63,683 nucleotides of DNA from an uncultured Pseudomonadota bacterium (lineage in GTDB: Bacteria; Pseudomonadota; Alphaproteobacteria; UBA9219): positions 1 through 63,683 of the forward strand of contig CAIXHP010000005.1 of NCBI GenBank assembly GCA_903919315.1, in the 5' to 3' direction. Shown one piece after another: positions 1 through 63,683 of the stretch (position 1 is the stretch's first letter; each line of letters starts with the position of its first letter). The notes beneath the pieces were generated by a model. It did no database searches. It had not been told where the DNA came from and saw nothing but the letters and a program-made list of their open reading frames with translations. A program made the position numbers and the translations under genes.

Positions 1-227
1 AAAGGGGAATGTGATTCTCTATCCAACTGGATAGAGCCTTGGACAGTATTCCTTGCATTTTGGATTCCTTCTTTGGTCGGAAAGAATCCTTATCTTGAAT
101 CTCTTCAAGGCTTTATCCAACTGCGTCCGGTACTATGAATCAATTCACATATCAGCCATAAATTTGCCTTGTTTAAAAATCAACTTATCAACAAGTAGTT
201 AAACCAACCAACAACAGAGGTACAACA

Positions 228-842
228 ATGAAAAAGAATACAGTCGGACTCGCGCTAGTTCTGCTGAGCGCTATGGTGGTTCCAGCATTTGCACAGACAG
301 CGACAGCTCCAGCCGACCCAAACAATGCCGCAGTCATACAACGCGACATCAATCAGGAACGACGTATCGAACAGGGGTTAAAGAGCGGACAACTTTCGAC
401 GGGTGAAGCTGCACGCCTGGAAAAGGGCGAAGCCCGTATTGATCGGATGGAATCCAACGCTGACAAGAACGGCAGCATATCGGCCGCAGAGAAAGCACGA
501 ATTGAGGCCGCTCAGAACCGTGAAAGTGCCAATATCAACCGCCTAGACAACAATAACATTCAAGGCAATCCAAATTCGGCTTCATCACAACGCATGCAGG
601 CCGATGTCCAACGCGATGTAAACCAACAGAAACGCATAGAAAATGGTGAACAGACCGGCAGCCTGACGGCTCGCGAAGTTGGCAAACTGGAACATGGCCA
701 GGCCAAAGATGATCGTCAGCAATATCGGGATGGTCGCAAAGGCTATCTAACCGCGAAGGATCAGAAGCAGATTCAGAAATCTGAAAATCATCAGAGCGAG
801 AGAATTTATAAGAAGAAGCACAACGACATTACGGCACAGTAA
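228..842 (+). CDS. Secreted repeat-containing protein of unknown function
   Basis: The product is 204 aa and begins with a signal peptide (basic MKKN, hydrophobic core, cleavage probably after AFA near residue 22), so it should be exported to the periplasm. The mature part is hydrophilic and charged. It contains two degenerate copies of a unit of about 65 residues. Each copy starts with D-(I/V)-N-Q-(E/Q)-(R/K)-R-I-E near residues 40 and 128, and passes through an 'L(E)KGEAR'/'LEHGQAK' segment to a region ending in a basic stretch. The units resemble tandem helical pairs, but I do not recognise a named family. An AGAGG ribosome site lies 9-13 bases before the ATG. The gene is AT-richer by eye than the rest of the window and stands alone, followed by a strong terminator, which suggests an accessory gene. 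Confidence 0.75.
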   Translation: MKKNTVGLALVLLSAMVVPAFAQTATAPADPNNAAVIQRDINQERRIEQGLKSGQLSTGEAARLEKGEARIDRMESNADKNGSISAAEKARIEAAQNRESANINRLDNNNIQGNPNSASSQRMQADVQRDVNQQKRIENGEQTGSLTAREVGKLEHGQAKDDRQQYRDGRKGYLTAKDQKQIQKSENHQSERIYKKKHNDITAQ

Positions 843-867
843 TAAGAAAAAGTGCTTCAAAAAATGA

Positions 868-907
868 AGGGCTCACTCTATCACAAAGAGAGTGGGCCCT
901 ATCTTTT
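868..907 (+). terminator. Rho-independent terminator after the secreted repeat protein
   Basis: A 12-bp stem (868-879 with 889-900, one G-T wobble) closes a 9-base loop and is followed by ATCTTTTT. It lies 25 bases after the stop codon. Confidence 0.85.
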
Positions 908-1464
908 TAAGAAGCATGGATTCGGTTTTTATGGCGGTAGACCACTCGGTGCTTAGATTGAAGTATACCCCTCGGACATGAAGAGTTGGCGTTAAGAGGT
1001 TGTTAAGGCGGGCGTGATTCAAGCTATTTATGGGAACACTGCTGACGGCGGAACAAAGAAACAGGCTGCTGTACCGCCATCGTGGTGAGGGGAAGCGGTG
1101 TGTGGCGGATCGGATCATCGCAGGGCACGGTGTCCGGCTTGGTTGTTCTGGGTTTGGCGCGTGTCATGGCGTGCATCCTCCGGTAAGTGTGAAAACCACA
1201 CAGAGGGCACAGCGCCCGCTGGTGGCGGGAGTTGATAACCAGTGATAGCTGGCGGACTTCTTGACCCTTGCGGGCTATCCGTCGCACTCCCGCCATAGGC
1301 GGAATTTGGTCGTAAAAATAGCCACAGGCTTTCGGGGTGGCTACCGCTATCACAGGAGTTATCAGGCTCCATCGCCATCGCTGGCGACAAGCGCAATATA
1401 CCCGCGCCACGGTTAACAGTCCATGAACATTTGTTCCCGTCTGTGCCTTGGCGTTCCGTGATGA
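908..1464. other. Intergenic stretch without a convincing gene
   Basis: Open frames of 70-170 codons exist on both strands here, but none has a ribosome site, a recognisable domain or plausible composition. I see no repeat, RNA gene or clear pseudogene. The stretch separates the secreted repeat protein from the hicAB promoter and may be decayed accessory DNA. Confidence 0.4.
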
Positions 1465-1502
1465 TTGACAACAGGGGCGCATGTGTGTAATTTTATACAC
1501 AT
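1465..1502 (+). promoter_or_regulatory. Candidate hicAB promoter with overlapping palindromic operator
   Basis: TTGACA at 1465-1470 is followed after 17 bases by TAATTT (1488-1493). An imperfect 22-bp palindrome (1481-1502, outer arms ATGTGT/ACACAT) covers the -10 region and ends 14 bases before the hicA start. This fits an operator for the HicB antitoxin, which typically represses its own operon. The assignment is inferred from position and symmetry only. Confidence 0.55.
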
Positions 1503-1516
1503 AGAAGGCGGGGGTT

Positions 1517-1702
1517 ATGGACAGTCGGGCGCTTATCAAACTGTTGGAAAAGGATGGCTGGGTTATGGTGGCGACAAGAGGAAGCCATCACCAATTTAAG
1601 CATCCGCAGAAGGTTGGGCGCGTCACTGTTCCCCACCCCAAAAAGGATTTGCCGATAGGCACGGTTAAGTCCGTGATCAAACAGGCCGGATTGAAGGAAT
1701 AG
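1517..1702 (+). CDS. hicA: HicA-type mRNA interferase toxin
   Basis: The product is 61 aa, the normal size for HicA. It has the double-stranded-RNA-binding-like layout: an N-terminal helix (SRALIKLLEKDGW), then the catalytic-histidine segment TRGSHHQFKHP, then a VTVPHPKKDLPIGTV strand-turn, then a C-terminal helix ending in AGLKE. In this family the histidine is needed for ribosome-independent mRNA cleavage. The antitoxin gene follows 9 bases downstream. Toxin-first order is usual for hicAB. The pair sits next to an integrase gene, so it may stabilise a small mobile island. Confidence 0.9.
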   Translation: MDSRALIKLLEKDGWVMVATRGSHHQFKHPQKVGRVTVPHPKKDLPIGTVKSVIKQAGLKE

Positions 1703-1711
1703 GAGGCTTCC

Positions 1712-2116
1712 ATGCAACGCTATATCGCTTTGGTTCACAAGAGCGGCAAGGGACAGTACGGGGTTATGTTCCCCGACTTCGCGGGCTGCGTGGGCGCGGG
1801 CGCGACATCGGACGAAGCCCTTGACGACGCGCGGGAAGCCTTGGCCTTTCATGTGGAGGGTATGCGCCAAGACCGCGAAAAGATTCCAGCGCCGCGCAGT
1901 CTGGAGGATATTCGCGCCGCAAAACAAAGCTGGGTTGATTGGAACGGGGCTATCGTGGCGTTTGTGGCGCTGGTTCCCGCCCGCGCTCGGCAAGAGCGTG
2001 TTAACGTCATGATTGACCACCAGTTGCTCCGCGCCGCCGACAAACGCGCCAAAACATCCCACCAGAGCCGCAGCGCCCTAATTAACACCGCGCTGGAGTC
2101 CTATCTGGAGGCGTGA
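1712..2116 (+). CDS. hicB: HicB-type antitoxin with C-terminal ribbon-helix-helix domain
   Basis: The product is 134 aa. Residues 1-65 form the degenerate RNase-H-like HicB fold, with the typical GVMFPDFAGCVGAGATSDEA stretch; this part neutralises HicA. The C-terminal 45 residues (ERVNVMIDHQLLRAADKRA, then SRSALINTALESYL) match a ribbon-helix-helix DNA-binding domain, the part that would bind the palindrome upstream of hicA. An AGGAGG ribosome site lies 5 bases before the start. The gene forms an operon with hicA. The next gene, the integrase, runs in the opposite direction and its end is 78 bases away. Confidence 0.9.
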   Translation: MQRYIALVHKSGKGQYGVMFPDFAGCVGAGATSDEALDDAREALAFHVEGMRQDREKIPAPRSLEDIRAAKQSWVDWNGAIVAFVALVPARARQERVNVMIDHQLLRAADKRAKTSHQSRSALINTALESYLEA

Positions 2117-2141
2117 GGCGGAATGCGCCCGTCGCTCTATC

Positions 2142-2182
2142 TGTAGCAACTGTAGCAACTGTAGCAACTGTAGCTGTAGCAA
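2142..2182. repeat. Short tandem repeat of TGTAGCAAC
   Basis: A 9-bp unit TGTAGCAAC occurs three times in a row and is followed by a shortened TGTAGC and another TGTAGCAA. It lies between the convergent ends of hicB and the integrase gene. No function is evident. Confidence 0.8.
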
Positions 2183-2193
2183 AGTCTGTAGCT

Positions 2194-3447
2194 CTATCCC
2201 CGCAGCTTCACCACCGTGCCCTCTGTCTTGATCGAAGGCGTGGCGCAATACCGCGCCCATGCGTCCATAAGCTGGCGGCGCTTGTCGAAAAAGTCAGAGC
2301 GAAGATAGGCGCTTTCCACCTTGTCGCCGCTGATATGCGCCAGACAGGCTTCGGCTATCTCGCGGGGGTAGGCTGTTACCTCGGCGCACCAGTCGCGAAA
2401 GGTGCTGCGGAAGCCATGCACGGTAATATCAGCTCGGCCCATGCGGCGCAGAAGCACCGCCAAGGCCATATTGGAAAGCGGCGCGTCTCCCCGTGGGCTG
2501 GGGAAAACCACAGTCCCCTTGCCTTTGCGTAGGGCTTTCGCCCGTTCCAATACCGCCAAGGCATCATGGCTCAAAGGAACACGGTGTTCCCTGTGTCCCT
2601 TCATTCGATCCGCCGGAACGCGCCATTCCCCCTTGGCTTCGTCAATCTCAGCCCACCTCATGCCAATCGCTTCATTCGTGCGCGAGGCGGTCAGGATAAG
2701 AAACTGCAAGGCTAGCGCCGCCGTTCCCTCCTGTTGCTTCGCGGCTTCCATGAACGGGTGAATATCGGCATAGGGCAAGGCGGGGTGGTGCTTGACCGTC
2801 GCAATCTTGGACGGCGCGGCCAGAAGGGTTTGCAGCTTGCCCTTCCACCGCGCCGGATTCTCGCCGCTGCGGTAGTCGCGGGCATGCGCCCAGTCCAAGA
2901 CCGCTTCAATCCTTCCCCGTAGGCGCTTGGCTGTCTCTGTTCGTGGTTTCCATAGGGGCTGTAAGACCTTCAACACCAAGGGCAAGCCAATGTCCTCTGT
3001 GGGCAAGTCCCCGAAGACAGGATAGGCGTAGTGCGCGAGGGTGTTCTCCCATTGCTGTTTGTGCTTGGCGTTGCGCCAACTGTCACGGTGGGCCTCCATA
3101 TAGCCTTCGGCGCAATCCTTGAAGGTAACGGCCCGCGCATCGACTATGGCCTTTTGCGCCTTTGTGTTCTCCGCGACGGCCTTACGCGCATCAATTGGGT
3201 CTGTTCCCCGCTTCACCTGCTTGCGGCACTCTCCAGCTTCGTCTCGCGCGTTCGCAAGGGACATATCGGGGAACTTGCCCAGAAACATCTCGCGCCGCTT
3301 GCCGCCCAAGCTGTAACGAAAGGCCCAATACTTCGCGCCGCTCTCCGTTACGCGCAGATACAACCCGTTGCCGTCGGCGTACAGCCCAGCCGCTTTTTGA
3401 CGCTGGACGGCCAAAGGCGACAACCATTCTTTTCCCGTGCGCGGCAT
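2194..3447 (-). CDS. P4-type tyrosine recombinase / phage integrase
   Basis: The product is 417 aa. The N-terminal ~90 residues form the arm-binding domain of the P4 integrase group (DGNGLYLRVTESGAKYWAFR, then a GKFPDMSLANARDEA segment). A SAM-like core-binding domain follows, and the C-terminal half is the catalytic domain. Visible catalytic residues are Arg in TASRTNEAIGMRW, the box HGFRSTFRDW (His and Arg), His in LAHISG, and Tyr in the VESAYLRSDFFDKR segment. All are present, so the enzyme looks intact. The upstream sequence gives AGGGGGA as ribosome site. Such enzymes integrate islands at tRNA or other genes; no tRNA lies beside this one. It faces the hicAB operon and probably belongs to the same small island. 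Confidence 0.93.
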   Translation of the reverse strand: MPRTGKEWLSPLAVQRQKAAGLYADGNGLYLRVTESGAKYWAFRYSLGGKRREMFLGKFPDMSLANARDEAGECRKQVKRGTDPIDARKAVAENTKAQKAIVDARAVTFKDCAEGYMEAHRDSWRNAKHKQQWENTLAHYAYPVFGDLPTEDIGLPLVLKVLQPLWKPRTETAKRLRGRIEAVLDWAHARDYRSGENPARWKGKLQTLLAAPSKIATVKHHPALPYADIHPFMEAAKQQEGTAALALQFLILTASRTNEAIGMRWAEIDEAKGEWRVPADRMKGHREHRVPLSHDALAVLERAKALRKGKGTVVFPSPRGDAPLSNMALAVLLRRMGRADITVHGFRSTFRDWCAEVTAYPREIAEACLAHISGDKVESAYLRSDFFDKRRQLMDAWARYCATPSIKTEGTVVKLRG

Positions 3448-3858
3448 TTCGTCCCCCTAACTGTTGCCCCACCAGTTGCCCCACCAACCACCCCACCAGT
3501 TTGGGTGAAATTAGGCGGAACATCCTGAAACGGCTCGGAATAGAATAAGGCTGTTTGTCCTTCTATATCAAGGGGATTGTGGTTCTTTCTGAAACGGCTT
3601 GGACTGGTGGGGCACAAGCCTGTAGGGGGACACCCCGTCCGCCACCCTACGCTGAAGCTTCGGGTGGCAGGCCACCCATTGGGGGCTGGCATTTTTGCAG
3701 CATGAACTGACAGCAGCGACCTACGTTGAAGCTTCGGGTGGCAGGCTACCCATTGGGGGCTGGCGACTTAGGGTAAATGGGTTAACGGCTTTGATTCGGC
3801 GGCGTGTTTTCTATTTGCTTTCAAAAAAGATGTTGTAGAAAGGAATGTCCTTGTTTGA
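3448..3858. other. Intergenic region with repeats between integrase and acetyltransferase
   Basis: No gene is supported here. The part next to the integrase start (3463-3500) carries a degenerate repeat of GCCCCACCA. The middle holds the 45-bp direct repeat listed separately. An attachment site could lie in this stretch, but I cannot define one. Confidence 0.5.
3646..3764. repeat. 45-bp direct repeat, two copies 74 bp apart
   Basis: Copy 1 is 3646-3690 and copy 2 is 3720-3764; they differ at two positions. Each contains an inner palindrome (GGGTGGC-AGG-CCACCC in copy 1), and one of the two differences changes a pair in that stem to a G-T wobble. The pair is 200 bp upstream of the integrase start and could be an attachment-site duplication, an integrase arm site or a small palindromic repeat. 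Confidence 0.85.
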
Positions 3859-4590
3859 GTGGGGTTTTTAATGGCGCGGTATGGGGATATTGTTTTCGGT
3901 ACTCTTGGTGGGTCTGCTGATAGAGCCGGGCTTTTTGCGGCGTTTGCCGGGGCGGGGATTGACGTGACGTTCGGGGCCGCTCGCCATGCGTTGGAGGCAT
4001 GGGGCGACGGCGTATCGAGGGTTATGGATGGCGCGTTGTGGTTTTGGGGTGTTAGGGATGACGGTGTTCGCATCCGCCCCATCGTGCCGCGTGACGCGAC
4101 GGCGTTCCGCTCCATTCTCCAGAATCTTACTGCTAACGATCTTTATATGAGGTTTCACGGAAGCGTAAAACCAGATGGATTCGATATCGGGCCGTATGTT
4201 GACGGACGATCGGGCGTGATCGGGCTGATTGCGGAGCGCGGCGGGAAGGCGTTAGGCGCAGCTCATGCGTTCCTTGGCCCGAATTCGGCGGATGTGGCGG
4301 CCATGGTCGCCGGTGATGCGCGAAGTCACGGCATTGGACGGGCTTTATTCCGGCAGCTCTTTGACATTTTGTCGAAGCGCGGTTGCGAACATGTTACGGC
4401 GGAGGTGCTTTCTGGGAATATCCCTTGCCTGCGCCTTCTAAAAAAAATGGGCATGGAGGTTGTGGGAGCTTCGAACGGAGAGGTTGTGCTGGAAGGGTGT
4501 CCTGCCAAACTGCTTGTCGCGCCTGTGCGACCAGAGAAGTCTGGTGTGGATCGTCGCTCGGTGCGTTCTGCCCTTCAATTCGCGGGTTAA
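3859..4590 (+). CDS. GNAT-family N-acetyltransferase
   Basis: The product is up to 243 aa. Residues ~70-215 form a GNAT domain: the strand VRIRPIVPRDATAFRSIL opens it, and the acetyl-CoA-binding segment is AMVAGDARSHGIGRALFRQL (R/Q-x-x-G-x-G/A pattern), followed by a helix and the NIPCLRLLKKMGME element. The first 65 residues are an unusual extension I cannot assign. The first possible start is GTG at 3859; ATG at 3871 is equally plausible and would shorten the protein by four residues. The substrate cannot be predicted. The gene stands alone and converges on the VWA gene. Confidence 0.75.
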   Translation: MGFLMARYGDIVFGTLGGSADRAGLFAAFAGAGIDVTFGAARHALEAWGDGVSRVMDGALWFWGVRDDGVRIRPIVPRDATAFRSILQNLTANDLYMRFHGSVKPDGFDIGPYVDGRSGVIGLIAERGGKALGAAHAFLGPNSADVAAMVAGDARSHGIGRALFRQLFDILSKRGCEHVTAEVLSGNIPCLRLLKKMGMEVVGASNGEVVLEGCPAKLLVAPVRPEKSGVDRRSVRSALQFAG

Positions 4591-4621
4591 TATCTTTCGA
4601 ACTATTCGTTGGGGGCCGTGG

Positions 4622-4649
4622 CCCCGTCCTTCCTGACGGAAGGACGGGG
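4622..4649. terminator. Perfect 12-bp hairpin between convergent genes
   Basis: CCCCGTCCTTCC pairs perfectly with GGAAGGACGGGG across a TGAC loop. It sits between the convergent acetyltransferase and VWA genes. There is no T-run on either strand, so it may be a bidirectional stop that needs no U-tract, or only a structural element. Confidence 0.5.
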
Positions 4650-4662
4650 GGGGGTGGGTTTA

Positions 4663-6732
4663 TCACTCGACCGGCAGGTTGCGGGTTCCTGTTGAGGGGA
4701 GCGCCGGGGCGTTTTTGGCCAGACGGACGAGGTTGATGAATTCGGCGCGGTAGCCGAAGGGGTCGGGGCCTTTGTTGGCGTTGGCCAGCGCGATCACGTC
4801 GTCATAGTTGAAGTTTTTGACGAAGGGGTCGCCGCGCAGGATTTGTCCAAAGGCGGCCACGGCGGCGGCGAAGGCGGATTCGGTGTCCGGATTCTTCGTT
4901 TCGGCTTTGCTATCCACCGGCGTGGTGATGAGCTTGCTGGCGGCGCTGTCGGGCAGCTTGTAGCGGATTTTGACGAAGGCGTATTCGCCGCCTTTGTTTT
5001 CGTCTGTTTTAGCGGCCGCCGCGTCCTTGTTGCCGTAACGAAGATTGTCGATCAGTTGGCCTCCGCTGCCGACCGGCGTGATTTCGTACAGCGCCGTGAC
5101 GGTGTGGCCCGCGCCGATGTCGCCCGCGTCGACTTTGTCGTTGTTGAAATCCTCGCGGTTGAGCAGGCGGGTTTCGTAGCCGATCAGGCGGTATTCGGCG
5201 ACCGTGGCCGGGTTGAACTCGACCTGAATCTTGACATCCTTGGCGATGGGAAACAGCGTCGAGCCCGCTTCTTCGACCAGTGTCTTGCGGGCTTCGTTGA
5301 TGTTGTCGATGTAGGCGGCGTTGCCGTTTTGCGCCAGCGTTTGCATCATCTGGTCGTTGTAGTTGCCTCGGCCAAAGCCCAGCACGGACAGATAGATGCC
5401 GGTATCGCGCTTGCGCTCAATGAAGCTTTTCAACTCGCCTTCGTCGGTGATGCCGACGTTGAAATCGCCGTCCGTCGCCAAGATCACGCGGTTGATGCCG
5501 GTTTTGTCAAAGGTCTGTTCGGCCAACTGGTAGGCCTGACGGATGCCTTCGGCTCCGGCTGTCGAGCCGCCCGCGCCCAGATTGTCGATGGTGTTAACGA
5601 TCTTGATCTTGTCCTTGATTTTGGTCGGCTCAAGGGCGATGCCCGCGCGGCCTGCGTAGGTGACGATGCTCACCGTATCGTCGGCTTTCAGATTGTCGAG
5701 CAGCATTTTGAGCGACGATTGCAGCAACGGCAGTTTGTCAGGCTCGCTCATCGAGCCGGACGTGTCGATGAGGAAGACCAGATTCGCGTGCGGTTTTTCC
5801 GTCTGTTCGATCTGATAGCCTTTGATGCCGATGTGGAGCAATTTGGTTTGAGGATTCCACGGAGTCGGCGCGACCGTAACGTTGGCTTTGAACGGTTCGC
5901 TTTTATCCTTGGGGCCTTCGTAGGCGTAGGGGAAATAATTGATCATCTCCTCGACCCGCACGGCATCTTTTTGCGGCAAGAGATTCTGGTTCAGCGTCCC
6001 TCGAACGAAGGAATAAGAGGCCGAGTCAACATCGATGGAGAAGGTTGAAATCGGCTCTTCCTTGGCGACCTTGACGGGGTTGGTTTTGATGTCTTGAAAT
6101 TTGTCGCGGCCTTCGTCGTGGTAGGCGCCGATCTGGATGTCGTCTGTGCCGCCAGTGAAGATGTCCCCAATGGCTGCTTTAGCGCGTTGCATCTCCATGG
6201 GGGGCGCAGAAGCGACGTAGGGTGCCGAAGCGGCGCTCCCGGCCAGCGCATCGGCGGCGAGATTTCCGTCCTTCTTCACTTCTGGCTTGGCGGGGTTAGG
6301 CGAGGCGGCGGGGTTGATTCTTTGTTGCGCCGTTTGTTCTTCGGCGACTGGCGGCGCGGTTACGGTGGGGGCGTCCTGATTGCCCGTCGTGTCAACCTGT
6401 GGCGCGCCTACGGGAACCAGAACGGCGCGTTGAGTGAATTCCGTCGTCTGAAAGAGAAAAACGCTGACGGCGGCGATGGCGATGACGCTGGCTCCGGCGG
6501 CCAACTGGGTTCTGTTCATGCTTAATCTCCCGAAAAAAGTTTCCAAACCAGCCTTTGCTGTACCGATGAGACGATCAGCGAGGCCGGTTCCTTGGGAGGA
6601 AAGCGCATTTTTTTGGTCGAAGGCGGCCATGGCCCTAGAAAACGCAGCATTTTTTGCGCTTTCGCCGGGGGGCGGGGGCGGGGTTTGTTGAAGCAGGCGC
6701 TTCAGATTTCCCATGTCCGGATCGTCACGCAT
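4663..6732 (-). CDS. Membrane-anchored von Willebrand factor A protein, YfbK family
   Basis: The product is 689 aa. Residues 1-90 are cytoplasmic and proline/charge-rich. One membrane segment follows (AAGASVIAIAAVSVFLF, ~97-113), then a low-complexity periplasmic linker. Next come the VWA-associated N-terminal domain (EPISTFSIDVDSASYSFVRG, RVEEMINYF), the VWA domain with an intact metal-ion site (LVFLIDTSGSMSEPDK; later ATDGDFNVG), and a C-terminal YfbK-type domain. Family members are often paired with ECF sigma factors. Here the start codon overlaps the end of the sigma gene by 8 bases, so the two are co-translated. The cytoplasmic N-terminus could act as an anti-sigma segment; that is inference. 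Confidence 0.9.
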   Translation of the reverse strand: MRDDPDMGNLKRLLQQTPPPPPGESAKNAAFSRAMAAFDQKNALSSQGTGLADRLIGTAKAGLETFFGRLSMNRTQLAAGASVIAIAAVSVFLFQTTEFTQRAVLVPVGAPQVDTTGNQDAPTVTAPPVAEEQTAQQRINPAASPNPAKPEVKKDGNLAADALAGSAASAPYVASAPPMEMQRAKAAIGDIFTGGTDDIQIGAYHDEGRDKFQDIKTNPVKVAKEEPISTFSIDVDSASYSFVRGTLNQNLLPQKDAVRVEEMINYFPYAYEGPKDKSEPFKANVTVAPTPWNPQTKLLHIGIKGYQIEQTEKPHANLVFLIDTSGSMSEPDKLPLLQSSLKMLLDNLKADDTVSIVTYAGRAGIALEPTKIKDKIKIVNTIDNLGAGGSTAGAEGIRQAYQLAEQTFDKTGINRVILATDGDFNVGITDEGELKSFIERKRDTGIYLSVLGFGRGNYNDQMMQTLAQNGNAAYIDNINEARKTLVEEAGSTLFPIAKDVKIQVEFNPATVAEYRLIGYETRLLNREDFNNDKVDAGDIGAGHTVTALYEITPVGSGGQLIDNLRYGNKDAAAAKTDENKGGEYAFVKIRYKLPDSAASKLITTPVDSKAETKNPDTESAFAAAVAAFGQILRGDPFVKNFNYDDVIALANANKGPDPFGYRAEFINLVRLAKNAPALPSTGTRNLPVE

Positions 6733-7258
6733 GGCTGGCTTCTTTTCTGGCTTTCAGGATTTTGCGAAGTTCGTGCATCCGCCATGAAACGGTCGACTCG
6801 GCGCAGTTCAGAACTTTTCCGGCTTCCGTGTGGCTCAGGTTTTCGGCGAGAACCAGAAGGGCAGTGGCTTTGAGCGGTTCCTCCAACTGGGCGATTTCGC
6901 GGTACAACCACGCGATCATGCGGTTGTCGTCGGCGCTGGAGGCTTGTTGCTGTTGCTCCAGCTCGGCATAGCTGCGGTCGTTGCGGGTGTTGGTTTGCCG
7001 CCTTTTCCGGTGGTCGGCGCACGCGTTCACCACGAGCCGGTAGAGCCATGTCGAAAACAGGCTGTCGCCGCGAAAGCTTCGAATTTTTTCGGCCAGCTTC
7101 AGACATACGTCCTGCGCGATGTCGTCCGCGTCCTGCATCGTTCCCGTAAAGCGGTAGGCGACGCGGTGGATCATGGCGTAGTTTTCCTCCAACACCCTGT
7201 GAAAGGCGTCACGGTCTCCTCGTTTGGCCATTTCGATCCAGTCGCTCTGTCGGGCCAT
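6725..7258 (-). CDS. ECF-type RNA polymerase sigma factor
   Basis: The product is 177 aa, the size of a minimal two-domain ECF sigma factor. Region 2 covers residues ~10-90, with the core segment DADDIAQDVCLKL and the -10-binding STWLYRLVVNACADHRK segment. A linker rich in Q and S follows. Region 4 is the C-terminal helix-turn-helix (LSHTEAGKVLNCAESTVSWRMHELR). It heads a two-gene operon with the VWA protein and overlaps it by 8 bases. No separate anti-sigma gene is present, which supports a regulatory role for the VWA protein. The target promoters are unknown. Confidence 0.93.
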   Translation of the reverse strand: MARQSDWIEMAKRGDRDAFHRVLEENYAMIHRVAYRFTGTMQDADDIAQDVCLKLAEKIRSFRGDSLFSTWLYRLVVNACADHRKRRQTNTRNDRSYAELEQQQQASSADDNRMIAWLYREIAQLEEPLKATALLVLAENLSHTEAGKVLNCAESTVSWRMHELRKILKARKEASHA

Positions 7259-7311
7259 GGGTTCTTTGAGGATAAGACGGTTGGGCGGCGGGATTCCTTG
7301 GGGCTTGGACG

Positions 7312-7791
7312 TTATTTTTTTCGGAAACGGTCGAGGCTGATGACTTCGCCGCGCTTTTCTTCTTTGGGTTTGGCATCGCCTTCGGTTTTAGCGGCGCTGT
7401 CCGGGGTTTCTTCTTCGTCGGTTTCGTCCTCGCCGAGGCCGGATTGGAACTGGAGCGCGAAATTGACCGAGGGGTCGGCGAAGGTGGTGATCGCGGCAAA
7501 GGGGATGACGAGCTTTTCGCGCACGTTGTTAAAGCTGAGCATCACGCTAAAGCCGTCGTTGTCGACCCTCAGGCCGAAGAACTGGTGCTGCAAGACGATG
7601 GTCATTTCGTCGGCGTACTGTTCCTTGAGATAGTCCGGGATCGCCACGCCGGGGGCGTGCGTCTGAAAGGTGATGTAGAAATGATGTTCGCCGGGCAGGC
7701 CGTCCTTGACCACTTTGGTCATCGTCTGGCGCACGACATCGCGCAGGGCGTTTTCGATCAGCAGGTCATAGCGCATCAAATCGTCGGACAT
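7312..7791 (-). CDS. sspB: SspB, adaptor delivering ssrA-tagged proteins to ClpXP
   Basis: The product is 159 aa from the chosen start (MSDDLMRYDLLIENALRD); the frame stays open 22 codons further upstream, but that extension does not resemble the family. Residues 1-115 form the SspB fold (helix, then GEHHFYITFQTHAPGVAIPD and VMLSFNNVREKLVIPFAAIT). An acidic linker follows, and the end is a short basic tail (ISLDRFRKK), which fits the ClpX-binding tail of alphaproteobacterial SspB. The protein binds the tmRNA tag and hands tagged proteins to ClpXP. The gene lies about 110 bases downstream of ssrA on the same strand, an apt functional pairing. Confidence 0.9.
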   Translation of the reverse strand: MSDDLMRYDLLIENALRDVVRQTMTKVVKDGLPGEHHFYITFQTHAPGVAIPDYLKEQYADEMTIVLQHQFFGLRVDNDGFSVMLSFNNVREKLVIPFAAITTFADPSVNFALQFQSGLGEDETDEEETPDSAAKTEGDAKPKEEKRGEVISLDRFRKK

Positions 7792-7899
7792 TTCGGAATC
7801 CAGAGCAGGAGGTTGGGTGCCGGAGGGTAAGGTAGACCACAAGCGGCGCGTTTGCAAAAGCCGGAATCAAAAACCGTCGGAAAAAGTGGGGAAAAAGTG

Positions 7900-8206
7900 G
7901 GGGGCTTCTGTTGCCCGGCGCCCCCCGGGCCGCGTGAGCTACTTAACTACCAATTTCCGCAAGCGGAGATTAGGCAGCCATCGCAACTTCACGAGTGTCA
8001 ACGTTATCGTTGGCACCTGTAGGAATGACCCGATAACGGCGGTATCATGCCGGGCAAAAGCATTGTCTTTACTACGCGCGTCGATCCTGTTTCGCCCCCG
8101 CCTAGCTTCGCGCCGCACGCGAAGCCGGGTGGAGGCGCCGGGTACCGCCCCCGGGTCCGCAGCGCCTATTCCACAAAGCGTTTATCACCATAGTCGGCAA
8201 GCCGAC
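7900..8206 (-). ncRNA. ssrA: Two-piece (circularly permuted) tmRNA
   Basis: Read on the minus strand, the acceptor piece comes first (about 8206 to 8128). It opens with a GTCGGC-TT-GCCGAC hairpin, contains a CCGGG/CCCGG T-arm stem and ends CGCCTCC-A-CC. The coding piece starts at 8099 with GGGGGCGAAACAGGATCGAC. Its first seven bases pair with CGCCTCC of the acceptor piece (one wobble), which proves the permutation. The tag frame is at 7970-8014 and encodes ANDNVDTREVAMAA followed by TAA. A G/C hairpin near 7913-7930 lies at the 3' end. The spacer between the pieces (about 8100-8127) would be removed during processing. Both outer ends are approximate. Confidence 0.93.
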
Positions 8207-8212
8207 CCCATC

Positions 8213-8218
8213 TATATA
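8213..8218 (-). promoter_or_regulatory. Candidate -10 element of ssrA
   Basis: TATATA lies 7 bases upstream of the first hairpin of the acceptor piece. No good -35 match is seen at the usual distance (only a T-rich run). Confidence 0.4.
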
Positions 8219-8290
8219 GCACGAAACCGCCCGGAAAAAAGGGGCCTTCGCGGGCATGACGGAAATTGTGTTGGAATTCAATTCACTATC

Positions 8291-8317
8291 GTCATCTCCG
8301 CGAGGCGGGGATCCCAT
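8291..8317. repeat. R3 palindromic repeat, single arm
   Basis: GTCATCTCCGCGAGGCGGGG and the following ATCCCAT form a short hairpin of the same family as the repeats near 26793, 58066 and 59706. It lies between ssrA and the end of the next gene. Confidence 0.7.
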
Positions 8318-8331
8318 TGTTTTGCGTCCAA

Positions 8332-9222
8332 TTATCGGCGCAGACTATGGCGTGCCGCAAGGTGGGCCGTTTGTGTCCCATTTGTCGGGCGTGATGAGGT
8401 GGTTTTGTCGGCGGATGGCTTGGCCGCTGCCGCTTTTTCCAATGATTCCTTGTAAAAGTGTCGTTCCATTATGGCGGTGGCAAAGCCTATCATGTCCTGA
8501 TCGGCCAGAGCGACGCGGAAGTTTGCTAAAGCGCTTTTAACCTGCAGTACATCGCTCTTCTCTAGGATCTTCGCGTTGTTGCCCCATGCGTTTGCGGCCA
8601 AGAGTATGGCGGTGTGTCTTGTTTCGCGTATCAAGTCTTGACGATTGAGGTCGGGGCGCTCGTTGGCTCTCTCTTCGGCCCACGCCGCTCCACTTTGTTG
8701 GGCCCACCTCACTGCCGCTAGGCCCGTTTCTATGTAGAAGGCGGCGTTGGCTGCGGCCAGAAGATGGGTGATTTTTTGCTGAGCTGGGTCTTTCTTGAGT
8801 GCGGCGGCGACGTTGTCGAAGACCTCGCAGGTCTTGGTGTCACTGGAACATGGGCAGTATTGTGCGGCATGCTCGCTGAGTTTTTCCCCTTCGGCGGAGC
8901 GTGTTGCGTCCGATTGATTGTTCAGCAGATAATTGCTGCCGCCGACTTGACGCGCGACATAGGCGAGGGCGATGAGCGGGGCATCTTCATCGCTGATGCC
9001 GAATTTGTCCGCGAAACGGGCGCACCAGTGCGTTAGCCCACAAAGTTGCTGGTGCAACGTTCCATCGTTGTCGAGGGGAATGCGAAGACCTGTGTCGGCA
9101 AAGGCTCCGCCCAGTCGGCGCATGCCGTCCCACCGCACAATGCCGCCCGGCCCGGAGGCTTCTTCGATGCGGGAGGTCATTTCTTGCGCGAAAGCGCCTT
9201 TGAAAAATCTTCTGTCGTCCAT
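8332..9222 (-). CDS. Protein of unknown function
   Basis: The product is 296 aa with no signal peptide or membrane segment visible. It is alanine-rich and probably mostly helical. Cysteines cluster at residues ~118-133 (YCPCSSDTKTCEVF), which could bind a metal or form disulfides. The C-terminal 35 residues are low-complexity and basic (TSSRPTNGTQTAHLAARHS). The start is supported by AGGAG 8 bases upstream of the ATG. The gene stands alone upstream of ssrA on the same strand. I recognise no family. Confidence 0.7.
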   Translation of the reverse strand: MDDRRFFKGAFAQEMTSRIEEASGPGGIVRWDGMRRLGGAFADTGLRIPLDNDGTLHQQLCGLTHWCARFADKFGISDEDAPLIALAYVARQVGGSNYLLNNQSDATRSAEGEKLSEHAAQYCPCSSDTKTCEVFDNVAAALKKDPAQQKITHLLAAANAAFYIETGLAAVRWAQQSGAAWAEERANERPDLNRQDLIRETRHTAILLAANAWGNNAKILEKSDVLQVKSALANFRVALADQDMIGFATAIMERHFYKESLEKAAAAKPSADKTTSSRPTNGTQTAHLAARHSLRR

Positions 9223-9413
9223 AGGGTTTCTCCTAAAAATGTGAAAAGCTGCAATTATTCGCCGGGAATATCGCCGGGCGGCGGGGGCGAGTCAATACAG
9301 AATGGCTCTTGCCATGCGCATTCAGGACAGCATAATGGTGTCTGGTCGGGATGCGGTTTCTGCGCGGCATCCCAAGGTTCTGAGCTAAAATTTCCCGCGT
9401 TAAGGAGTTTTCC

Positions 9414-10826
9414 ATGTCCCATGACGTTTTCGTCGTCGACGACCAGCATCCCGAAGATTTGGCCATGTTGCAGGCGTTGTATTCGCGCAGTCCCGCCAGC
9501 GTCGTGACGCATCTTGAAAAGCTCAAGCAGACCGGCAGCGGCAAATTTATGGAGAATTACTACGTCGGCTATGGCCACTCCTCCATCGGCGATTGCGGCG
9601 CGACCACCTGTTTTATCGAACAAGTGTCGATGCTCGTCGCGAAGGCCGTTCAGGACACGCCGTTGTACAACGGGCAAGAAGCTTCGACGCGCTATCTGGA
9701 TTTCTCGCAGCAGACGATGATCGACCCCTACGCGCACCCCGCCAGCACGGCGATCCAGAACCGTTGGATGGAGATTTACAACGCCACGCTGCCTAAGCTT
9801 ATCGCCGGTCTGGAAGCGAAGAATCCGTATGATCCCGCCATTTATCGCAACATGAAGGTGTGGGAGAATACGCTTAAGGCCCGCGCGTTCGACATTGCCC
9901 GTAGCCTGTTGCCTATCGGCACGACGACCTTGCTGAGTTGGACGACTTCGCTGCGCGCCGCGCGCGATCATTTGCGCCGCCTGAAGCATCACCCTCTGCC
10001 GGAAGTGCGCGGCGTGGCGCAGAGCGTTTTTGCCAAGCTTTTGGAGCGTTATTCCAACAGCTTTAAGAGCGAGGATTTGCAGGTGGATCCGGCGGTGGCG
10101 CGGGACGCTTTCGCGGCGAAACATGCTGTCCGCAACCACTTTCTTGCGGCGGAGGATGCCCAGAAGCGGTTTGCTTTGACGGCGGCGGAGATGGAACAGT
10201 TGAAGGCGGGCGGCCTCGTGACGCGCCGCGATGCCGTCGATCTGGACGGCTTGAAGGCGTTCGAGGGCGAACTGTTGGCGGAGCGTCCGGTGCATGTGGC
10301 TCTGCCGTGGCGGCTGGAGTCCTATGGGCGCTATAATTTCCTCTTCATGCTCGATTTCGGATCGTTCCGCGATATTCAGCGCCATCGCAACGGCGTGTGC
10401 CAAAGCCCGCTGATCGATGGGCGCTTTGGGATGCATCCGTGGTACATGGCGCAGTTCGCCGAACTTTTGCCTGCCGCCGAGGCTGCGACTCTGCAAAGCG
10501 ACATCGCTTCGCAGTTCCAGAGCATTGCTGGACTGGGCGACAAGGGCATCGCCGTCGCCACGACGCTCAGCCAGTATCTGTACCCGATGGGGACGATGGG
10601 GCTGGTGCAGGCTTCCTATTCGGTGCCGGAGACGGTCTATGTCGGCGAGTTGCGTTCCGGCAAGACCGTTCATCCATCCTTGCGCCCCGTGGCGCAGAAG
10701 ATGCTGCGCGTTCTGGGGCAGGATATTCCCGGCATGGCGCTTTACGGCGACATGGACGAGGATAGCTGGACGGCCAAGCGCGGCGAGCAGACGATTACGG
10801 GGAAGGCGAAGCCCAACGCGGCCTAG
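9414..10826 (+). CDS. ThyX-like (FAD-dependent thymidylate synthase family) double-domain protein
   Basis: The product is 470 aa, about twice the length of ordinary ThyX. The N-terminal half has GYGHSSIGDCGATTCFIEQV and later QEASTRYLDFS, which match the first part of ThyX and its S-x-RY element. Where ThyX has RHR before this, the protein has QDT. The C-terminal half has FRDIQRHRNGVCQSP, with RHR but not the downstream serine, and ELRSGKTVHPSLRP, which matches the ThyX C-terminal region. The two halves look like a diverged internal duplication that splits the signature RHR...S between them. Whether it makes dTMP from dUMP or has another flavin-dependent role cannot be told from sequence. Confidence 0.85.
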   Translation: MSHDVFVVDDQHPEDLAMLQALYSRSPASVVTHLEKLKQTGSGKFMENYYVGYGHSSIGDCGATTCFIEQVSMLVAKAVQDTPLYNGQEASTRYLDFSQQTMIDPYAHPASTAIQNRWMEIYNATLPKLIAGLEAKNPYDPAIYRNMKVWENTLKARAFDIARSLLPIGTTTLLSWTTSLRAARDHLRRLKHHPLPEVRGVAQSVFAKLLERYSNSFKSEDLQVDPAVARDAFAAKHAVRNHFLAAEDAQKRFALTAAEMEQLKAGGLVTRRDAVDLDGLKAFEGELLAERPVHVALPWRLESYGRYNFLFMLDFGSFRDIQRHRNGVCQSPLIDGRFGMHPWYMAQFAELLPAAEAATLQSDIASQFQSIAGLGDKGIAVATTLSQYLYPMGTMGLVQASYSVPETVYVGELRSGKTVHPSLRPVAQKMLRVLGQDIPGMALYGDMDEDSWTAKRGEQTITGKAKPNAA

Positions 10827-11001
10827 GTCGCGTCGCTCGTTGCGACATCAATAAAGCTTCTTTTGAGACTGTTAATGCGTTAACGGATGGCCTTTGCTGC
10901 CGTTATGGGCGTTGCTTGCGCTTGTTCAGGCGGATTTCATGAGGGAATTCAAAGGGGCATTAACCTTAATCTTTTTGGGGGTGAAAATAAGGGCGGCATG
11001 C

Positions 11002-11030
11002 TTGCGAAAGTCGGTGCGGAAGGGCATAAT
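11002..11030 (+). promoter_or_regulatory. Candidate sigma-70-type promoter upstream of the M16 peptidase
   Basis: TTGCGA (11002-11007) is separated by 17 bases from CATAAT (11025-11030), 54 bases before the start codon. Confidence 0.55.
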
Positions 11031-11084
11031 ACTCCCAGATATTCAAATGGTTAGCGGATTTTTATAATCCATGGGCGAGGCGCG

Positions 11085-12344
11085 ATGACGATTCAAATTA
11101 CGACACTCGATAACGGACTTCGTATCGCAACGGACTCGATGCCGGACGTGGAGAGCATGGTTCTCGGCGCGTGGGTCGGTATCGGTACGCGCCACGAGCC
11201 GTGGTCGGCCAACGGTGTCGCGCATCTGACCGAACACATGATGTTCAAAGGGACGAAACGCCGCTCGGCCTACGCGTTGTCCGCCGCCATCGAGAAGAAC
11301 GGCGGCATGATGAACGCGCACACCACCCGCGAGGAGACGGCCTATTACGCCCGCGTTCTGCCCGAGGATGCTGAACTGACGGCGGATGTGATCGCCGACA
11401 TGCTGCAACGCTCGGTCTTCGATCCCAAGGAACTTGATCGCGAGCGTCAGGTGATCATTCAAGAGATCGGTCGCGACCATGACACGCCCGAAGACCATAT
11501 CTTCGATCTGGTACATGGGGCGGCTTTCCCTCGCCAGAAACTGGGGCGGTCGATCCTCGGTTCGCCGGATGTGATCGCCAATTTGCCCCGGCACGAAGTC
11601 ACGGACTATGTCAAGGAACACTATCACGCGGGCAATATGGTCATTGTCGGCACGGGCAAAATCGACCATGCGGCGCTGGTCAAGCTGGCGCGACGTCATT
11701 TTGGCCGTTTGCCGGGCGGCAAAGCGCCCAAGGTGGAGGTGGCCAAGGTCAAAAGCGGCGCTTTGCGCCAAGCGAAGGAGAGCGAACAGCTTCACTTGAT
11801 GCTGGCTTTCCCGGGGCCGGGGCTGCATACCAAATCGGTCCATGTCGCCACGCTGTTGGGCATCTTGTTGGGCGGCAGTTCGTCGTCGCGCCTGTTCCAA
11901 AAGGTGCGCGAGCAGCGCGGGTTGGTTTACAGCGTCAGCGCCAGCCACATGCCGTTTCAGGATGTCGGCCTGTTCAGCCTCTATGCGGGCACCGATCCGG
12001 CGCGGGTCAAGGAGCTGATCCCCGTCGTTTGCCGCGAACTGCGCGACGTTGCCCAGCACATTACGCCATCTGAGTTGAAGCGCGCCAAGGCGCAGGTGCG
12101 GGCCGACATGCTAATGGGGCAGGAAAGCGTGATGCGCCGCGCCGAGATCCTCGGCCACCAGATGCTGACCTATGGCAAGCCGATCGCGACCCAAAGCACG
12201 CTCGATCAGATCATGGCGGTGACCGAAGAGGACACGCAGGCGATGGCGGCCAAGCTTTTCGCCCGCAAACCGACATTGGCGGCTCTCGGCCCGCTGGAGC
12301 ACCTCGAAGATTACCGCAAATTGGTCGCGAGATTGGCGGAGTAG
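11085..12344 (+). CDS. M16-family zinc metallopeptidase (processing-peptidase-like)
   Basis: The product is 419 aa, the usual size of bacterial single-chain homologues of mitochondrial processing peptidase. The inverted zinc motif HxxEH is intact (VAHLTEHMMFKG, residues ~46-50), with a downstream glutamate in the TREETAYYARVLPEDAEL segment. The C-terminal half carries the non-catalytic M16 domain with LGGSSSSRLFQKVREQRGL, including the R/Y-type motif before VYSVSASH. There is no signal peptide, so it is probably cytoplasmic and cleaves peptides or leader sequences. It stands alone behind its own promoter. Confidence 0.92.
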   Translation: MTIQITTLDNGLRIATDSMPDVESMVLGAWVGIGTRHEPWSANGVAHLTEHMMFKGTKRRSAYALSAAIEKNGGMMNAHTTREETAYYARVLPEDAELTADVIADMLQRSVFDPKELDRERQVIIQEIGRDHDTPEDHIFDLVHGAAFPRQKLGRSILGSPDVIANLPRHEVTDYVKEHYHAGNMVIVGTGKIDHAALVKLARRHFGRLPGGKAPKVEVAKVKSGALRQAKESEQLHLMLAFPGPGLHTKSVHVATLLGILLGGSSSSRLFQKVREQRGLVYSVSASHMPFQDVGLFSLYAGTDPARVKELIPVVCRELRDVAQHITPSELKRAKAQVRADMLMGQESVMRRAEILGHQMLTYGKPIATQSTLDQIMAVTEEDTQAMAAKLFARKPTLAALGPLEHLEDYRKLVARLAE

Positions 12345-12353
12345 GGGCGTTTG

Positions 12354-12387
12354 CCCTGAAAGTTTTTGAGATTCGGTTTTTTCAGGG
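12354..12387 (+). terminator. Possible weak terminator after the M16 peptidase
   Basis: CCCTGAAA (12354-12361) pairs with TTTCAGGG (12380-12387) across an 18-base loop that includes a T-rich stretch. The long loop and short stem make this uncertain. Confidence 0.3.
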
Positions 12388-12439
12388 TATCCTTAACCGG
12401 ATGGTGTTTTGAACGGATGGATTGGAAAAGGAGAGCGTG

Positions 12440-13114
12440 ATGGCGAAGCCGCAGGTGGTGAAGGCGAAGGGTAGGGGCAATTATCTGTACCTTGGGGCGG
12501 ATGGTAAGTACGTCCTTTTGGGCAAGGCCGACCGAGCGAAAATCATCCGCGAGGCGAAGGCCGGAGCGCCGACGGAGCGTGACCCAGCTGTTGTTCAATT
12601 GGTACAGGCGCATGAAACTGCTTTGAGGCGGCGGCGGTATCGGCGATTCACTTATGCGGCCGTCGCTCTCGCCCTTGCAGGGGGCGCCTATTGGAAGTTC
12701 AGACCGCAAACGGAAAATCCTATTCTTTCTTGCCCAAAGCCTCTGACTTGGGCTTGTGTTGTGGATAATGCGCGGATGACCCAAAATGCGGGACGGACAC
12801 CCGGTACTCCGATGTATGAGGGTGTGTATGCCGTTGTCCTGCCCGGTTATACCGTGAATCTGACCCGGTCTATGGGGGGAGAGAAACGGGAAGGTAGCGG
12901 TGTGATTGTCAGGATTCCTGCAGGCACGGTGTTTCGCATTGATGGGCCTGTAGATCGGAATGAGGTTCCCTCGACCACGGCTAGTGTGGACGTAGACGGG
13001 GAGCGGGGGGCCGGGTTCGTTCCGACATGGGCCCCTATCGCTCCTGTGCGTCCAGATGACGCGCGAGCCATAAAGGCTGAAGCGGATCTAAGACAGTTTA
13101 CACCAGGCCGGTAG
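12440..13114 (+). CDS. Membrane-anchored protein of unknown function
   Basis: The product is 224 aa from the ATG at 12440, chosen because AAAGGAGA lies just upstream; an in-frame TTG start 18 bases earlier would overlap that ribosome site. Residues 1-65 are basic and cytoplasmic (GRGNYLYLGADGKYVLLGKA). One membrane segment follows (FTYAAVALALAGGAYW, ~69-84). The remaining ~135 residues should be periplasmic and carry two cysteines (SCPKPLTWACVV) that may form a disulfide. No family is recognised. It lies between a peptidase and an acetyltransferase with no clear operon relation. Confidence 0.65.
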   Translation: MAKPQVVKAKGRGNYLYLGADGKYVLLGKADRAKIIREAKAGAPTERDPAVVQLVQAHETALRRRRYRRFTYAAVALALAGGAYWKFRPQTENPILSCPKPLTWACVVDNARMTQNAGRTPGTPMYEGVYAVVLPGYTVNLTRSMGGEKREGSGVIVRIPAGTVFRIDGPVDRNEVPSTTASVDVDGERGAGFVPTWAPIAPVRPDDARAIKAEADLRQFTPGR

Positions 13115-13188
13115 AGGCGGTTCTCTTCGTCCGCGAAACGGGGTATAGGTTGGCGTTGTTCTGACCCTTCTTTCCGGACGGCTTCGGT

Positions 13189-13887
13189 ATGCCGCAAATT
13201 CTTAAGGCCCTGTTCGGGGCTTCACGATCGCGATGGCCGTCGCCGTCGCTTGATACGCGTCTGGCGGGGCCGCGCGTGGTTTTGCGCGTGGGCGATCCGG
13301 CGGACTGGCAGGTCTGGCGCAATGTGCGTTCCATCAGTCGCGATTTCCTGACACCGTGGGAACCGACGTGGCCGGATCATGGCCTGACCTATGATTACTT
13401 TTGCGGCAATCTGCGGCGGCACTGGCGCGAATGGCGCGGGGGCACGGGTTACGCCTTTTCGGTTTTCATCAAGAGTTCGTTTTCTTCCGTCGATGAGGGC
13501 GATGAAGATGCGGCGGCCCCTGCGTCGCGTCGGCTCGCGACTCCGCCGGGGTTCCCGCGCGTTGGCGAGAACGAAGTCCTGATCGGCGGCATTGCGCTTA
13601 ATGACGTGCAGCGCGGTGTGGCGCAAAAAGGAACCTTGGGGTACTGGATCGGCCAGCCTTACGCGGGGCGGGGCCTGATGACCGAGGCGGCGCGGCTGGT
13701 CTGTGATTTTTCGTTCACTGAGCTGAAGCTGCATCGCGTGGAGGCCAGTTGTCTGCCGCGCAACGAGCCGAGCCGGAGGCTGCTGGTTTCATTGGGTTTC
13801 GAGCAGGAAGGTTATGCGCGCTCCTATCTTCGCATCAACGGCGTTTGGGAAGATCATTTGCTGTGGGGGAAGTGCGCGACGGATTGA
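13189..13887 (+). CDS. RimJ/RimL-type GNAT acetyltransferase
   Basis: The product is 232 aa. Typical features are RLAGPRVVLRVGDPADWQVW-like opening residues (~20-40), the acetyl-CoA loop GYWIGQPYAGRGLMTEA, and the C-terminal ELKLHRVEASCLPRNEPSRR, then LLVSLGFEQEGYARSYL. This is the arrangement of enzymes that acetylate the N-terminal residue of ribosomal proteins. Residues ~95-125 form an insertion rich in Asp and Ala (DEGDEDAAAPASRR) that ordinary family members lack. The gene ends 3 bases before the convergent deacetylase gene. Confidence 0.9.
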   Translation: MPQILKALFGASRSRWPSPSLDTRLAGPRVVLRVGDPADWQVWRNVRSISRDFLTPWEPTWPDHGLTYDYFCGNLRRHWREWRGGTGYAFSVFIKSSFSSVDEGDEDAAAPASRRLATPPGFPRVGENEVLIGGIALNDVQRGVAQKGTLGYWIGQPYAGRGLMTEAARLVCDFSFTELKLHRVEASCLPRNEPSRRLLVSLGFEQEGYARSYLRINGVWEDHLLWGKCATD

Positions 13888-13890
13888 GCG

Positions 13891-14730
13891 TCAGACGCTC
13901 TTCGCTTGCGCCGGGTAGATCGCGAGGTCTTTTGCGAAGCCGGGTTCCAATACGCGTTCGCCGAGCGGCGGCGCGGATCCGTTGGCCAGTATGCGCTCGA
14001 TCTTTGGCCGGGCTTGCCGCCGCGCCAGCCACAGCGCGAGGCTGATCCACGGCGGGGTGTGCGGCATGGGGGCGAAGGATTCCTGCGTGTCGAAGTCGTA
14101 AGGATGGGCGTAAGTCCACAGAACTTCGCGCGGCGTGGCGCGGCCAAGGAACCAGCGCGTTGCGAAGCCGGGCAGGGCGTAGAGGTAGATGCCGCCCAGA
14201 TACGGCACGCGCAGCGGCCCCAGCTCGCCGACAGGCAAGGGAAGTTCGATCAATCCGTTGGGCCACAGGAACGGCGCGCGCGGGGCGTTGGGAAAGCCGT
14301 AGAGGGACAGTCCGGTCGGCATGATGCTGGACGAATAACGAAAGCCCGCCTCGCGGAGGGTGTCCAGCGCCCATGCGGTTTGCGGCATCAGCGAAAAGCG
14401 CGGCGCGCGGAAGCCTAGAACCGGCTTGCCCGCCAGTTGCTCCAAACCGAATTTATCGGCGCGGCATTCGCGGCGGAAGCGCACCGGATTTTCTTCGGTT
14501 AGCGCGACGTGGGCGTGGGAATGATAGGCGATCTCGTGGCCGTGTCCGGCGATCTCCTTGACGAGGTTGGGGGCCGCTATGGCCACGCGCCCTACGGTGA
14601 AGAAGGTGGCGCGGCATCGCAGCGCGTCGCAGAGGTCGAGCGTTTGCCGCGCCATCGTCACATAGCGGCCGTTCGGCGCGTAGTTTTCGGTCGGGTCTTC
14701 GAGGTCGATGGTGAGGGTGATGGGATTCAT
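13891..14730 (-). CDS. Polysaccharide deacetylase family protein (NodB homology)
   Basis: The product is 279 aa. The metal-binding motifs of the NodB domain are present: TIDLED near the N-terminus, and HSHAH in HEIAYHSHAHVAL (residues ~87-91). A conserved FRAPRFSLMPQT segment follows. The order and the 'DLED' first motif resemble deacetylases acting on exported polysaccharides rather than chitooligosaccharides. No signal peptide is visible, so a cytoplasmic or membrane-associated site is likely. It is followed closely upstream (on the minus strand) by a YceI gene, suggesting a shared transcript. Confidence 0.88.
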   Translation of the reverse strand: MNPITLTIDLEDPTENYAPNGRYVTMARQTLDLCDALRCRATFFTVGRVAIAAPNLVKEIAGHGHEIAYHSHAHVALTEENPVRFRRECRADKFGLEQLAGKPVLGFRAPRFSLMPQTAWALDTLREAGFRYSSSIMPTGLSLYGFPNAPRAPFLWPNGLIELPLPVGELGPLRVPYLGGIYLYALPGFATRWFLGRATPREVLWTYAHPYDFDTQESFAPMPHTPPWISLALWLARRQARPKIERILANGSAPPLGERVLEPGFAKDLAIYPAQAKSV

Positions 14731-14741
14731 CGAGGAACCCC

Positions 14742-15287
14742 CTATTGCTTGATCGCCTGCACGTCGAGCAACAGGGTGGCGGATTCGCCGAGGCGGCTGA
14801 GGCTGGCATCGCCGCTCAGGCCAAAGTCGGCCAGTTTGAAATCGCCGCGCAGCGAGAGGCTGACCGACTTTTCATTGTCGCCGTCTATGGGGTTGAGCGT
14901 GGCATCAAAACGCGTGGGGTGGCTGACACCGTGGATCGTGAGCGTGCCTTTGACCTCGGCCTTGCCTTCGCTGAATTTGGCCGAAGCCGCGACGAAGGTG
15001 ATTTCGGGGTAATAGTCCATCGCGAAGGGCGAGCGGTTCGCGTCTATGGCGAAACGCAGGCGGTTGAGGTTTTTTTCTTCGGCATCATAGGCAAAGCTGC
15101 CGGTGCCGCCGCGAAACGCGCCGCTCACGCTATCGGCGGGTTTTTCGCCGTCTTTGGCGGCGGTGATTTGGTAGTGGCCGCTGAATTGCGTTGGCGGAAC
15201 GTAGAATTTATCGCTTGCGGCCTTGGCCGGTTGCGCCAGCGCGGCGAGCGTCAGAAGAAGCAGTCCCCAACGCCGCGCACCCGTCAT
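14742..15287 (-). CDS. YceI-like periplasmic lipocalin-fold protein
   Basis: The product is 181 aa. It has an N-terminal signal peptide (GLLLLTLAALAQPAKA, cleavage near residue 23). The mature protein shows the YceI pattern: FSGHYQITAAKDGEKPADSV near the start, FDATLNPIDGD in the middle, and a final strand LLLDVQAIKQ. Family members bind isoprenoid or polyprenyl-type lipids. It lies between the lipoprotein gene upstream and the deacetylase gene downstream, all on the minus strand and separated by about 10 bases. Confidence 0.88.
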   Translation of the reverse strand: MTGARRWGLLLLTLAALAQPAKAASDKFYVPPTQFSGHYQITAAKDGEKPADSVSGAFRGGTGSFAYDAEEKNLNRLRFAIDANRSPFAMDYYPEITFVAASAKFSEGKAEVKGTLTIHGVSHPTRFDATLNPIDGDNEKSVSLSLRGDFKLADFGLSGDASLSRLGESATLLLDVQAIKQ

Positions 15288-15299
15288 GTGGTTCTCCGT

Positions 15300-15653
15300 T
15301 CAGCGCCAATAGCCGTGGACGTAGGCGTAGCCAAAGCCGCGCCGTTCCCAACGATCCGGCGACCATACGGCATCCGGCGAAGGACGCGCGATCAGTTGGC
15401 CGGGTGTCCAGTTAAAATCCCTGCCGTCGAACTCCCAATGACCGGGCCGCCAGATGGCGAGGGTCGGGTTTTCGGGATACTGCCGCTCTTCATAGGGCGT
15501 GTCCGGCGGCGACATCGGCGCGAGACGCGTGTAGGGGTAGGCCAGCACGGGCGCGTTTTCGTCCGGCAGGGCGCAGCCGGAAACCAGCAACAGCGCAAGC
15601 AAGGATGCGCCGCCGATTTTCCGGTAAAGAGGGTTGAAAGGCCGCGAAGACAT
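15300..15653 (-). CDS. Small lipoprotein with W-x-P-G-x-W motifs
   Basis: The product is 117 aa. A lipobox LLVSGC (Cys ~27) follows a hydrophobic stretch, so it should be lipid-anchored. The mature part is rich in Tyr, Trp and Pro. It carries WRPGHWEFDGRDFNWTPGQL and ends YVHGYWR, the pattern of 'YXWXPGXW' repeat lipoproteins whose function is not known. It starts 1 base after the end of purS on the same strand, where purQ would usually be found, so it probably shares the pur transcript. Confidence 0.75.
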   Translation of the reverse strand: MSSRPFNPLYRKIGGASLLALLLVSGCALPDENAPVLAYPYTRLAPMSPPDTPYEERQYPENPTLAIWRPGHWEFDGRDFNWTPGQLIARPSPDAVWSPDRWERRGFGYAYVHGYWR

Positions 15654-15654
15654 C

Positions 15655-15894
15655 TTAGATCACGCTGACGCGGAAGTCCTCGATGACCTGATTGGCCAGC
15701 AGCTTTTCCGCCATCGCCTTGGCCTGAGCCGTGGCCTTTGCGGAGTCGGTTTCGGCCACTTCGAGTTCGATGGTCTTGCCGACGCGGACTTCGCCCACGC
15801 CTTTAAAGCCGAGGGTGCCGAGCGCGTGGCCGATGGCCTTGCCCTGCGGATCGAGAACGCCTTCTTTGAGCATAATGTCAACGCGTAGTTTCAT
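15655..15894 (-). CDS. purS: PurS subunit of phosphoribosylformylglycinamidine synthase
   Basis: The product is 79 aa ([20 protein letters not shown] at the start), the usual PurS length. PurS, PurQ and PurL together convert FGAR to FGAM in purine synthesis. The gene start overlaps the purC stop in a TAATG arrangement, so the two are translationally coupled. The order purC-purS normally continues with purQ; here a lipoprotein gene follows instead, so purQ and purL must be elsewhere. The open frame extends further upstream inside purC, but only the MKLRV start matches the family. Confidence 0.93.
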   Translation of the reverse strand: MKLRVDIMLKEGVLDPQGKAIGHALGTLGFKGVGEVRVGKTIELEVAETDSAKATAQAKAMAEKLLANQVIEDFRVSVI

Positions 15895-16688
15895 TATTCT
15901 TTCTCGCTGATAGAGGTGACGTTGGAGGATGCCGTGTCGGAAGCCGTCGCGGCTTCGGCGAGGATGCCGAGGCGGCGGGCCACTTCCTGATACGCTTCCT
16001 CGACCTTGCCGAGGTCTTGCCGGAAGCGGTCTTTGTCCATTTTTTCGTTGGTGCGCACGTCCCATAGGCGGCAATTGTCGGGGCTGATTTCGTCCGCGAG
16101 GACGATGCGCAATTCGTCGTGATCCCACAGGCGGCCGAACTCAAGCTTGAAGTCGATCAGCTTGAGCCCTATGCCGAGGAACAGACCGGAGAGGTAGTCG
16201 TTGACGCGCAGCGCCAGCGCCATGATGTCTTCCAACTCGTGCGGGCTGGCCCAGCCAAAGGCGGTGATGTGTTCGTCCGACACCATCGGATCGCCGAGTT
16301 CGTCTTTTTTGTAATAGAACTCGACGATGGAGCGCGGCAACTGGGTGCCGTCGGGAATGCCGAGCCTTTTGGCCAGCGATCCCGCCGCGACGTTGCGAAC
16401 GACGACTTCGATCGGAATGATCTCGACCTGACGGATCAATTGTTCCCGCATGTTGAGGCGGCGCATGAAGTGCGTCGGCACGCCGATCTCGTTCAACTTG
16501 ATCATCAGGTATTCGGAAATGCGGTTGTTGAGGACACCTTTGCCCGTGATGGTGCCTTTTTTCTGATTGTTGAAGGCGGTCGCGTCGTCCTTGAAATACT
16601 GAACCAGCGTGCCCGGCTCCGGCCCCTCGAACAGGACCTTGGCCTTGCCTTCGTAGATACGGCGGCGTCTGGACATACGAAAATTCAT
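15894..16688 (-). CDS. purC: SAICAR synthase (PurC)
   Basis: The product is about 264 aa. It begins with [16 protein letters not shown], the ATP-binding opening of SAICAR synthase, and contains the substrate segments [11 protein letters not shown] and [10 protein letters not shown]. The enzyme joins aspartate to CAIR in purine synthesis. The ATG at 16688 is preferred; one at 16676 begins directly with MSRRRR, and GTG at 16712 is also possible. A C-terminal tail of ~20 residues ([18 protein letters not shown]) extends beyond the core. It is followed directly by purS, and recG ends about 110 bases further upstream on the same strand as its start. Confidence 0.94.
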
Positions 16689-16798
16689 CTTTTTCAACCG
16701 GTTAGGAATCACTGGGGCCGAGCGTCGCCCTCAGGCCACAAGGTATAGCAGGGGGCGGCGGCGGTGACAACGGTGCCGCGCCGAGTCGCCAACAAAGC

Positions 16799-18940
16799 TC
16801 AACCGGAGCGGAACAGCCGCACCGCCGCGTCTTTTTCGAACAAATACAAGAGGATACGGAGGGCTTGGCCGCGTTCGGAGGTCAGGTCTTCGTCGCGGGC
16901 GAGGATGAGCTGGGCATCGTCATGGGCCATCGCCAGCAAATCCTGATGCCGGAGGAGGTCGGCGAGGCGGAATTCCGGCAGGCCGCTTTGGCGCGTGCCG
17001 AGCAACTCACCGGGGCCGCGCAAACGCAAATCTTCCTCGGCGATGCGAAAGCCGTCTTCGGTTTCGCGCATCATCTTGAGGCGGTCTTTTGAGGCGATGC
17101 TGAGCGGCCCTTGGTACAGCAACAGGCAGGTCGATTTCGCGCTGCCGCGCCCGACGCGTCCGCGTAACTGGTGCAATTGGGCGAGGCCGAAGCGTTCGGC
17201 GTGTTCGATGATCATGACGCTGGCGTTCGGCACATCGACGCCGACTTCGATCACCGTGGTGGCGACGAGAATTTTGATGTCGCCTGCGGCAAAGGCGGCC
17301 ATGACGCGGTCTTTGTCGTCGCTGTTCATGCGGCCATGGACGAGGCTGACGGTTGTAACCGCTTCGGTTGGCGGCGCTCCCCCCTCCCTAACCCTCCCCA
17401 CGAGGGGGAGGGGATTTTTGGGCAAGCGTTCGCTGAGCATGTCGGCGCGGACGGTGGCGGCGGCGAGGTCGCTGTCTTCGGATTCTTCGACCAACGGGCA
17501 GACCCAATAGGCTTGCGCGCCTTGCGCGATCTGGCGTTTTAGGCCTTCGATCACTTCGTCGAGGCGCACCATGTCGATCAGGCGGGTGTCGATGGGCTGG
17601 TGGCCCGCCGGTTTGTCGGCGAGGCGCGACACGTCCATGTCGCCATAGGCGGTGAGCGTCAGCGTGCGCGGAATGGGCGTGGCGGTCATCGCCAGAATAT
17701 CCACGCCGCTTCCTTTGTCGGCGAGTTGCAGTCGTTGCTGAACGCCGAAGCGGTGCTGTTCGTCCATCACGGCGAGGCCGAGGTTTTGGAACTGCACGCC
17801 TTCCTGAAACAGCGCGTGGGTGCCGACGACTAGTTTCAGCGTTCCGTCCGCCAGAGCGTCGAGCGTCGTCTGCCGTCCCGCGCCACGGCTCTTGCCGAGC
17901 ACGAGTCCGACCTCAAGGCCCGGCGGTTTCAAAAACTGGTTGAGTTTGGCGTGATGTTGTTTGGCGAGGATTTCGGTCGGCACCATCAACGCGGCTTGTT
18001 TTCCCGCTTCGACCGCTTGCAGCATGGCGAACAGCGCGACGATGGTTTTGCCGGAGCCGACATCGCCTTGCAGCAGGCGCAGCATCCGCTTGGGCGCGGC
18101 CATGTCGGCGCTGATCTCCGCGATGGCGACGCGTTGGCCGGGCGTGAGCGCGAAGGGCAGAGACTCGTCCAACTGTTTTTGCAACGCGCCGTCGCCCGCG
18201 AGGCTGTGACCTCCGGCGGCGCGGTGGTGGCGGCGGATCACCGCCAAGGCCAACTGATCCGCGAGCAACTCGTCATAGGCCAGACGTCGCCGCGCGGCGT
18301 TTTCTTCGCCTGTGTCGGACAACGGGTTTTCATGGACGGAGGTCAGCGCGGTTTTCAGATCTGGCCATTTTTCGCGGTGGAGCAAATGTGGGTCGTGCCA
18401 TTCTGGTAAGTCGGGCAGCTTGGCGAGCGCGGTCTGCACCGTTTTACGTACGAACTTGCCGGTGAGGCCTGCCGTGAGGGGATAGATCGGCTCCAGCGGC
18501 GGGATTTCGGCGGCGCGTTCCGGCGGGAGGACATAGTCCGGGTGGCTCATGCGCCATCCGCCTTGGTAGCGCTCCAACAGACCACTCACCACCACGGGGC
18601 GGTCGGTGGGATACATCTTGCCGAGGTAATCGCCTTTGACGTTGAAATAGGTGATCGTGACTTGATCGGTGTCGTCATAACCGATGATGCGATAGGGCAG
18701 GCTGGGACGGCGCGGCGGCGCGTGTTCGGCGATCTTGAGCGTCAAGGTCGCCACGCGGTCGTTGTCGGCGTATTTCAGTTGCGGGCTGTAGCGCCGGTCG
18801 ATCAACCCCGTCGGCAGATGCCACAGCATGTCCACCACATGCGGCCCGCACAACCGCTTGTACAACGGCCCCATGCGCGGCCCCACCCCTTTCAGCGAGG
18901 TGATGTCGGCAAAGAGGGGAAACAGAATGTCGGGGCGCAT
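16799..18940 (-). CDS. recG: ATP-dependent DNA helicase RecG
   Basis: The product is 713 aa. Residues 1-260 are the wedge/OB region (HLPTGLIDRRYSP), followed by helicase motifs: LLQGDVGSGKTIVALFAML (Walker A), VMDEQHRFGVQQR (motif II), MTATPIPRTLTLTAYGD (III), LVHGRM (IV/V region) and QLRGRVGRG (VI). RecG regresses stalled replication forks. The frame is open 123 codons upstream of the chosen ATG, but only from MRPDILFPLFADITSLKGVG does it match RecG. Near residue ~507-521 the protein has about 20 extra residues (NPLPLVGRVREGGAPPTEAV) made by an inserted R2 repeat. recG is divergent from sdhE, as in many alphaproteobacteria. Confidence 0.95.
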   Translation of the reverse strand: MRPDILFPLFADITSLKGVGPRMGPLYKRLCGPHVVDMLWHLPTGLIDRRYSPQLKYADNDRVATLTLKIAEHAPPRRPSLPYRIIGYDDTDQVTITYFNVKGDYLGKMYPTDRPVVVSGLLERYQGGWRMSHPDYVLPPERAAEIPPLEPIYPLTAGLTGKFVRKTVQTALAKLPDLPEWHDPHLLHREKWPDLKTALTSVHENPLSDTGEENAARRRLAYDELLADQLALAVIRRHHRAAGGHSLAGDGALQKQLDESLPFALTPGQRVAIAEISADMAAPKRMLRLLQGDVGSGKTIVALFAMLQAVEAGKQAALMVPTEILAKQHHAKLNQFLKPPGLEVGLVLGKSRGAGRQTTLDALADGTLKLVVGTHALFQEGVQFQNLGLAVMDEQHRFGVQQRLQLADKGSGVDILAMTATPIPRTLTLTAYGDMDVSRLADKPAGHQPIDTRLIDMVRLDEVIEGLKRQIAQGAQAYWVCPLVEESEDSDLAAATVRADMLSERLPKNPLPLVGRVREGGAPPTEAVTTVSLVHGRMNSDDKDRVMAAFAAGDIKILVATTVIEVGVDVPNASVMIIEHAERFGLAQLHQLRGRVGRGSAKSTCLLLYQGPLSIASKDRLKMMRETEDGFRIAEEDLRLRGPGELLGTRQSGLPEFRLADLLRHQDLLAMAHDDAQLILARDEDLTSERGQALRILLYLFEKDAAVRLFRSG
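17377..17419. repeat. R2 half-element inside recG
   Basis: CTCCCTAACCCTCCCC, ACGAGGGGGAGGGG and the T-run at 17416-17419 match one arm of the R2 repeat found between genes elsewhere in the window. It is in frame with recG and adds residues to the protein. Confidence 0.85.
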
Positions 18941-19066
18941 GGCTGGAACGTTAACGGAGGGAACGGTTTTTGCAAGCGGGCTGTTCAGGCTGCCGTTCCG
19001 CTTGCGTTGTGCGCCGTTCTTTGGGAAGACATCGTGTTTTGTTCCTGCAACCAACAAGGCGGCGTG

Positions 19067-19330
19067 ATGACCGAAGAACGGCGGCGGCAGAGGCTGCGTT
19101 TCCGCAGCTGGCATCGCGGGACGAAGGAGATGGATTTGCTGCTCGGTAGTTTTGCCGACGCGCATTTGCCGGACTTTGGTTCGGCGCAGTTGGCGGCCTA
19201 TGAGGCGTTGCTGACGCAGAATGATCCCGATCTTTACAACTGGATCACCGGTGCGGAACTCGTGCCGGAGGCTCATAAGGGCGAGGTTATGGATTTGTTG
19301 CTGCGGCACAGGTATAGCTCTGCGTCTTAG
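19067..19330 (+). CDS. sdhE: SdhE, FAD assembly factor for succinate dehydrogenase
   Basis: The product is 87 aa, the normal length. It has the signature SWHRGTKEMDLLLG (RGxxE) at residues ~14-27, needed for flavinylation of SdhA, and the later NDPDLYNWITG helix typical of the family. The start ATG at 19067 follows GGCG; the frame is open far upstream over the recG promoter, but that is not coding. It is divergent from recG and followed 26 bases later by mfd, the usual alphaproteobacterial order. Confidence 0.92.
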   Translation: MTEERRRQRLRFRSWHRGTKEMDLLLGSFADAHLPDFGSAQLAAYEALLTQNDPDLYNWITGAELVPEAHKGEVMDLLLRHRYSSAS

Positions 19331-19356
19331 GTTCCGACGAATTTTCGAGAGTTTTC

Positions 19357-22300
19357 ATGTTTGCTGCCGCCTTTGATCCAGACAAGCCGTCCCGCACCTT
19401 CATCGCGGGCGTTCCTGCCGGGCATGACGCGCGGGTGTTGGCGGACATCGCGGTCAAAACGCACGGCAAGCCTGTCGTGCATGTGGCGCTTGACGACGTG
19501 CGGGCGGCGGTGTTGGCCGAGGCTTTGGCGTTCTTTGCGCCGCATGTCGAGGTGGTGAATTTCCCCGCGTGGGATTGCTTGCCCTATGACCGCATCTCGC
19601 CGCATTCCGATATTCTTGCGCAGCGCGTGGAAGCTCTGAGCCGTTTGCAGCGGCCCTTTACGCGGCCTTGCATCGTTTTGACCACCGTCAACGCCATAGG
19701 GCAGAGGACGTTGCCGCATGAGGCGTTGCGGCATGCCAGCTTGCCCATCGCCGTCGGCGACGAGCCGCCGGTGGAGAAGCTGCGGCGTTTTCTGGCCACC
19801 AACGGCTATGTCGTGACCAGCACGGTGCGCGAGCCGGGCGAGTTCGCCGTGCGCGGCGGCATCGTCGATCTGTTTCCGCCGTCGTGCGACGAGCCGGTGC
19901 GGCTGGATTTCTTTGGCGACGAGGTGGAGGCGATCCGGCTGTTCGATCCGCTGACGCAGACCACCACGGCGAAGATCAACGCGCTCGATCTGCGCCCCGT
20001 GTCGGAGGTTTTGCTGGACGAGCGCGGCATCGCCGCGTTTCGCAGCGGGTACCGCGAGTTGTTCGGGGCCATTACCGAAAATGATCCGTTGTATGAATCC
20101 GTGACGGCGGGGCGCAAGTTTCCCGGCGTGGAGCATTGGCTGGGCCTGTTCCACGCTCATTTGTCCACGCTGTTTGATTATGCGCCGCAAGCGCCTGTGA
20201 CGTTCGACGCGCAGGCGGGCGAGGCTTTGGCTTCGCGTTCGCAGCAGATCGAGGATTTTTATCAGGCGCGTCTCGCGCTCTATCAGGCCAGCAAGCGCGG
20301 CAAGAAGCGCGAACAGTCCGTCGCCGCCTACAAGCCCGTGCCGGTGGCGCGGCTGTATCTTGACGGCGCGGCGTTGGACGAGATTTTAAGCGAACGCGCC
20401 GTGGCGCGGTTCTCGCCGTTCGCGATGGTGGACGCGCCGCCTTCGGACGATGGGGTTTCCGTGAACCTCGACGCGCATGCTCGGCGAGGGCGCGATTTCG
20501 CCGAGGCGCGGGGAAAGCCGGAAAGCGATTTGTACGGCGCGGTGCAAGCCTATGCGCGGGAACAGCAGGCGCAGAACCGGCGCGTGGCGATTGCGTGTTA
20601 CAGCCAAGGCTCAAGCGAACGCATGGCGGGTTTGCTGCGCGCGCACGGCATGGACGCGCTGACGAGCGTGAAAAGCTGGGAGGAAGCGCGGAAGCTGGAC
20701 ATCAAGCTGATCGCGCTGGTGATCCTTGGCCTTGAGCACGGCTTTGTCGCGCCCGACCTCGCGTTGATTGCCGAGCAGGATATTTTGGGCGACCGTTTGA
20801 TCCGTCCGGCGCGAAAGCGTCGCGCGACGGCGCGGTTCCAGCTGGAGCTTGGCTCCCTCAATCCCGGCGATTTCGTCGTGCATGCCGAACACGGCATCGG
20901 GCGCTATGAGGGGCTGGAGACGGTGCAGGCTCTGGGCATGGCGCATGATTGCGTCAAGTTGATCTATGACGGCGGCGATAAACTGTTCGTGCCGGTCGAA
21001 AATCTCGACGCGTTGACGCGCTATGCCTCCGCCGAAACCGGCGCGACGCTCGACAAGTTGGGCGGCGCGGCGTGGCAGGCGCGGAAGTCGCGGGTTAAGA
21101 AACGGCTGAAGGATATGGCTGACGCGCTGCTGAAAATCGCGGCGGAACGCGCCATGAAAACCGGCGAACTGGTGCAGGTGCCGGAAGGGACGTATCAGGA
21201 ATTCGCGGCCCGCTTTCCCTATCCCGAAACCGACGATCAGGCGAAGGCCATTCAGGACGTGCTGGATGATCTGGGGTCGGGCAGGCCGATGGATCGTCTG
21301 GTCTGCGGCGATGTCGGCTTTGGCAAGACCGAGGTCGCGCTTCGCGCCGCGTTCGCCGCCGTGCAGGCGGGGTTGCAGGTGGCGGTGGTGGTGCCGACCA
21401 CGTTGCTGGCGCGGCAGCATTACAACAATTTCGTCACGCGCTTCGCCGGATTTCCGATCCGTATCGCGCAGCTTTCGCGCATGGTGCCGCCTGCCGAGGC
21501 CAAGCAGACGAAAGAGCTGTTGCGGGAAGGGCAGGTGGATATCGTCGTCGGCACGCACGCGCTGTTGGGGAAGGAGATCAAGTTTCCGCGCCTCGGCTTG
21601 CTCGTGATCGACGAGGAGCAGCATTTCGGCGTGAAGCAAAAGGAGCGGTTAAAGGAACTGCGCGCCGATGTGCATGTGCTGACCCTTACCGCCACGCCGA
21701 TCCCGCGCACGTTGCAGTTGGCGATGGCGGGGGTGCGCGAATTGAGCCTGATCGCCACGCCGCCGGTGGATCGCCTCGCGGTGCGGACGTTCGTGCTGCC
21801 CTATGATCCGTTGGTGATCCGCGAGGCTTTGATGCGCGAGCATTATCGCGGCGGGCAGAGCTTTTACGTTTGTCCGCGCATCGAGGATCTGGCCGACGTG
21901 GCGGCGGGATTGCGCGAACTGGTGCCGGAGGCAAAGCTGGTTATGGCGCATGGCCGCATGACTCCGACCGAGTTGGAAGACATCATGACGGCCTTTGACG
22001 CGCGGCAGTTCGATATTCTTCTGGCCACCAATATCGTCGAGTCCGGGCTGGACATTCCCAACGCCAACACGATTGTTTTGCATCGCGCCGACATGTTCGG
22101 CCTTGCGCAGCTGTATCAATTGCGCGGGCGCGTCGGGCGGGGGAAGCAGCGCGGCTATGCCTATCTGACCTATGCGCCGACGATGGCTTTGTCCGGCACG
22201 GCGCAGCAACGGTTGGAGGTGATCCAGACGTTGGATCAGCTTGGCGCGGGGTTCCAGTTGGCCAGCCACGACATGGACATTCGCGGCGCGGGCAATTTGC

Positions 22301-22866
22301 TGGGCGAGGAGCAATCCGGCCATATCCGCGAAGTCGGCATCGAACTGTACCAACAGATGCTGGAAGACGCCGTCGCCGCCGCGCGCGCCGGAGCGCGGGC
22401 CGAGACGGTGGAGGAACGCTGGATTCCGCAGATCAATGTCGGGCTGTCGGTCTTGATTCCGGAAAACTATGTCACCGATTTGAACGTGCGGTTGGGACTC
22501 TACCGCCGCTTGGCCGACGGGGCGGGGGCCGAGGATATCGAGGCCATCGCCGCCGAGATGATCGACCGTTTCGGCCCCTTGCCGCCGGAAGTCGAAAACT
22601 TGCTGCAAACCATGGCGATCAAGCAGCTATGCCGTCAGGCGGGCGTGGCCAAGGTCGATGCGGGGCCGAAGGGGGCTGTTCTGGCCTTTTATCAGGACAA
22701 ATTCGCCCGCCCCGACCGCCTCATCGCATGGATCACCCAGCAAGCCGGGACGGTCAAAGTCCGCCCCGACCAGAAGCTGGTGATGATCAGAGCGTGGGAC
22801 GAGGTTGGAACGCGGCTGGAGTGCCTGAAGGTTTTGTTGCGCGACCTTGTGGTTTTGGCTCAGTGA
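19357..22866 (+). CDS. mfd: Transcription-repair coupling factor Mfd
   Basis: The product is 1169 aa, full length. The N-terminal UvrB-like region (~1-330) is followed by the RNA-polymerase-interacting Tudor-like domain (LNPGDFVVHAEHGIGRYEGL). Then come the translocase motifs: VCGDVGFGKTEVALRAA, VIDEEQHFGVKQKER, LTATPIPRTLQLAMAG and QLRGRVGRGKQRGYAYL. The C-terminal TRCF domain (MLEDAVAA, then LGLYRRLA) is present. Mfd removes RNA polymerase stalled at DNA damage and recruits UvrA. It starts 26 bases after sdhE. Its last 80 bases overlap the end of the convergent orphan gene. Confidence 0.97.
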   Translation: MFAAAFDPDKPSRTFIAGVPAGHDARVLADIAVKTHGKPVVHVALDDVRAAVLAEALAFFAPHVEVVNFPAWDCLPYDRISPHSDILAQRVEALSRLQRPFTRPCIVLTTVNAIGQRTLPHEALRHASLPIAVGDEPPVEKLRRFLATNGYVVTSTVREPGEFAVRGGIVDLFPPSCDEPVRLDFFGDEVEAIRLFDPLTQTTTAKINALDLRPVSEVLLDERGIAAFRSGYRELFGAITENDPLYESVTAGRKFPGVEHWLGLFHAHLSTLFDYAPQAPVTFDAQAGEALASRSQQIEDFYQARLALYQASKRGKKREQSVAAYKPVPVARLYLDGAALDEILSERAVARFSPFAMVDAPPSDDGVSVNLDAHARRGRDFAEARGKPESDLYGAVQAYAREQQAQNRRVAIACYSQGSSERMAGLLRAHGMDALTSVKSWEEARKLDIKLIALVILGLEHGFVAPDLALIAEQDILGDRLIRPARKRRATARFQLELGSLNPGDFVVHAEHGIGRYEGLETVQALGMAHDCVKLIYDGGDKLFVPVENLDALTRYASAETGATLDKLGGAAWQARKSRVKKRLKDMADALLKIAAERAMKTGELVQVPEGTYQEFAARFPYPETDDQAKAIQDVLDDLGSGRPMDRLVCGDVGFGKTEVALRAAFAAVQAGLQVAVVVPTTLLARQHYNNFVTRFAGFPIRIAQLSRMVPPAEAKQTKELLREGQVDIVVGTHALLGKEIKFPRLGLLVIDEEQHFGVKQKERLKELRADVHVLTLTATPIPRTLQLAMAGVRELSLIATPPVDRLAVRTFVLPYDPLVIREALMREHYRGGQSFYVCPRIEDLADVAAGLRELVPEAKLVMAHGRMTPTELEDIMTAFDARQFDILLATNIVESGLDIPNANTIVLHRADMFGLAQLYQLRGRVGRGKQRGYAYLTYAPTMALSGTAQQRLEVIQTLDQLGAGFQLASHDMDIRGAGNLLGEEQSGHIREVGIELYQQMLEDAVAAARAGARAETVEERWIPQINVGLSVLIPENYVTDLNVRLGLYRRLADGAGAEDIEAIAAEMIDRFGPLPPEVENLLQTMAIKQLCRQAGVAKVDAGPKGAVLAFYQDKFARPDRLIAWITQQAGTVKVRPDQKLVMIRAWDEVGTRLECLKVLLRDLVVLAQ

Positions 22867-23365
22867 CAGTAGGTTTGCCTAAAATTGTAGTTGCGTATTT
22901 ATGGTCATGAAAGCATGCCGTGACCGCTTCGCAGAGTTGCCCGAGTGGGAATTTTTTTAGGATGGAGCTTGCGCCACGCATTCTTTTGAGGATGTCCAGC
23001 GCAGAAACATCGGCAGAGCAGCTGAAACCAGAAGTGCGAACGTGTGGCGACTCCGGGAGACCTTTTGTTTTTGCTTGCGGAAGGGCAATGTTTGCTAAGT
23101 CTTGTTCGATGCCCCAGACGACATATCCTGCAGGCGCAAGAGCACTGACCGTGCAGGTGCCCTCTGGCGCGATGTGAACTTCAATTCCTAGTGGGCTGTG
23201 CATACGAATAGATGTAAAATTTCCTGTTGTTGCACCACGAACCCGCTTGACCCGCGTCATCTTGGTTTGGAACACAATGTGATTGGGAGATTGTATCTGA
23301 ACGGCGATGTCTCCGTACATTAGTTTCCCCTCAACGATCTTCAAGGCCTGACCATTACTCGCCAT
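22787..23365 (-). CDS. Protein of unknown function, antisense-overlapping mfd end
   Basis: The product is 192 aa. The start is supported by AAAGGAG 10 bases upstream of the ATG. No signal peptide or membrane segment is seen. The N-terminal half looks beta-rich (YGDIAVQIQSPNHIVFQTKM), the C-terminal 25 residues are Pro/Lys-rich. The last 80 bases overlap the 3' end of mfd on the other strand. The gene is AT-richer than mfd by eye and has no recognised relatives, consistent with lineage-specific origin. Confidence 0.65.
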   Translation of the reverse strand: MASNGQALKIVEGKLMYGDIAVQIQSPNHIVFQTKMTRVKRVRGATTGNFTSIRMHSPLGIEVHIAPEGTCTVSALAPAGYVVWGIEQDLANIALPQAKTKGLPESPHVRTSGFSCSADVSALDILKRMRGASSILKKFPLGQLCEAVTACFHDHKYATTILGKPTVTEPKPQGRATKPSGTPAAFQPRPTL

Positions 23366-23520
23366 AATATACGCTCCTTTAATTTCACAGTTGTCCGAGT
23401 AGGGGCTTTATCATCTTATCAGACGCGTTTTGATGCAAGAATAATCCTGCGGCCCCCTTGTGCAACCGCTGCGGGAGTGGTTTTCGTGGGTTTTACCTCA
23501 AAAAACATGGCGAAGCAGGG

Positions 23521-23549
23521 TTGACAGCGCAGGCTTGGTCGCCTAAAGC
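23521..23549 (+). promoter_or_regulatory. Candidate promoter of tRNA-Asp
   Basis: TTGACA (23521-23526), 17-base spacer, TAAAGC (23544-23549); the tRNA begins 22 bases downstream. Confidence 0.5.
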
Positions 23550-23571
23550 TTCCCGCCTGCCGCTGAAAGAT

Positions 23572-23648
23572 GCGGGTGTAGCTCAGTTGGTTAGAGCGTC
23601 GGCCTGTCACGCCGAAGGTCGCGGGTTCAAGTCCCGTCACTCGCGCCA
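23572..23648 (+). tRNA. tRNA-Asp (anticodon GTC)
   Basis: The 77-base sequence folds into a standard cloverleaf. The acceptor stem GCGGGTG pairs with CACTCGC (one wobble), the anticodon loop is CTGTCAC with GTC at 23606-23608, the T-arm is GCGGG-TTCAAGT-CCCGT, and CCA is encoded at the end. Confidence 0.97.
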
Positions 23649-23667
23649 GCGCGGTATCCCTATTTAT

Positions 23668-23697
23668 TTGCTAGTTTATTTGCTATTTTGCTATAAT
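23668..23697 (+). promoter_or_regulatory. Candidate promoter after tRNA-Asp
   Basis: TTGCTA (23668-23673), 18-base spacer, TATAAT (23692-23697) in an AT-rich stretch, 58 bases before the next gene. Confidence 0.55.
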
Positions 23698-23754
23698 ACG
23701 CCGTCCAAGCAAGGGATTATGCGCGTCATTTAAAGCCGCCTTTGAAGGCCAGCA

Positions 23755-24171
23755 ATGAACAGAAGGCATTTTACAGTCGTCGGACGCCGCCTGACCGGCA
23801 ACAGCCAGCGGGATTGCTTTATGATTCAGACAAGCCAAGATTTGCGTTCCGCCGAGCGGAGCGGGCTGACGGTTCGCTTGCAGGCGCTTGCTTGCAGCAA
23901 TGCCGGGCAGTGGGATTCGGATGCCGGGTGCATGGTCTATCGCTGGTCCGGCGCGGACGGTCTGATCGTGCAATATGCTTTGAAAACTCCCGCAACCGGC
24001 CCGCTCGTCAAAGTGTTCGACGTTCATTGCAGCGAAGAGCGCGTTTTGCACATCGAGCGTCCCTTGGACGGAGTCAGCGAAGACCGCAACGTCGTGTTCC
24101 ATCCCGGTTCGTGGGTGCGCGACATCGTGGGGCGCGGGGCTTCCAACGGGAAGGTTCTGGCCGCCGAGTGA
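23755..24171 (+). CDS. Small protein of unknown function
   Basis: The product is 138 aa from the first ATG; an internal ATG at 23821 (MIQTSQDLRSAERSG) would give 116 aa and may be the real start. No signal peptide, membrane segment or known motif is seen. The sequence is balanced in charge with two cysteines near residues 47 and 59 and one at ~92. It has its own promoter-like sequence and lies between tRNA-Asp and the nuo operon. Position next to a tRNA gene is compatible with acquired DNA, but no integrase is near. Confidence 0.6.
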   Translation: MNRRHFTVVGRRLTGNSQRDCFMIQTSQDLRSAERSGLTVRLQALACSNAGQWDSDAGCMVYRWSGADGLIVQYALKTPATGPLVKVFDVHCSEERVLHIERPLDGVSEDRNVVFHPGSWVRDIVGRGASNGKVLAAE

Positions 24172-24348
24172 TTCGTTTTTCTCCGCGCGGGGCGGCGCTT
24201 CGCCATGGCGCGGCGCGTATTTTCATAACACTTCCATAAAAAAGAGGGGCTTGCCGCCGGTGCGGCTTGATTTTCTTTGTTAACCGTATGATGTTCGCTT
24301 TAACCATGCCGCTCAGGCATCCTCACGATGGTTAAACTGGAGTGGCCT

Positions 24349-24717
24349 ATGTCCAGCGAACTGCTTCGGGAATATCTGCCTATCCTCCTTTTCATCGGCA
24401 TCGCGACTTTTGTCGCTTTGGCGTCGGTGGGCATTTCGTTTGTCCTTGCCAAGCAGAAGCCCGACAGCGCGAAGGTTTCCGCCTATGAATGCGGCTTCGA
24501 AGCCTTTGGCGACGCGCGGGCGCGGTTCGACGTGCGGTTCTATCTGGTCGCCATTCTGTTCATCATCTTTGATCTTGAAGTCGCCTTTTTGTTTCCGTGG
24601 GCCATGGCCTTGGGCGACATCGGCGCGGCGGGGTATTGGTCGATGGTGTTGTTTCTCGGCGTGCTGGGCGTCGGCTTTGTCTATGAATGGAAAAAGGGAG
24701 CGCTTGAATGGGAGTGA
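24349..24717 (+). CDS. nuoA: NADH-quinone oxidoreductase subunit A
   Basis: The product is 122 aa with three membrane segments. Typical residues are [20 protein letters not shown] after the first segment, then [23 protein letters not shown]. NuoA is part of the membrane arm next to the quinone-binding site of complex I. The ATG at 24349 follows GGAG; the frame is open 7 codons upstream, but the extension does not fit the family. It opens the nuo operon, and its end overlaps nuoB by 10 bases. Confidence 0.96.
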
Positions 24718-25241
24718 TCGACCCCAACCGGCTCGCGCAGGCGGAGGCTACGGCCAAGCAGCTCGGCGAAGTGGTGCAGGACAAGGGCTTTATCCTCACC
24801 AAGCTGGACGATTTGCTGGCGTGGGCGCGCACAGGCTCGATGTGGCCGATGACCTTTGGCTTGGCGTGCTGCGGCATCGAGATGATCCATGTCTATATGA
24901 GCCGCTATGACCTCGACCGTTTCGGCATGATGCCGCGCCCCAGTCCGCGCCAGTCGGATGTGATGATCGTCGCCGGGACGTTGACCAACAAAATGGCGCC
25001 CGCGCTGCGCAAGGTTTACGACCAGATGCCGGAGCCGCGCTGGGTGATTTCGATGGGAAGCTGCGCCAACGGCGGCGGCTATTACCATTACTCCTATTCC
25101 GTGGTGCGCGGTTGCGACCGCATCGTGCCGGTGGACATCTATATTCCCGGCTGCCCGCCTTCGGCGGAGGCCTTGCTGTACGGCATCATGCAGTTGCATC
25201 GCAAAATCCGGCGCGGCAACAAAATCATCAAGCGGTCGTAA
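24708..25241 (+). CDS. nuoB: NADH-quinone oxidoreductase subunit B
   Basis: The product is 177 aa. It carries the ligands of the terminal iron-sulfur cluster N2: CCGIEMIH, then [12 protein letters not shown] and [17 protein letters not shown]. NuoB passes electrons to quinone at the junction of the peripheral and membrane arms. It overlaps nuoA by 10 bases and is followed 19 bases later by nuoC. Confidence 0.97.
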
Positions 25242-25260
25242 CGGTTGTGAGGCGGCGCGA

Positions 25261-25893
25261 ATGACGATGACTCCCGAAAAACTCCAGCGCCTTGTCGCCG
25301 CCGTCCGCGCGGCGCTCGCCGAGGATTGCCTGCTGGCGGACGCGCCGTTGGGCGAGCTGTGCATCCTCGTTCCGCGCGCGCGTATTGCTGACGTGATGTT
25401 GCGGCTGCGCGACGATCCCGATGTGGCGATGACGCAACTGATGGATGTCTGCGGCGCGGATTACCCGGAGCGTCCGGAACGCTTCGACGTGGTCTATCAT
25501 CTGCTTAGTCTGCGCCACAACTGGCGGCTGCGGGTCAAGGTGGAGACCGACGAAGCCTCACTGGTTCCGTCGGTCACGGGCGTGTACAGCGCGGCCGGGT
25601 GGTTCGAACGCGAGTGCTGGGATATGTACGGCGTGATGTTCAGCGGTCATCCGGATTTGCGGCGTATCCTGACGGACTATGGCTTTGAAGGCCATCCGCT
25701 GCGCAAAGACTTCCCGCTCGTCGGCCACGTCGAGGTGCGTTACGACGATGAACAAAAGCGCATCGTCTATGAACCCGTCAAAATGCCGCAAGACTTCCGC
25801 AACTTCGACTTCCTCAGCCCATGGGAAGGCATGACGGACGTGATGCGTTTGCCGGGGGATGAGAAGGCGGGGGAGCCGGAGGCGAAGCGATGA
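25261..25893 (+). CDS. nuoC: NADH-quinone oxidoreductase subunit C
   Basis: The product is 210 aa, a separate NuoC rather than a NuoCD fusion. The conserved part runs from [20 protein letters not shown] to the family signature [20 protein letters not shown] and [16 protein letters not shown]. It belongs to the peripheral arm. The start could also be the ATG two codons later. Its stop overlaps the start of a solute-binding protein gene by 4 bases (ATGA), so that foreign gene is translationally coupled to nuoC. Confidence 0.96.
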
Positions 25894-26783
25894 GGAATAA
25901 GCTTTCCGTTCTCGCCCTTTTGGTTGCGGTTTTGGCGTTGTTAGCGGTGACTTTCGCTGTGCCGAAAAACCAGAAGCCGGAGGTCGTTGGTTCGGTTTAT
26001 GCGCGGGTCATGGAAGCGAGGACTCTGCGTTGCGCTTATCAAGTTTGGCCGCCGTTTTTGGCTAAGGACCCCAACAGTGGCCAGCTCTCCGGCGTTTACT
26101 ACGATTTGCTTCAGAAAATTGGTGAGGGCTTAAGCCTAAAAATCGACTGGGTGGAAGAGGTCGGTTCCGCGAATTATTTCGAGGGATTTCGCACAGGTCG
26201 TTACGACGCTGGTTGTTCGGCGATTACGCCCTCGCCGGAGCGGGCATTGGTCAGCGATTTTTCCATTCCTATCGGCTATGCGCCGTTTTATCTTTATGCC
26301 CGCGAAGGCGATCATCGTTTCGATGATAATTACCAGAAAGCCAACGCCGATGATGTCACGATAATGACGAGCGACGGCACTTTTGCGGACTCCATCGCGA
26401 ATGAAGTTTTCCCGAAGGCCAAGACGGTTTCTCTCCCCAATCTTACCAATGGCGCGGATATGCTTGAGGGCGTTGCGGCAGGCAAAGCGGATGTTACTAT
26501 CATGGATGTGACCCTTGCCTCCGATTTTGCCAAAAACAATCCGGGAAAAATACGGCGCGTTGTTGGCCCGCCTGTGCGGTTTCCTTCTTTGTCGATTGCT
26601 TTGCCCCCCGGTGAGGAAAAGTTGCGGCGTATGATTGACATTACGCTGGTTCACTTGATGGATACGGGATTCCTCGACAAGATTCTGTCGGCACACGGGC
26701 TGGACGATGAGCGCGTATTGCGTCCCGCCCTCCCTTATCAGAGGCCCAATAGCCGAGAGACAACGGAGGGTGGCCAGCCATGA
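25890..26783 (+). CDS. Family-3 extracellular solute-binding protein (nuo insertion 1, between nuoC and nuoD)
   Basis: The product is 297 aa. It begins with a hydrophobic segment ([20 protein letters not shown]) with no clear cleavage site or lipobox, so it may stay anchored to the inner membrane with a periplasmic body. The PBPb fold follows: [31 protein letters not shown] (with the arginine that usually binds the ligand carboxylate), then the second lobe with a MTSDGTFAD strand and [10 protein letters not shown]. It is the most distant of the seven paralogues except the nuoI-nuoJ copy. The ligand is unknown. It overlaps nuoC by 4 bases and is not a complex I subunit. Confidence 0.88.
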
Positions 26784-26792
26784 TTCCTCCCT

Positions 26793-26860
26793 GCGTCATT
26801 CCCGCGAAGGCGGGGATCCCCTTTTTCGTTTTTATGGACAATAGCCCTGCCTTTGCGGGC
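26793..26860. repeat. R3 palindromic repeat plus second hairpin before nuoD
   Basis: GTCATTCCCGCGAAGGCGGG and its continuation to 26819 form a hairpin of the R3 family. A second hairpin (CCTGCC/GGCAGG near 26847-26863) follows. Both lie between the first solute-binding gene and nuoD. Confidence 0.75.
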
Positions 26861-26877
26861 AGGATGGGGTTGGTGGG

Positions 26878-28095
26878 ATGATGGAAACGGCGCGGGTTCA
26901 AGACATGGATGCCACCGCAGGCGATGTGAAGACGCGGCCTTTTACGCTTAACTTCGGGCCGCAGCATCCGGCCGCGCACGGCGTGTTGCGCTTGATCCTT
27001 GAAATGGACGGCGAGGTGGTGGAGCGGGCCGACCCGCATATCGGGCTTTTGCATCGCGGCACCGAGAAACTGATCGAATATAAAAATTATCTCCAGTCGG
27101 TGCCTTACTTCGACCGCCTCGATTACATTTCGCCGATGTGCGAGGAACATGCTTTTGTGTTGGCGGTGGAAAAGCTGTTGGGGATCGCGCCGCCGTTGCG
27201 GGCGCAATATATCCGCGTTTTGTTTGCGGAAATCACGCGCCTTCTCAACCACATTCTGAACATCACCACCTTTGCCATCGACATCGGCGCGGTCACGCCG
27301 TCGCTGTGGGGGTTCGAGGAACGCGAGCGGTTGATGGAGTTTTACGAGCGCGTCAGCGGCGCGCGCATGCATGCCAATTATTTCCGCCCCGGCGGCGTGC
27401 ATCAGGATTTGCCCGACGGGCTGGCCGACGATATTTGGGCTTACACCGAGTATTTCCCGAAGTTTCTGGCCGACCTCGAAGAGTTGCTGACCGAAAATCG
27501 CATCTTCAAGCAGCGCACTGTGGACATCGGTGTCGCGACCAAGGAGCAGGCTTTGGACTGGGGCTTCTCGGGCGCGATGCTGCGCGCGACGGGCGTGGCG
27601 TGGGATTTGCGCAAGGCCCAGCCCTATGACGTGTACGACAAAATGGATTTCGACGTGCCGGTGGGCAAGACGGGTGATTGCTACGCTCGTTATCTTGTTC
27701 GTCTGGAGGAAATGCGTCAGGCCGTTCGCATCATGCAGCAATGCCTCAAGGCGATGCCGCAGGGGCCAGTGATGACGGACGATCACAAGGTCGCTCCGCC
27801 CAAGCGCGGCGCGATGAAGCGGTCGATGGAAGAATTGATCCATCATTTCAAGCTTTACACCGAAGGTTTTCACGTTCCGGCGGGCGAGACCTATACGGCG
27901 GTGGAAGCGCCCAAGGGCGAGTTCGCCGTGTATCTCGTCGCGGACGGCACCAACAAACCCTATCGCTGCAAAATCCGTTCGCCGGGTTTCGCGCATCTGC
28001 AGGGGACGGATTTTATGTGCAAACATCATTTGCTGGCCGATGCGGTCGCTATCGTCGGCAGTATGGACATTGTGTTCGGGGAGATTGACCGGTGA
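26878..28095 (+). CDS. nuoD: NADH-quinone oxidoreductase subunit D
   Basis: The product is 405 aa, full length. It shows [45 protein letters not shown] split by conserved residues, and [13 protein letters not shown]. NuoD forms the quinone cavity with NuoB. Two consecutive ATG codons are possible starts. Its stop overlaps the nuoE start by 4 bases. It is separated from nuoC by the inserted solute-binding gene and a 94-base spacer with R3 repeats. Confidence 0.97.
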
Positions 28096-28688
28096 GCGCC
28101 GCAGGACAAGCCAAAGAAGATTTCACCTTCACGCCCGAAAACCTAAGTCGGGCGAAGACGATCATCGCCAAATATCCCGAAGGACGGCAGCAGAGCGCCG
28201 TGCTGCCGCTGCTTGACCTCGCGCAACGCCAGAACGCCAACTGGTTGCCGCGCGCGGCGATGGATTATGTGGCCGCGCTGTTGGACATGCCGCCGATGCG
28301 CGTTTACGAAGTCGCCACGTTTTACACCATGTTTAATCTAGCCCCGGTTGGCGCGAACCTCGTGCAGGTGTGCCGCACCACGCCGTGCTGGCTGCGCGGC
28401 TCGGACGACATCACGCGGACGTGCTGCCAGAAGTTGGGCGTTGGTTTGGGCGAAACCACGGCGGACGGGAAATTTACGGTCAAGGAGGTGGAGTGCCTCG
28501 GCGCGTGCGCCAACGCGCCGATGGTGCAGATCAACGATGATTTTTATGAAGACCTGACTCCGGAAAGCATGGCGAAACTGATCGACGATCTGGCTGAAGG
28601 GCGCAAACCCTCCGTCGGCTCGCAGACAGGCCGTCGCGGCAGCTGCGCTCAGGACGGTGCGACGACGTTGAGGGGGAAAACGTCATGA
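28092..28688 (+). CDS. nuoE: NADH-quinone oxidoreductase subunit E
   Basis: The product is 198 aa. It has the thioredoxin-like 2Fe-2S fold with four cysteine ligands in [12 protein letters not shown] and [15 protein letters not shown]. It is part of the NADH dehydrogenase module with NuoF and NuoG. The last ~30 residues ([20 protein letters not shown]) are the usual variable tail. The next gene is a GIY-YIG protein 13 bases downstream, not nuoF as expected. Confidence 0.96.
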
Positions 28689-28701
28689 TGGGGGCGCGTT
28701 T

Positions 28702-28995
28702 ATGGATAAACGCTTTTGGGTCTACATCATGGCTGATGAGCCTTATGGGACGCTCTATGTCGGGGTTACGAGCCATTTGGCTCAACGCGCATGGCAACAC
28801 CGCACGGGCGCGTTCGAAGGGCACACCAAGAAATACGGCATTAAATGCCTTGTCTATTATGAGGAGTATCCAACAGCCGAGGAAGGATTCGCGCGCGAGA
28901 AAAAGCTTAAAAAATGGAAACGCATCTGGAAAATTGATCTCGTCAAAGCTTTCAATCCGACATGGCGCGATCTTTACGATGATCTCAGAAAATAA
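28702..28995 (+). CDS. Small GIY-YIG endonuclease-domain protein (nuo insertion, between nuoE and nuoF)
   Basis: The product is 97 aa, a stand-alone GIY-YIG domain. The two signature strands are FWVYIMADEPYGTLYVGVT; the helix carries R and H (QRAWQHRTG), and the conserved glutamate is in LVYYEEYPTAEEG. The end is rich in Lys and Trp (KKLKKWKRIWK). Proteins of this size are widespread in alphaproteobacteria and poorly understood. It lies in an operon where it has no known role. Six bases after its stop begins a three-hairpin repeat; the second GIY-YIG gene has the same kind of repeat 18 bases after its own stop. Confidence 0.92.
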   Translation: MDKRFWVYIMADEPYGTLYVGVTSHLAQRAWQHRTGAFEGHTKKYGIKCLVYYEEYPTAEEGFAREKKLKKWKRIWKIDLVKAFNPTWRDLYDDLRK

Positions 28996-29000
28996 CCAGC

Positions 29001-29182
29001 CGTCATTCCGGAAAATTTTGCGCCTTCCTGCGGCGTGGGATGGAGCATTGGATAGCGGGGCGCAAAATTTATCCGGAATCCGATTTTTTGGACTGTTGTT
29101 CCTGCAGCGCGGGAAACAAATCGGATTCCGGATCAATTTTCTTTCGCCCAAGGGGGCGAAGAGAAAATCGTCCGGAATGACG
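29001..29182. repeat. R1 three-hairpin palindromic element, copy A
   Basis: The ends are inverted copies of CGTCATTCCGGA. Inside are three hairpins: AATTTTGCGCC with GGCGCAAAATT; AATCCGATTT with AAATCGGATT; and CCGGATCAATTTTCTTTCGCCC with its near-complement. It follows the GIY-YIG gene directly. Confidence 0.9.
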
Positions 29183-29367
29183 TGCTGTTGTGTGGGGTGG
29201 CGTGATGTTTGGCGATAGAGGCATCATGGTCACCTTTTTTCGGACGGTTGTTCTTGCAACGCGGGAAACAAATCGGATTCCGGATCAATTTTCTTTCGCC
29301 CAAGGGGGCGAAGAGAAAATCGTCCGGAATGACGTGCTGTTGTGTGGGGTGGCGTGATGCTTGACGA
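29096..29367 (+). repeat. 120-bp direct duplication spanning the nuoF start
   Basis: 29096-29215 and 29248-29367 are about 96% identical (offset 152). The block contains the last hairpin of R1 and the sequence around the nuoF start, so an ATG occurs at 29205 (copy 1) as well as at 29357 (nuoF). Confidence 0.9.
29205..29357 (+). CDS. Possible 50-codon leader frame overlapping the nuoF start
   Basis: The ATG in the first copy of the duplicated block opens a frame of 50 codons that ends in TGA at 29355-29357. The last base of that stop is the first base of the nuoF ATG (TGATG). It has the same upstream context as nuoF itself. The encoded peptide resembles translated repeat DNA and has no known family, so any role would be through translational coupling rather than the product. 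Confidence 0.3.
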
Positions 29368-30637
29368 CAAAGATCGCATATTCACCAACTTGTATGGCAC
29401 CGCGTCGTGGGGGCTGATGGGGGCGCGGACGCGCGGGGTGTGGGACAACACGGCGGCGTTGATCCAAAAGGGACAGCCGTGGGTGGTCGAGGAAACCAAA
29501 AACTCCGGTTTGCGCGGGCGCGGCGGCGCGGGCTTTCCCACCGGCATGAAGTGGTCGTTCATGCCCAAGCCTTCGGACAAGCCGCACTACCTCATCGTCA
29601 ACGCTGACGAATCCGAGCCCGGCACTTGCAAGGATCGCGAGATTCTGCGCTATGATCCGCATCGTTTGCTCGAAGGCATTCTGTTGGCGTGTTTTGCCAT
29701 CAACGCGCACACTTGTTACATTTATATTCGCGGCGAATTCTATAATGAGGCTTCGAACGTCCAGCGGGCGATTGACGAAGCCTATGCCGCCGGGTTGCTG
29801 GGCAAGAATGCCGCCGGGTCGGGTTGGGATTGCGACGTTTATCTGCATCGCGGCGCGGGCGCGTACATCTGCGGCGAAGAAACCGCGCTGATGGAAAGCA
29901 TCGAAGGCAACAAGGGCCAGCCGCGCAACAAGCCGCCGTTTCCGGCAGGCGCGGGGCTTTATTCCTGCCCCACCACGATCAACAATGTCGAGACCATCGC
30001 GGTCGTGCCGGAAATCCTGCGGCGCGGCGCGGCGTGGTTCGCGGGATTGGGGCGGCCTAAAAACAGCGGCACCAAGATTTTCAGCATCTCAGGCCACGTC
30101 AATCAGCCGTGCAACGTCGAAGAAGTCATGGGCGTTCCGCTCAAGGAGCTGATCGAAAAGCATGCGGGCGGTGTGCGCGGCGGGTGGGACAATCTGTTGG
30201 CCGTCATTCCCGGCGGTTCGTCGGTGCCGCTCTTGCCCAAGGATATTTGCGACACGGTGCTGATGGACTTTGACAGTTTGCGGGCCGTGCAATCGGGGCT
30301 CGGCACGGCGGCGGTGATCGTCATGGACAAATCCACCGACATCGTCGAGGCCATCGCGCGGCTCAGCCACTTTTATATGCACGAGAGCTGCGGCCAATGC
30401 ACGCCGTGCCGCGAAGGCACTGGCTGGATGTACCGCATGATGCAACGCATGGTGAAGGGGCAGGCGAAGGTCGAGGAAATCGACCAACTGCTCGAAGTCA
30501 CCAAGCAAATCGAAGGCCACACCATCTGCGCCCTCGGCGACGCGGCGGCCTGGCCGGTGCAGGGTCTGATCCGCCACTTTAAGCCGGTGATGATTGAGCG
30601 GATTGAACGGTATCGCAGGCAGGCGGGGGTGGGGTGA
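29357..30637 (+). CDS. nuoF: NADH-quinone oxidoreductase subunit F (NADH-binding)
   Basis: The product is 426 aa from the ATG at 29357. It contains the NADH/FMN site ([20 protein letters not shown]), [27 protein letters not shown], and the 4Fe-4S ligands in [12 protein letters not shown] with the later Cys in [16 protein letters not shown]. NuoF takes electrons from NADH. It is preceded by R1 and the 120-bp duplication rather than by nuoE, and followed by a second GIY-YIG gene. Confidence 0.97.
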
Positions 30638-30685
30638 TGGGCGCAGGGTCGGAAGAGAGCGTTGAGCTTGGATTTAGAGGACGGC

Positions 30686-30982
30686 GTGCATGAAAAACGT
30701 TTTTGGGTATACATCGTCACCGACAAACCCTATGGGACGCTTTATATCGGCGTTACCAACGATCTTGCGCGGCGCGTTTATGAACACCGCGAGGGATTGG
30801 TTGACGGGTTTACCAAGAAGTATGGGCTTAAGCGATTGGTCTATTATGAGGAATACCCCACGCCTGTCGAGGCGATTGAGCGCGAGAAGAAACTTAAGAA
30901 ATGGAAACGTGATTGGAAAAAGCAACTCATTGAAAAATTCAATCCGACTTGGCGTGATTTGTACGTCGATTTGCAGCTCTAA
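30686..30982 (+). CDS. Small GIY-YIG endonuclease-domain protein (nuo insertion, between nuoF and nuoG)
   Basis: The product is 98 aa from GTG at 30686, chosen because AGAGG precedes it and the length matches the first copy; an in-frame TTG at 30662 is the alternative. It is a close paralogue of the gene at 28702, sharing RFWVYI-x-PYGTLYIGVT, YEHREG, the conserved glutamate in LVYYEEYPTP, and KKLKKWKRDWKKQL. All GIY-YIG motif residues are visible. An R1 element begins 18 bases after its stop. Confidence 0.9.
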   Translation: MHEKRFWVYIVTDKPYGTLYIGVTNDLARRVYEHREGLVDGFTKKYGLKRLVYYEEYPTPVEAIEREKKLKKWKRDWKKQLIEKFNPTWRDLYVDLQL

Positions 30983-31000
30983 GGTTTTCCATAAGGTTTT

Positions 31001-31157
31001 GTCATTCCGGACGAAAATGATTTTTCTCTCAGAAAATCATTTTCGATCCGGAATCCCGTTTTTCGGGCTGTCGGAATCGCGGCAAGAAAACCAAACGGGA
31101 TTCCGGATCAATTTTCTTTCGCGCAAGAGGCGCGAAGAGAAAATTTTCCGGAATGAC
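31001..31157. repeat. R1 three-hairpin palindromic element, copy B
   Basis: Same plan as copy A with different stems: GAAAATGATTTT with AAAATCATTTTC; GGAATCCCGTTT with AAACGGGATTCC; and CAATTTTCTTTCGCGC with its near-complement. The ends are GTCATTCCGGA and its complement. Confidence 0.9.
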
Positions 31158-31197
31158 TTCACTTCTTTCGTTTCCGGACTGACGGCACGGGGGGCGC

Positions 31198-33255
31198 ATG
31201 CCTAAGCTTATTATTAACGGGCACGAGATCGAGGTTGCTGCGGGTGCGTCGGTTTTGCAGGCTTGCGAGCAAATGGGCATCGAGGTGCCGCATTTCTGCT
31301 ATCACGACAAACTGAGCGTTCCGGCCAGTTGCCGCATGTGCCTTGTCGAGGTGGAAAAGACGCCGAAGCCGGTGGCGAGTTGCGGGCTTCCTGCGGCTGA
31401 CGGCATGGTGGTGCATACCGACAGCCCGATGGTCTTGAAGGCGCGGCGCGGCGTGATGGAGTTGTTGCTCATCAACCATCCGCTCGATTGCCCGATCTGC
31501 GATCAGGGCGGCGAGTGCGATTTGCAGGATCAGGCCGTCGCCTATGGCAGCGACCACAGCCGCTATGCTGAGGCGAAACGCGCCGTCGCGGACAAGGAAC
31601 TGGGGCCGATCGTCAAGACGGTGATGACGCGTTGCATTCATTGCACGCGCTGCGTGCGTTTTGCGGACGAGATCGCCGGAACGCCGGAATTGGGCGGCGT
31701 GTTTCGCGGCGAGCATCTGGAAATCGGGAATTTCGGCGGCGGGCCGTTGACATCAGAGCTGTCCGGCAATCTGGTCGATGTTTGCCCTGTCGGCGCTTTG
31801 ACCAGCAAGCCCTACGCTTTTCGCGCGCGTCCGTGGGAATTGCAAAAGACGGAGAGCGTCGATGTGATGGATGCCGTCGGCTGCAACATCCGCATCGACA
31901 CGCGCGGCAACGAGGTGATGCGGATTTTGCCGCGCCTCAACGACGACATCAACGAGGCGTGGATCAACGACAAAACGCGCCATGCTTGCGACGGCCTGAA
32001 GCTTCAGCGCCTTGATCAGCCGTATATGCGCGTGGACGGCAAGTTGCGGCCTGCGAGCTGGCCCGAAGCCTTTGCCGCCATCGCGGCGCGATTGAAGACC
32101 GCGTCGGCGGAGCGCGTTGCGGCGTTGGCGGGCGATCTGGTCGATTGCGAGTCGATGTTCGCGCTCAAGCAACTGATGCTTGCGCTTGAAGTGCCGCATC
32201 TGGACTGCCGCCAAGACGGCGCGACCTATGACATGACCGCGCGGGCGGGTTACATTTTCAACAGCGGTATTGCGGGGATCGAGCAGGCGGACGCCATCCT
32301 GTTGATCGGCACCAATCCGCGCCATGAAGGCACGTTGGTCAACGCGCGTATTCGCAAGCGCTGGCTGCGCGGCGGGTTGCGCGTGGCTTCCATCGGCGCG
32401 GCGGCCGATTTGACTTATCCGCATCGGCGCATCGGCGGCTCGCCGTCTGCTATCCGTGATCTGATCAATGGGCGCGACGCGTTCGCCAAGACTCTGCTGG
32501 CCGCGAAGAATCCGATGGTTATCGTGGGGGCGGGCGCTTTGGCGCGGCCCGATGGCGCGGCGCTTCAGGCTTTGGCGCGGGAACTGGCCGAGAAATTCAA
32601 TATGGTGCGGCCCGACTGGAACGGCTTTAACGTGCTGCAACGGGCGGCGTCGCGCGTGGGCGGGCTGGATATCGGCTTTGTGCCACAGGCCTATGGTTTG
32701 GGAACGCGCGGCATTCTTGAGGCGGCTTCGTCGGGCAAGATGGAGGTCGTCTATTTGCTCGGCGCGGACGAAATCGACATGGACAGGCTCGGCAACGCTT
32801 TCGTGATTTATCAGGGCCATCATGGCGACAAGGGCGCTCATCGCGCCGATGTGATCTTACCGGGCGCGGCTTACACCGAAAAAGACGGCATCTATGTCAA
32901 CACCGAGGGGCGGCCCCAGTTGGCGAAACAGGCGACGTTCCCGCCCGGCGAAGCGCGTGAGGATTGGAAGATCATCCGCGCTTTGTCGGAAACTGTCGGC
33001 AAGACTTTGCCCTATGACACGTTGACGCAGCTTCGCGCCCGATTGATTGAGGCTTGTCCCGTGATCGGCGCGATGGGGCGGTTGACGAAGGCGGAGTGGA
33101 AGCCCTTTGGCCACGCGGGGCAGGTGGCGGTGCAACCGTTTGAGCCGGTCATCGCCAATTTCTATATGACCGATCCCATTAGCCGCGTGTCGCCCACGAT
33201 GGCCAAATGCGTGACGGAGATTCAACGCCGGGATGTGCCGGAGGCGGCGGAGTAG
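31198..33255 (+). CDS. nuoG: NADH-quinone oxidoreductase subunit G
   Basis: The product is 685 aa, the short alphaproteobacterial type. The N-terminal ferredoxin domain has cluster ligands in FCYHDKL, SCRMCLVEVE and VASCGLP. HPLDCPICDQGGECDLQDQA and TRCIHCTRCVRF carry the next clusters. The rest is a degenerate molybdopterin-oxidoreductase-like region without cofactor. It is part of the peripheral arm. The end is 3 bases before nuoH. Confidence 0.96.
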   Translation: MPKLIINGHEIEVAAGASVLQACEQMGIEVPHFCYHDKLSVPASCRMCLVEVEKTPKPVASCGLPAADGMVVHTDSPMVLKARRGVMELLLINHPLDCPICDQGGECDLQDQAVAYGSDHSRYAEAKRAVADKELGPIVKTVMTRCIHCTRCVRFADEIAGTPELGGVFRGEHLEIGNFGGGPLTSELSGNLVDVCPVGALTSKPYAFRARPWELQKTESVDVMDAVGCNIRIDTRGNEVMRILPRLNDDINEAWINDKTRHACDGLKLQRLDQPYMRVDGKLRPASWPEAFAAIAARLKTASAERVAALAGDLVDCESMFALKQLMLALEVPHLDCRQDGATYDMTARAGYIFNSGIAGIEQADAILLIGTNPRHEGTLVNARIRKRWLRGGLRVASIGAAADLTYPHRRIGGSPSAIRDLINGRDAFAKTLLAAKNPMVIVGAGALARPDGAALQALARELAEKFNMVRPDWNGFNVLQRAASRVGGLDIGFVPQAYGLGTRGILEAASSGKMEVVYLLGADEIDMDRLGNAFVIYQGHHGDKGAHRADVILPGAAYTEKDGIYVNTEGRPQLAKQATFPPGEAREDWKIIRALSETVGKTLPYDTLTQLRARLIEACPVIGAMGRLTKAEWKPFGHAGQVAVQPFEPVIANFYMTDPISRVSPTMAKCVTEIQRRDVPEAAE

Positions 33256-33258
33256 ATC

Positions 33259-34305
33259 ATGATGGACATCTGGTTTCAGTTTGCGAAAGATTATCCCGAC
33301 CTGTCGTTCTTTGTTCAGACGGTCGCGGCGATTGCGGTTATCGTGGGCTGTCTTTTGGGCGCGGTCGCCTATTTGACGCTTGCCGAGCGCAAGGTCATGG
33401 CGGCGATGCAAATGCGGCGCGGGCCGAACGTCGTCGGGCCGTTCGGGCTGTTGCAGCCGATGGCGGACGGCCTCAAGCTGATGGCCAAGGAGACGATCAT
33501 TCCGTCGGGCGCCGATATGGCGTTGTTTCTCGGCGCTCCGGTTCTGACTTTCCTGCTGGCGCTGTCGGCTTGGGCGGTCATTCCGTTTTCCGCCGGACTC
33601 GTGTTGTCGGACATCAATGTCGGCGTTTTGTATCTGTTCGCCATTTCGTCGTTGGGCGTCTATGGCATCATCATTTCGGGCTGGGCTTCGAACTCCAAAT
33701 ACTCGTTTCTGGGCGGCTTGCGTTCGGCGGCGCAGATGGTGTCGTACGAAGTTTCGATGGGGCTGGTGATCGTCACGGTGCTGTTGTGCGCGGGTTCGAT
33801 GAATCTCAGCAAGATCGTGGAATCGCAGGCGGGCGGCGTTTTGAATTGGTACGCGCTGAAGCATGGGTTGCTGTTGTTCCCCATGTTCATCGTGTTTTTC
33901 ATCTCGGCGCTGGCGGAGACCAACCGGCATCCGTTCGATTTGCCGGAGGGCGAGTCCGAGCTGGTCGGCGGATTCAACACCGAATATTCGTCGATGAGTT
34001 TCGCGCTGTTCTTCCTCGGCGAATACGCCAACATGATTTTGATGAGCGCGATCACGTCGATTTTGTTTCTGGGCGGGTGGATGGCTCCATTCGCGGCGCT
34101 GGCCTTTATCCCCGGCTTTGTCTGGTTCGCGGCCAAGGTCGCTTTTTGCCTGTTCGTCTTTTTGTGGGTGCGGGCGACGCTGCCGCGCTATCGCTATGAC
34201 CAGTTGATGCGCATCGGCTGGAAGTGGTTTTTGCCGTTTTCGTTGATCTGGGTCGTGCTGGTGGCAGGGTATCTGATGCTGTCCGGCCAGCTGCCGCACG
34301 CCTGA
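33259..34305 (+). CDS. nuoH: NADH-quinone oxidoreductase subunit H
   Basis: The product is 348 aa with about eight membrane segments. Typical features are [19 protein letters not shown] after the first segment, and the quinone-site loop [20 protein letters not shown] with conserved acidic residues, followed by [20 protein letters not shown]. NuoH links electron transfer to proton pumping at the base of the membrane arm. nuoI follows 11 bases later. Confidence 0.97.
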
Positions 34306-34316
34306 GGGGAAAGAAG

Positions 34317-34802
34317 ATGTTGTCGATCCGCCGCATCAAGCGCCTGTTTTTGTACGAGATCGTGCGCGGCCTCGCGCTGACGTTCATGTATATGTTCCGG
34401 CGCAAGGTTACGATCAATTACCCCTATGAGAAGGGGCCGCTTAGTCCGCGTTCAAGGGGCGAACATGCGCTGCGTCGCTATCCCAACGGGGAGGAACGCT
34501 GTATCGCATGCAAATTGTGCGAGGCGATTTGTCCGGCGCAGGCCATTACCATTGAATCCGAACCGCGCGAGGACGGCAGCCGCCGTACCACACGCTATGA
34601 CCTCGACATGACCAAATGCATCTATTGCGGATTGTGCCAAGAAGCTTGTCCGGTGGATGCCATCGTTGAAGGCCCGAATTTCGAGTACGCGACGGAAACG
34701 CACGAAGAACTGATCTACAACAAGGAACGACTGCTGGCGAACGGCGATCGTTGGGAGGCCGAAATCGCGGCCAACCTCGATGCAGACGCGCGGTACCGGT
34801 AA
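34317..34802 (+). CDS. nuoI: NADH-quinone oxidoreductase subunit I
   Basis: The product is 161 aa. Two 4Fe-4S motifs are intact: [16 protein letters not shown] and [16 protein letters not shown], forming clusters N6a and N6b. The frame is open 31 codons upstream inside nuoH, but the family match begins at [12 protein letters not shown] solute-binding protein gene follows 26 bases later where nuoJ would be expected. Confidence 0.96.
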
Positions 34803-34828
34803 CGTTGATTCAAACCGTGGAGAGTGAG

Positions 34829-35716
34829 ATGACAGTTAAGACTGCCCCAATGGCATTCACAATTTCCTTAGCGGTATTCGTGGCCGTTTTTCTGTGGTTT
34901 GCAAACAAAGCAGATCGTCCGATACAACCGTTAGCGCAAGAAACGGTTTTTGAGCGTGTTCTTCGTACGAAGACGCTTCGGTGCGGCTATGTCTCTATTC
35001 CGCTCATTTCGCTGAAAGATCCTAAGACGGGCCAATTTTCAGGAGTGAGCTACGATATTGTCAACGCAATGGGACGCTTTTTGGGCCTTAAAATTGAATG
35101 GGCCGTCGAGACGAACTTTTCAACAATGCTCGAAGAGCTTTCCTTGGGCCGTGTTGACGCTATTTGCCACGGTGACTTTCCTAAAGAAGCAACGGTGGCA
35201 AGGGCAGAGTTTACGGACCCCTTTCACTACCTTGGTTTTGCCGCGTATTCTCGTGCGGATGATATGCGTTTTGACGGCTCTTTAAAATCCCTTAATGAGC
35301 CGAATGTTCGCGTTGCTGTCCTTGATGGGGAAGTCTCAAATGTGATTGCGAAGACGCAGCTGCCGCAAGCCCAGCGCGTTTCTGTTCCTCAGAATGCTAG
35401 CATCAGTGAGATGATTTTACAGGTTACGACAAAAAAGGCGGATATTGCCATCGTACCGGTGCCTGTCGCGAAGCTTTTTCTCAAGTACAATCCGGACAGT
35501 ATTCGGTCAGCCTATGGCGAAAAACCCATTCGCGTCTATCCCATCAGTCTTGTCGTTTCGCACGGTGAGACCAATCTACTGAACTTACTAAACAAAGCTG
35601 TTCGCGAAGTTACGCTTAATGGTGAGGCTGATGCGGCGCTGCACCGATATTTTTCGCCGGACGATATGTTTTACCCTGTGGCTTCCCCGTACGCGCAACT
35701 GAGTGCAGAGCAGTAA
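34829..35716 (+). CDS. Family-3 extracellular solute-binding protein (nuo insertion 2, between nuoI and nuoJ)
   Basis: The product is 295 aa. An N-terminal hydrophobic segment (AFTISLAVFVAVFLWFA) has no lipobox or clear cleavage site. The PBPb fold follows: FERVLRTKTLRCGYVSIP, GRVDAICHGDFPKEATVAR, and a second lobe with KKADIAIVPVPVAK. It shares the paired cysteines and the FERV-RT-T-RC block with the other six but is the most divergent. Its DNA is AT-richer by eye than the flanking nuo genes, so it may have a separate or later origin. A 122-base spacer separates it from nuoJ. Confidence 0.87.
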   Translation: MTVKTAPMAFTISLAVFVAVFLWFANKADRPIQPLAQETVFERVLRTKTLRCGYVSIPLISLKDPKTGQFSGVSYDIVNAMGRFLGLKIEWAVETNFSTMLEELSLGRVDAICHGDFPKEATVARAEFTDPFHYLGFAAYSRADDMRFDGSLKSLNEPNVRVAVLDGEVSNVIAKTQLPQAQRVSVPQNASISEMILQVTTKKADIAIVPVPVAKLFLKYNPDSIRSAYGEKPIRVYPISLVVSHGETNLLNLLNKAVREVTLNGEADAALHRYFSPDDMFYPVASPYAQLSAEQ

Positions 35717-35838
35717 ATGTTTGTCTTTCAACGGGACTCTATGGCGAAGGAGATACAACAATCCTTCTTCGCGTCTAACCTTTTCAGTCCTCTCCCTCAA
35801 CGGGAGGGGCTTCGAACGACTTTTTGGGTGATGGTGTG

Positions 35839-36459
35839 ATGCTGGCTTCCCTGATTTTCTATCTTTTCGCCACTGTGCTGGTCGCGTCCGCCGTGATGGT
35901 GGTGACGGCGCGGAATCCGGTGCATGCGGTTTTGTTCCTCATCCTCTGCTTTTTCAACGCGTCGGGGCTGTTCGTGCTGATGGGGGCGGAGTTTCTCGCC
36001 TTTATCCTGATGATCGTTTATGTGGGCGCGGTCGCGGTTCTGTTCCTGTTCGTCGTGATGCTGTTGAACATCGATTTTAAGTCGATGCGTCAGGGGTTGC
36101 GCAGGCAGCTTCCTCTCGGTCTGGGAGTGGGCGCGTTGCTGTTGGTTGAACTGGCTGTGATGGCGCTGCACTGGTCGTCGGATTCACAGGCTTTTTCGGC
36201 GTTGTCGACCGTTGAAATGGTCAATCAGGCTACGAATGTTGACAGCACTCGCGCCTTGGGCCGCTTGCTTTACACCGATTATTTTTATCCGTTTCAGGTT
36301 GCGGGCTTGATCCTGCTGGTAGCCATGATCGGCGCGATTGTCCTGACGCTGCGCGACCGCAAGCGGGTCAAGCGGCAGAACGCGGCCGAGCAAATGGATC
36401 GCAGGCCGGAGGATGTTGTGGAAATTCGTAAGGTCAAAAGCGGGGAGGGCGCGCTATGA
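35839..36459 (+). CDS. nuoJ: NADH-quinone oxidoreductase subunit J
   Basis: The product is 206 aa with five membrane segments. The conserved third segment region reads [20 protein letters not shown], and [10 protein letters not shown] follows. NuoJ is part of the antiporter-linked membrane arm. The ATG at 35839 is preferred over a possible start five codons earlier. The end overlaps nuoK by 4 bases. Confidence 0.95.
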
Positions 36460-36779
36460 ACGCGGCATGGAGCGTTATCGGATTGTCGCATTATCTGGTT
36501 TTGTCGGCGATCCTGTTCACCATCGGGGTGTTGGGCATCTTTATCAATCGCAGGAATGTGATCGTCATTCTGATGTCGATTGAGCTGATGCTGTTGGCGG
36601 TGAACATCAACTTTGTCGCGTTCTCGACGCATCTGCACAATCTGGTGGGGCAGGTGTTCGCCATGTTTGTCCTGACCGTCGCTGCGGCCGAAGCCTCGAT
36701 CGGCCTTGCCATTCTGGTCGTCTGTTTCCGCAATCGCGGTTCCATCGCGGTTGAAGACATCAATCTTATGAAGGGCTGA
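36456..36779 (+). CDS. nuoK: NADH-quinone oxidoreductase subunit K
   Basis: The product is 107 aa with three membrane segments. It contains the conserved acidic residues in [17 protein letters not shown] and the [19 protein letters not shown] segment. NuoK takes part in proton transfer. It overlaps nuoJ by 4 bases and is followed 5 bases later by nuoL. Confidence 0.96.
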
Positions 36780-36784
36780 CGCTG

Positions 36785-38776
36785 ATGTTGCTTGATCTCG
36801 CCGCCGTATTTCTTCCCCTGCTGGGCGCTCTGGTCGTCGGCCTGTTCGGTCGTTCGCTTGGCGACCGCGCTTCGCAGCTTGTGACCTGTGCGGGCGTGTT
36901 GGCCGCCGCCGTCGCGTCCGTGTTGATTTTCCACGACGTGGCTTTGTCGGGGGGCGATACGCATGCGTGGGTGTTGGCGAACTGGATCACTTCGGGCGAT
37001 TTCAAGGTCAACTGGGGGCTTAAGATCGACACGCTCACGGCCGTGATGTTGGTGGTGGTGAACGGGGTGTCGGCGATGGTGCATATCTATTCCATCGGCT
37101 ACATGAGCCACGACAAAGGCGTTCCGCGCTTTATGGCCTATCTGAGCCTGTTCACCTTTTTCATGCTGATGCTGGTGACGAGCGACAATCTGTTGCAGAT
37201 GTTTTTCGGGTGGGAGGGCGTGGGGCTGTCGTCTTATCTGCTCATCAACTTCTGGTACGAGAAGGCTTCGGCCAACAGCGCTTCGATCAAGGCGTTTCTG
37301 GTCAACCGCGTCGGCGACTTTGGGTTCATGCTCGGCATCTTTGGCTGCTATCTGGCGTTCGGGTCGGTGCAGTTCGACGTGATGTTCCAAAAAGCGCCGG
37401 ATCTTATGCAGTCGTCCTTTTCGTTCCTCGGCGCGTCGGTGCCGACGTTGACGACGCTTTGCCTGCTGTTGTTCGTGGGCGCGATGGGCAAGTCGGCGCA
37501 GTTGGGTTTGCACACATGGCTGCCCGACGCGATGGAAGGCCCGACTCCGGTTTCCGCCTTGATCCATGCCGCCACGATGGTGACGGCGGGTGTGTTCATG
37601 GTGGCGCGGTTGTCGCCGGTGTTTGAATTCGCGCCGGATGCCTTGGCGGTCGTGGCGGTGGTGGGGGCGTTGACGGCGATTGTCGCGGCCAGCATCGGCC
37701 TCACGCAATTCGACATCAAGCGCGTGATTGCTTATTCGACCATGAGCCAGCTGGGCTATATGTTTTTCGCGCTCGGCATGTCGGCTTATCCGGCGGCGGT
37801 GTTTCATCTCATGACGCATGCGTTCTTTAAGTCGCTGCTGTTTCTCGGCGCGGGGTCCGTCATTCACGCTCTGTCGGGCGAGCAGGACATGCGCAAGATG
37901 GGCGGGATATGGAGGAAGATTCCCTTCACCTATGCCTATATGTGGATCGGTTCGCTGGCTTTGGCGGGCATTGGCATTCCGGGCGTGATGGGGATGGCGG
38001 GGTTCTATTCCAAGGACATCATTTTGGAATCCGCTTTCGCCGCAGGCATGACGCATCATCAGGCGTTCGGCGTGACGGCCTATGTGCTGGGCCTTATCGC
38101 GGCGTTTATGACGGCGTTTTATTCGTGGCGGTTGCTGTTGCTGACCTTCCACGGCACATTCCGGGGCGATCATCACACGCTTGAACACGCGCACGAAGCG
38201 CCGTGGAGCATGCTCGGGCCGCTTGTGCCGTTGGCGCTGGGGGCGATCTTGGCGGGCAAGTTCGGCTATGATTTGTTCGTGGGCGAGGCTATGGCGGAGT
38301 TCTGGCGCGACTCGATCCTGACGCTCAGCTATTTTCCGCCGCGCGAAACCCATTTGGGGGTCGGCACCACGATCCAATTTGCGCATCATGTGTCGGATTG
38401 GGTGGGGCTGTTGCCTCTGGTCGTGGCCTTGGCGGGCATTTTCATGGCGTATGTCTTTTACGTCTGGGCGCCAAGCTTGCCGGGAAAATGCGCGCGCGGC
38501 TTGGGGGCGCTCTATCGCCTTGTGTTCAACAAATACTATTTTGATGAACTCTATAACGCCGTGTTCGTGCGGACGGCGCAGCGGGTGGGGAAGGCGCTGT
38601 GGACGACCGGCGATGACGCGATCATCGACGGCTATGGCCCCAACGGTGTCGCCGCTCTGGCGGTGCGGTTGAGCCAACGGGCGAGCGCCCTTGAGACCGG
38701 TTATGTCTATCACTACGCCTTTGCGATGGTGATCGGGCTAGCCGGATTTGTCACATGGTTTTGGTTTTGGGCCTAG
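36785..38776 (+). CDS. nuoL: NADH-quinone oxidoreductase subunit L
   Basis: The product is 663 aa, an antiporter-like proton-pumping subunit with a long C-terminal amphipathic helix. Recognisable blocks are GWEGVGLSSYLLINFWY, LPDAMEGPTPVSALIHAATM, VIAYSTMSQLGYMFFALG and HLMTHAFFKSLLFLGAGSVI. Directly downstream, where nuoM should be, five solute-binding protein genes follow, the first starting 12 bases after the stop. Confidence 0.97.
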   Translation: MLLDLAAVFLPLLGALVVGLFGRSLGDRASQLVTCAGVLAAAVASVLIFHDVALSGGDTHAWVLANWITSGDFKVNWGLKIDTLTAVMLVVVNGVSAMVHIYSIGYMSHDKGVPRFMAYLSLFTFFMLMLVTSDNLLQMFFGWEGVGLSSYLLINFWYEKASANSASIKAFLVNRVGDFGFMLGIFGCYLAFGSVQFDVMFQKAPDLMQSSFSFLGASVPTLTTLCLLLFVGAMGKSAQLGLHTWLPDAMEGPTPVSALIHAATMVTAGVFMVARLSPVFEFAPDALAVVAVVGALTAIVAASIGLTQFDIKRVIAYSTMSQLGYMFFALGMSAYPAAVFHLMTHAFFKSLLFLGAGSVIHALSGEQDMRKMGGIWRKIPFTYAYMWIGSLALAGIGIPGVMGMAGFYSKDIILESAFAAGMTHHQAFGVTAYVLGLIAAFMTAFYSWRLLLLTFHGTFRGDHHTLEHAHEAPWSMLGPLVPLALGAILAGKFGYDLFVGEAMAEFWRDSILTLSYFPPRETHLGVGTTIQFAHHVSDWVGLLPLVVALAGIFMAYVFYVWAPSLPGKCARGLGALYRLVFNKYYFDELYNAVFVRTAQRVGKALWTTGDDAIIDGYGPNGVAALAVRLSQRASALETGYVYHYAFAMVIGLAGFVTWFWFWA

Positions 38777-38788
38777 GAACGGGAGGCG

Positions 38789-39682
38789 ATGATGTCGAAC
38801 AAAATTGCATGGGTTGCTTTGTTGGTTGCTGCGGTTGCGCTGGCCATCGTCCTGCTGCGCCCCAGCCCCGCGACGGGCGTGCCGGAGGCGAAAAAGGAAA
38901 CCGCGTTTGAGCGGGTGATGCGGACGCGGACGATCAGGTGCGCGTATGCAATGTGGCCGCCTTACGCTATGAGCGACCCGAATACGGGAGCGAAGAGCGG
39001 CATCAATCATGAGATTATGGAGGCCATCGGCAAGGTCGCTAATCTGAAAATCGAATGGCTGGAAGAGGTTGGGTTTGGCTCTTTTCCCGAACAGTTGCGC
39101 AACGGAAAGGAAGACGTTCTTTGCAGCGGCGCATGGATGGGCGCTCCGCGCGGGCAACGTGTGGAGTATACCTCCCCGATAGAATATAGCGTTCTTTATG
39201 CCTATGTGCGCGAGGACGACTCGCGTTTCGACAGCAAACTCGAAGCGCTTAACGATGAATCGGCAACCATAGCCGTCATAGACGGGGGCACGACGAAGAC
39301 AGCGGCAGATGCGGTTTTCCCCAGGGCCAAACAGTATGCTTTACCGGGAGAGGTAGATACGTCGCAGGCTGTTTTGGCTGTGGCGAAGGGCAAGAGTGAT
39401 GCCGTTATTGTGGATGATTTTCTCATTAGCGACTACAACGCGCGCAATCCGTCAAATAAGCTGAGGCGCGTGGCTGGGGCTCCGCCGCTGCGCACTTTCG
39501 GAGTTGCCTATGCCGTGGCTAAGGGGGAGTGGGAGTTGCGCGATTTGTTGAGCGTTGCTCTCTCGGAGTTGCAGCTGAACGGCACGGTTGAGCGGATCAT
39601 TAAGAAGTATGAGACGACACCCGGCTCGATTTTGCGTGTTGCCAAGCCTTATGCCGATCCTGTTCACGGAGGAAACCCATGA
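38789..39682 (+). CDS. Family-3 extracellular solute-binding protein (array member 1 of 5)
   Basis: The product is 297 aa. After a hydrophobic N-terminal segment (IAWVALLVAAVALAIVLL) comes the shared block ETAFERVMRTRTIRCAYAMW, then GKEDVLCSGAWMGAPRGQR, the PIEYSVLYAYVRED hinge region, and lobe 2 with GKSDAVIVDDFLISDYNA. It ends in VAKPYADPVHGGNP. It is very similar to members 4 and 5. A GGAGG ribosome site precedes the start. The next member overlaps it by 4 bases. Confidence 0.9.
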   Translation: MMSNKIAWVALLVAAVALAIVLLRPSPATGVPEAKKETAFERVMRTRTIRCAYAMWPPYAMSDPNTGAKSGINHEIMEAIGKVANLKIEWLEEVGFGSFPEQLRNGKEDVLCSGAWMGAPRGQRVEYTSPIEYSVLYAYVREDDSRFDSKLEALNDESATIAVIDGGTTKTAADAVFPRAKQYALPGEVDTSQAVLAVAKGKSDAVIVDDFLISDYNARNPSNKLRRVAGAPPLRTFGVAYAVAKGEWELRDLLSVALSELQLNGTVERIIKKYETTPGSILRVAKPYADPVHGGNP

Positions 39683-40542
39683 AGAACAAGCTTTCTGTTG
39701 TAGCGGTTGTTCTGGCGCTCGTAGCGCTGGTCGTGCCGTTGTTGCATTCGCCCGACAAGGGCGGGGAGCCAGCGGCGAAGAAAGAAACCGCGTTCGAACG
39801 GGTGATGCGGACGCGGACGATACGGTGCGGTTATGCGGTGTGGGATCCGCTTTTGTACAAAGACCTTAAGACGGGCGAGATGCTTGGCATCGCGCATGAT
39901 GTGTTTGAAGAAGTCGGGAAAAAGCTGGACCTTAAGATTGATTGGGCCGAAGAGGCGAGCTGGGGAACCATCGTTGAGGGGTTGGCGACCAATCGCTATG
40001 ACGCGATTTGCGTGACGCTCGGCTCTGTTCCGTCACGGGCCAAGGTCATTAACTTCACGGTGCCGTTGACCTATACAATGGCCTATATGATCGTCCGACA
40101 GGATGAAAAACGCTTTGACCACAACATGGACTTGAACAAGAGTGGTTATACCATCGCCGTGTTGGATGGTGACATTTCGTCTTTGGTCGTGCCAAAGAAA
40201 TACGCGCAGGCGCACATATCTTCATTGTCGCAGAGCAGCGAGTATTCTTTGTTGCTGCAGGAGGTTGAAACCGGCAAGGCGGATGCCACGGTCGTGGAGA
40301 TGGCCGCTTTTGACAAGTATCAGAAAACCAATCCCGGCAAACTGCGCGTTTTGAATCCCGCCGAACCGGTCGTCATTGCTCCATTGGTTTTTGGCGTGCC
40401 GCAGGGCGATGTCGCCTTTAAGGCCATGGTGGATGCCGCTGTAAACGATCTGTTGATCGACGGGACGATTGACACGATCGTCAATGCCTATGCGCCGGGC
40501 ATTTTCTCGCGACCTGCCACAACGTATGTCTTGCCGAATTGA
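39679..40542 (+). CDS. Family-3 extracellular solute-binding protein (array member 2 of 5)
   Basis: The product is 287 aa. The N-terminus (MKNKLSVVAVVLALVALVVP) and the ETAFERVMRTRTIRCGYAVW block are nearly identical to the other members. The body differs: NRYDAICVTLGSVPSRAKV, then FTVPLTYTMAYMIVRQDE, and lobe 2 with GKADATVVEMAAFDKYQ. It is the most divergent member of the tandem array, suggesting another ligand. Both cysteines are kept. It is translationally coupled to member 1 and separated by only 7 bases from member 3. Confidence 0.89.
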   Translation: MKNKLSVVAVVLALVALVVPLLHSPDKGGEPAAKKETAFERVMRTRTIRCGYAVWDPLLYKDLKTGEMLGIAHDVFEEVGKKLDLKIDWAEEASWGTIVEGLATNRYDAICVTLGSVPSRAKVINFTVPLTYTMAYMIVRQDEKRFDHNMDLNKSGYTIAVLDGDISSLVVPKKYAQAHISSLSQSSEYSLLLQEVETGKADATVVEMAAFDKYQKTNPGKLRVLNPAEPVVIAPLVFGVPQGDVAFKAMVDAAVNDLLIDGTIDTIVNAYAPGIFSRPATTYVLPN

Positions 40543-40549
40543 GGATGTG

Positions 40550-41440
40550 ATGAAAAACAAACTGCCGCAACTCGCCGTTTTGTTGGCCGTCTTGGCTTTG
40601 GTCGTGCCGTTTCTGCACCCGTCGGGGCAGAGTGCTGAGCCAGCGGCGAAGAAAGAGACGGCGTTTGAACGGGTGATGCGGACGCGGACGTTGCGGTGCG
40701 CTTATATGCTGTGGCCGCCCCATCTTATGGCGGATCCAAATACTAAGGCTTTAAGCGGCAAAGATTTTGAGATTATGGAGGCCATTGGCAAAACGGCGAA
40801 CCTGAAAATCGAATGGGCGGAAGAGGTTGGGTTGGGCGCTTTTCCCGAACAGCTTCATAGCGGTAAGGAAGATGTCTTTTGCGTGACGGTTTGGCAGAGT
40901 TCTATGCGCGCCGCTCGTGTCGATCTTACGCAAGCCGTCGACTATAGCCCGCCCTATGCCTTTGTTCGTGACGGCGACACGCGTTTTGATAACAATCTTG
41001 AATTACTCAACAGTGAGCAGGCGACTATTGTCGTCGTCGATGGCAGCACACATAAGTCGGTCGCTGACAGCTCATTCCCGAAGGCGAAGCAGTATACTTT
41101 GCCGGGCGATTCCGATGCTTCGCAGGTGCTGATGTCTTTGGCTATGGGCAAGGGCGATGTCGTGTTTGCGGACGAGTTTCTTGTTTATGAGTACAACAAA
41201 CATAATCCTGACGCGAAGTTGCGCCGCGTAGCGGGAGTGCCGCCCGTGCGCATTTATGGTGAGGCGTTCGCTGTGGCCAAAGGCGAGTGGGAGCTGCGCG
41301 ATTTGTTGAATGTTGCGCTCGGTGAGTTGCAGGGCAACGGCACTATTGATTGCATTATCAGCAAATATGAGGTGGTTCCCGGCGCGATGCTGCGTGTTGC
41401 CAAGCCTTATGCCGATCCTGCTCGCGGAGAAAATCCATGA
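40550..41440 (+). CDS. Family-3 extracellular solute-binding protein (array member 3 of 5)
   Basis: The product is 296 aa from the ATG at 40550 (MKNKLPQLAVLLAVLALVVP), chosen by similarity to the paralogues; the frame is open 27 codons upstream inside member 2. It has ETAFERVMRTRTLRCAYMLW, GKEDVFCVTVWQSSMRAAR, YSPPYAFVRDGD, and lobe 2 with GKGDVVFADEFLVYEYN. A third cysteine occurs near the C-terminus (GTIDCIISKYEV). It is intermediate in similarity. The stop overlaps the next member by 4 bases. Confidence 0.9.
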   Translation: MKNKLPQLAVLLAVLALVVPFLHPSGQSAEPAAKKETAFERVMRTRTLRCAYMLWPPHLMADPNTKALSGKDFEIMEAIGKTANLKIEWAEEVGLGAFPEQLHSGKEDVFCVTVWQSSMRAARVDLTQAVDYSPPYAFVRDGDTRFDNNLELLNSEQATIVVVDGSTHKSVADSSFPKAKQYTLPGDSDASQVLMSLAMGKGDVVFADEFLVYEYNKHNPDAKLRRVAGVPPVRIYGEAFAVAKGEWELRDLLNVALGELQGNGTIDCIISKYEVVPGAMLRVAKPYADPARGENP

Positions 41441-42327
41441 AAAACAAGCTGTCTGTTGTTGCGGTCGTGGTCGCGCTCGTGGCGCTGGTCGTGCCGCTGT
41501 TGCATTCGCCTGACAAGGGCGGGGAGCCAGCGGCGAAGAAGGAAACCGCGTTTGAGCGCGTGATGCGGACGCGGACGATCAGGTGCGCTTATGCGTTGTG
41601 GCCGCCGTTTGCTATGAGCGATCCGAACACGGGGGCGAAGAGCGGGATCAATCACGAGGTTATGGAGGCCATCGGCAAGGTTGCTAATTTGAAGATCGAA
41701 TGGCTGGAGGAGGTTGGGTTTGGCTCTTTTCCTGATCAGCTGCGATCGGGGAAAGAGGATGTCTTTTGCACGGGCGCGTGGATGAGTGTGCCGCGTGCGC
41801 AACGTATCGAGTACACCGCCCCTATCGAGTACGGTGTTCTGTATGCCTATGTGCGCGAGAACGACGCGCGTTTTGACGGCAAGCTTGAGACGCTTAATGA
41901 TGAAAACGTCACGATGGCGGTTATCGACGGGAACACCAGCGATGCCGTGACGGAAGCAGAGTTTCCGAAGGCGAAGCGGTATGCCGTGCCTTCTGCTGCG
42001 GATGCGGCTCAGCTTCTATTGACTGTGGCGACGGGGAAGGGCGACGCTGTTATCGTGGATGATTTCCAAATCAGCGATTACAACGCGCACAATCCGTCGA
42101 ATAAGCTGCGACGTGTGGCTGGCACACCTCCTTTGCGGACCTTTGGTACGGCCTATGCTGTTGCCAAAGGGGAATGGGAGTTGCGTGATCTGATCAATGT
42201 GGCTCTTTCCGAACTGCAGCTGAACGGGACGGTTGAGCGGATCATTAAGAAGTATGAGACAACGCCTGGCTCGGTCGTGCGCGTTGTTAAGCCTTATGCC
42301 GATCCTGCTCGCGGAGAAAATCCATGA
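41437..42327 (+). CDS. Family-3 extracellular solute-binding protein (array member 4 of 5)
   Basis: The product is 296 aa. It has the common leader (MKNKLSVVAVVVALVALVVP), ETAFERVMRTRTIRCAYALW, GKEDVFCTGAWMSVPRAQR and a lobe-2 segment GKGDAVIVDDFQISDYNAHN. Long DNA stretches are nearly identical to members 1 and 5, particularly the first ~400 bases and the last ~150, which points to recent duplication or gene conversion. It overlaps both neighbours by 4 bases. Confidence 0.9.
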   Translation: MKNKLSVVAVVVALVALVVPLLHSPDKGGEPAAKKETAFERVMRTRTIRCAYALWPPFAMSDPNTGAKSGINHEVMEAIGKVANLKIEWLEEVGFGSFPDQLRSGKEDVFCTGAWMSVPRAQRIEYTAPIEYGVLYAYVRENDARFDGKLETLNDENVTMAVIDGNTSDAVTEAEFPKAKRYAVPSAADAAQLLLTVATGKGDAVIVDDFQISDYNAHNPSNKLRRVAGTPPLRTFGTAYAVAKGEWELRDLINVALSELQLNGTVERIIKKYETTPGSVVRVVKPYADPARGENP

Positions 42328-43205
42328 AGAACAAGCTTTCCGTTGTTGCGGTTGTGGTCGCGCTTGTGGCGTTGGGCATGCCGTTCCTGCATTCATCGGA
42401 CAAAGGCGGCGGGCCGGTGGCGAAGAAAGAGACGGCGTTTGAGCGGGTGATGCGGACGCGGACGATCAGGTGCGCGTACGCGATGTGGCCGCCGTTTGCG
42501 ATGAGCGATCCGAATACGGGGGCGAAGAGCGGGATCAATCATGAGGTTATGGAGGCCATCGGCAAGGTTGCCAATTTGAAGATCGAATGGCTGGAGGAGG
42601 TTGGGTTCGGCTCTTTTCCCGAACAGTTGCGCACGGGGAAGGAAGACGTATTCTGCAGCGGCGCGTGGATGAGTGTGCCGCGTGGGCAGCGTGTGGAATA
42701 CACGGCTCCCATCGAATATAGCGTTCTTTACGCCTATGTGCGCGAAGGCGATGCTAGGTTTGACGGCAAGCCTGAATCTCTTAACGATGAACATTACACT
42801 ATGGCCTTGGTCGACGGCAGCACTAACAAGGCTGTGACGGATGCGGTTTTCTCCAAGGTGAAGCAATATGCTTTGCCGGGTAATTCCGACGATTCTCAGG
42901 CAATGTTGGCGGTGGCTATGGGCAAGAGCGATGCTGTCGTCTTTGATGATTTTCTCATAGGCGACTTTAACGCGCACAATCCGAGCGCCAAGTTGAGGCG
43001 CGTGGCCGGAATGGCTCCGTTGCGCACGTTTGGGGCTGCCTACGGCGTGGCCAAGGGCGAGTGGGAGTTGCGGGATTTGTTGAATGTGGCGCTCTCTGAA
43101 TTGCAGCTGAATGGCACGGTTGAGCGGATCATTAAGAAGTATGAGACGACACCCGGCTCGGTCGTGCGCGTTGCCAAACCTTATGCCAGCGGGCCTGTGA
43201 ACTGA
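42324..43205 (+). CDS. Family-3 extracellular solute-binding protein (array member 5 of 5)
   Basis: The product is 293 aa, closest to member 4 in its first half and to member 1 in parts of its second. It has GKEDVFCSGAWMSVPRGQR, PIEYSVLYAYVREGD and GKSDAVVFDDFLIGDFNAHN. The C-terminal tail is shorter (VAKPYASGPVN), as expected for the last gene of the array, which no longer overlaps a following copy. An R2 repeat lies between it and nuoM. Confidence 0.9.
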   Translation: MKNKLSVVAVVVALVALGMPFLHSSDKGGGPVAKKETAFERVMRTRTIRCAYAMWPPFAMSDPNTGAKSGINHEVMEAIGKVANLKIEWLEEVGFGSFPEQLRTGKEDVFCSGAWMSVPRGQRVEYTAPIEYSVLYAYVREGDARFDGKPESLNDEHYTMALVDGSTNKAVTDAVFSKVKQYALPGNSDDSQAMLAVAMGKSDAVVFDDFLIGDFNAHNPSAKLRRVAGMAPLRTFGAAYGVAKGEWELRDLLNVALSELQLNGTVERIIKKYETTPGSVVRVAKPYASGPVN

Positions 43206-43261
43206 CTCAATCTTAGGAGTGTTGCTCTTTGCAAAGGTCTTTGGAAAAGCTTTGTTGGAGT

Positions 43262-43379
43262 CCCTCCCCCCTTGGGGGGAGGTTAGGCGGGGGGTGGGTT
43301 CCGTTTGCGTTGTTGCAGCGTTGTTTGCGGCGCGAGCGACCCCCCACCCAACCCTCCCCCCAAGGGGGGAGGGCTTTTG
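43262..43379. repeat. R2 palindromic element, full copy, between the SBP array and nuoM
   Basis: The left arm (CCCTCCCCCCTTGGGGGGAG, then GTTAGGCGGGGGGTGGG) and the right arm (CCCCCCACCCAACCCTCCCC, then CCAAGGGGGGAGGG) are inverted and enclose ~45 bases. A TTTT tail follows the second arm. Confidence 0.9.
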
Positions 43380-43442
43380 ATGGCGCTTTCTTGAGGATGG
43401 CGTTTGTCGGGTTGTTCTTCTCTCCGTTCGCGGGACGTGGTC

Positions 43443-44939
43443 ATGTCGAGTAGTTTTCCTTTGTTGTCGGTTGTCACGTTCCTGCCGCTTGTGGGGGTGT
43501 TGATCCTGTTGTTCTTGCGCGGCGGGGATGAGGCGGCGTGGGCGCGGCGGATCGCGTTGACGACGTCGTTGGTCACCTTTGTTGTGTCGCTCGGCATCCT
43601 GTGCGTGTTTGATCCTGCCGTGGCGGGCTTTCAGTTGATGGAGCGCTTTGCGTGGATTCCGTCGTTCCACATTGAATACATCAAGGGCGTGGACGGGATT
43701 TCGGTTTGGTTCGTGCTGTTGGCTACGTTTCTCACGCCCATTTGCATTTTGTCCGGTTCTGTTGTCACCAAGCGCGTCAAGGAATTCATGATCGCGTTTC
43801 TGGTTTTGGAAACCATGATGGTGGGGATGTTTACGGCGCTGGATATGGTGCTGTTCTATCTGTTCTTCGAAGGCGTTCTGATTCCGATGTTCCTGATCGT
43901 CGGCGTGTGGGGCGGGGCGGGGCGGATTTACGCCGCGTATAAATTCTTTCTCTATACGTTCCTCGGCTCCGTTCTGATGCTGGTCGCCATCTTCGCGATG
44001 GTGATCCATGCGGGCACCACCGACATGACGGCGATGATGGGCGGCGTGTTCCCCGACAAGATGGCGATGTGGCTGTGGCTCGCGTTCTTTGCGTCGTTCG
44101 CGGTCAAGATGCCGATGTGGCCGTTCCATACTTGGTTGCCCTATGCCCACGTCGAAGCGCCGACGGCGGGGTCGGTGATCCTTGCGGGCGTGCTGCTGAA
44201 GATGGGCGGCTATGGCATGATCCGTATCGCTATCCAGATGCTGCCGGATGCCAGCGCGTTCTTTGCGCCGATGGTGTTCGCGCTCAGCGTGATCGCGATT
44301 ATCTACACGTCGCTGGTGGCGTTGGCGCAGACGGATATGAAGCGGCTGATCGCCTATTCCTCGGTCGCGCATATGGGCTATGTCACGCTCGGCATTTTCT
44401 CCGGCAACACGCAGGGGATGGAGGGCGCGGTGCTGGTGATGATTTCGCACGGCTTTGTCGCCTCGGCGCTCTTCCTCTGCATCGGCGTGGTGTATGACCG
44501 CATGCATTCGCGCGAGATCGCGCGTTATGGCGGCATGGCGACCAACATGCCGCATTATGCCCTTGTGTTCATGGTGTTCATGCTGGCCTCTGTCGGCTTG
44601 CCCGGCACCAGCGGCTTTGTCGGCGAGTTTTTGTCGATGCAGGGCGTTTTTCTGGTCAGCAGTTGGACGGCTTTCCTCGCGGCGACCGGAGTCGTGCTGG
44701 GCGCGGCCTATATGCTGTGGCTTTACCGGCGCATTTTCTATGGGCCGCTGGACAAGGACGACGTGCGGGCGATGCCGGATTTGAACGCGCGTGAATACGC
44801 GATGTTCGTGCCGTTGATCCTTATGGTGCTGTGGCTGGGGATTCATCCGGCTACGTTCCGCGATGTGTTCGCGTCGAGCGTTCATAAGATTACGTCCGAT
44901 TATCAGGCGCAGACAACGCGCGGGGGAGAAGCGCCATGA
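43443..44939 (+). CDS. nuoM: NADH-quinone oxidoreductase subunit M
   Basis: The product is 498 aa from the ATG at 43443, an antiporter-like subunit with about 14 membrane segments. Typical blocks are [58 protein letters not shown] and [13 protein letters not shown]. Its stop overlaps nuoN by 4 bases. It is separated from nuoL by 4.7 kb of inserted genes and an R2 element, but remains on the same strand. Confidence 0.97.
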
Positions 44940-46423
44940 ATGTCGAAAACATCTACGCTACGTTCCCTGAGCTGTTTCTGGCTTCTTGCGCCCTGATGCT
45001 GCTTTTGTTCGGCGTGAAGCGGGGGAATGACGCGACGTTGTTCACGGGGCTGATCGCCGTGGTGGTTTGTTTGGCGGCGGGCGTTTTGCTGATCAAGCTG
45101 CCGTCTTTCGTCGAGCCGGGGCAGGCGCAGCTTGGGGTGAGCGCGCTTTGCCATGGGTGCAAGGCTTTTGGCGGCATGTTCATCAACGATGCGTTCGCGC
45201 AGTTCGTTAAGGTGCTACTCCTGCTCGCGTCGGCGATCGCGATTATGTTGTCGTGGGGTTATATGGAGCGGCATGGTCTGGAGCGGCCCGAATATCCGGC
45301 GCTGATCCTGTTCGCGACGCTGGGCATGATGCTGATGGTGTCGGCCAACGATCTGCTGGCCTTGTATATGGGATTGGAGTTGCAGTCGTTGGCGCTTTAT
45401 GTGCTGGCATCGTTCCGGCGCGATCATGTGCGATCCAGCGAGGCGGGCTTGAAGTATTTTGTTCTCGGTTCGCTGTCGTCGGGCATGTTGCTGTACGGTA
45501 TTTCCCTGCTTTATGGCTACACCGGTTCTACGGGTTTCGAAGCCTTGGCGCATGTTTTGGCGGGTGAACCGCCCATCGGCGTTGTGCTTGGGCTGGTGTT
45601 CGTTTGCGCCGCGATGGCGTTCAAGGTTTCGGCGGTGCCGTTTCATATGTGGACACCCGATGTCTATGAAGGCGCACCGACTCCGGTGACGGCGTTCTTT
45701 GCCGCCGGGCCGAAACTGGCGGCGTTGGCGTTGTTTGTGCGGGTTCTGCTGCAACCGCTGGCGGGGCTTGAGCATCAGTGGGTGCAGGTGGTGGTGTTCA
45801 TGGCGGTGGCCTCGATGCTGTTGGGCAGCTTTGCCGGGTTGGCGCAAAGCAACATCAAGCGGCTGATGGCTTACAGCTCGATTGCCAATGTCGGCTACGC
45901 TTTGGTCGGCATGGCGGTCGCGAACGAGGCGGGGGTGCAGGCGTTGTTGGTTTATCTCAGCATTTATCTGGTCAATACGCTGGGCGTGTTCGGTGTGATC
46001 CTTTGTCTGCGCCGCGAGGGGGTGATGGCGGAGAAGATTGCCGATCTCGCCGGATTGTCCAAATCGCATCCGTTGCTGGCGGTGGCGATGGGGATTTTTA
46101 TGTTTTCGCTGGCAGGCGTGCCGCCTTTGGCAGGGTTCTTTGGCAAATACTTCGTCTTTCTGGCGGCGGTGCAGGCTGGCATGCTGCCGCTCGCGATCAT
46201 TGGGGTGCTGACCAGTTGCGTGGCGGCGTATTACTATCTGCGGATCATCAAGGTGATGTATTTCGACGATGCGACCGAGGCGGCGGTTGATCCGGTGCCG
46301 GAGTTTTCGCTGCGGATCGTCACGGGCGGGGCGGCGCTGCTTATGCTGCTGTTCGTGTTCATGCCGACTCCGGTGATCGACAGCGCGTTGGCGGCGGCGC
46401 ATAGCCTGATGCCGCAAGGATGA
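44936..46423 (+). CDS. nuoN: NADH-quinone oxidoreductase subunit N
   Basis: The product is 495 aa, the third antiporter-like subunit. Recognisable parts are [60 protein letters not shown] and [18 protein letters not shown]. It completes the 14-gene set. Its stop overlaps the birA start by 4 bases, so birA, coaX and rnj continue the operon. Confidence 0.97.
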
Positions 46424-47277
46424 TCCCGGCGTTCTTTCGTCTGCGCCAAGTCGCGGTCACCGCGTCGACGAACGAGGATGCGAAGCAGGCGGCCATCGAC
46501 GGCGAGGCTGAGGGCTTGGTCGTTCAGGCGCTACGCCAGACGGCGGGGCGCGGGCGACAGGGACGCGTTTGGGAATCGCCGGAAGGCAATCTTTATATGT
46601 CGGTTTTGCTGCGTCCCGCTTGCGGGCCGCAAGCGGCGGGGCATTACAGCTTTGTCGCGGCGTTGGCGGTCTTTGACACGGTGCGGGCTTTTTTGCCGCA
46701 GGCGGAGGTGCTGCTGAAATGGCCGAACGATGTTCTGGTCAACGGCAAGAAGATCAGCGGCCTGTTGCTGGAAGCTGCGCCGGTCGAGAATGGACGTATG
46801 GACTGGCTGGTGTTGGGGATCGGGGTGAATGTCCTTCACCATCCGGAAAACGCGCTGTATCCGACAACATCGCTGGCGGCGGAACAGGGCCGCCCGCGTT
46901 CCTCCCCCCTTGAGGGGGAGGCTAGGTGGGGGGTGGGTTCCGTTGGCGATGTGGTGGCAAGTTCGGCACCTGCGGGACGTGACCTCCCACCCAACCCTCC
47001 CCCTCAAGGGGGGAGGGCTTTGAGCGCGGTTTTGGAGGAGCTGCTTTGCGCCCTGGATCGTTGGCGGCGGGTGTTGGAGGCGGAGGGCTTTGCGCCGGTT
47101 CGTGCGGCGTGGTTGGCGCGGGCGCGGACGGGGGCGTTAACCATACGTTTGCCGCAGGAATCCTTCGATGGGACGTTTGTCGGTCTTGACGGAAACGGCT
47201 GTTTGATCGTTCGGTTGGCGAACGGAGCGGAAAGGACTATAGCTGCGGGCGATGTTTTCTTTCCTCCAAGGGATTAA
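46420..47277 (+). CDS. birA: Biotin-[acetyl-CoA-carboxylase] ligase with an in-frame repeat insertion
   Basis: The product is 285 aa, a catalytic-only BirA without the N-terminal repressor domain. It has QTAGRGRQGRVWESPEGNLY (biotinyl-AMP-binding loop), LLKWPNDVLVNGKKISGLLL, and LVLGIGVNVLHHPE. Residues ~161-201 (SSPLEGEARWGVG... ending PPPQGGRA) are the translation of a full R2 repeat, inserted in frame between the catalytic core and the C-terminal SH3-like domain. Without it the protein would have about 244 residues, the normal size. The enzyme attaches biotin to carboxylases. Confidence 0.93.
   Translation: MIPAFFRLRQVAVTASTNEDAKQAAIDGEAEGLVVQALRQTAGRGRQGRVWESPEGNLYMSVLLRPACGPQAAGHYSFVAALAVFDTVRAFLPQAEVLLKWPNDVLVNGKKISGLLLEAAPVENGRMDWLVLGIGVNVLHHPENALYPTTSLAAEQGRPRSSPLEGEARWGVGSVGDVVASSAPAGRDLPPNPPPQGGRALSAVLEELLCALDRWRRVLEAEGFAPVRAAWLARARTGALTIRLPQESFDGTFVGLDGNGCLIVRLANGAERTIAAGDVFFPPRD
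46901..47021. repeat. R2 palindromic element, full copy, inside birA
   Basis: 121 bp with both arms (CCTCCCCCCTTGAGGGGGAG ... CCTCAAGGGGGGAGGGCTTT) and a middle part like that of the intergenic copies. The birA frame stays open through it. Confidence 0.92.
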
Positions 47278-47279
47278 CG

Positions 47280-48053
47280 ATGCTGCTGGTGATTGATGCC
47301 GGAAACACCAACACGGTCTTCGCGCTGTTCGATGGAGCGCGTCTAACGGGTGTGTGGCGCATGTTGACGGGGGCGCAGCGCACGGCGGACGAGTATGCGG
47401 TCTTTCTAAAGAGCCTGATGCGCGAAGCGGGGCTGGAGCCGCGCCACGTCGCCGAGGCCATTTTGGGCAGCGTGGTGCCGGATGCCAATTTTTATCTGTT
47501 GAAACTTTGCCGCGAGCATTTCGGTTGCGAGGCTTTGGTGGTAGGCTCGGCGGGTGTGAAGGTCGGCGTGCGGGTTAAACTGGATCGGCCGGAGGAAGTC
47601 GGTGCGGATCGTTTGATCAACGCTGTGGCCGGAGCGGCGGCGTATAAACCGCCGTTGCTGATCGTCGATTTCGGCACCGCGACGACCTTCGATGTGGTCG
47701 ATGGCCACGGCGATTATTGCGGCGGCGCGATTGCGCCGGGGATCAATTTGTCGCTTCAGGCGTTGCATATGGCGGCGGCCAAACTGCCGCGCGTGGCTGT
47801 GGCGCGACCGAAGAAGGTGATCGGCACCGGCACGGTTGGCGCGATACAGTCCGGGATATTCTGGGGCTATGTCGGGCTGATCGAAAGTCTGATCGCGCGG
47901 ATGCAAGAGGAACTCGGTCAGACCGTGACGGTGATCGCTACGGGCGGTCTTGCGCCGTTGTTTAAGGACGCTGTGCCCGCGCTTCAGCATATTGAACCCG
48001 ACCTCACTTTGCGTGGGCTTTATCTTATCCATGAACTTAACCGAAAGACCTAA
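47280..48053 (+). CDS. coaX: Type III pantothenate kinase
   Basis: The product is 257 aa. The ATP-binding opening is MLLVIDAGNTNTVFALFDG. GADRLINAVAG, LIVDFGTATTFDVVD and GAIAPGINLSLQAL are the other family signatures. CoaX phosphorylates pantothenate in the first step of coenzyme A synthesis and is not inhibited by CoA. It starts 2 bases after birA and ends 6 bases before rnj. Confidence 0.95.
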   Translation: MLLVIDAGNTNTVFALFDGARLTGVWRMLTGAQRTADEYAVFLKSLMREAGLEPRHVAEAILGSVVPDANFYLLKLCREHFGCEALVVGSAGVKVGVRVKLDRPEEVGADRLINAVAGAAAYKPPLLIVDFGTATTFDVVDGHGDYCGGAIAPGINLSLQALHMAAAKLPRVAVARPKKVIGTGTVGAIQSGIFWGYVGLIESLIARMQEELGQTVTVIATGGLAPLFKDAVPALQHIEPDLTLRGLYLIHELNRKT

Positions 48054-48059
48054 ACACTT

Positions 48060-49739
48060 ATGACATTACGCAACAACGATTCCCACCGCCCGCCGGATGA
48101 CGCTCTGTGGCTCTTGCCTCTGGGCGGTTCCGGCGAAATCGGCATGAATATGAATTTGTACGGAACGGCGGGCAAATGGCTGATGGTCGATTGCGGCATC
48201 ACCTTTCCCGACGAGACGACACCCGGCATCGAAGTCATCATGCCGGACATTTCCTTTATCGCCGACCGGCGCGACGATCTGGTGGGCTTGTTTGTCACGC
48301 ATGGGCATGAAGATCATCTGGGCGCGATTGTCCATTTGTGGCCGCATTTGCAGTGTCCCGTCTATGCCACCAAATTCACGGCGGACATGATCCGGGGCAA
48401 GCTGGCGCAGGCGGGGATGAAGGGGCAGGTGCGGATCATCGAATTGCCGATGCGCGGTTCGTTCGAGATCGGGCCGTTTAAGGCCGAGCTGATCCACGTC
48501 ACGCACTCCATTCCCGAAGCTCATATGGTGGCGATCACCACCAAGCACGGGACGGTCTTGCATACCGGCGATTGGAAATTCGATCCGAATCCGATTGTGG
48601 GCGAGGTGAGCGACACCGCGCGGTTGCAGCGGTTGGGGCATGAAAACGTTTTGGCCATCGTCGGCGATTCCACCAATGCCATGGTGCCGGGGCATTCAGG
48701 CTCGGAGATCGACGTTCAGAATTGTTTCAAGAAGCTGTTCGGGAGCTACCGTAACCGTATCGCCGTGACGTGCTTTGCCAGCAACATCGCGCGCTTGAAG
48801 TCCATCGCCGCCGCCGCGCACGCCAACGGGCGTTATGTCGCGTTGGTGGGGCGCTCGTTGTGGCGCAACGCCGAGATCGCGGAGGAATGCGGCTATTTGC
48901 CGGAGTTCAACCAGTTTCTCAGCGAACACGAAGCGATGCAGGCGCCGCGCGACAAAACGGTGCTGGTTTGCACGGGCTGTCAGGGCGAAGTCCGCGCGGC
49001 TTTGTCGCGCATTGCGGCGTTCGATCATCCTGAGGTGGAGTTCCAGAAGGGCGACGTGGTCATCTTTTCGTCGTTCGATATTCCGGGGAATGAAAAGTCG
49101 ATCGCGCGCGTTCAGAATTTGCTGATCCGTCAGGGCGTGGAGATTTTGACGCGCCACAACGCGCCGGTGCATGTCTCCGGCCATCCGGCGCAGGAGGATA
49201 TGACCCAGTTGTATCAGTGGGTGCGCCCGCGCCTTTCGGTGCCGGTGCATGGCGAATTGCGCCATCAGACCGAGCATGCCCACCTTGCCAAGGATTGCGA
49301 TGTTCCCGCCTCGATCATTCCTTCCAACGGCCAGATCGTTCGTTTGGGGCCGGGGGAGCCCGGCGTGGTGGCGGAGGTGCATTGCGGACGGCTGGGGTTG
49401 GACGGCAAGGTGTTGCGCACGCTCGACCGCGAGGCGGTCAAGCATCGCCGCAAGCTGAGCCACAGCGGCGCGGTCGTCATCACCGTGGTTCTCGACAAGC
49501 GCGGGCTTCCGGCGGACGATCCGCAAATCACGTTGCTGGGGCTTGAGGACGATCACTTTATCGAGGAACTGCGCGACGATTTGATCGACAATGTTCTCGA
49601 CGCGGTCGAGAAGATGTCCAAGGCTACGCTGGCCGACAATGCCGCCGTCAAAAACAACATTTCACAAGCCGCGCGACGATTCCTGAACGACTCGCACGGG
49701 AAGAAGCCGGTGTTGGAAGTGCATTTGATCCGGGTGTGA
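48060..49739 (+). CDS. rnj: Ribonuclease J
   Basis: The product is 559 aa. It has the metallo-beta-lactamase metal motif HGHEDHLGA, the second-shell GDSTNAM, and the beta-CASP motifs leading to HVSGHPAQEDM. The C-terminal ~90 residues form the extra domain seen in RNase J. The enzyme matures and degrades RNA. It closes the long nuo-birA-coaX-rnj transcription unit; the clustered R2 repeats behind it may act as terminators. Confidence 0.95.
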   Translation: MTLRNNDSHRPPDDALWLLPLGGSGEIGMNMNLYGTAGKWLMVDCGITFPDETTPGIEVIMPDISFIADRRDDLVGLFVTHGHEDHLGAIVHLWPHLQCPVYATKFTADMIRGKLAQAGMKGQVRIIELPMRGSFEIGPFKAELIHVTHSIPEAHMVAITTKHGTVLHTGDWKFDPNPIVGEVSDTARLQRLGHENVLAIVGDSTNAMVPGHSGSEIDVQNCFKKLFGSYRNRIAVTCFASNIARLKSIAAAAHANGRYVALVGRSLWRNAEIAEECGYLPEFNQFLSEHEAMQAPRDKTVLVCTGCQGEVRAALSRIAAFDHPEVEFQKGDVVIFSSFDIPGNEKSIARVQNLLIRQGVEILTRHNAPVHVSGHPAQEDMTQLYQWVRPRLSVPVHGELRHQTEHAHLAKDCDVPASIIPSNGQIVRLGPGEPGVVAEVHCGRLGLDGKVLRTLDREAVKHRRKLSHSGAVVITVVLDKRGLPADDPQITLLGLEDDHFIEELRDDLIDNVLDAVEKMSKATLADNAAVKNNISQAARRFLNDSHGKKPVLEVHLIRV

Positions 49740-49771
49740 GGGCGGCGCGGGGCTGGCATCTATGGGACACG

Positions 49772-49975
49772 ACCCCCCACCCAACCCTCCCCCCAAGGGG
49801 GGAGGGCTTTTTTGCGGTGTGGGCGGGAGGTTGGGGGAGGACAGACGGTGTTCCTCCCCCCTTGAGGGGGAGGTTAGGTGGGGGGTGAGTTCCGCTTGGT
49901 CGGGAGTCGCAAGACTGGCGCTGACGGGATAGGACCCCCCACCCAACCCTCCCCCTCAAGGGGGGAGGGCTTTTT
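49772..49975. repeat. R2 cluster: one half copy and one full copy
   Basis: A single right arm (49772-49806) is followed by a full element (49852-49975). The sequence GGGCTTTTTTGCGGTGTGGG recurs after both right arms, so the right arm and its flank are duplicated. Both right arms end in a G/C hairpin plus T-run on the + strand. Confidence 0.9.
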
Positions 49976-50003
49976 TGCGGTGTGGGCGGGGGAGGGGGTT
50001 GCT

Positions 50004-50564
50004 GTGTCGTGGTATTGCGATATTGCTCCGGGGCATCCGGTTCATGATTCTTATCATGCGATGGAGTACGGGTTTCCTGTCACCGACGAACGCGTGTTGT
50101 TCGAGCGTTTGGCTCTGGAGATCATGCAGGCGGGGTTGAGTTGGGAGATTGTTCTGAAAAAGCGCACGGCGCTGAATCGCGCGTTTGATGGTTTCGCTGT
50201 CGACAAAGTGGCGGCCTATGGCGCGGCCGAGGTTGCGCGGTTGTTGGCGGATGCGGGGATCGTGCGCAACCGGCTGAAGATCGCGGCGATCATCCATAAC
50301 GCGGGCGTTTTGCTGGAACTGCGCCGGACGCATGAAGGCTTCGCCGGTTGGCTGGCGGCGCACCATCCGCGTCCCAAGGCCGATTGGGTTAAGCTGTTTC
50401 GTCAAACTTTCAAATTCACGGGCGGCGAGATTGTCGGCGAGTTCCTGATGAGCATCGGCCTCTTGCCCGGTGCGCATCGCGAGGATTGTCCGGTTTATGC
50501 CGCGATCATTGCGGCCCGTTACGACTTTCCGCCCTCCAAGCTTTCCAGCAAGAAGCGGTCGTAG
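50004..50564 (+). CDS. tag: DNA-3-methyladenine glycosylase I
   Basis: The product is 186 aa from a GTG start at 50004, chosen because GGAGGGGG precedes it and the family match begins at VSWYCDI; the frame is open upstream through the R2 repeat. It shows ERLALEIMQAGLSWEIVLKKR, DAGIVRNRLKIAAII, and near the end HREDC. The likely zinc ligands are Cys5, the His in SYHAMEYG, and His/Cys of HREDC. The usual EWG after the first His is EYG. The enzyme removes 3-methyladenine from DNA. Its end overlaps the convergent transpeptidase gene by 46 bases. Confidence 0.9.
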   Translation: MSWYCDIAPGHPVHDSYHAMEYGFPVTDERVLFERLALEIMQAGLSWEIVLKKRTALNRAFDGFAVDKVAAYGAAEVARLLADAGIVRNRLKIAAIIHNAGVLLELRRTHEGFAGWLAAHHPRPKADWVKLFRQTFKFTGGEIVGEFLMSIGLLPGAHREDCPVYAAIIAARYDFPPSKLSSKKRS

Positions 50565-52210
50565 TTGTAGATGTCGTGGCGGAAGTTGATGGCGCCGTCT
50601 TCGTCTTCGAAGACAGTCCAATACACGACACGCAGCGGCAGGGGCTCGGCGATGCGGAGCCAGCGGGTGTTGGTTTTGTCGACTTCGGCTTGGATGCGTT
50701 CGGGTGTCCAGTCGCCGTCGTTGCTGGCGAGGACGATTTTCGCGAACTGGACGGGATCTTCGAGACGGATGCAGCCGGAGCTGTAATAGCGCTCCGGTTT
50801 TTCGAACAGCTCTTGGTGCGGCGTGCCGTGCATATAGACGGCGAAGTCGTTGTCGAAGTCGAATTTCAAGCGACCGAGGCTGTTCAGATCGCCGGGCGCT
50901 TGGCGGAGGCGGAAGTTGAAGGCGCTGGCTTTGATTTTGTTCCAGTCGATGTTTGCGCCGTGCGGATCGTCGGCGCTGCCGTTGATGACGAAGCCCAGCT
51001 TTTCGAGATAGTGCGGGTCTTTGCGCAGTTTGGGCAGAATGTCTTTTTGCGCGATCTTGGTCGGCACATGCCACGACGGATTGAAAATCACGCTGCGAAT
51101 CTGGCTCTGGATGAACGGCGTTTTGCGATCCGGGCGACCGACCACCACGACGCTGTGATAGGCGCTTTTGCCGTCTTCGACGACATTGAGCATGGCATCG
51201 GCGATGTTGACCTCGGCGTAGCGCGTGGGCGTGCTGTCCGGCATGTGCCGCCAGCGTTCCATGTTGGCGACGATCTGGTCGATGCGCTTTTGCGGCGGCG
51301 TGTTGAGCGCGGCGAGCGTTTTCGCGCCCGCCTGACCGTCGGGTTGGAGTCCGTTGCGCGTTTGATAGGTGGCCAGCGTCTCTTGCAGCGTTTCGGTGAA
51401 GAGTTCGTTTTCGGCTTCGGTGGGCGCTTGCGCCGGGAGATAGCCTTCGGCGACCAGTCGCGCGCGCAACTGGCTGACGCGCGGGCCTTGATCGCCGCGC
51501 ACGAGTTTGGGGCCTGCGGCGATGGTTGGCCATGCGCCCTTGGCGGCCATGGCGCGGTAGGTCTTGAGCGTGTGGGTCAGGTTCAGATAGGCGGGAGCCG
51601 TGGGGGCGAGGCTGGCGATGAAGTCGTTGACGCGGCGTTCGTCTACCGCTTTGGCCAAACCTTCGGCTACCGGAGCCGGTTCGCGCCGGAACGTCCAGCC
51701 GGGGTAAAGCTGGGCCAACTCGACCTTGTCGCCGCGCAGATCGTGGCCGAGGCGGAGGAGCGATTCGGTGACCAGAAGCTCAAGCCGAACCGTGTCGGCT
51801 TCGTCGCCGCTCGCGATCAGGCGGTTGATCAGTTCGGTGGGATAGGCTTTTTGCGACAGGCCGTGATAGTCGGCAAAGGCGGCGACGGAGGTCAAAAAGG
51901 TCTTGAGCGCCTCGCGGTTGCCTTCAGCGTGGGTTTCCCATGCCGGGCGATACTGCCGCGCTTTGTAAAACGTTTTCAGTTCTTCGAGATCGAATTCGTG
52001 CCCATCGAGCGTAAAGGAGGGGCGTTCGAGGATCTGCTGCAACGCGCCGTCTGAGGCTGTCGTTTCCGATGCTTCCGGGGCGGTCGATTCGGCATGCGCG
52101 GGGGCGGGCGCGGCGGCGAGGAGGGCCAAAAGCGCGGCGGCGATCAGGAAAGGCCTTCGCGGCAGGGTTGTCGGCGCGGCCTCGCGCAGGGCGAAATGGG
52201 GGGTGCACAT
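50519..52210 (-). CDS. L,D-transpeptidase (YcbB/LdtD-like)
   Basis: The product is 563 aa. A signal peptide (FLIAAALLALLAAAPAPAHA) is followed by the scaffold domain (~55-250), a PG_binding_1 domain (GDQGPRVSQLRARLVAEGYL, then TYQTRNGLQPDGQAGAKTLA) and the YkuD catalytic domain. The catalytic motif HGTP, then YYSSGCIRLEDP with the nucleophilic cysteine, is intact. Such enzymes form 3-3 cross-links in peptidoglycan or attach proteins to it. It stands alone between tag and the divergent COQ10-like gene. Confidence 0.93.
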   Translation of the reverse strand: MCTPHFALREAAPTTLPRRPFLIAAALLALLAAAPAPAHAESTAPEASETTASDGALQQILERPSFTLDGHEFDLEELKTFYKARQYRPAWETHAEGNREALKTFLTSVAAFADYHGLSQKAYPTELINRLIASGDEADTVRLELLVTESLLRLGHDLRGDKVELAQLYPGWTFRREPAPVAEGLAKAVDERRVNDFIASLAPTAPAYLNLTHTLKTYRAMAAKGAWPTIAAGPKLVRGDQGPRVSQLRARLVAEGYLPAQAPTEAENELFTETLQETLATYQTRNGLQPDGQAGAKTLAALNTPPQKRIDQIVANMERWRHMPDSTPTRYAEVNIADAMLNVVEDGKSAYHSVVVVGRPDRKTPFIQSQIRSVIFNPSWHVPTKIAQKDILPKLRKDPHYLEKLGFVINGSADDPHGANIDWNKIKASAFNFRLRQAPGDLNSLGRLKFDFDNDFAVYMHGTPHQELFEKPERYYSSGCIRLEDPVQFAKIVLASNDGDWTPERIQAEVDKTNTRWLRIAEPLPLRVVYWTVFEDEDGAINFRHDIYNYDRFLLESLEGGKS

Positions 52211-52309
52211 GGGGCTTGATCGCTCTCCGTTCGCGCTGCATGTTGGCGGCTGGTATAGATATAGAGGGGACGAAGTCCTCTGTCAGCAGGGAAGTGTCGG
52301 TTTTGACGT

Positions 52310-52750
52310 ATGCCGCAACATTTTGAAAAGCGCTGGTTGCCCTACGCGCCCGAACAGTTGTTCGCTTTGGTGGCCGACGTGGGGCGCTATCCCGAATTCC
52401 TGCCGTGGTGCCTCGGGGCGAGGATGCGGGGACGGCGGGGCGATACCGTGACGGCGGATCTGGTCGTCGGCTATAAGGCTTTTCGCGAGACGTTCACTTC
52501 GGTCGTGACCTTGCGCCATCCGGAGCGGATTACGGTGAGCTATGTCGCGGGGCCGTTGGCGGATCTGCGCAACGAATGGAGCTTTGCGCCGGGGGCCAAC
52601 GGGGGGTGCGACCTGACTTTCGACGTGGATTTCCGCTTTCGCTCGTTTTTTCTGAGTTCCGTGATGGATTTGTTCTTTGACAAGGCCTTCCGCAAGATGG
52701 TGGCGGCGTTCGAGGCGCGGGCGGCGGCTCTTTATGGAAAGAAAGCATGA
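52310..52750 (+). CDS. COQ10/RatA-like START-fold protein
   Basis: The product is 146 aa. The pattern LPYAPEQLFALVADVGRYPE, then FLPWCLGARM is the opening of the COQ10 family, followed by FRETFTSVVTLRHPERITVS and a C-terminal helix with VMDLFFDKAFRKMVAAFEAR. In bacteria and mitochondria these proteins bind ubiquinone and help its use in respiration. It overlaps the next gene by 4 bases. Confidence 0.9.
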   Translation: MPQHFEKRWLPYAPEQLFALVADVGRYPEFLPWCLGARMRGRRGDTVTADLVVGYKAFRETFTSVVTLRHPERITVSYVAGPLADLRNEWSFAPGANGGCDLTFDVDFRFRSFFLSSVMDLFFDKAFRKMVAAFEARAAALYGKKA

Positions 52751-53445
52751 GCGATTTTGTCTTTCCTCGCGTGGTGATTTTCGATTGGGACAATACGCTG
52801 GTGGACAGCTATCCGGCGATCGCCGAGTCGATCAATGTGACCCGCGCCGCCTTTGGGTTGGAGACATGGACTGTGGAGGAGGCCAAGGTGCGGTGCGCGC
52901 GGGCTTTGACCGACAGTTTTCCGGAATGGTTCGGCGCGGACTGGGAGCGGGCGCGCGACATTTACAGGGGCCATTTTTCGACGATCCACCTTGATCGGCT
53001 TGTGGCTTTGGACGGCGCAGAGGCGCTTTTGCGTTTTTTGAAGGAACGCGCGACACCGTGTTTTGTCGTCAGCAACAAGCGGGGCGATTTCCTGCGCAGC
53101 GAGGTTCACGCGTTGGGCTGGGATGCGTTGTTCGTCCATGTCGTCGGCGCGGAAGAGACGCCGCATCCCAAGCCTCACCGTGATCCGGTCGATCTGGCGC
53201 TGGGGCGCGGGGGGCTGAAGGCCGACGATCCGGCCATCTGGTTCGTTGGCGATACGTCTGTCGATGTCGAATGCGCCCGCAACAGCGGTTGCACGCCGGT
53301 TTTGGTGCATAATGAGGCCGAAGCGGCGCGCCTCGGCGTTGCGTTGGCGTTTTCCGATTGTCACGCGCTGCGAACATTGCTTTATAATCAAGGCGATAGG
53401 GGCGAGCCTCTGTTCTTCGGGGACAAGGCGGCCCGCAGGGATTAG
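52747..53445 (+). CDS. HAD-superfamily phosphatase (phosphoglycolate-phosphatase-like)
   Basis: The product is 232 aa. HAD motif I is [13 protein letters not shown], motif II is the Ser in CFVVSNKRG, the lysine is in [10 protein letters not shown], and the acidic motif IV is [11 protein letters not shown]. The helical cap lies between motifs I and II. It belongs to the Gph-like group, but the substrate is not certain: motif I has Trp between the two aspartates where DxD enzymes usually have a small or hydrophobic residue. It overlaps the COQ10-like gene by 4 bases and lies 49 bases before hfq. Confidence 0.88.
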
Positions 53446-53494
53446 CCTGTGGGGACGCACGGTTGTTTTCAACGGATCAAGGCAAGGGGGCGCT

Positions 53495-53740
53495 ATGACG
53501 GAAGCACGGCAGAATGTTCAGGATGTCTTCTTGAACCATTTGCGCAAGCACAAGGTGCCGACCACGCTTTTTCTTATGAACGGCGTGAAGCTGCAGGGCA
53601 TCGTCACTTGGTATGACAATTTTTCGATTTTGCTGCGCCGCGAGTCCCACGCGCAGCTGGTGTACAAGCACGCCATTTCCACCGTGATGCCCAACGAGTC
53701 GGTGCAATTGTTCGAGGAAGCGGGCGAACGTGCCGAATAA
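53495..53740 (+). CDS. hfq: RNA chaperone Hfq
   Basis: The product is 81 aa. The Sm1 motif is [20 protein letters not shown] and [17 protein letters not shown], and Sm2 is the YKHAIST segment with the conserved KHA. The C-terminal tail is short, as usual in Alphaproteobacteria. Hfq pairs small RNAs with mRNAs. The next gene, hflX, overlaps it by 11 bases, the common hfq-hflX arrangement. Confidence 0.97.
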
Positions 53741-55139
53741 GCGCGAACCTCAACCTGTCGATGCATCGTTGGATGTTGACGGCGTTCGTCACGGCGCGCG
53801 CGCGTTCGTCCTCAAGCCGCTGTTGCGCGGCGACTCTCGCGAGGCTTTGCGTGCGCCGGAGGCGATGCTGGCCGAGGCCGTGGGGCTGGCCGAGGCCATT
53901 GATCTGACCATCGTGGCGGCGGAGGCTTTTAATCTGTCGCATCCCACGCCCGCGACGTTGCTGGGGAGCGGGCAGGCGGAGACTTGGGGCCAGCGCATCG
54001 AGGCCGAGAGCATTCATCTGGTCGTCGTCGATCACACGTTGACTCCGGTGCAGCAGCGCAATTTGGAACGCGCGTGGAAATGCAAGGTCATCGACCGCAC
54101 GGGGCTGATCCTTGAGATTTTCGGCGCGCGCGCTCGTACGCGTGAGGGGCAGTTGCAGGTGGAATTGGCGGCGCTCAATTACCAGAAATCGCGGCTGGTG
54201 CGTTCGTGGACTCATCTTGAGCGGCAGCGCGGCGGCTTTGGCTTTCTGGGCGGGCCGGGCGAGTCGCAGCTGGAGCTTGATCGGCGCTTGATCACCAGCC
54301 GCATCGCCAAGCTTCGTTATGAACTGGATCAGGTGCGCCGGACGCGCGGGCTGCAACGTGACGCGCGCCAGCGGGCCGAGCATCCGACGGTGGCCTTGGT
54401 CGGTTATACCAACGCGGGCAAGTCGACGCTGTTCAATCGTTTGACGGGTTCCGAGGTTCTGGCGAAGGACATGCTGTTCGCCACGCTCGACCCCAGCATG
54501 CGGGGGGTGACGTTGCCGAGCGGGCGCGAGGTCATTCTGTCCGATACCGTGGGCTTTATCTCCGACCTGCCGACGCATCTGGTCGAGGCGTTTCGCGCCA
54601 CGCTGGAGGAGGTGCAACTGGCCGATGTCATTCTGCATGTCCGCGACGTGGCGCATCCTGAGACGCTGGTGCAGAAGGAGTCGGTGGAGGCCATTCTGGC
54701 CGATCTCGGTATCGAGCATGGCGACGCGCGGCTTATCGAGGTTCTGAACAAGGCGGATTTGTTGCCGGAGGACGAGCGGCAGAGCTTGCGCGATTACGCC
54801 GTTCGCACTTCGTGGGACGCGCAGCATGCTTTGGAGGTCGATGGGGTTAAACAGGCGGCGCGGGGCGGGACGGTGGCCGTGTCGGCGCTGACGGGCGAGG
54901 GCATGCCGGATTTGCTCCGTGTGCTGGACGAGCGTTTGGCTTTGCGGGCGCAGGTTTATGCGATTGACGTGCCGTTGGAAGACGGCGCGGCGCTGTCGTG
55001 GCTCTATGAACACGGCCAAGTGCTGGAGCGTCAGGACAAGAGGGCCGCGATTCGCCTGAAAATCAGCTTGGATGCTGCGGATTTTGGCAGGTTTAACAGC
55101 AGGTTCGTGAGAAAGTCTCATGCAAAAGATCAGCTTTGA
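53730..55139 (+). CDS. hflX: GTPase HflX
   Basis: The product is 469 aa and begins with GTG inside hfq. The N-terminal HflX domain contains the [11 protein letters not shown] stretch, followed by a coiled region and the G domain: [16 protein letters not shown] (G1), [10 protein letters not shown] (G3) and LNKADLL (G4). HflX splits stalled ribosomes. It overlaps the next gene by 20 bases. Confidence 0.96.
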
Positions 55140-55989
55140 TTCGGTCGAGTCGATTATCCGCGAAGTGGCCGAATCGGAGATTCTGCCGCGTTTCCGCCAT
55201 TTGAAGGAGGGTGATGTCGCCTTTAAAATCGGCGACGATCCGGTGACTATTGCCGACAAAGAGGCGGAAAAGGCGCTTTCGGCGCGGCTTACGGCCCTGT
55301 TGCCGGGGTCAAAAGTGCTGGGTGAGGAGGCTTTCGCGGCGAATCGGGGGCTTTTGGAGCTGTTTTCGGGCGAATCACCCGTCTGGATCATCGATCCGAT
55401 TGACGGAACCAAGGCTTTTGTGGCCGGAAAACCGCTCTTTGGCGTTATCGTTGCTCTTGCGCAACAAAATCATACGATTGCAGGATGGCTTTACGATCCC
55501 ACATCAAAAGAGTTCGTGACGGCGGAAAAAGGCGGTGGCGCGTATCATAAAGGGCAGAAACTGCGCGTTTTGACCGCTGAAACCCCCTCAAAACTGGTTG
55601 GAACGGCGGGAAGTCGGCCCCAAGCGGCTTATGACGGGCTTTCAACGGCTCAAAAGCAGGGGCAACCCTGTCTGGAAAATCCGTGGAGCTTTGCCTGTCA
55701 TGAATACGCGCGACTCACCGTGGCCGCGCCGCATTTCGCGCATTCCGGCCCGCAATGGCATTTTCGCGGGACGTTAAGCTATTTTACGCCGTGGGACGAT
55801 GCGGCGGGGGCTTTGATCCATCAGGAAGCGGGCGGTTATTCGGCGCATTGGAACGGCGATCCGATCCGGCCTTCGTCTTATAGGCGCGGTATGATGCTGG
55901 CACCCGATCGGGATAACTGGCTGGCTCTGCGTGACTGGATCCGTTCGTTCTGCCCGGCGCTGGAGGACGAGATCGCGCGGGTGACTTAA
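55120..55989 (+). CDS. Inositol-monophosphatase-family phosphatase
   Basis: The product is 289 aa. The metal-binding motifs are GEEAF, WIIDPIDGTKAFVAG and PWDDAAGALIHQEAGG, and they are complete. Family members hydrolyse inositol phosphates, histidinol phosphate or PAP (CysQ); the sequence alone does not decide. Its start lies 20 bases inside the end of hflX, so it is probably co-translated. It converges on the prepilin-peptidase-like gene with 4 bases overlap. Confidence 0.88.
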   Translation: MQKISFDSVESIIREVAESEILPRFRHLKEGDVAFKIGDDPVTIADKEAEKALSARLTALLPGSKVLGEEAFAANRGLLELFSGESPVWIIDPIDGTKAFVAGKPLFGVIVALAQQNHTIAGWLYDPTSKEFVTAEKGGGAYHKGQKLRVLTAETPSKLVGTAGSRPQAAYDGLSTAQKQGQPCLENPWSFACHEYARLTVAAPHFAHSGPQWHFRGTLSYFTPWDDAAGALIHQEAGGYSAHWNGDPIRPSSYRRGMMLAPDRDNWLALRDWIRSFCPALEDEIARVT

Positions 55990-56381
55990 AGGTCTTTTTG
56001 CCGTTCGATGTTGATGGTCACGAGCGTGACCAGCGCGACGATTCCGATCAATGCCGGGATCAGGGTAGGGCAGAAGCCTAGGGCCAGAAAGGCCACGACC
56101 ACGGCGGCCGTCGTCACCAACTCAATGACCAGATAGCGCGGGCTGATGGTCGCGCGGCAGTGGCGGCATTGGCCGCGTTCGATCAGCCATGACAGGACGG
56201 GCACGAGGTCGCGGGGCTTGAGCGGCGTGTGGCACTGAGGGCATTGCGACGGCGGTTGCACAATCGAAATGCGACGCGGCACGCGGTAGCTCAGCATCGT
56301 CGTGAAGCTGCCTAAAATGAGGCCGATCAGCAGCCCGGCCAGAAGCCGGAACCACATCGTGTCAAAGGGAAACATGTCCAT
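55986..56381 (-). CDS. Truncated prepilin-peptidase-like membrane protein
   Basis: The product is 131 aa. It matches only the N-terminal part of type IV prepilin peptidases: a first membrane segment (LAGLLIGLILGSFTTMLSYR), then the zinc-type CPQCHTPLKPRDLVPVLSWL and RGQCRHCRATISPRYLVIE. Two further hydrophobic segments follow, and the protein then ends. The two catalytic aspartates (IDxxxxxLPD and GxGD) are missing, so it cannot act as the protease. The start overlaps the glycosyltransferase stop (ATGA). The frame is open upstream, but that is the shadow of the glycosyltransferase. It may be a degenerate gene or a stand-alone metal-binding domain. Confidence 0.8.
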   Translation of the reverse strand: MDMFPFDTMWFRLLAGLLIGLILGSFTTMLSYRVPRRISIVQPPSQCPQCHTPLKPRDLVPVLSWLIERGQCRHCRATISPRYLVIELVTTAAVVVAFLALGFCPTLIPALIGIVALVTLVTINIERQKDL

Positions 56382-58033
56382 CAGGTCGCCTCGCGCGCGC
56401 AAACGCCGTGTTTCAACATCCAGCCGACGCAACGCCACAGCCGCGCTCGCCCGCTCGGCGGGGAAGCCGCCAACAGGTCTTGGAGCCGAACGCTTCCGGC
56501 GTTGCGGATGCCTTCGGCCAACGCCCGCAACGATGCGGGGGGCAGGAGCAGTTCGGGGATAAACAGGTTCATATCGTGCTTCAGGATAAGCGAAATCTCT
56601 TCGGCTGTCATCACAACCCGCAGCGTGTCGCCGGGGGCCAGCGTCGCCGCCGGAAAGCCGCCGAATACCGCCCACGGGTTGGGAAAGGCGGGATGCGCGG
56701 CGGGCCAGTTGGGCGGCAGGGCCGGGGCGGGCTTGTCCCGGCGGCGCTGCTCGTTGAGGCTTTGCCATAGGGCCTCGTAGGCCGGGATGATGACGCGCCA
56801 ATCGTAGGTTGCGGCGGCGCGGCGCTGGCCGCTTTGGCCCATGCTTTGGCGCAGCGCGCCGTCGTCGGCCAGCGTCACAAAGGCCGTGGCGGCGGCGTCG
56901 ATGTCGACGGCGGTGGACTGCGCGGCGGCGACCAGATACGCGCCGTAGTTCGGTTCGTTGAAATAATGCGTTGCGAGGGCGTGTCCGGCTTCGGCGGGCG
57001 GGGCGAGGGTGGGGATCAGAAAGCCGTCTTGCCCATGGCGCACGCCTTCGCGGTAACCGTCCCAATCGGTGACGACGGCGGGCAGGCCGCAGGCCATCGC
57101 TTCGATGGGCGTGAGGCCGAAGCTTTCCTGCACATTGTCCACCAGCGAGGTGAACACGTCCGCTCCGGCCCAGAGGCCCTCGGGAAAGCGTGGGTCGTCA
57201 TGGAGGACAAAGTCGCAGCGCACGGTTTGGCACACGTCTTGCGCCAGCGCGCGAAAGCGCGGCTCCATATCGGCCTGCGGCTTGAAATAGCCGTGGAGGA
57301 CGAGGCGCAGCTTGCGTTTCGTCCGCTGCGCCGCGCGTTCGGCGGCCAGCAGCAGGGGCAGGGGGTGGGCTTTGGTGGCAAAGCTCAGGCGGCCGGTGAA
57401 CAGGATGACGATTTCGTCGTCCGCGACGTTCAGGGCTTGGCGTTGCGCGTGGCGTTTTTCCGGCGTGGCGCGCGCGGCGAATTTCGCCGTGTCGATGCCG
57501 AGCGGAATCACCGGCGTTTGCACCGGACAATGGAACGCGCCGCCGAAACGGTGGTTCAGGTAATCGGCGTGGATGTCCCACAGATTCCGTACCGCGTCGC
57601 GGATGGCGGCGGACGGGCAGATCAGCGCGTCGGTGGAATCCGTCGGCGCGAGGCACAGTTCCGTCACGGCGCGGGAGACTTGCTCGCCGCTCAGGCTGTG
57701 GACGAGGCCGCAGGCGACGTAGCCGCGTCCGTCCAACTGCTGCCGCCGCCAGACCGCTTCGGCCAGCGCGGGGTCGGGGCGGAAGAGGCAGGTGATGTCC
57801 TTTAGGTTGTGTTCGGGCGTGCGGGGGTCGAGGCCTATGGTTCGCGCGCGGTCGATTCCGGCGGCGGCGGCCACGTCTTGAAAATGCGCAAAGCTGGGAA
57901 GGTTGGCGGGGCGGCAGATGAAGGTCTGCGCGGTGCCATGGCGGAACCATGCCTTCAACAGATCATCGACCGCGACGCTGATGCCCAGCGCTTCGGGCGC
58001 GGTGGCGTGGAGGTAGTCGAGCGCGACGGTCAT
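56381..58033 (-). CDS. Glycosyltransferase, GT4 family
   Basis: The product is 550 aa, longer than usual GT4 enzymes. The GT-B fold is visible: an N-terminal Rossmann part, the linker FTGRLSFATKAHPLPLLLAA opening the second domain, and the nucleotide-sugar site ESFGLTPIEAMACGLPAVVT with the conserved glutamates. The last ~170 residues are an extra helical region. The substrate is not evident. It overlaps the prepilin-peptidase-like gene and is separated from the heptose gene hldE by an R3 repeat. Confidence 0.88.
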   Translation of the reverse strand: MTVALDYLHATAPEALGISVAVDDLLKAWFRHGTAQTFICRPANLPSFAHFQDVAAAAGIDRARTIGLDPRTPEHNLKDITCLFRPDPALAEAVWRRQQLDGRGYVACGLVHSLSGEQVSRAVTELCLAPTDSTDALICPSAAIRDAVRNLWDIHADYLNHRFGGAFHCPVQTPVIPLGIDTAKFAARATPEKRHAQRQALNVADDEIVILFTGRLSFATKAHPLPLLLAAERAAQRTKRKLRLVLHGYFKPQADMEPRFRALAQDVCQTVRCDFVLHDDPRFPEGLWAGADVFTSLVDNVQESFGLTPIEAMACGLPAVVTDWDGYREGVRHGQDGFLIPTLAPPAEAGHALATHYFNEPNYGAYLVAAAQSTAVDIDAAATAFVTLADDGALRQSMGQSGQRRAAATYDWRVIIPAYEALWQSLNEQRRRDKPAPALPPNWPAAHPAFPNPWAVFGGFPAATLAPGDTLRVVMTAEEISLILKHDMNLFIPELLLPPASLRALAEGIRNAGSVRLQDLLAASPPSGRARLWRCVGWMLKHGVCAREAT

Positions 58034-58065
58034 GCTGCGTAAATCCCCGTCGGCACTCTCCCTGC

Positions 58066-58179
58066 GTCATCCCCGCGAAGGCGGGGATCCATCTCGGAAC
58101 GTTGCCGTTTGCCCTGTTGGTTCAGATCGTTCGTCGATGTCTTCGACGGGTGATGGATCCCCGCCTTCGCGGGGATGAC
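58066..58179. repeat. R3 element: perfect 28-bp inverted repeat
   Basis: 58066-58093 and 58152-58179 are exact inverted copies, each itself a hairpin (CCCCGC-GAAG-GCGGGG type), with 58 bases between. Confidence 0.92.
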
Positions 58180-58213
58180 TCGTTGGGGTGGGGCGGCGTT
58201 TTGGAACATCGCC

Positions 58214-59671
58214 TTATGTCCTCAGTTTCGCGATGGTGGCCGTGGTGCTTTGGCCTTCGACCAGTTGGGCGAGGAGGACTTTGCCGCCCCAGCCTTGCAC
58301 GAGGTCGGCACCGACCACTTGCTCGACGGTGTAATCCGCGCCCTTGACCAAGACATCGGGGCGAATGGCTTTCAGGGCTTCGATGGGCGTGTCCTCGGTG
58401 AAGATCACGACACCGTCGACATCGGCGAGCGAGGCGAGCACGGCGGCGCGGGCGTTTTCGTTTTGCACCGGACGGCTTTCGCCTTTCAGACGTTTGACCG
58501 AGGCATCGCTGTTCAAGCCGATGATCAAACGGTCGCAGGCGGCGCGGGATTGCCGGATCAAGGACAAATGCCCCGGATGGAGCAGGTCAAAGCATCCGTT
58601 GGTAAAGCCGACTTTGAGGCCTTGCTTGCGCCAGCGGGCGACGGTGTCGGCGGTTTGCGCCAGCGTGGCGATTTTTTCTTCGCTCTGGCGGGCCTGATCG
58701 TGAACCAGTTCGAGGGCTAGTTCGCCGCGCGTGATGGTCGAGGTGCCGACCTTGCCGACGACGATGGAGCCGGCGATGTTCGCGAGCGCTGCGCTGTCGG
58801 CGGGGGACAGCCCGCCCGCCAGAGCCAGCGCCATCGTCGCCACCACCGTATCGCCCGCGCCGGAGACATCGTAAACTTCGCGCGCCGTGGTGTGGCTGTG
58901 CTGCGCGGGCTCGTCGCGCATCACGAGGCAAACGCCGTCGCCGCCCAATTTGGCCAGTATGCCTTGCAGATCATGCGCGGCGATGAGGCTGCGCGCTGCT
59001 TTTTCCGCGTCTTCCACCGTGCGGATCGGGAGGCCGGTGGCTTCGGCCAGTTCGCGCCGATTGGGGGTCAGCATGGACGCGCCGCGATAACGTGAAAAAT
59101 CGCGGCCCTTGGGGTCGATCAGGACGCGGCGGTTTTTGTCGCGGCCTAGCTTGATGATTTCGGCCACCACCGTGTCGGTGAGAACGCCTTTGGCGTAGTC
59201 GGACAGGATCACGATGTCGCAGCTGTCGATGGACTCGCGCACGCGCTGCAAGACCTGCTGTTCCATGGCGGCGGACAGGGGGGCGCTTACTTCGTAATCG
59301 GCGCGGAGCAATTGCTGGCCGTTGGCGACATAGCGCGTCTTTAGCGTCGTGGGGCGGGTGGCATCGGTCAAGAGATGGGCTTGCGCGTGCGGCAGCGCCG
59401 ACAGCAACTGCGCGAGGTCTTGGCCGGGTTGATCCGTTCCGACGACACCGACCATATCGACTTTGCCGTCCAGCGCCGCAAGGTTGCGCACGACGTTGCC
59501 CGCGCCGCCCAGCGTCATCGTTTCGCGCTGGGTGTGGAGGACGGGGATGGGAGCTTCGGGCGATATGCGGTCCACCGATCCGTAGACAAAGCGATCCAAC
59601 ATCACATCGCCGACGCACAACACGCGGTGGCCAGCCAGTTTTTCGAGGAGCGGGAGGAGGTGGGCGTACAT
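58214..59671 (-). CDS. hldE: Bifunctional heptose-7-phosphate kinase / heptose-1-phosphate adenylyltransferase
   Basis: The product is 485 aa. Residues 1-330 are the PfkB-type kinase: GDVMLDRFVYGSVDRISPEA, TLGGAGNVVRNLAAL, and VSGAGDTVVATMALALAGG with the catalytic Asp. Residues ~345-485 form the nucleotidyltransferase with GFTNGCFDLLHPGHLSLI (HxGH). The enzyme makes ADP-heptose for the LPS inner core. hldD, on the same strand upstream, carries out the next step. Confidence 0.95.
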   Translation of the reverse strand: MYAHLLPLLEKLAGHRVLCVGDVMLDRFVYGSVDRISPEAPIPVLHTQRETMTLGGAGNVVRNLAALDGKVDMVGVVGTDQPGQDLAQLLSALPHAQAHLLTDATRPTTLKTRYVANGQQLLRADYEVSAPLSAAMEQQVLQRVRESIDSCDIVILSDYAKGVLTDTVVAEIIKLGRDKNRRVLIDPKGRDFSRYRGASMLTPNRRELAEATGLPIRTVEDAEKAARSLIAAHDLQGILAKLGGDGVCLVMRDEPAQHSHTTAREVYDVSGAGDTVVATMALALAGGLSPADSAALANIAGSIVVGKVGTSTITRGELALELVHDQARQSEEKIATLAQTADTVARWRKQGLKVGFTNGCFDLLHPGHLSLIRQSRAACDRLIIGLNSDASVKRLKGESRPVQNENARAAVLASLADVDGVVIFTEDTPIEALKAIRPDVLVKGADYTVEQVVGADLVQGWGGKVLLAQLVEGQSTTATIAKLRT

Positions 59672-59705
59672 GGTGGCCTCAAGGGGTCGTCAGAGGGAGA
59701 AAACA

Positions 59706-59792
59706 ATGGGACACCCGCCTTCGCGGGTGTGACGGCGTGGGGGAATGGGGGTGAAAACACCATCGTCATGCCCGCGCAGGCGGGCATCCCAT
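59706..59792. repeat. R3 element, imperfect copy between hldE and hldD
   Basis: The arms are ATGGGACACCCGCCTTCGCG (59706 on) and CGTCATGCCCGCGCAGGCGG (59764 on). Each keeps a perfect hairpin (ACACCCGC/GCGGGTGT and ATGCCCGC/GCGGGCAT) though their sequences differ. Confidence 0.88.
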
Positions 59793-59808
59793 TTTATTCT
59801 TTGCGCCA

Positions 59809-60792
59809 TCATACATACCTGTCTGGCGTTGCCAGATAGTTTTGCACATATTGCCGCACGCCTTCTTCCAGCGACGTGAAAGGCGCGGTGTAACCGGCGG
59901 CGCAGAGTTTGTTCATGTCGGCTTCGGTGAAATACTGGTATTTTTCCCGCAGTTGCTCCGGCATGTCGCGGTAGGTGATCATCGGCGTTTTGCCTGCCGC
60001 CTGATACACTGCCGCTGCCAGATCGGCGAAGCTGCGCGCCTTGCCGGTGCCGAGATTGTACAGGCCGTTGATCTTGGGGTGGTCGAGCAGCCACAGCATG
60101 ACGTTCACCACGTCGCCGACCCAGATAAAGTCGCGCAACTGGCCGCCGTCCTTGTAGTTCGGATTGTGGGATTTGAAGAGGGCGAAGGGTTCGTCGCGCT
60201 GCGCGAAGGGGAAGACTTGCTCTACCACCGAGCGCATGGAGCCTTTGTGGTATTCGTTGGGGCCATAGACGTTGAAGAATTTGAGGCCGACGTTTTGCGT
60301 CGGGCCCGGGCCGCCCCGGCTCTTTTGGCGGATGTTCCAACGGTCGAACAGGTGTTTGCTCCAGCCGTAGGCGTTGAGGGGGTGGAGCTTGGCCAGACCT
60401 TCGAGGCTTTCGTCGTCTTTGAACCCTGCCGTGCCGTCGCCGTAGGTCGCCGCCGAGGAGGCGTAGACCAAGCGCACGTCGTTGTCCTTGCACCACAGCC
60501 ACAGCATCCGGCTCAGGCGAAAGTTGGTGTCGATGATCAGGTCGGCGTCGGGTTCCGTGGTCGAGGAAATCGCGCCCATGTGAAAGATGATCTCGATATC
60601 GCCGCCGTGGTCGTCGAGAAAGCCGGACAACTGTTCGGGCGCGACGATCATTTCCAATTCGCGCTTGGCGAGGTTGCGCCATTTGTCGTCGGTGCCCAGC
60701 CAATCGCACACCGCCACGCGCTCGCCGCGCGCGTCCAGCGCCGCGACAAGATTGGAACCGATAAATCCGGCGCCGCCGGTGACTAGGATCAT
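59809..60792 (-). CDS. hldD: ADP-L-glycero-D-manno-heptose 6-epimerase
   Basis: The product is 327 aa from MILVTGGAGFIGSNLVAAL; the frame is open upstream through an R1 repeat, but that is not part of the protein. NAD(P) is bound by GGAGFIGS, the catalytic Ser/Tyr/Lys are in VYASSAATYGDG and LNAYGWSKHLFD, and FNVYGPNEYHKGSMRSV is the family signature. It converts the heptose to its L-glycero form for LPS. Confidence 0.95.
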   Translation of the reverse strand: MILVTGGAGFIGSNLVAALDARGERVAVCDWLGTDDKWRNLAKRELEMIVAPEQLSGFLDDHGGDIEIIFHMGAISSTTEPDADLIIDTNFRLSRMLWLWCKDNDVRLVYASSAATYGDGTAGFKDDESLEGLAKLHPLNAYGWSKHLFDRWNIRQKSRGGPGPTQNVGLKFFNVYGPNEYHKGSMRSVVEQVFPFAQRDEPFALFKSHNPNYKDGGQLRDFIWVGDVVNVMLWLLDHPKINGLYNLGTGKARSFADLAAAVYQAAGKTPMITYRDMPEQLREKYQYFTEADMNKLCAAGYTAPFTSLEEGVRQYVQNYLATPDRYV

Positions 60793-60831
60793 GGGGATCT
60801 GGGGGCTGGGGGTTAGGGGTTGCGCGAACAA

Positions 60832-60976
60832 CGTCATTCCGGAAAATTTTCTCTCCGCCCCCTTTGGCGGAGGGAAAATTTGTCCGGAACCCCGTCGCAT
60901 GATCGGCAAGAACGTTCTTTCCGATTCTTCCACGAGGTTCCAGACAAACCCGCTTCGCGGATTTTCCGGAATGACG
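60832..60976. repeat. R1 three-hairpin palindromic element, copy C
   Basis: The ends are CGTCATTCCGGA and its complement. The three inner stems are AATTTTC-CTCCGCC type, GGAACCCCGT with ACGAGGTTCC, and CCCGC-TTCG-CGG. It lies between the divergent hldD and fabD genes, without a GIY-YIG gene beside it. Confidence 0.9.
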
Positions 60977-61093
60977 TTTCTTGTGTTGTCGTTTCTTGCT
61001 TTGCCGTTCCGGCGGACATTAAACAGGCTTGACGTTGGCTTTACAAGAAGGTTGAGTCCGGCGGTCTTCAACCTTTGAGGTTTGATCTCGCTC

Positions 61094-62038
61094 ATGAAAC
61101 GCGCTCTGATTTTTCCCGGCCAAGGCAGCCAGTCTGTTGGTATGGGCAAGGCCCTGCACGACGCCTTTACCGAAGCCCGCGAGGTGTTTCAGGAGGTTGA
61201 CGATGCCTTGAGCCAAAAACTGTCGCTGATGATGTTCGAAGGCTCGGCGGAGGATTTGAAGCTGACCGAAAACGCCCAGCCTGCCTTGATGGCGGCCAGC
61301 ATGGCGGTGGTGCGGGTGCTGGATCGGCAGGGGAACTTTCGTTTGCCGGAGGCGGCCAGCTTTGTCGCGGGGCATAGCCTCGGCGAATACGCGGCTCTGT
61401 GCGCGGCGGGGACGTTCACGTTGGGCGATACGGCACGACTGCTGCGGCTGCGCGGTCAGGCGATGCAGCGGGCGGTGCCGGTGGGCATCGGCGCGATGGC
61501 GGCTTTGATCGGCGTGGACATGAAGGACGCGGCGGACATCGCGGCGGCTGCGGCGCAGGGCGAGGTTTGCGCGGCCGCCAACGACAACGCGCCGGGGCAG
61601 GTGGTGATCAGCGGCCATGTCGCCGCCGTGGATCGCGCGATGGCGATCGCGGCGGAGCGCGGGTTCAAGCGCAGCTTGAAGCTGCCCGTCAGCGCGCCGT
61701 TCCATTGTTCCCTGATGCAACCGGCGGCGGACGCGATGCGCGAGGCTTTGGCCAAAGTCGCGCTTTCGGCTCCTTGCGTTCCGGTCGTGGCCAACGTCAC
61801 GGCCGAAGCGACCGACGAGGCGGCCACCATCCGCGATCTGCTGGTGCGGCAGGTCACCGGCTCCGTCCGTTGGCGCGAATCCGTGCTGTATATGAAGGCG
61901 CAGGGTGTCGAGCAACTGGTGGAATGCGGCGCGGGCACCGTTCTCGCAGGCCTCGCCAAACGCATCGACAAGGAACTGCCCGCCGTGTCGTTGCAAGGGC
62001 CGGAGGACATTGAGGCGTTTTTGAAGACGGCGCGTTAG
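61094..62038 (+). CDS. fabD: Malonyl-CoA:ACP transacylase
   Basis: The product is 314 aa. It opens with ALIFPGQGSQSVGMGKAL; the nucleophile motif is AGHSLGEYAAL, and the catalytic His is in APFHCSLM. It loads malonyl groups onto acyl carrier protein. The ATG at 61094 is preferred over an in-frame TTG four codons earlier. fabG usually follows directly; here an orphan gene on the other strand lies between them, 3 bases after the fabD stop. Confidence 0.96.
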   Translation: MKRALIFPGQGSQSVGMGKALHDAFTEAREVFQEVDDALSQKLSLMMFEGSAEDLKLTENAQPALMAASMAVVRVLDRQGNFRLPEAASFVAGHSLGEYAALCAAGTFTLGDTARLLRLRGQAMQRAVPVGIGAMAALIGVDMKDAADIAAAAAQGEVCAAANDNAPGQVVISGHVAAVDRAMAIAAERGFKRSLKLPVSAPFHCSLMQPAADAMREALAKVALSAPCVPVVANVTAEATDEAATIRDLLVRQVTGSVRWRESVLYMKAQGVEQLVECGAGTVLAGLAKRIDKELPAVSLQGPEDIEAFLKTAR

Positions 62039-62041
62039 GGG

Positions 62042-62560
62042 TTAGTGGAGAAGTTTTGCGAGGGATTGGGGTGGCTGCATAGCGCTGCGTTTCGGCGGCG
62101 GCGGCTCTTCTCCGATCCTCAAACCGAACATCGCTTCTTGGAAGGCTTTGTTTAGAATGTGTGCCGTGTCTTTGAAACTTAGAGGGCTTTGAGCCTCGTT
62201 ATTGGTCACGAGTTCACGCGGGTCACGGGCCATTTCCAGTGCTGTGATGATGGTATGGCCTCTTACCGTGGTAACGCGAAGAATGCCCGGTGTGCGCACG
62301 AGATCAAGGGATCTATGCTTCGGATGGTTGTGATGGTACCCGAACATCGTGTTGCCCGAGCGGTCGACGAGTTCGAACCACGGTTTTTTGGCATCGGGCG
62401 TGAGGGTGTAAATTTGCTTGTCTGCTGTTTGAATAGACGCAAGCGGGGCTGAGACTGTGCCATCAGACGACCGATAGCGCACAATATAGGTTTGCGTCAA
62501 ATAGGGATGCATCAAATCCCTGTCAGGGTTCGGCACGAATCCGAAATAAGCTTCCGACAT
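62042..62560 (-). CDS. Protein of unknown function between fabD and fabG
   Basis: The product is 172 aa from the ATG at 62560 (MSEAYFGFVPNPDRDLMHPY), supported by AAAGG 8 bases upstream; the frame is open 12 codons further. It has no signal peptide or membrane segment. A His-rich stretch (FGYHHNHPKHRS) and a C-terminal proline run (GEEPPPPKRSAMQPP) are the only notable features. It is AT-richer by eye than fabD and fabG, and is transcribed against them, so it looks like an insertion into the fab cluster. Confidence 0.7.
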   Translation of the reverse strand: MSEAYFGFVPNPDRDLMHPYLTQTYIVRYRSSDGTVSAPLASIQTADKQIYTLTPDAKKPWFELVDRSGNTMFGYHHNHPKHRSLDLVRTPGILRVTTVRGHTIITALEMARDPRELVTNNEAQSPLSFKDTAHILNKAFQEAMFGLRIGEEPPPPKRSAMQPPQSLAKLLH

Positions 62561-62670
62561 ATGTTGTGCCTTTTTATACGATTGACCTGTCGACAACGTA
62601 TCAAGTAAAGGATGGAACTAAAACCGTTTTGCAAAAATCGCCACACCCTTCTCCAATCCAAAGGTTAACC

Positions 62671-63411
62671 ATGTTCACACTCAACGGTAAAAACGCTCTT
62701 GTCACCGGCGCTTCGGGCGGATTGGGGAGCGCGATGGCGCGGGCGCTGCATGCGCAGGGGGCCAAGGTCGTGTTGTCGGGCACCAAGGTCGAGGCTTTGC
62801 AAAAATTGCAGGCCGAGCTGGGCGCGAACAGTTTTGTCGCGGCGGCGAATTTGTCCGATCCGGCCGCTCCGGCGGCGTTGGTGAAGGAGGCCGAGGCGCA
62901 ACTGGGCGGCGGGGTTGATATTCTCGTCAACAACGCGGGCTTGACCCGCGACGGTCTTGCGCTCCGTATGAAGGACGAGGACTGGGATACGGTTTTGAAC
63001 GTCAATCTGGGCGCGGCGTTTCGTTTGTCGCGGGCGTGTCTCAAAGGGATGATGAGCCGCCGTTGGGGCCGGATCATCAGCATCACTTCGGTGGTCGGCG
63101 TGACGGGGAACGGCGGGCAGGCGAACTATGCCGCTTCGAAAGCCGGGCTGATCGGCATGAGCAAGTCTTTGGCGCAGGAAATGGCGCCGCGTAACGTGAC
63201 TGTCAATTGCGTCGCTCCCGGCTTTATCGCCAGCGCCATGACGGATGTTTTGACCGACGATCAGAAACAACGCATCCTTGCTTCGATTCCGGCGGGCCGC
63301 ATGGGCGATCCGCAGGACATCGCGGCGGCGGTGACGTTCCTTGCCAGCGAAGAGGCGCGGTACATTACGGGCCAGACGCTGCATGTGAACGGCGGGATGG
63401 CGATGATCTGA
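62671..63411 (+). CDS. fabG: 3-oxoacyl-[ACP] reductase
   Basis: The product is 246 aa. The NADPH motif is VTGASGGLGSAMARAL; NNAGLTRDGL, ITSVVGVTGNGGQANYAASK (Ser-Tyr-Lys) and a C-terminal YITGQTLHVNGGMAMI complete the family pattern. It reduces 3-oxoacyl-ACP in fatty-acid elongation. The ATG at 62671 fits the family; the frame is open 35 codons upstream. acpP would be expected next, beyond the R2 cluster. Confidence 0.96.
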   Translation: MFTLNGKNALVTGASGGLGSAMARALHAQGAKVVLSGTKVEALQKLQAELGANSFVAAANLSDPAAPAALVKEAEAQLGGGVDILVNNAGLTRDGLALRMKDEDWDTVLNVNLGAAFRLSRACLKGMMSRRWGRIISITSVVGVTGNGGQANYAASKAGLIGMSKSLAQEMAPRNVTVNCVAPGFIASAMTDVLTDDQKQRILASIPAGRMGDPQDIAAAVTFLASEEARYITGQTLHVNGGMAMI

Positions 63412-63440
63412 TCGGGGCGTGGCGCAGGTTTGGCGTTCAC

Positions 63441-63683
63441 GGGACATGACCCTCCACCCAACCCTCCCCCCAAGGGGGGAGGGCTTTTGGGGCGGTGATT
63501 GCGGGGCGGTTGGGGAAGCGTGATTGGAATTCCTCCCCCCTTGAGGGGGAGGTTAGGTGGGGGGTGGGTTCCGTTTGGTCGGGAGTCGCAAGTTTGGCAC
63601 CTACGGGACATGACCCCCCTCCCAACCCTCCCCCCAAGGGGGGAGGGCTTTTGGGGCGGTGATTGCGGGCGGTTGGGGAAGCG
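63441..63683. repeat. R2 cluster at the window end: half copy, full copy and flanking duplication
   Basis: A right arm (63450-63487) is followed by a full element (63531-63652). The block 63441-63520 recurs at 63605-63683 with few changes and continues to the window end. Confidence 0.9.

Follow-up and report, generated by a model that had tools for sequence, protein, structure and literature searches.

What do five genes for solute-binding proteins do in the middle of an operon for respiratory complex I? The window analysed here (63,683 nt) is one whole contig of a 2.4-Mb alphaproteobacterial genome (G000). Between its nuoL and nuoM genes, positions 38789-43205 are filled by five consecutive open reading frames on the + strand that encode family-3 solute-binding proteins (SBPs). 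A first-pass annotation of this DNA had recognised a tandem array of five binding proteins, which is confirmed by five matches to PF00497, and did not mention the complex-I setting. We propose, with a probability of about 0.58, that the array is an outpost of a receptor family whose members are interchangeable receptors for one importer, and that it has grown by recombination.

The five proteins are 297, 287, 296, 296 and 293 amino acids long, their genes follow each other at a spacing of 887, 871, 887 and 887 nt, and each scores 55-69 bits against the SBP_bac_3 profile PF00497 (Pfam gathering score 26.4). A GGAG-type Shine-Dalgarno sequence lies upstream of each start, and each protein has a basic N-terminus, a hydrophobic leader and the block KKETAFERVMRTRTIRC, followed by a two-lobe body. 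The first member starts 12 nt after the nuoL stop codon, and the array is separated from the nuoM ATG by 237 nt that include an imperfect palindrome. A stop/start overlap had been claimed for every unit; it is present at three of the four junctions, for which translational coupling is predicted, and absent from junction 2/3, where the TGA at 40540-40542 is followed by 7 nt and an ATG at 40550. Two further SBP copies (58-67 bits with PF00497) lie between nuoC and nuoD and between nuoI and nuoJ, i.e. the nuo operon holds seven copies in total (Table 1).

Table 1. Features of the nuo operon and its SBP genes, in positions of the window.
Feature	Position	Strand	Remarks
SBP copy between nuoC and nuoD	25890..26783	+	start overlaps nuoC stop (ATGA)
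SBP copy between nuoI and nuoJ	about 34829..35716	+	
nuoL, upstream neighbour	36785..38776	+	PF00361, PF00662
SBP member 1 (PF00497)	38789..39682	+	own leader, group B body
Leader-exchange block, member 2	39649..39843	+	195 nt (30 upstream + 165 leader), 89% DNA identity with member 4
ATGA stop/start overlap, members 1/2	39679..39682	+	
SBP member 2	39679..40542	+	group A body; orthologous to nuoL-nuoM residents of G004, G011, G018
SBP member 3	40550..41440	+	group B; start without overlap with member 2
ATGA stop/start overlap, members 3/4	41437..41440	+	
SBP member 4	41437..42327	+	group B
ATGA stop/start overlap, members 4/5	42324..42327	+	
SBP member 5	42324..43205	+	group B
nuoM, downstream neighbour	43443..44939	+	PF00361

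The members are not equally related. Members 1, 4 and 5 had been described as near-identical in DNA, which is true of blocks only (90-nt windows are locally up to 97% identical) because their overall identity is 76-79%. Members 2 and 3 were said to keep only the leader and the block behind it. This applies to member 2, whose DNA identity to members 4 and 5 is 80-91% in roughly the first 50 codons and about 40-55% thereafter, and not to member 3, which shares 61-62% protein identity with members 1, 4 and 5 over its whole length. A quick tree of 97 proteins divides the nuoL-nuoM residents into two groups. Group A (support 100) contains member 2, the G004 and G011 copies and one G018 copy; group B (support 99), the internal order of which is resolved only in part, contains members 1, 3, 4 and 5 together with the G002 copy, three copies of G018 and some that reside at other loci. 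Support is 100 for a clade of members 1, 4 and 5. The array therefore unites two older receptor types, one of which then multiplied. Members 2 and 3 do not make up one class: by tree and identities member 3 goes with members 1, 4 and 5, and member 2 with another group, which is older. The first-pass annotation is correct in its main lines and errs on two points, junction 2/3 and member 3.

The number of SBP genes between nuoL and nuoM is five in G000, four in G018, one each in G002, G004 and G011, and zero in 20 genomes. This variation upholds the suggested expansion of the array; a constant copy number among relatives was looked for and not seen. The further idea that the ATGA junction lets the array grow has to be given up: one of the four junctions is without ATGA, and in the arrays of relatives ATGA overlaps occur side by side with gaps that range from 4 to about 130 nt, which rules out ATGA as a prerequisite of growth.

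The similarity is also unevenly distributed along the sequences. Residues 1-36 of member 2 are 97% identical to those of member 4, and the bodies of the two proteins about 31-32%. The comparison of member 2 with its orthologs, i.e. the nuoL-nuoM copies of relatives, gives 53-55% for the body and 22-39% for the leader. In members 1, 4 and 5 the conserved ends and diverged centre reported earlier are visible in synonymous codons as well: where two copies have the same amino acid, the codon differs in 22-29% of cases at the ends and in 41-51% within the centre (p = 7.5e-5, 0.0066 and 0.0023). Uniform divergence along the copies was looked for and was not seen. The pattern recurs elsewhere. Two copies at the importer locus of G017 share 153 nt at 92% identity with bodies that are 26% identical, and the G018 and G010 arrays have similar shared leader blocks. 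Tandem neighbours whose bodies are 24-40% identical have a leader identity of 61% (n = 34), versus 36% for non-neighbours of the same genome (n = 719); the p value is 3e-16, or 1.6e-14 without this array, for pairs that are not independent of each other.

The member 2/4 block, the likeness of synonymous codons in the ends and the recurrence in other arrays bear out the gene conversion at the ends that had been suggested. Judged from these sequences, either gene conversion or unequal crossing-over within the leader is the best explanation for the sharing of leaders. Function alone can conserve a leader and a C-terminal helix, and one might ascribe the ends to such constraint only. We regard this as very improbable, however, since the ends are more alike in synonymous codons too, the identity of members 2 and 4 includes 30 nt upstream of the start, the G017 pair has its common stretch in front of bodies that are 26% identical, and dispersed copies of the same genome lack common leaders. 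A tentative extension, which we would not put higher than a possibility, is a system of constant leader and variable body, in which recombination would again and again put different ligand-binding bodies behind one and the same leader within tandem arrays, single receptor genes would relocate into core operons, and a small genome would thereby have dozens of interchangeable receptors for one importer. The recombining leader in this reading measures about 150-195 nt and ends near the FERVMRTRTIRC block.

Selection on members 1, 4 and 5 is purifying on average: dN/dS between them is 0.13-0.17, and 0.2-0.3 in codons 151-190. Positive selection on the centre was considered and rejected, the values being well below 1, and ligand diversification by selection, as proposed earlier, is likewise not borne out. 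Because selection is purifying on average, we can only infer that the members differ in ligand.

The array belongs to a set of 38 SBP copies in G000 that are 24-82% identical to member 5. Cys50, Cys111, R49, Y52, G70, D108, K201 and D203 are invariant in all 37 full-length copies. The residues expected in the ligand pocket, whose positions were assigned by alignment, are less constant: the canonical carboxylate-binding Arg (position 120) is present in 21 of 37 copies and the amine-binding Asp (position 208) in 17, with Glu in its place in 10. As read from the alignment, the family pattern is that of a fixed scaffold and a varied pocket. A Foldseek comparison of the AlphaFold2 model of member 5 (pLDDT 84) with the PDB gives matches to amino-acid SBPs (probability 1.00, TM 0.6-0.7, E down to 1.6e-18), i.e. 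the predicted fold is the two-lobe one of periplasmic binding proteins. Read by eye, the N-termini vary; in most copies a hydrophobic leader is present in which no cleavage site is obvious, two N-termini look like Tat leaders, and one contains a lipobox-like LSGC. The 38th copy is a fusion in which the SBP follows a cyclodipeptide synthase domain (PF16715, E = 1.9e-26).

The best scores against the NCBIfam equivalogs GlnH, HisJ, ArgT, ArtI and EhuB are far below the cut-offs. TctC is absent from the Pfam matches of the array members, which have PF00497 instead, so they are not Bug/TctC (TTT) proteins proper. Cyclohexadienyl dehydratase was considered as well: ancestral precursors of the dehydratase are the top PDB sequence matches, yet these are consensus-like binding proteins. 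Outside the order, with six candidates per genome scored, a minority of Alphaproteobacteria have the family; they belong to several other families with small genomes. A literature search, with subscription papers outside its reach, found no earlier account of it.

Most copies are single genes amid core genes. According to a home-made gene caller, they are on the same strand as the upstream gene in 24 of 37 cases and as the downstream gene in 25 of 37. Confirmed surroundings include hflK-SBP-hflC, accB-SBP-accC and ruvB-SBP-thioesterase. The hflK-hflC junction has no SBP in any of the 25 relatives in which both genes were read. The accB-accC slot is empty in 26 relatives. It is filled in G021, and apparently also in G018, but the paralog there is not the one that G000 has. 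About eight copies adjoin XRE- or TrmB-type regulators, an arrangement compatible with both sensing and uptake, and one has a hybrid histidine kinase on one side and a TldD/PmbA gene on the other.

G000 and G018 have 14 reciprocal-best SBP pairs, the orthologous copies being 59-72% identical. Flanking genes are common to such pairs at nuoL-nuoM and the importer locus only. Since orthologous copies differ in their flanks except at these two loci, the sequences suggest that copies have likely been relocated between sites. Two other pairs have a single listed flank match each, which is in both cases an antisense frame within the SBP gene. Palindromic repeats were considered as the signature of a mobile element. 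The ATTCCCGC repeat occurs in the vicinity of 5 of the 38 copies and of 6 out of 202 other genes (p = 0.017, uncorrected for two motifs) and the CCTCCCCC palindrome is not enriched around SBP copies; the repeats were not taken as the mechanism.

The importer side is much simpler. The polar-amino-acid permease family TIGR01726 is represented in G000 by one locus (C55), with the order SBP-SBP-permease-ATPase, which carries two of the 38 copies; most copies lie elsewhere. "Single importer" here means a single detectable polar-amino-acid permease, because the TIGR01726 matches fall short of the curated cut-off (35.8 against 42.2 bits) and the count covers this permease family alone. In this sense the family is an orphan expansion, 38 SBPs to one permease and mostly unlinked to it. 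In the 33 genomes compared within the order, SBP and permease are both present in 18, SBP alone in four, permease alone in none and neither in 11 (Fisher p = 7e-6), and a second TIGR01726 permease occurs in none. SBP numbers range from 0 to 38 per genome, and all 10 genomes that are at least 90% complete and have three or more SBPs have the permease. One of the four SBP-only genomes is 69% complete; the others (G001, G027 and G030) are 93-100% complete and have 1-3 SBPs. In 12 of 13 permease loci read, one to five SBPs are encoded beside or just before the permease, the exception being G024. G025 and G029 have genes for an XRE regulator, an SBP, a permease and an ATPase side by side, which may be the founder arrangement.

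On this basis the 38 periplasm-facing, amino-acid-type SBPs would bring different ligands to one ABC importer of the GlnPQ/HisMP type, that of C55, on whose permease all copies would dock. By analogy with other receptor sets, the array would supply extra receptors for this importer and be expressed with complex I. Its five members would be transcribed with the complex-I operon and translated each from its own Shine-Dalgarno sequence, across short gaps or ATGA overlaps, so that SBPs would be made whenever the respiration genes are expressed. The array would grow through unequal recombination of neighbouring copies; at the leader and the 3' end, recombination would keep the sequences alike, and the bodies behind the leader would stay different. 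Many copies have lost canonical ligand residues, and therefore some may bind no amino acids or not transport at all.

The copies might instead be mainly sensors, ligand-bound SBPs signalling to regulators or membrane kinases with transport secondary. We keep this as an alternative because several copies adjoin XRE-type regulators, which share their C-terminal part, or TrmB-type ones; the copy beside the histidine kinase is in accordance with it, and sensing is a proposed role of orphan SBPs (PMC5994714). We nevertheless think it unlikely as the main function: none of the 38 copies is fused to a transmembrane signalling partner, most have no adjoining regulator, and the co-occurrence with the single importer is strong. 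Quite doubtful, too, is the idea that the family spreads largely in the manner of a neutral or quasi-mobile gene, which would settle in expressed operons and be redundant in many of its copies. The different sites of G000/G018 orthologs, with nuoL-nuoM and the importer locus alone in common, would fit such spread, as would the empty hflK-hflC junctions and the empty or differently filled accB-accC slots of relatives. However, no transposase or target-site sign was seen, the different sites may in part reflect a general loss of gene order between genera, purifying selection in the array and the invariant residues argue for usefulness, and SBP presence tracks the importer.

An action on complex I itself, in assembly or as ligand-controlled activity, would account for seven copies in the nuo operon and for a nuoL-nuoM slot occupied in five genomes. 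We give it hardly any credit: 20 relatives with a complete nuoL-nuoM junction have no SBP there and 31 other copies lie outside the nuo operon, and therefore the SBPs are dispensable for complex I.

Shared importers have precedents. In Pseudomonas aeruginosa the paralogous SBPs DppA1-A5 serve one importer, DppBCDF, as established by mutants and complementation (PMC4206461). Our case is similar in that several paralogs, some in tandem and one remote there, are proposed for one ABC importer (PMC4206461); it differs in that DppA1-A5 are five di/tripeptide SBPs near their importer, whereas the 38 described here are of amino-acid type, mostly far from it and known from sequence. The Bug (TctC/TTT) SBPs number up to 181 in Bordetella, with no more than four membrane components, and 434 in Rhodoplanes sp. 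Z2-YC6860 (PMC5994714). Like these expansions, ours is lineage-specific, dispersed and made up mostly of orphans that far outnumber membrane components, some near regulators (PMC5994714). Bug expansions, however, belong to the TTT family, occur in larger genomes and consist mostly of single genes, whereas here ABC family 3 has expanded in a 2.4-Mb genome with at most one importer, with copies inside core operons and tandem arrays with shared leaders. The polar-amino-acid ABC receptors LAO/HisJ, GlnH, ArgBP, AncQR and AncCDT-1 match in sequence (E = 8e-14 and weaker for member 5) and fold, but at only 18-26% identity; the Arg and Asp are kept in about half of our copies, and the Cys50/Cys111 pair of all full-length copies sets these apart. 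The family, read as a large set of interchangeable receptors for one importer, is best seen as a variation on the known orphan-SBP expansions of Bordetella and Rhodoplanes.

Orphan SBPs have long been puzzling, the options being shared importers, sensing or nothing. The ratio found here, 38 SBPs to one detectable importer, is extreme in a small genome, and as SBP presence tracks the importer across the order, the shared-importer idea becomes directly testable. The recurrent exchange of leaders offers a concrete route for the evolution of receptor arrays, and the SBPs inside core operons such as nuo, hflKC and accBC show that operons thought rigid accept receptor genes.

Different SBP paralogs (family-3 solute-binding proteins) lie inside the accB-accC slot in different genomes, as is seen in contigs L207 and L216 and apparently in contig C94 of the relative G018. 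The spacing between nuoJ and nuoK reaches 0.6-1 kb in several relatives (contigs L118, L120, L121 and L126 of genomes G022, G013, G018 and G019, respectively), and no SBP was found in these four gaps. Further ORFs of the nuo operon in the window are listed in the table, together with copies of a palindromic repeat.

ORFs in the nuo operon and palindromic repeat copies (window coordinates)
Feature	Position	Location	Remark
177-aa ORF	28685-29218	nuoE-nuoF gap	no match in Pfam search
GIY-YIG domain ORF	30686-30982	nuo operon, nuoF-nuoG gap	PF01541 match
Palindromic repeat, core CCCTCCCCCCNNGGGGGGAGGG	43262-43373		one of 8 core-motif sites in window
Palindrome copy, core CCCTCCCCCCNNGGGGGGAGGG	46996-47017	within biotin ligase gene 46420-47277	

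The core of this repeat was counted over the window and no sites were expected. The biotin ligase that carries a copy inside its gene has an additional in-frame segment, SSPLEGEARWG...PPNPPPQGGR. A second palindrome, ATTCCCGC, is found at most 300 nt from 5 of the 38 SBP copies of the source genome; among 202 genes of other kinds, 6 have it that close, a difference with p = 0.017 (uncorrected for the two motifs).

One SBP_bac_3 domain of the source genome is joined to a cyclodipeptide synthase domain (PF16715, 1.9e-26) in a single ORF (contig C58, L064:5311-6747), and there is no leader at the join of the two domains.

Regulators of the XRE or TrmB type adjoin SBP copies at a number of loci (L068:14996, L063:4194, L066:9888, L078:5294, L080:1311, L067:4987 and L083:4730, as well as contigs L148 and L149), and most of them are divergently oriented to the adjoining copy. 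On L148 and L149 the regulator adjoins an SBP together with the permease and the ATPase.
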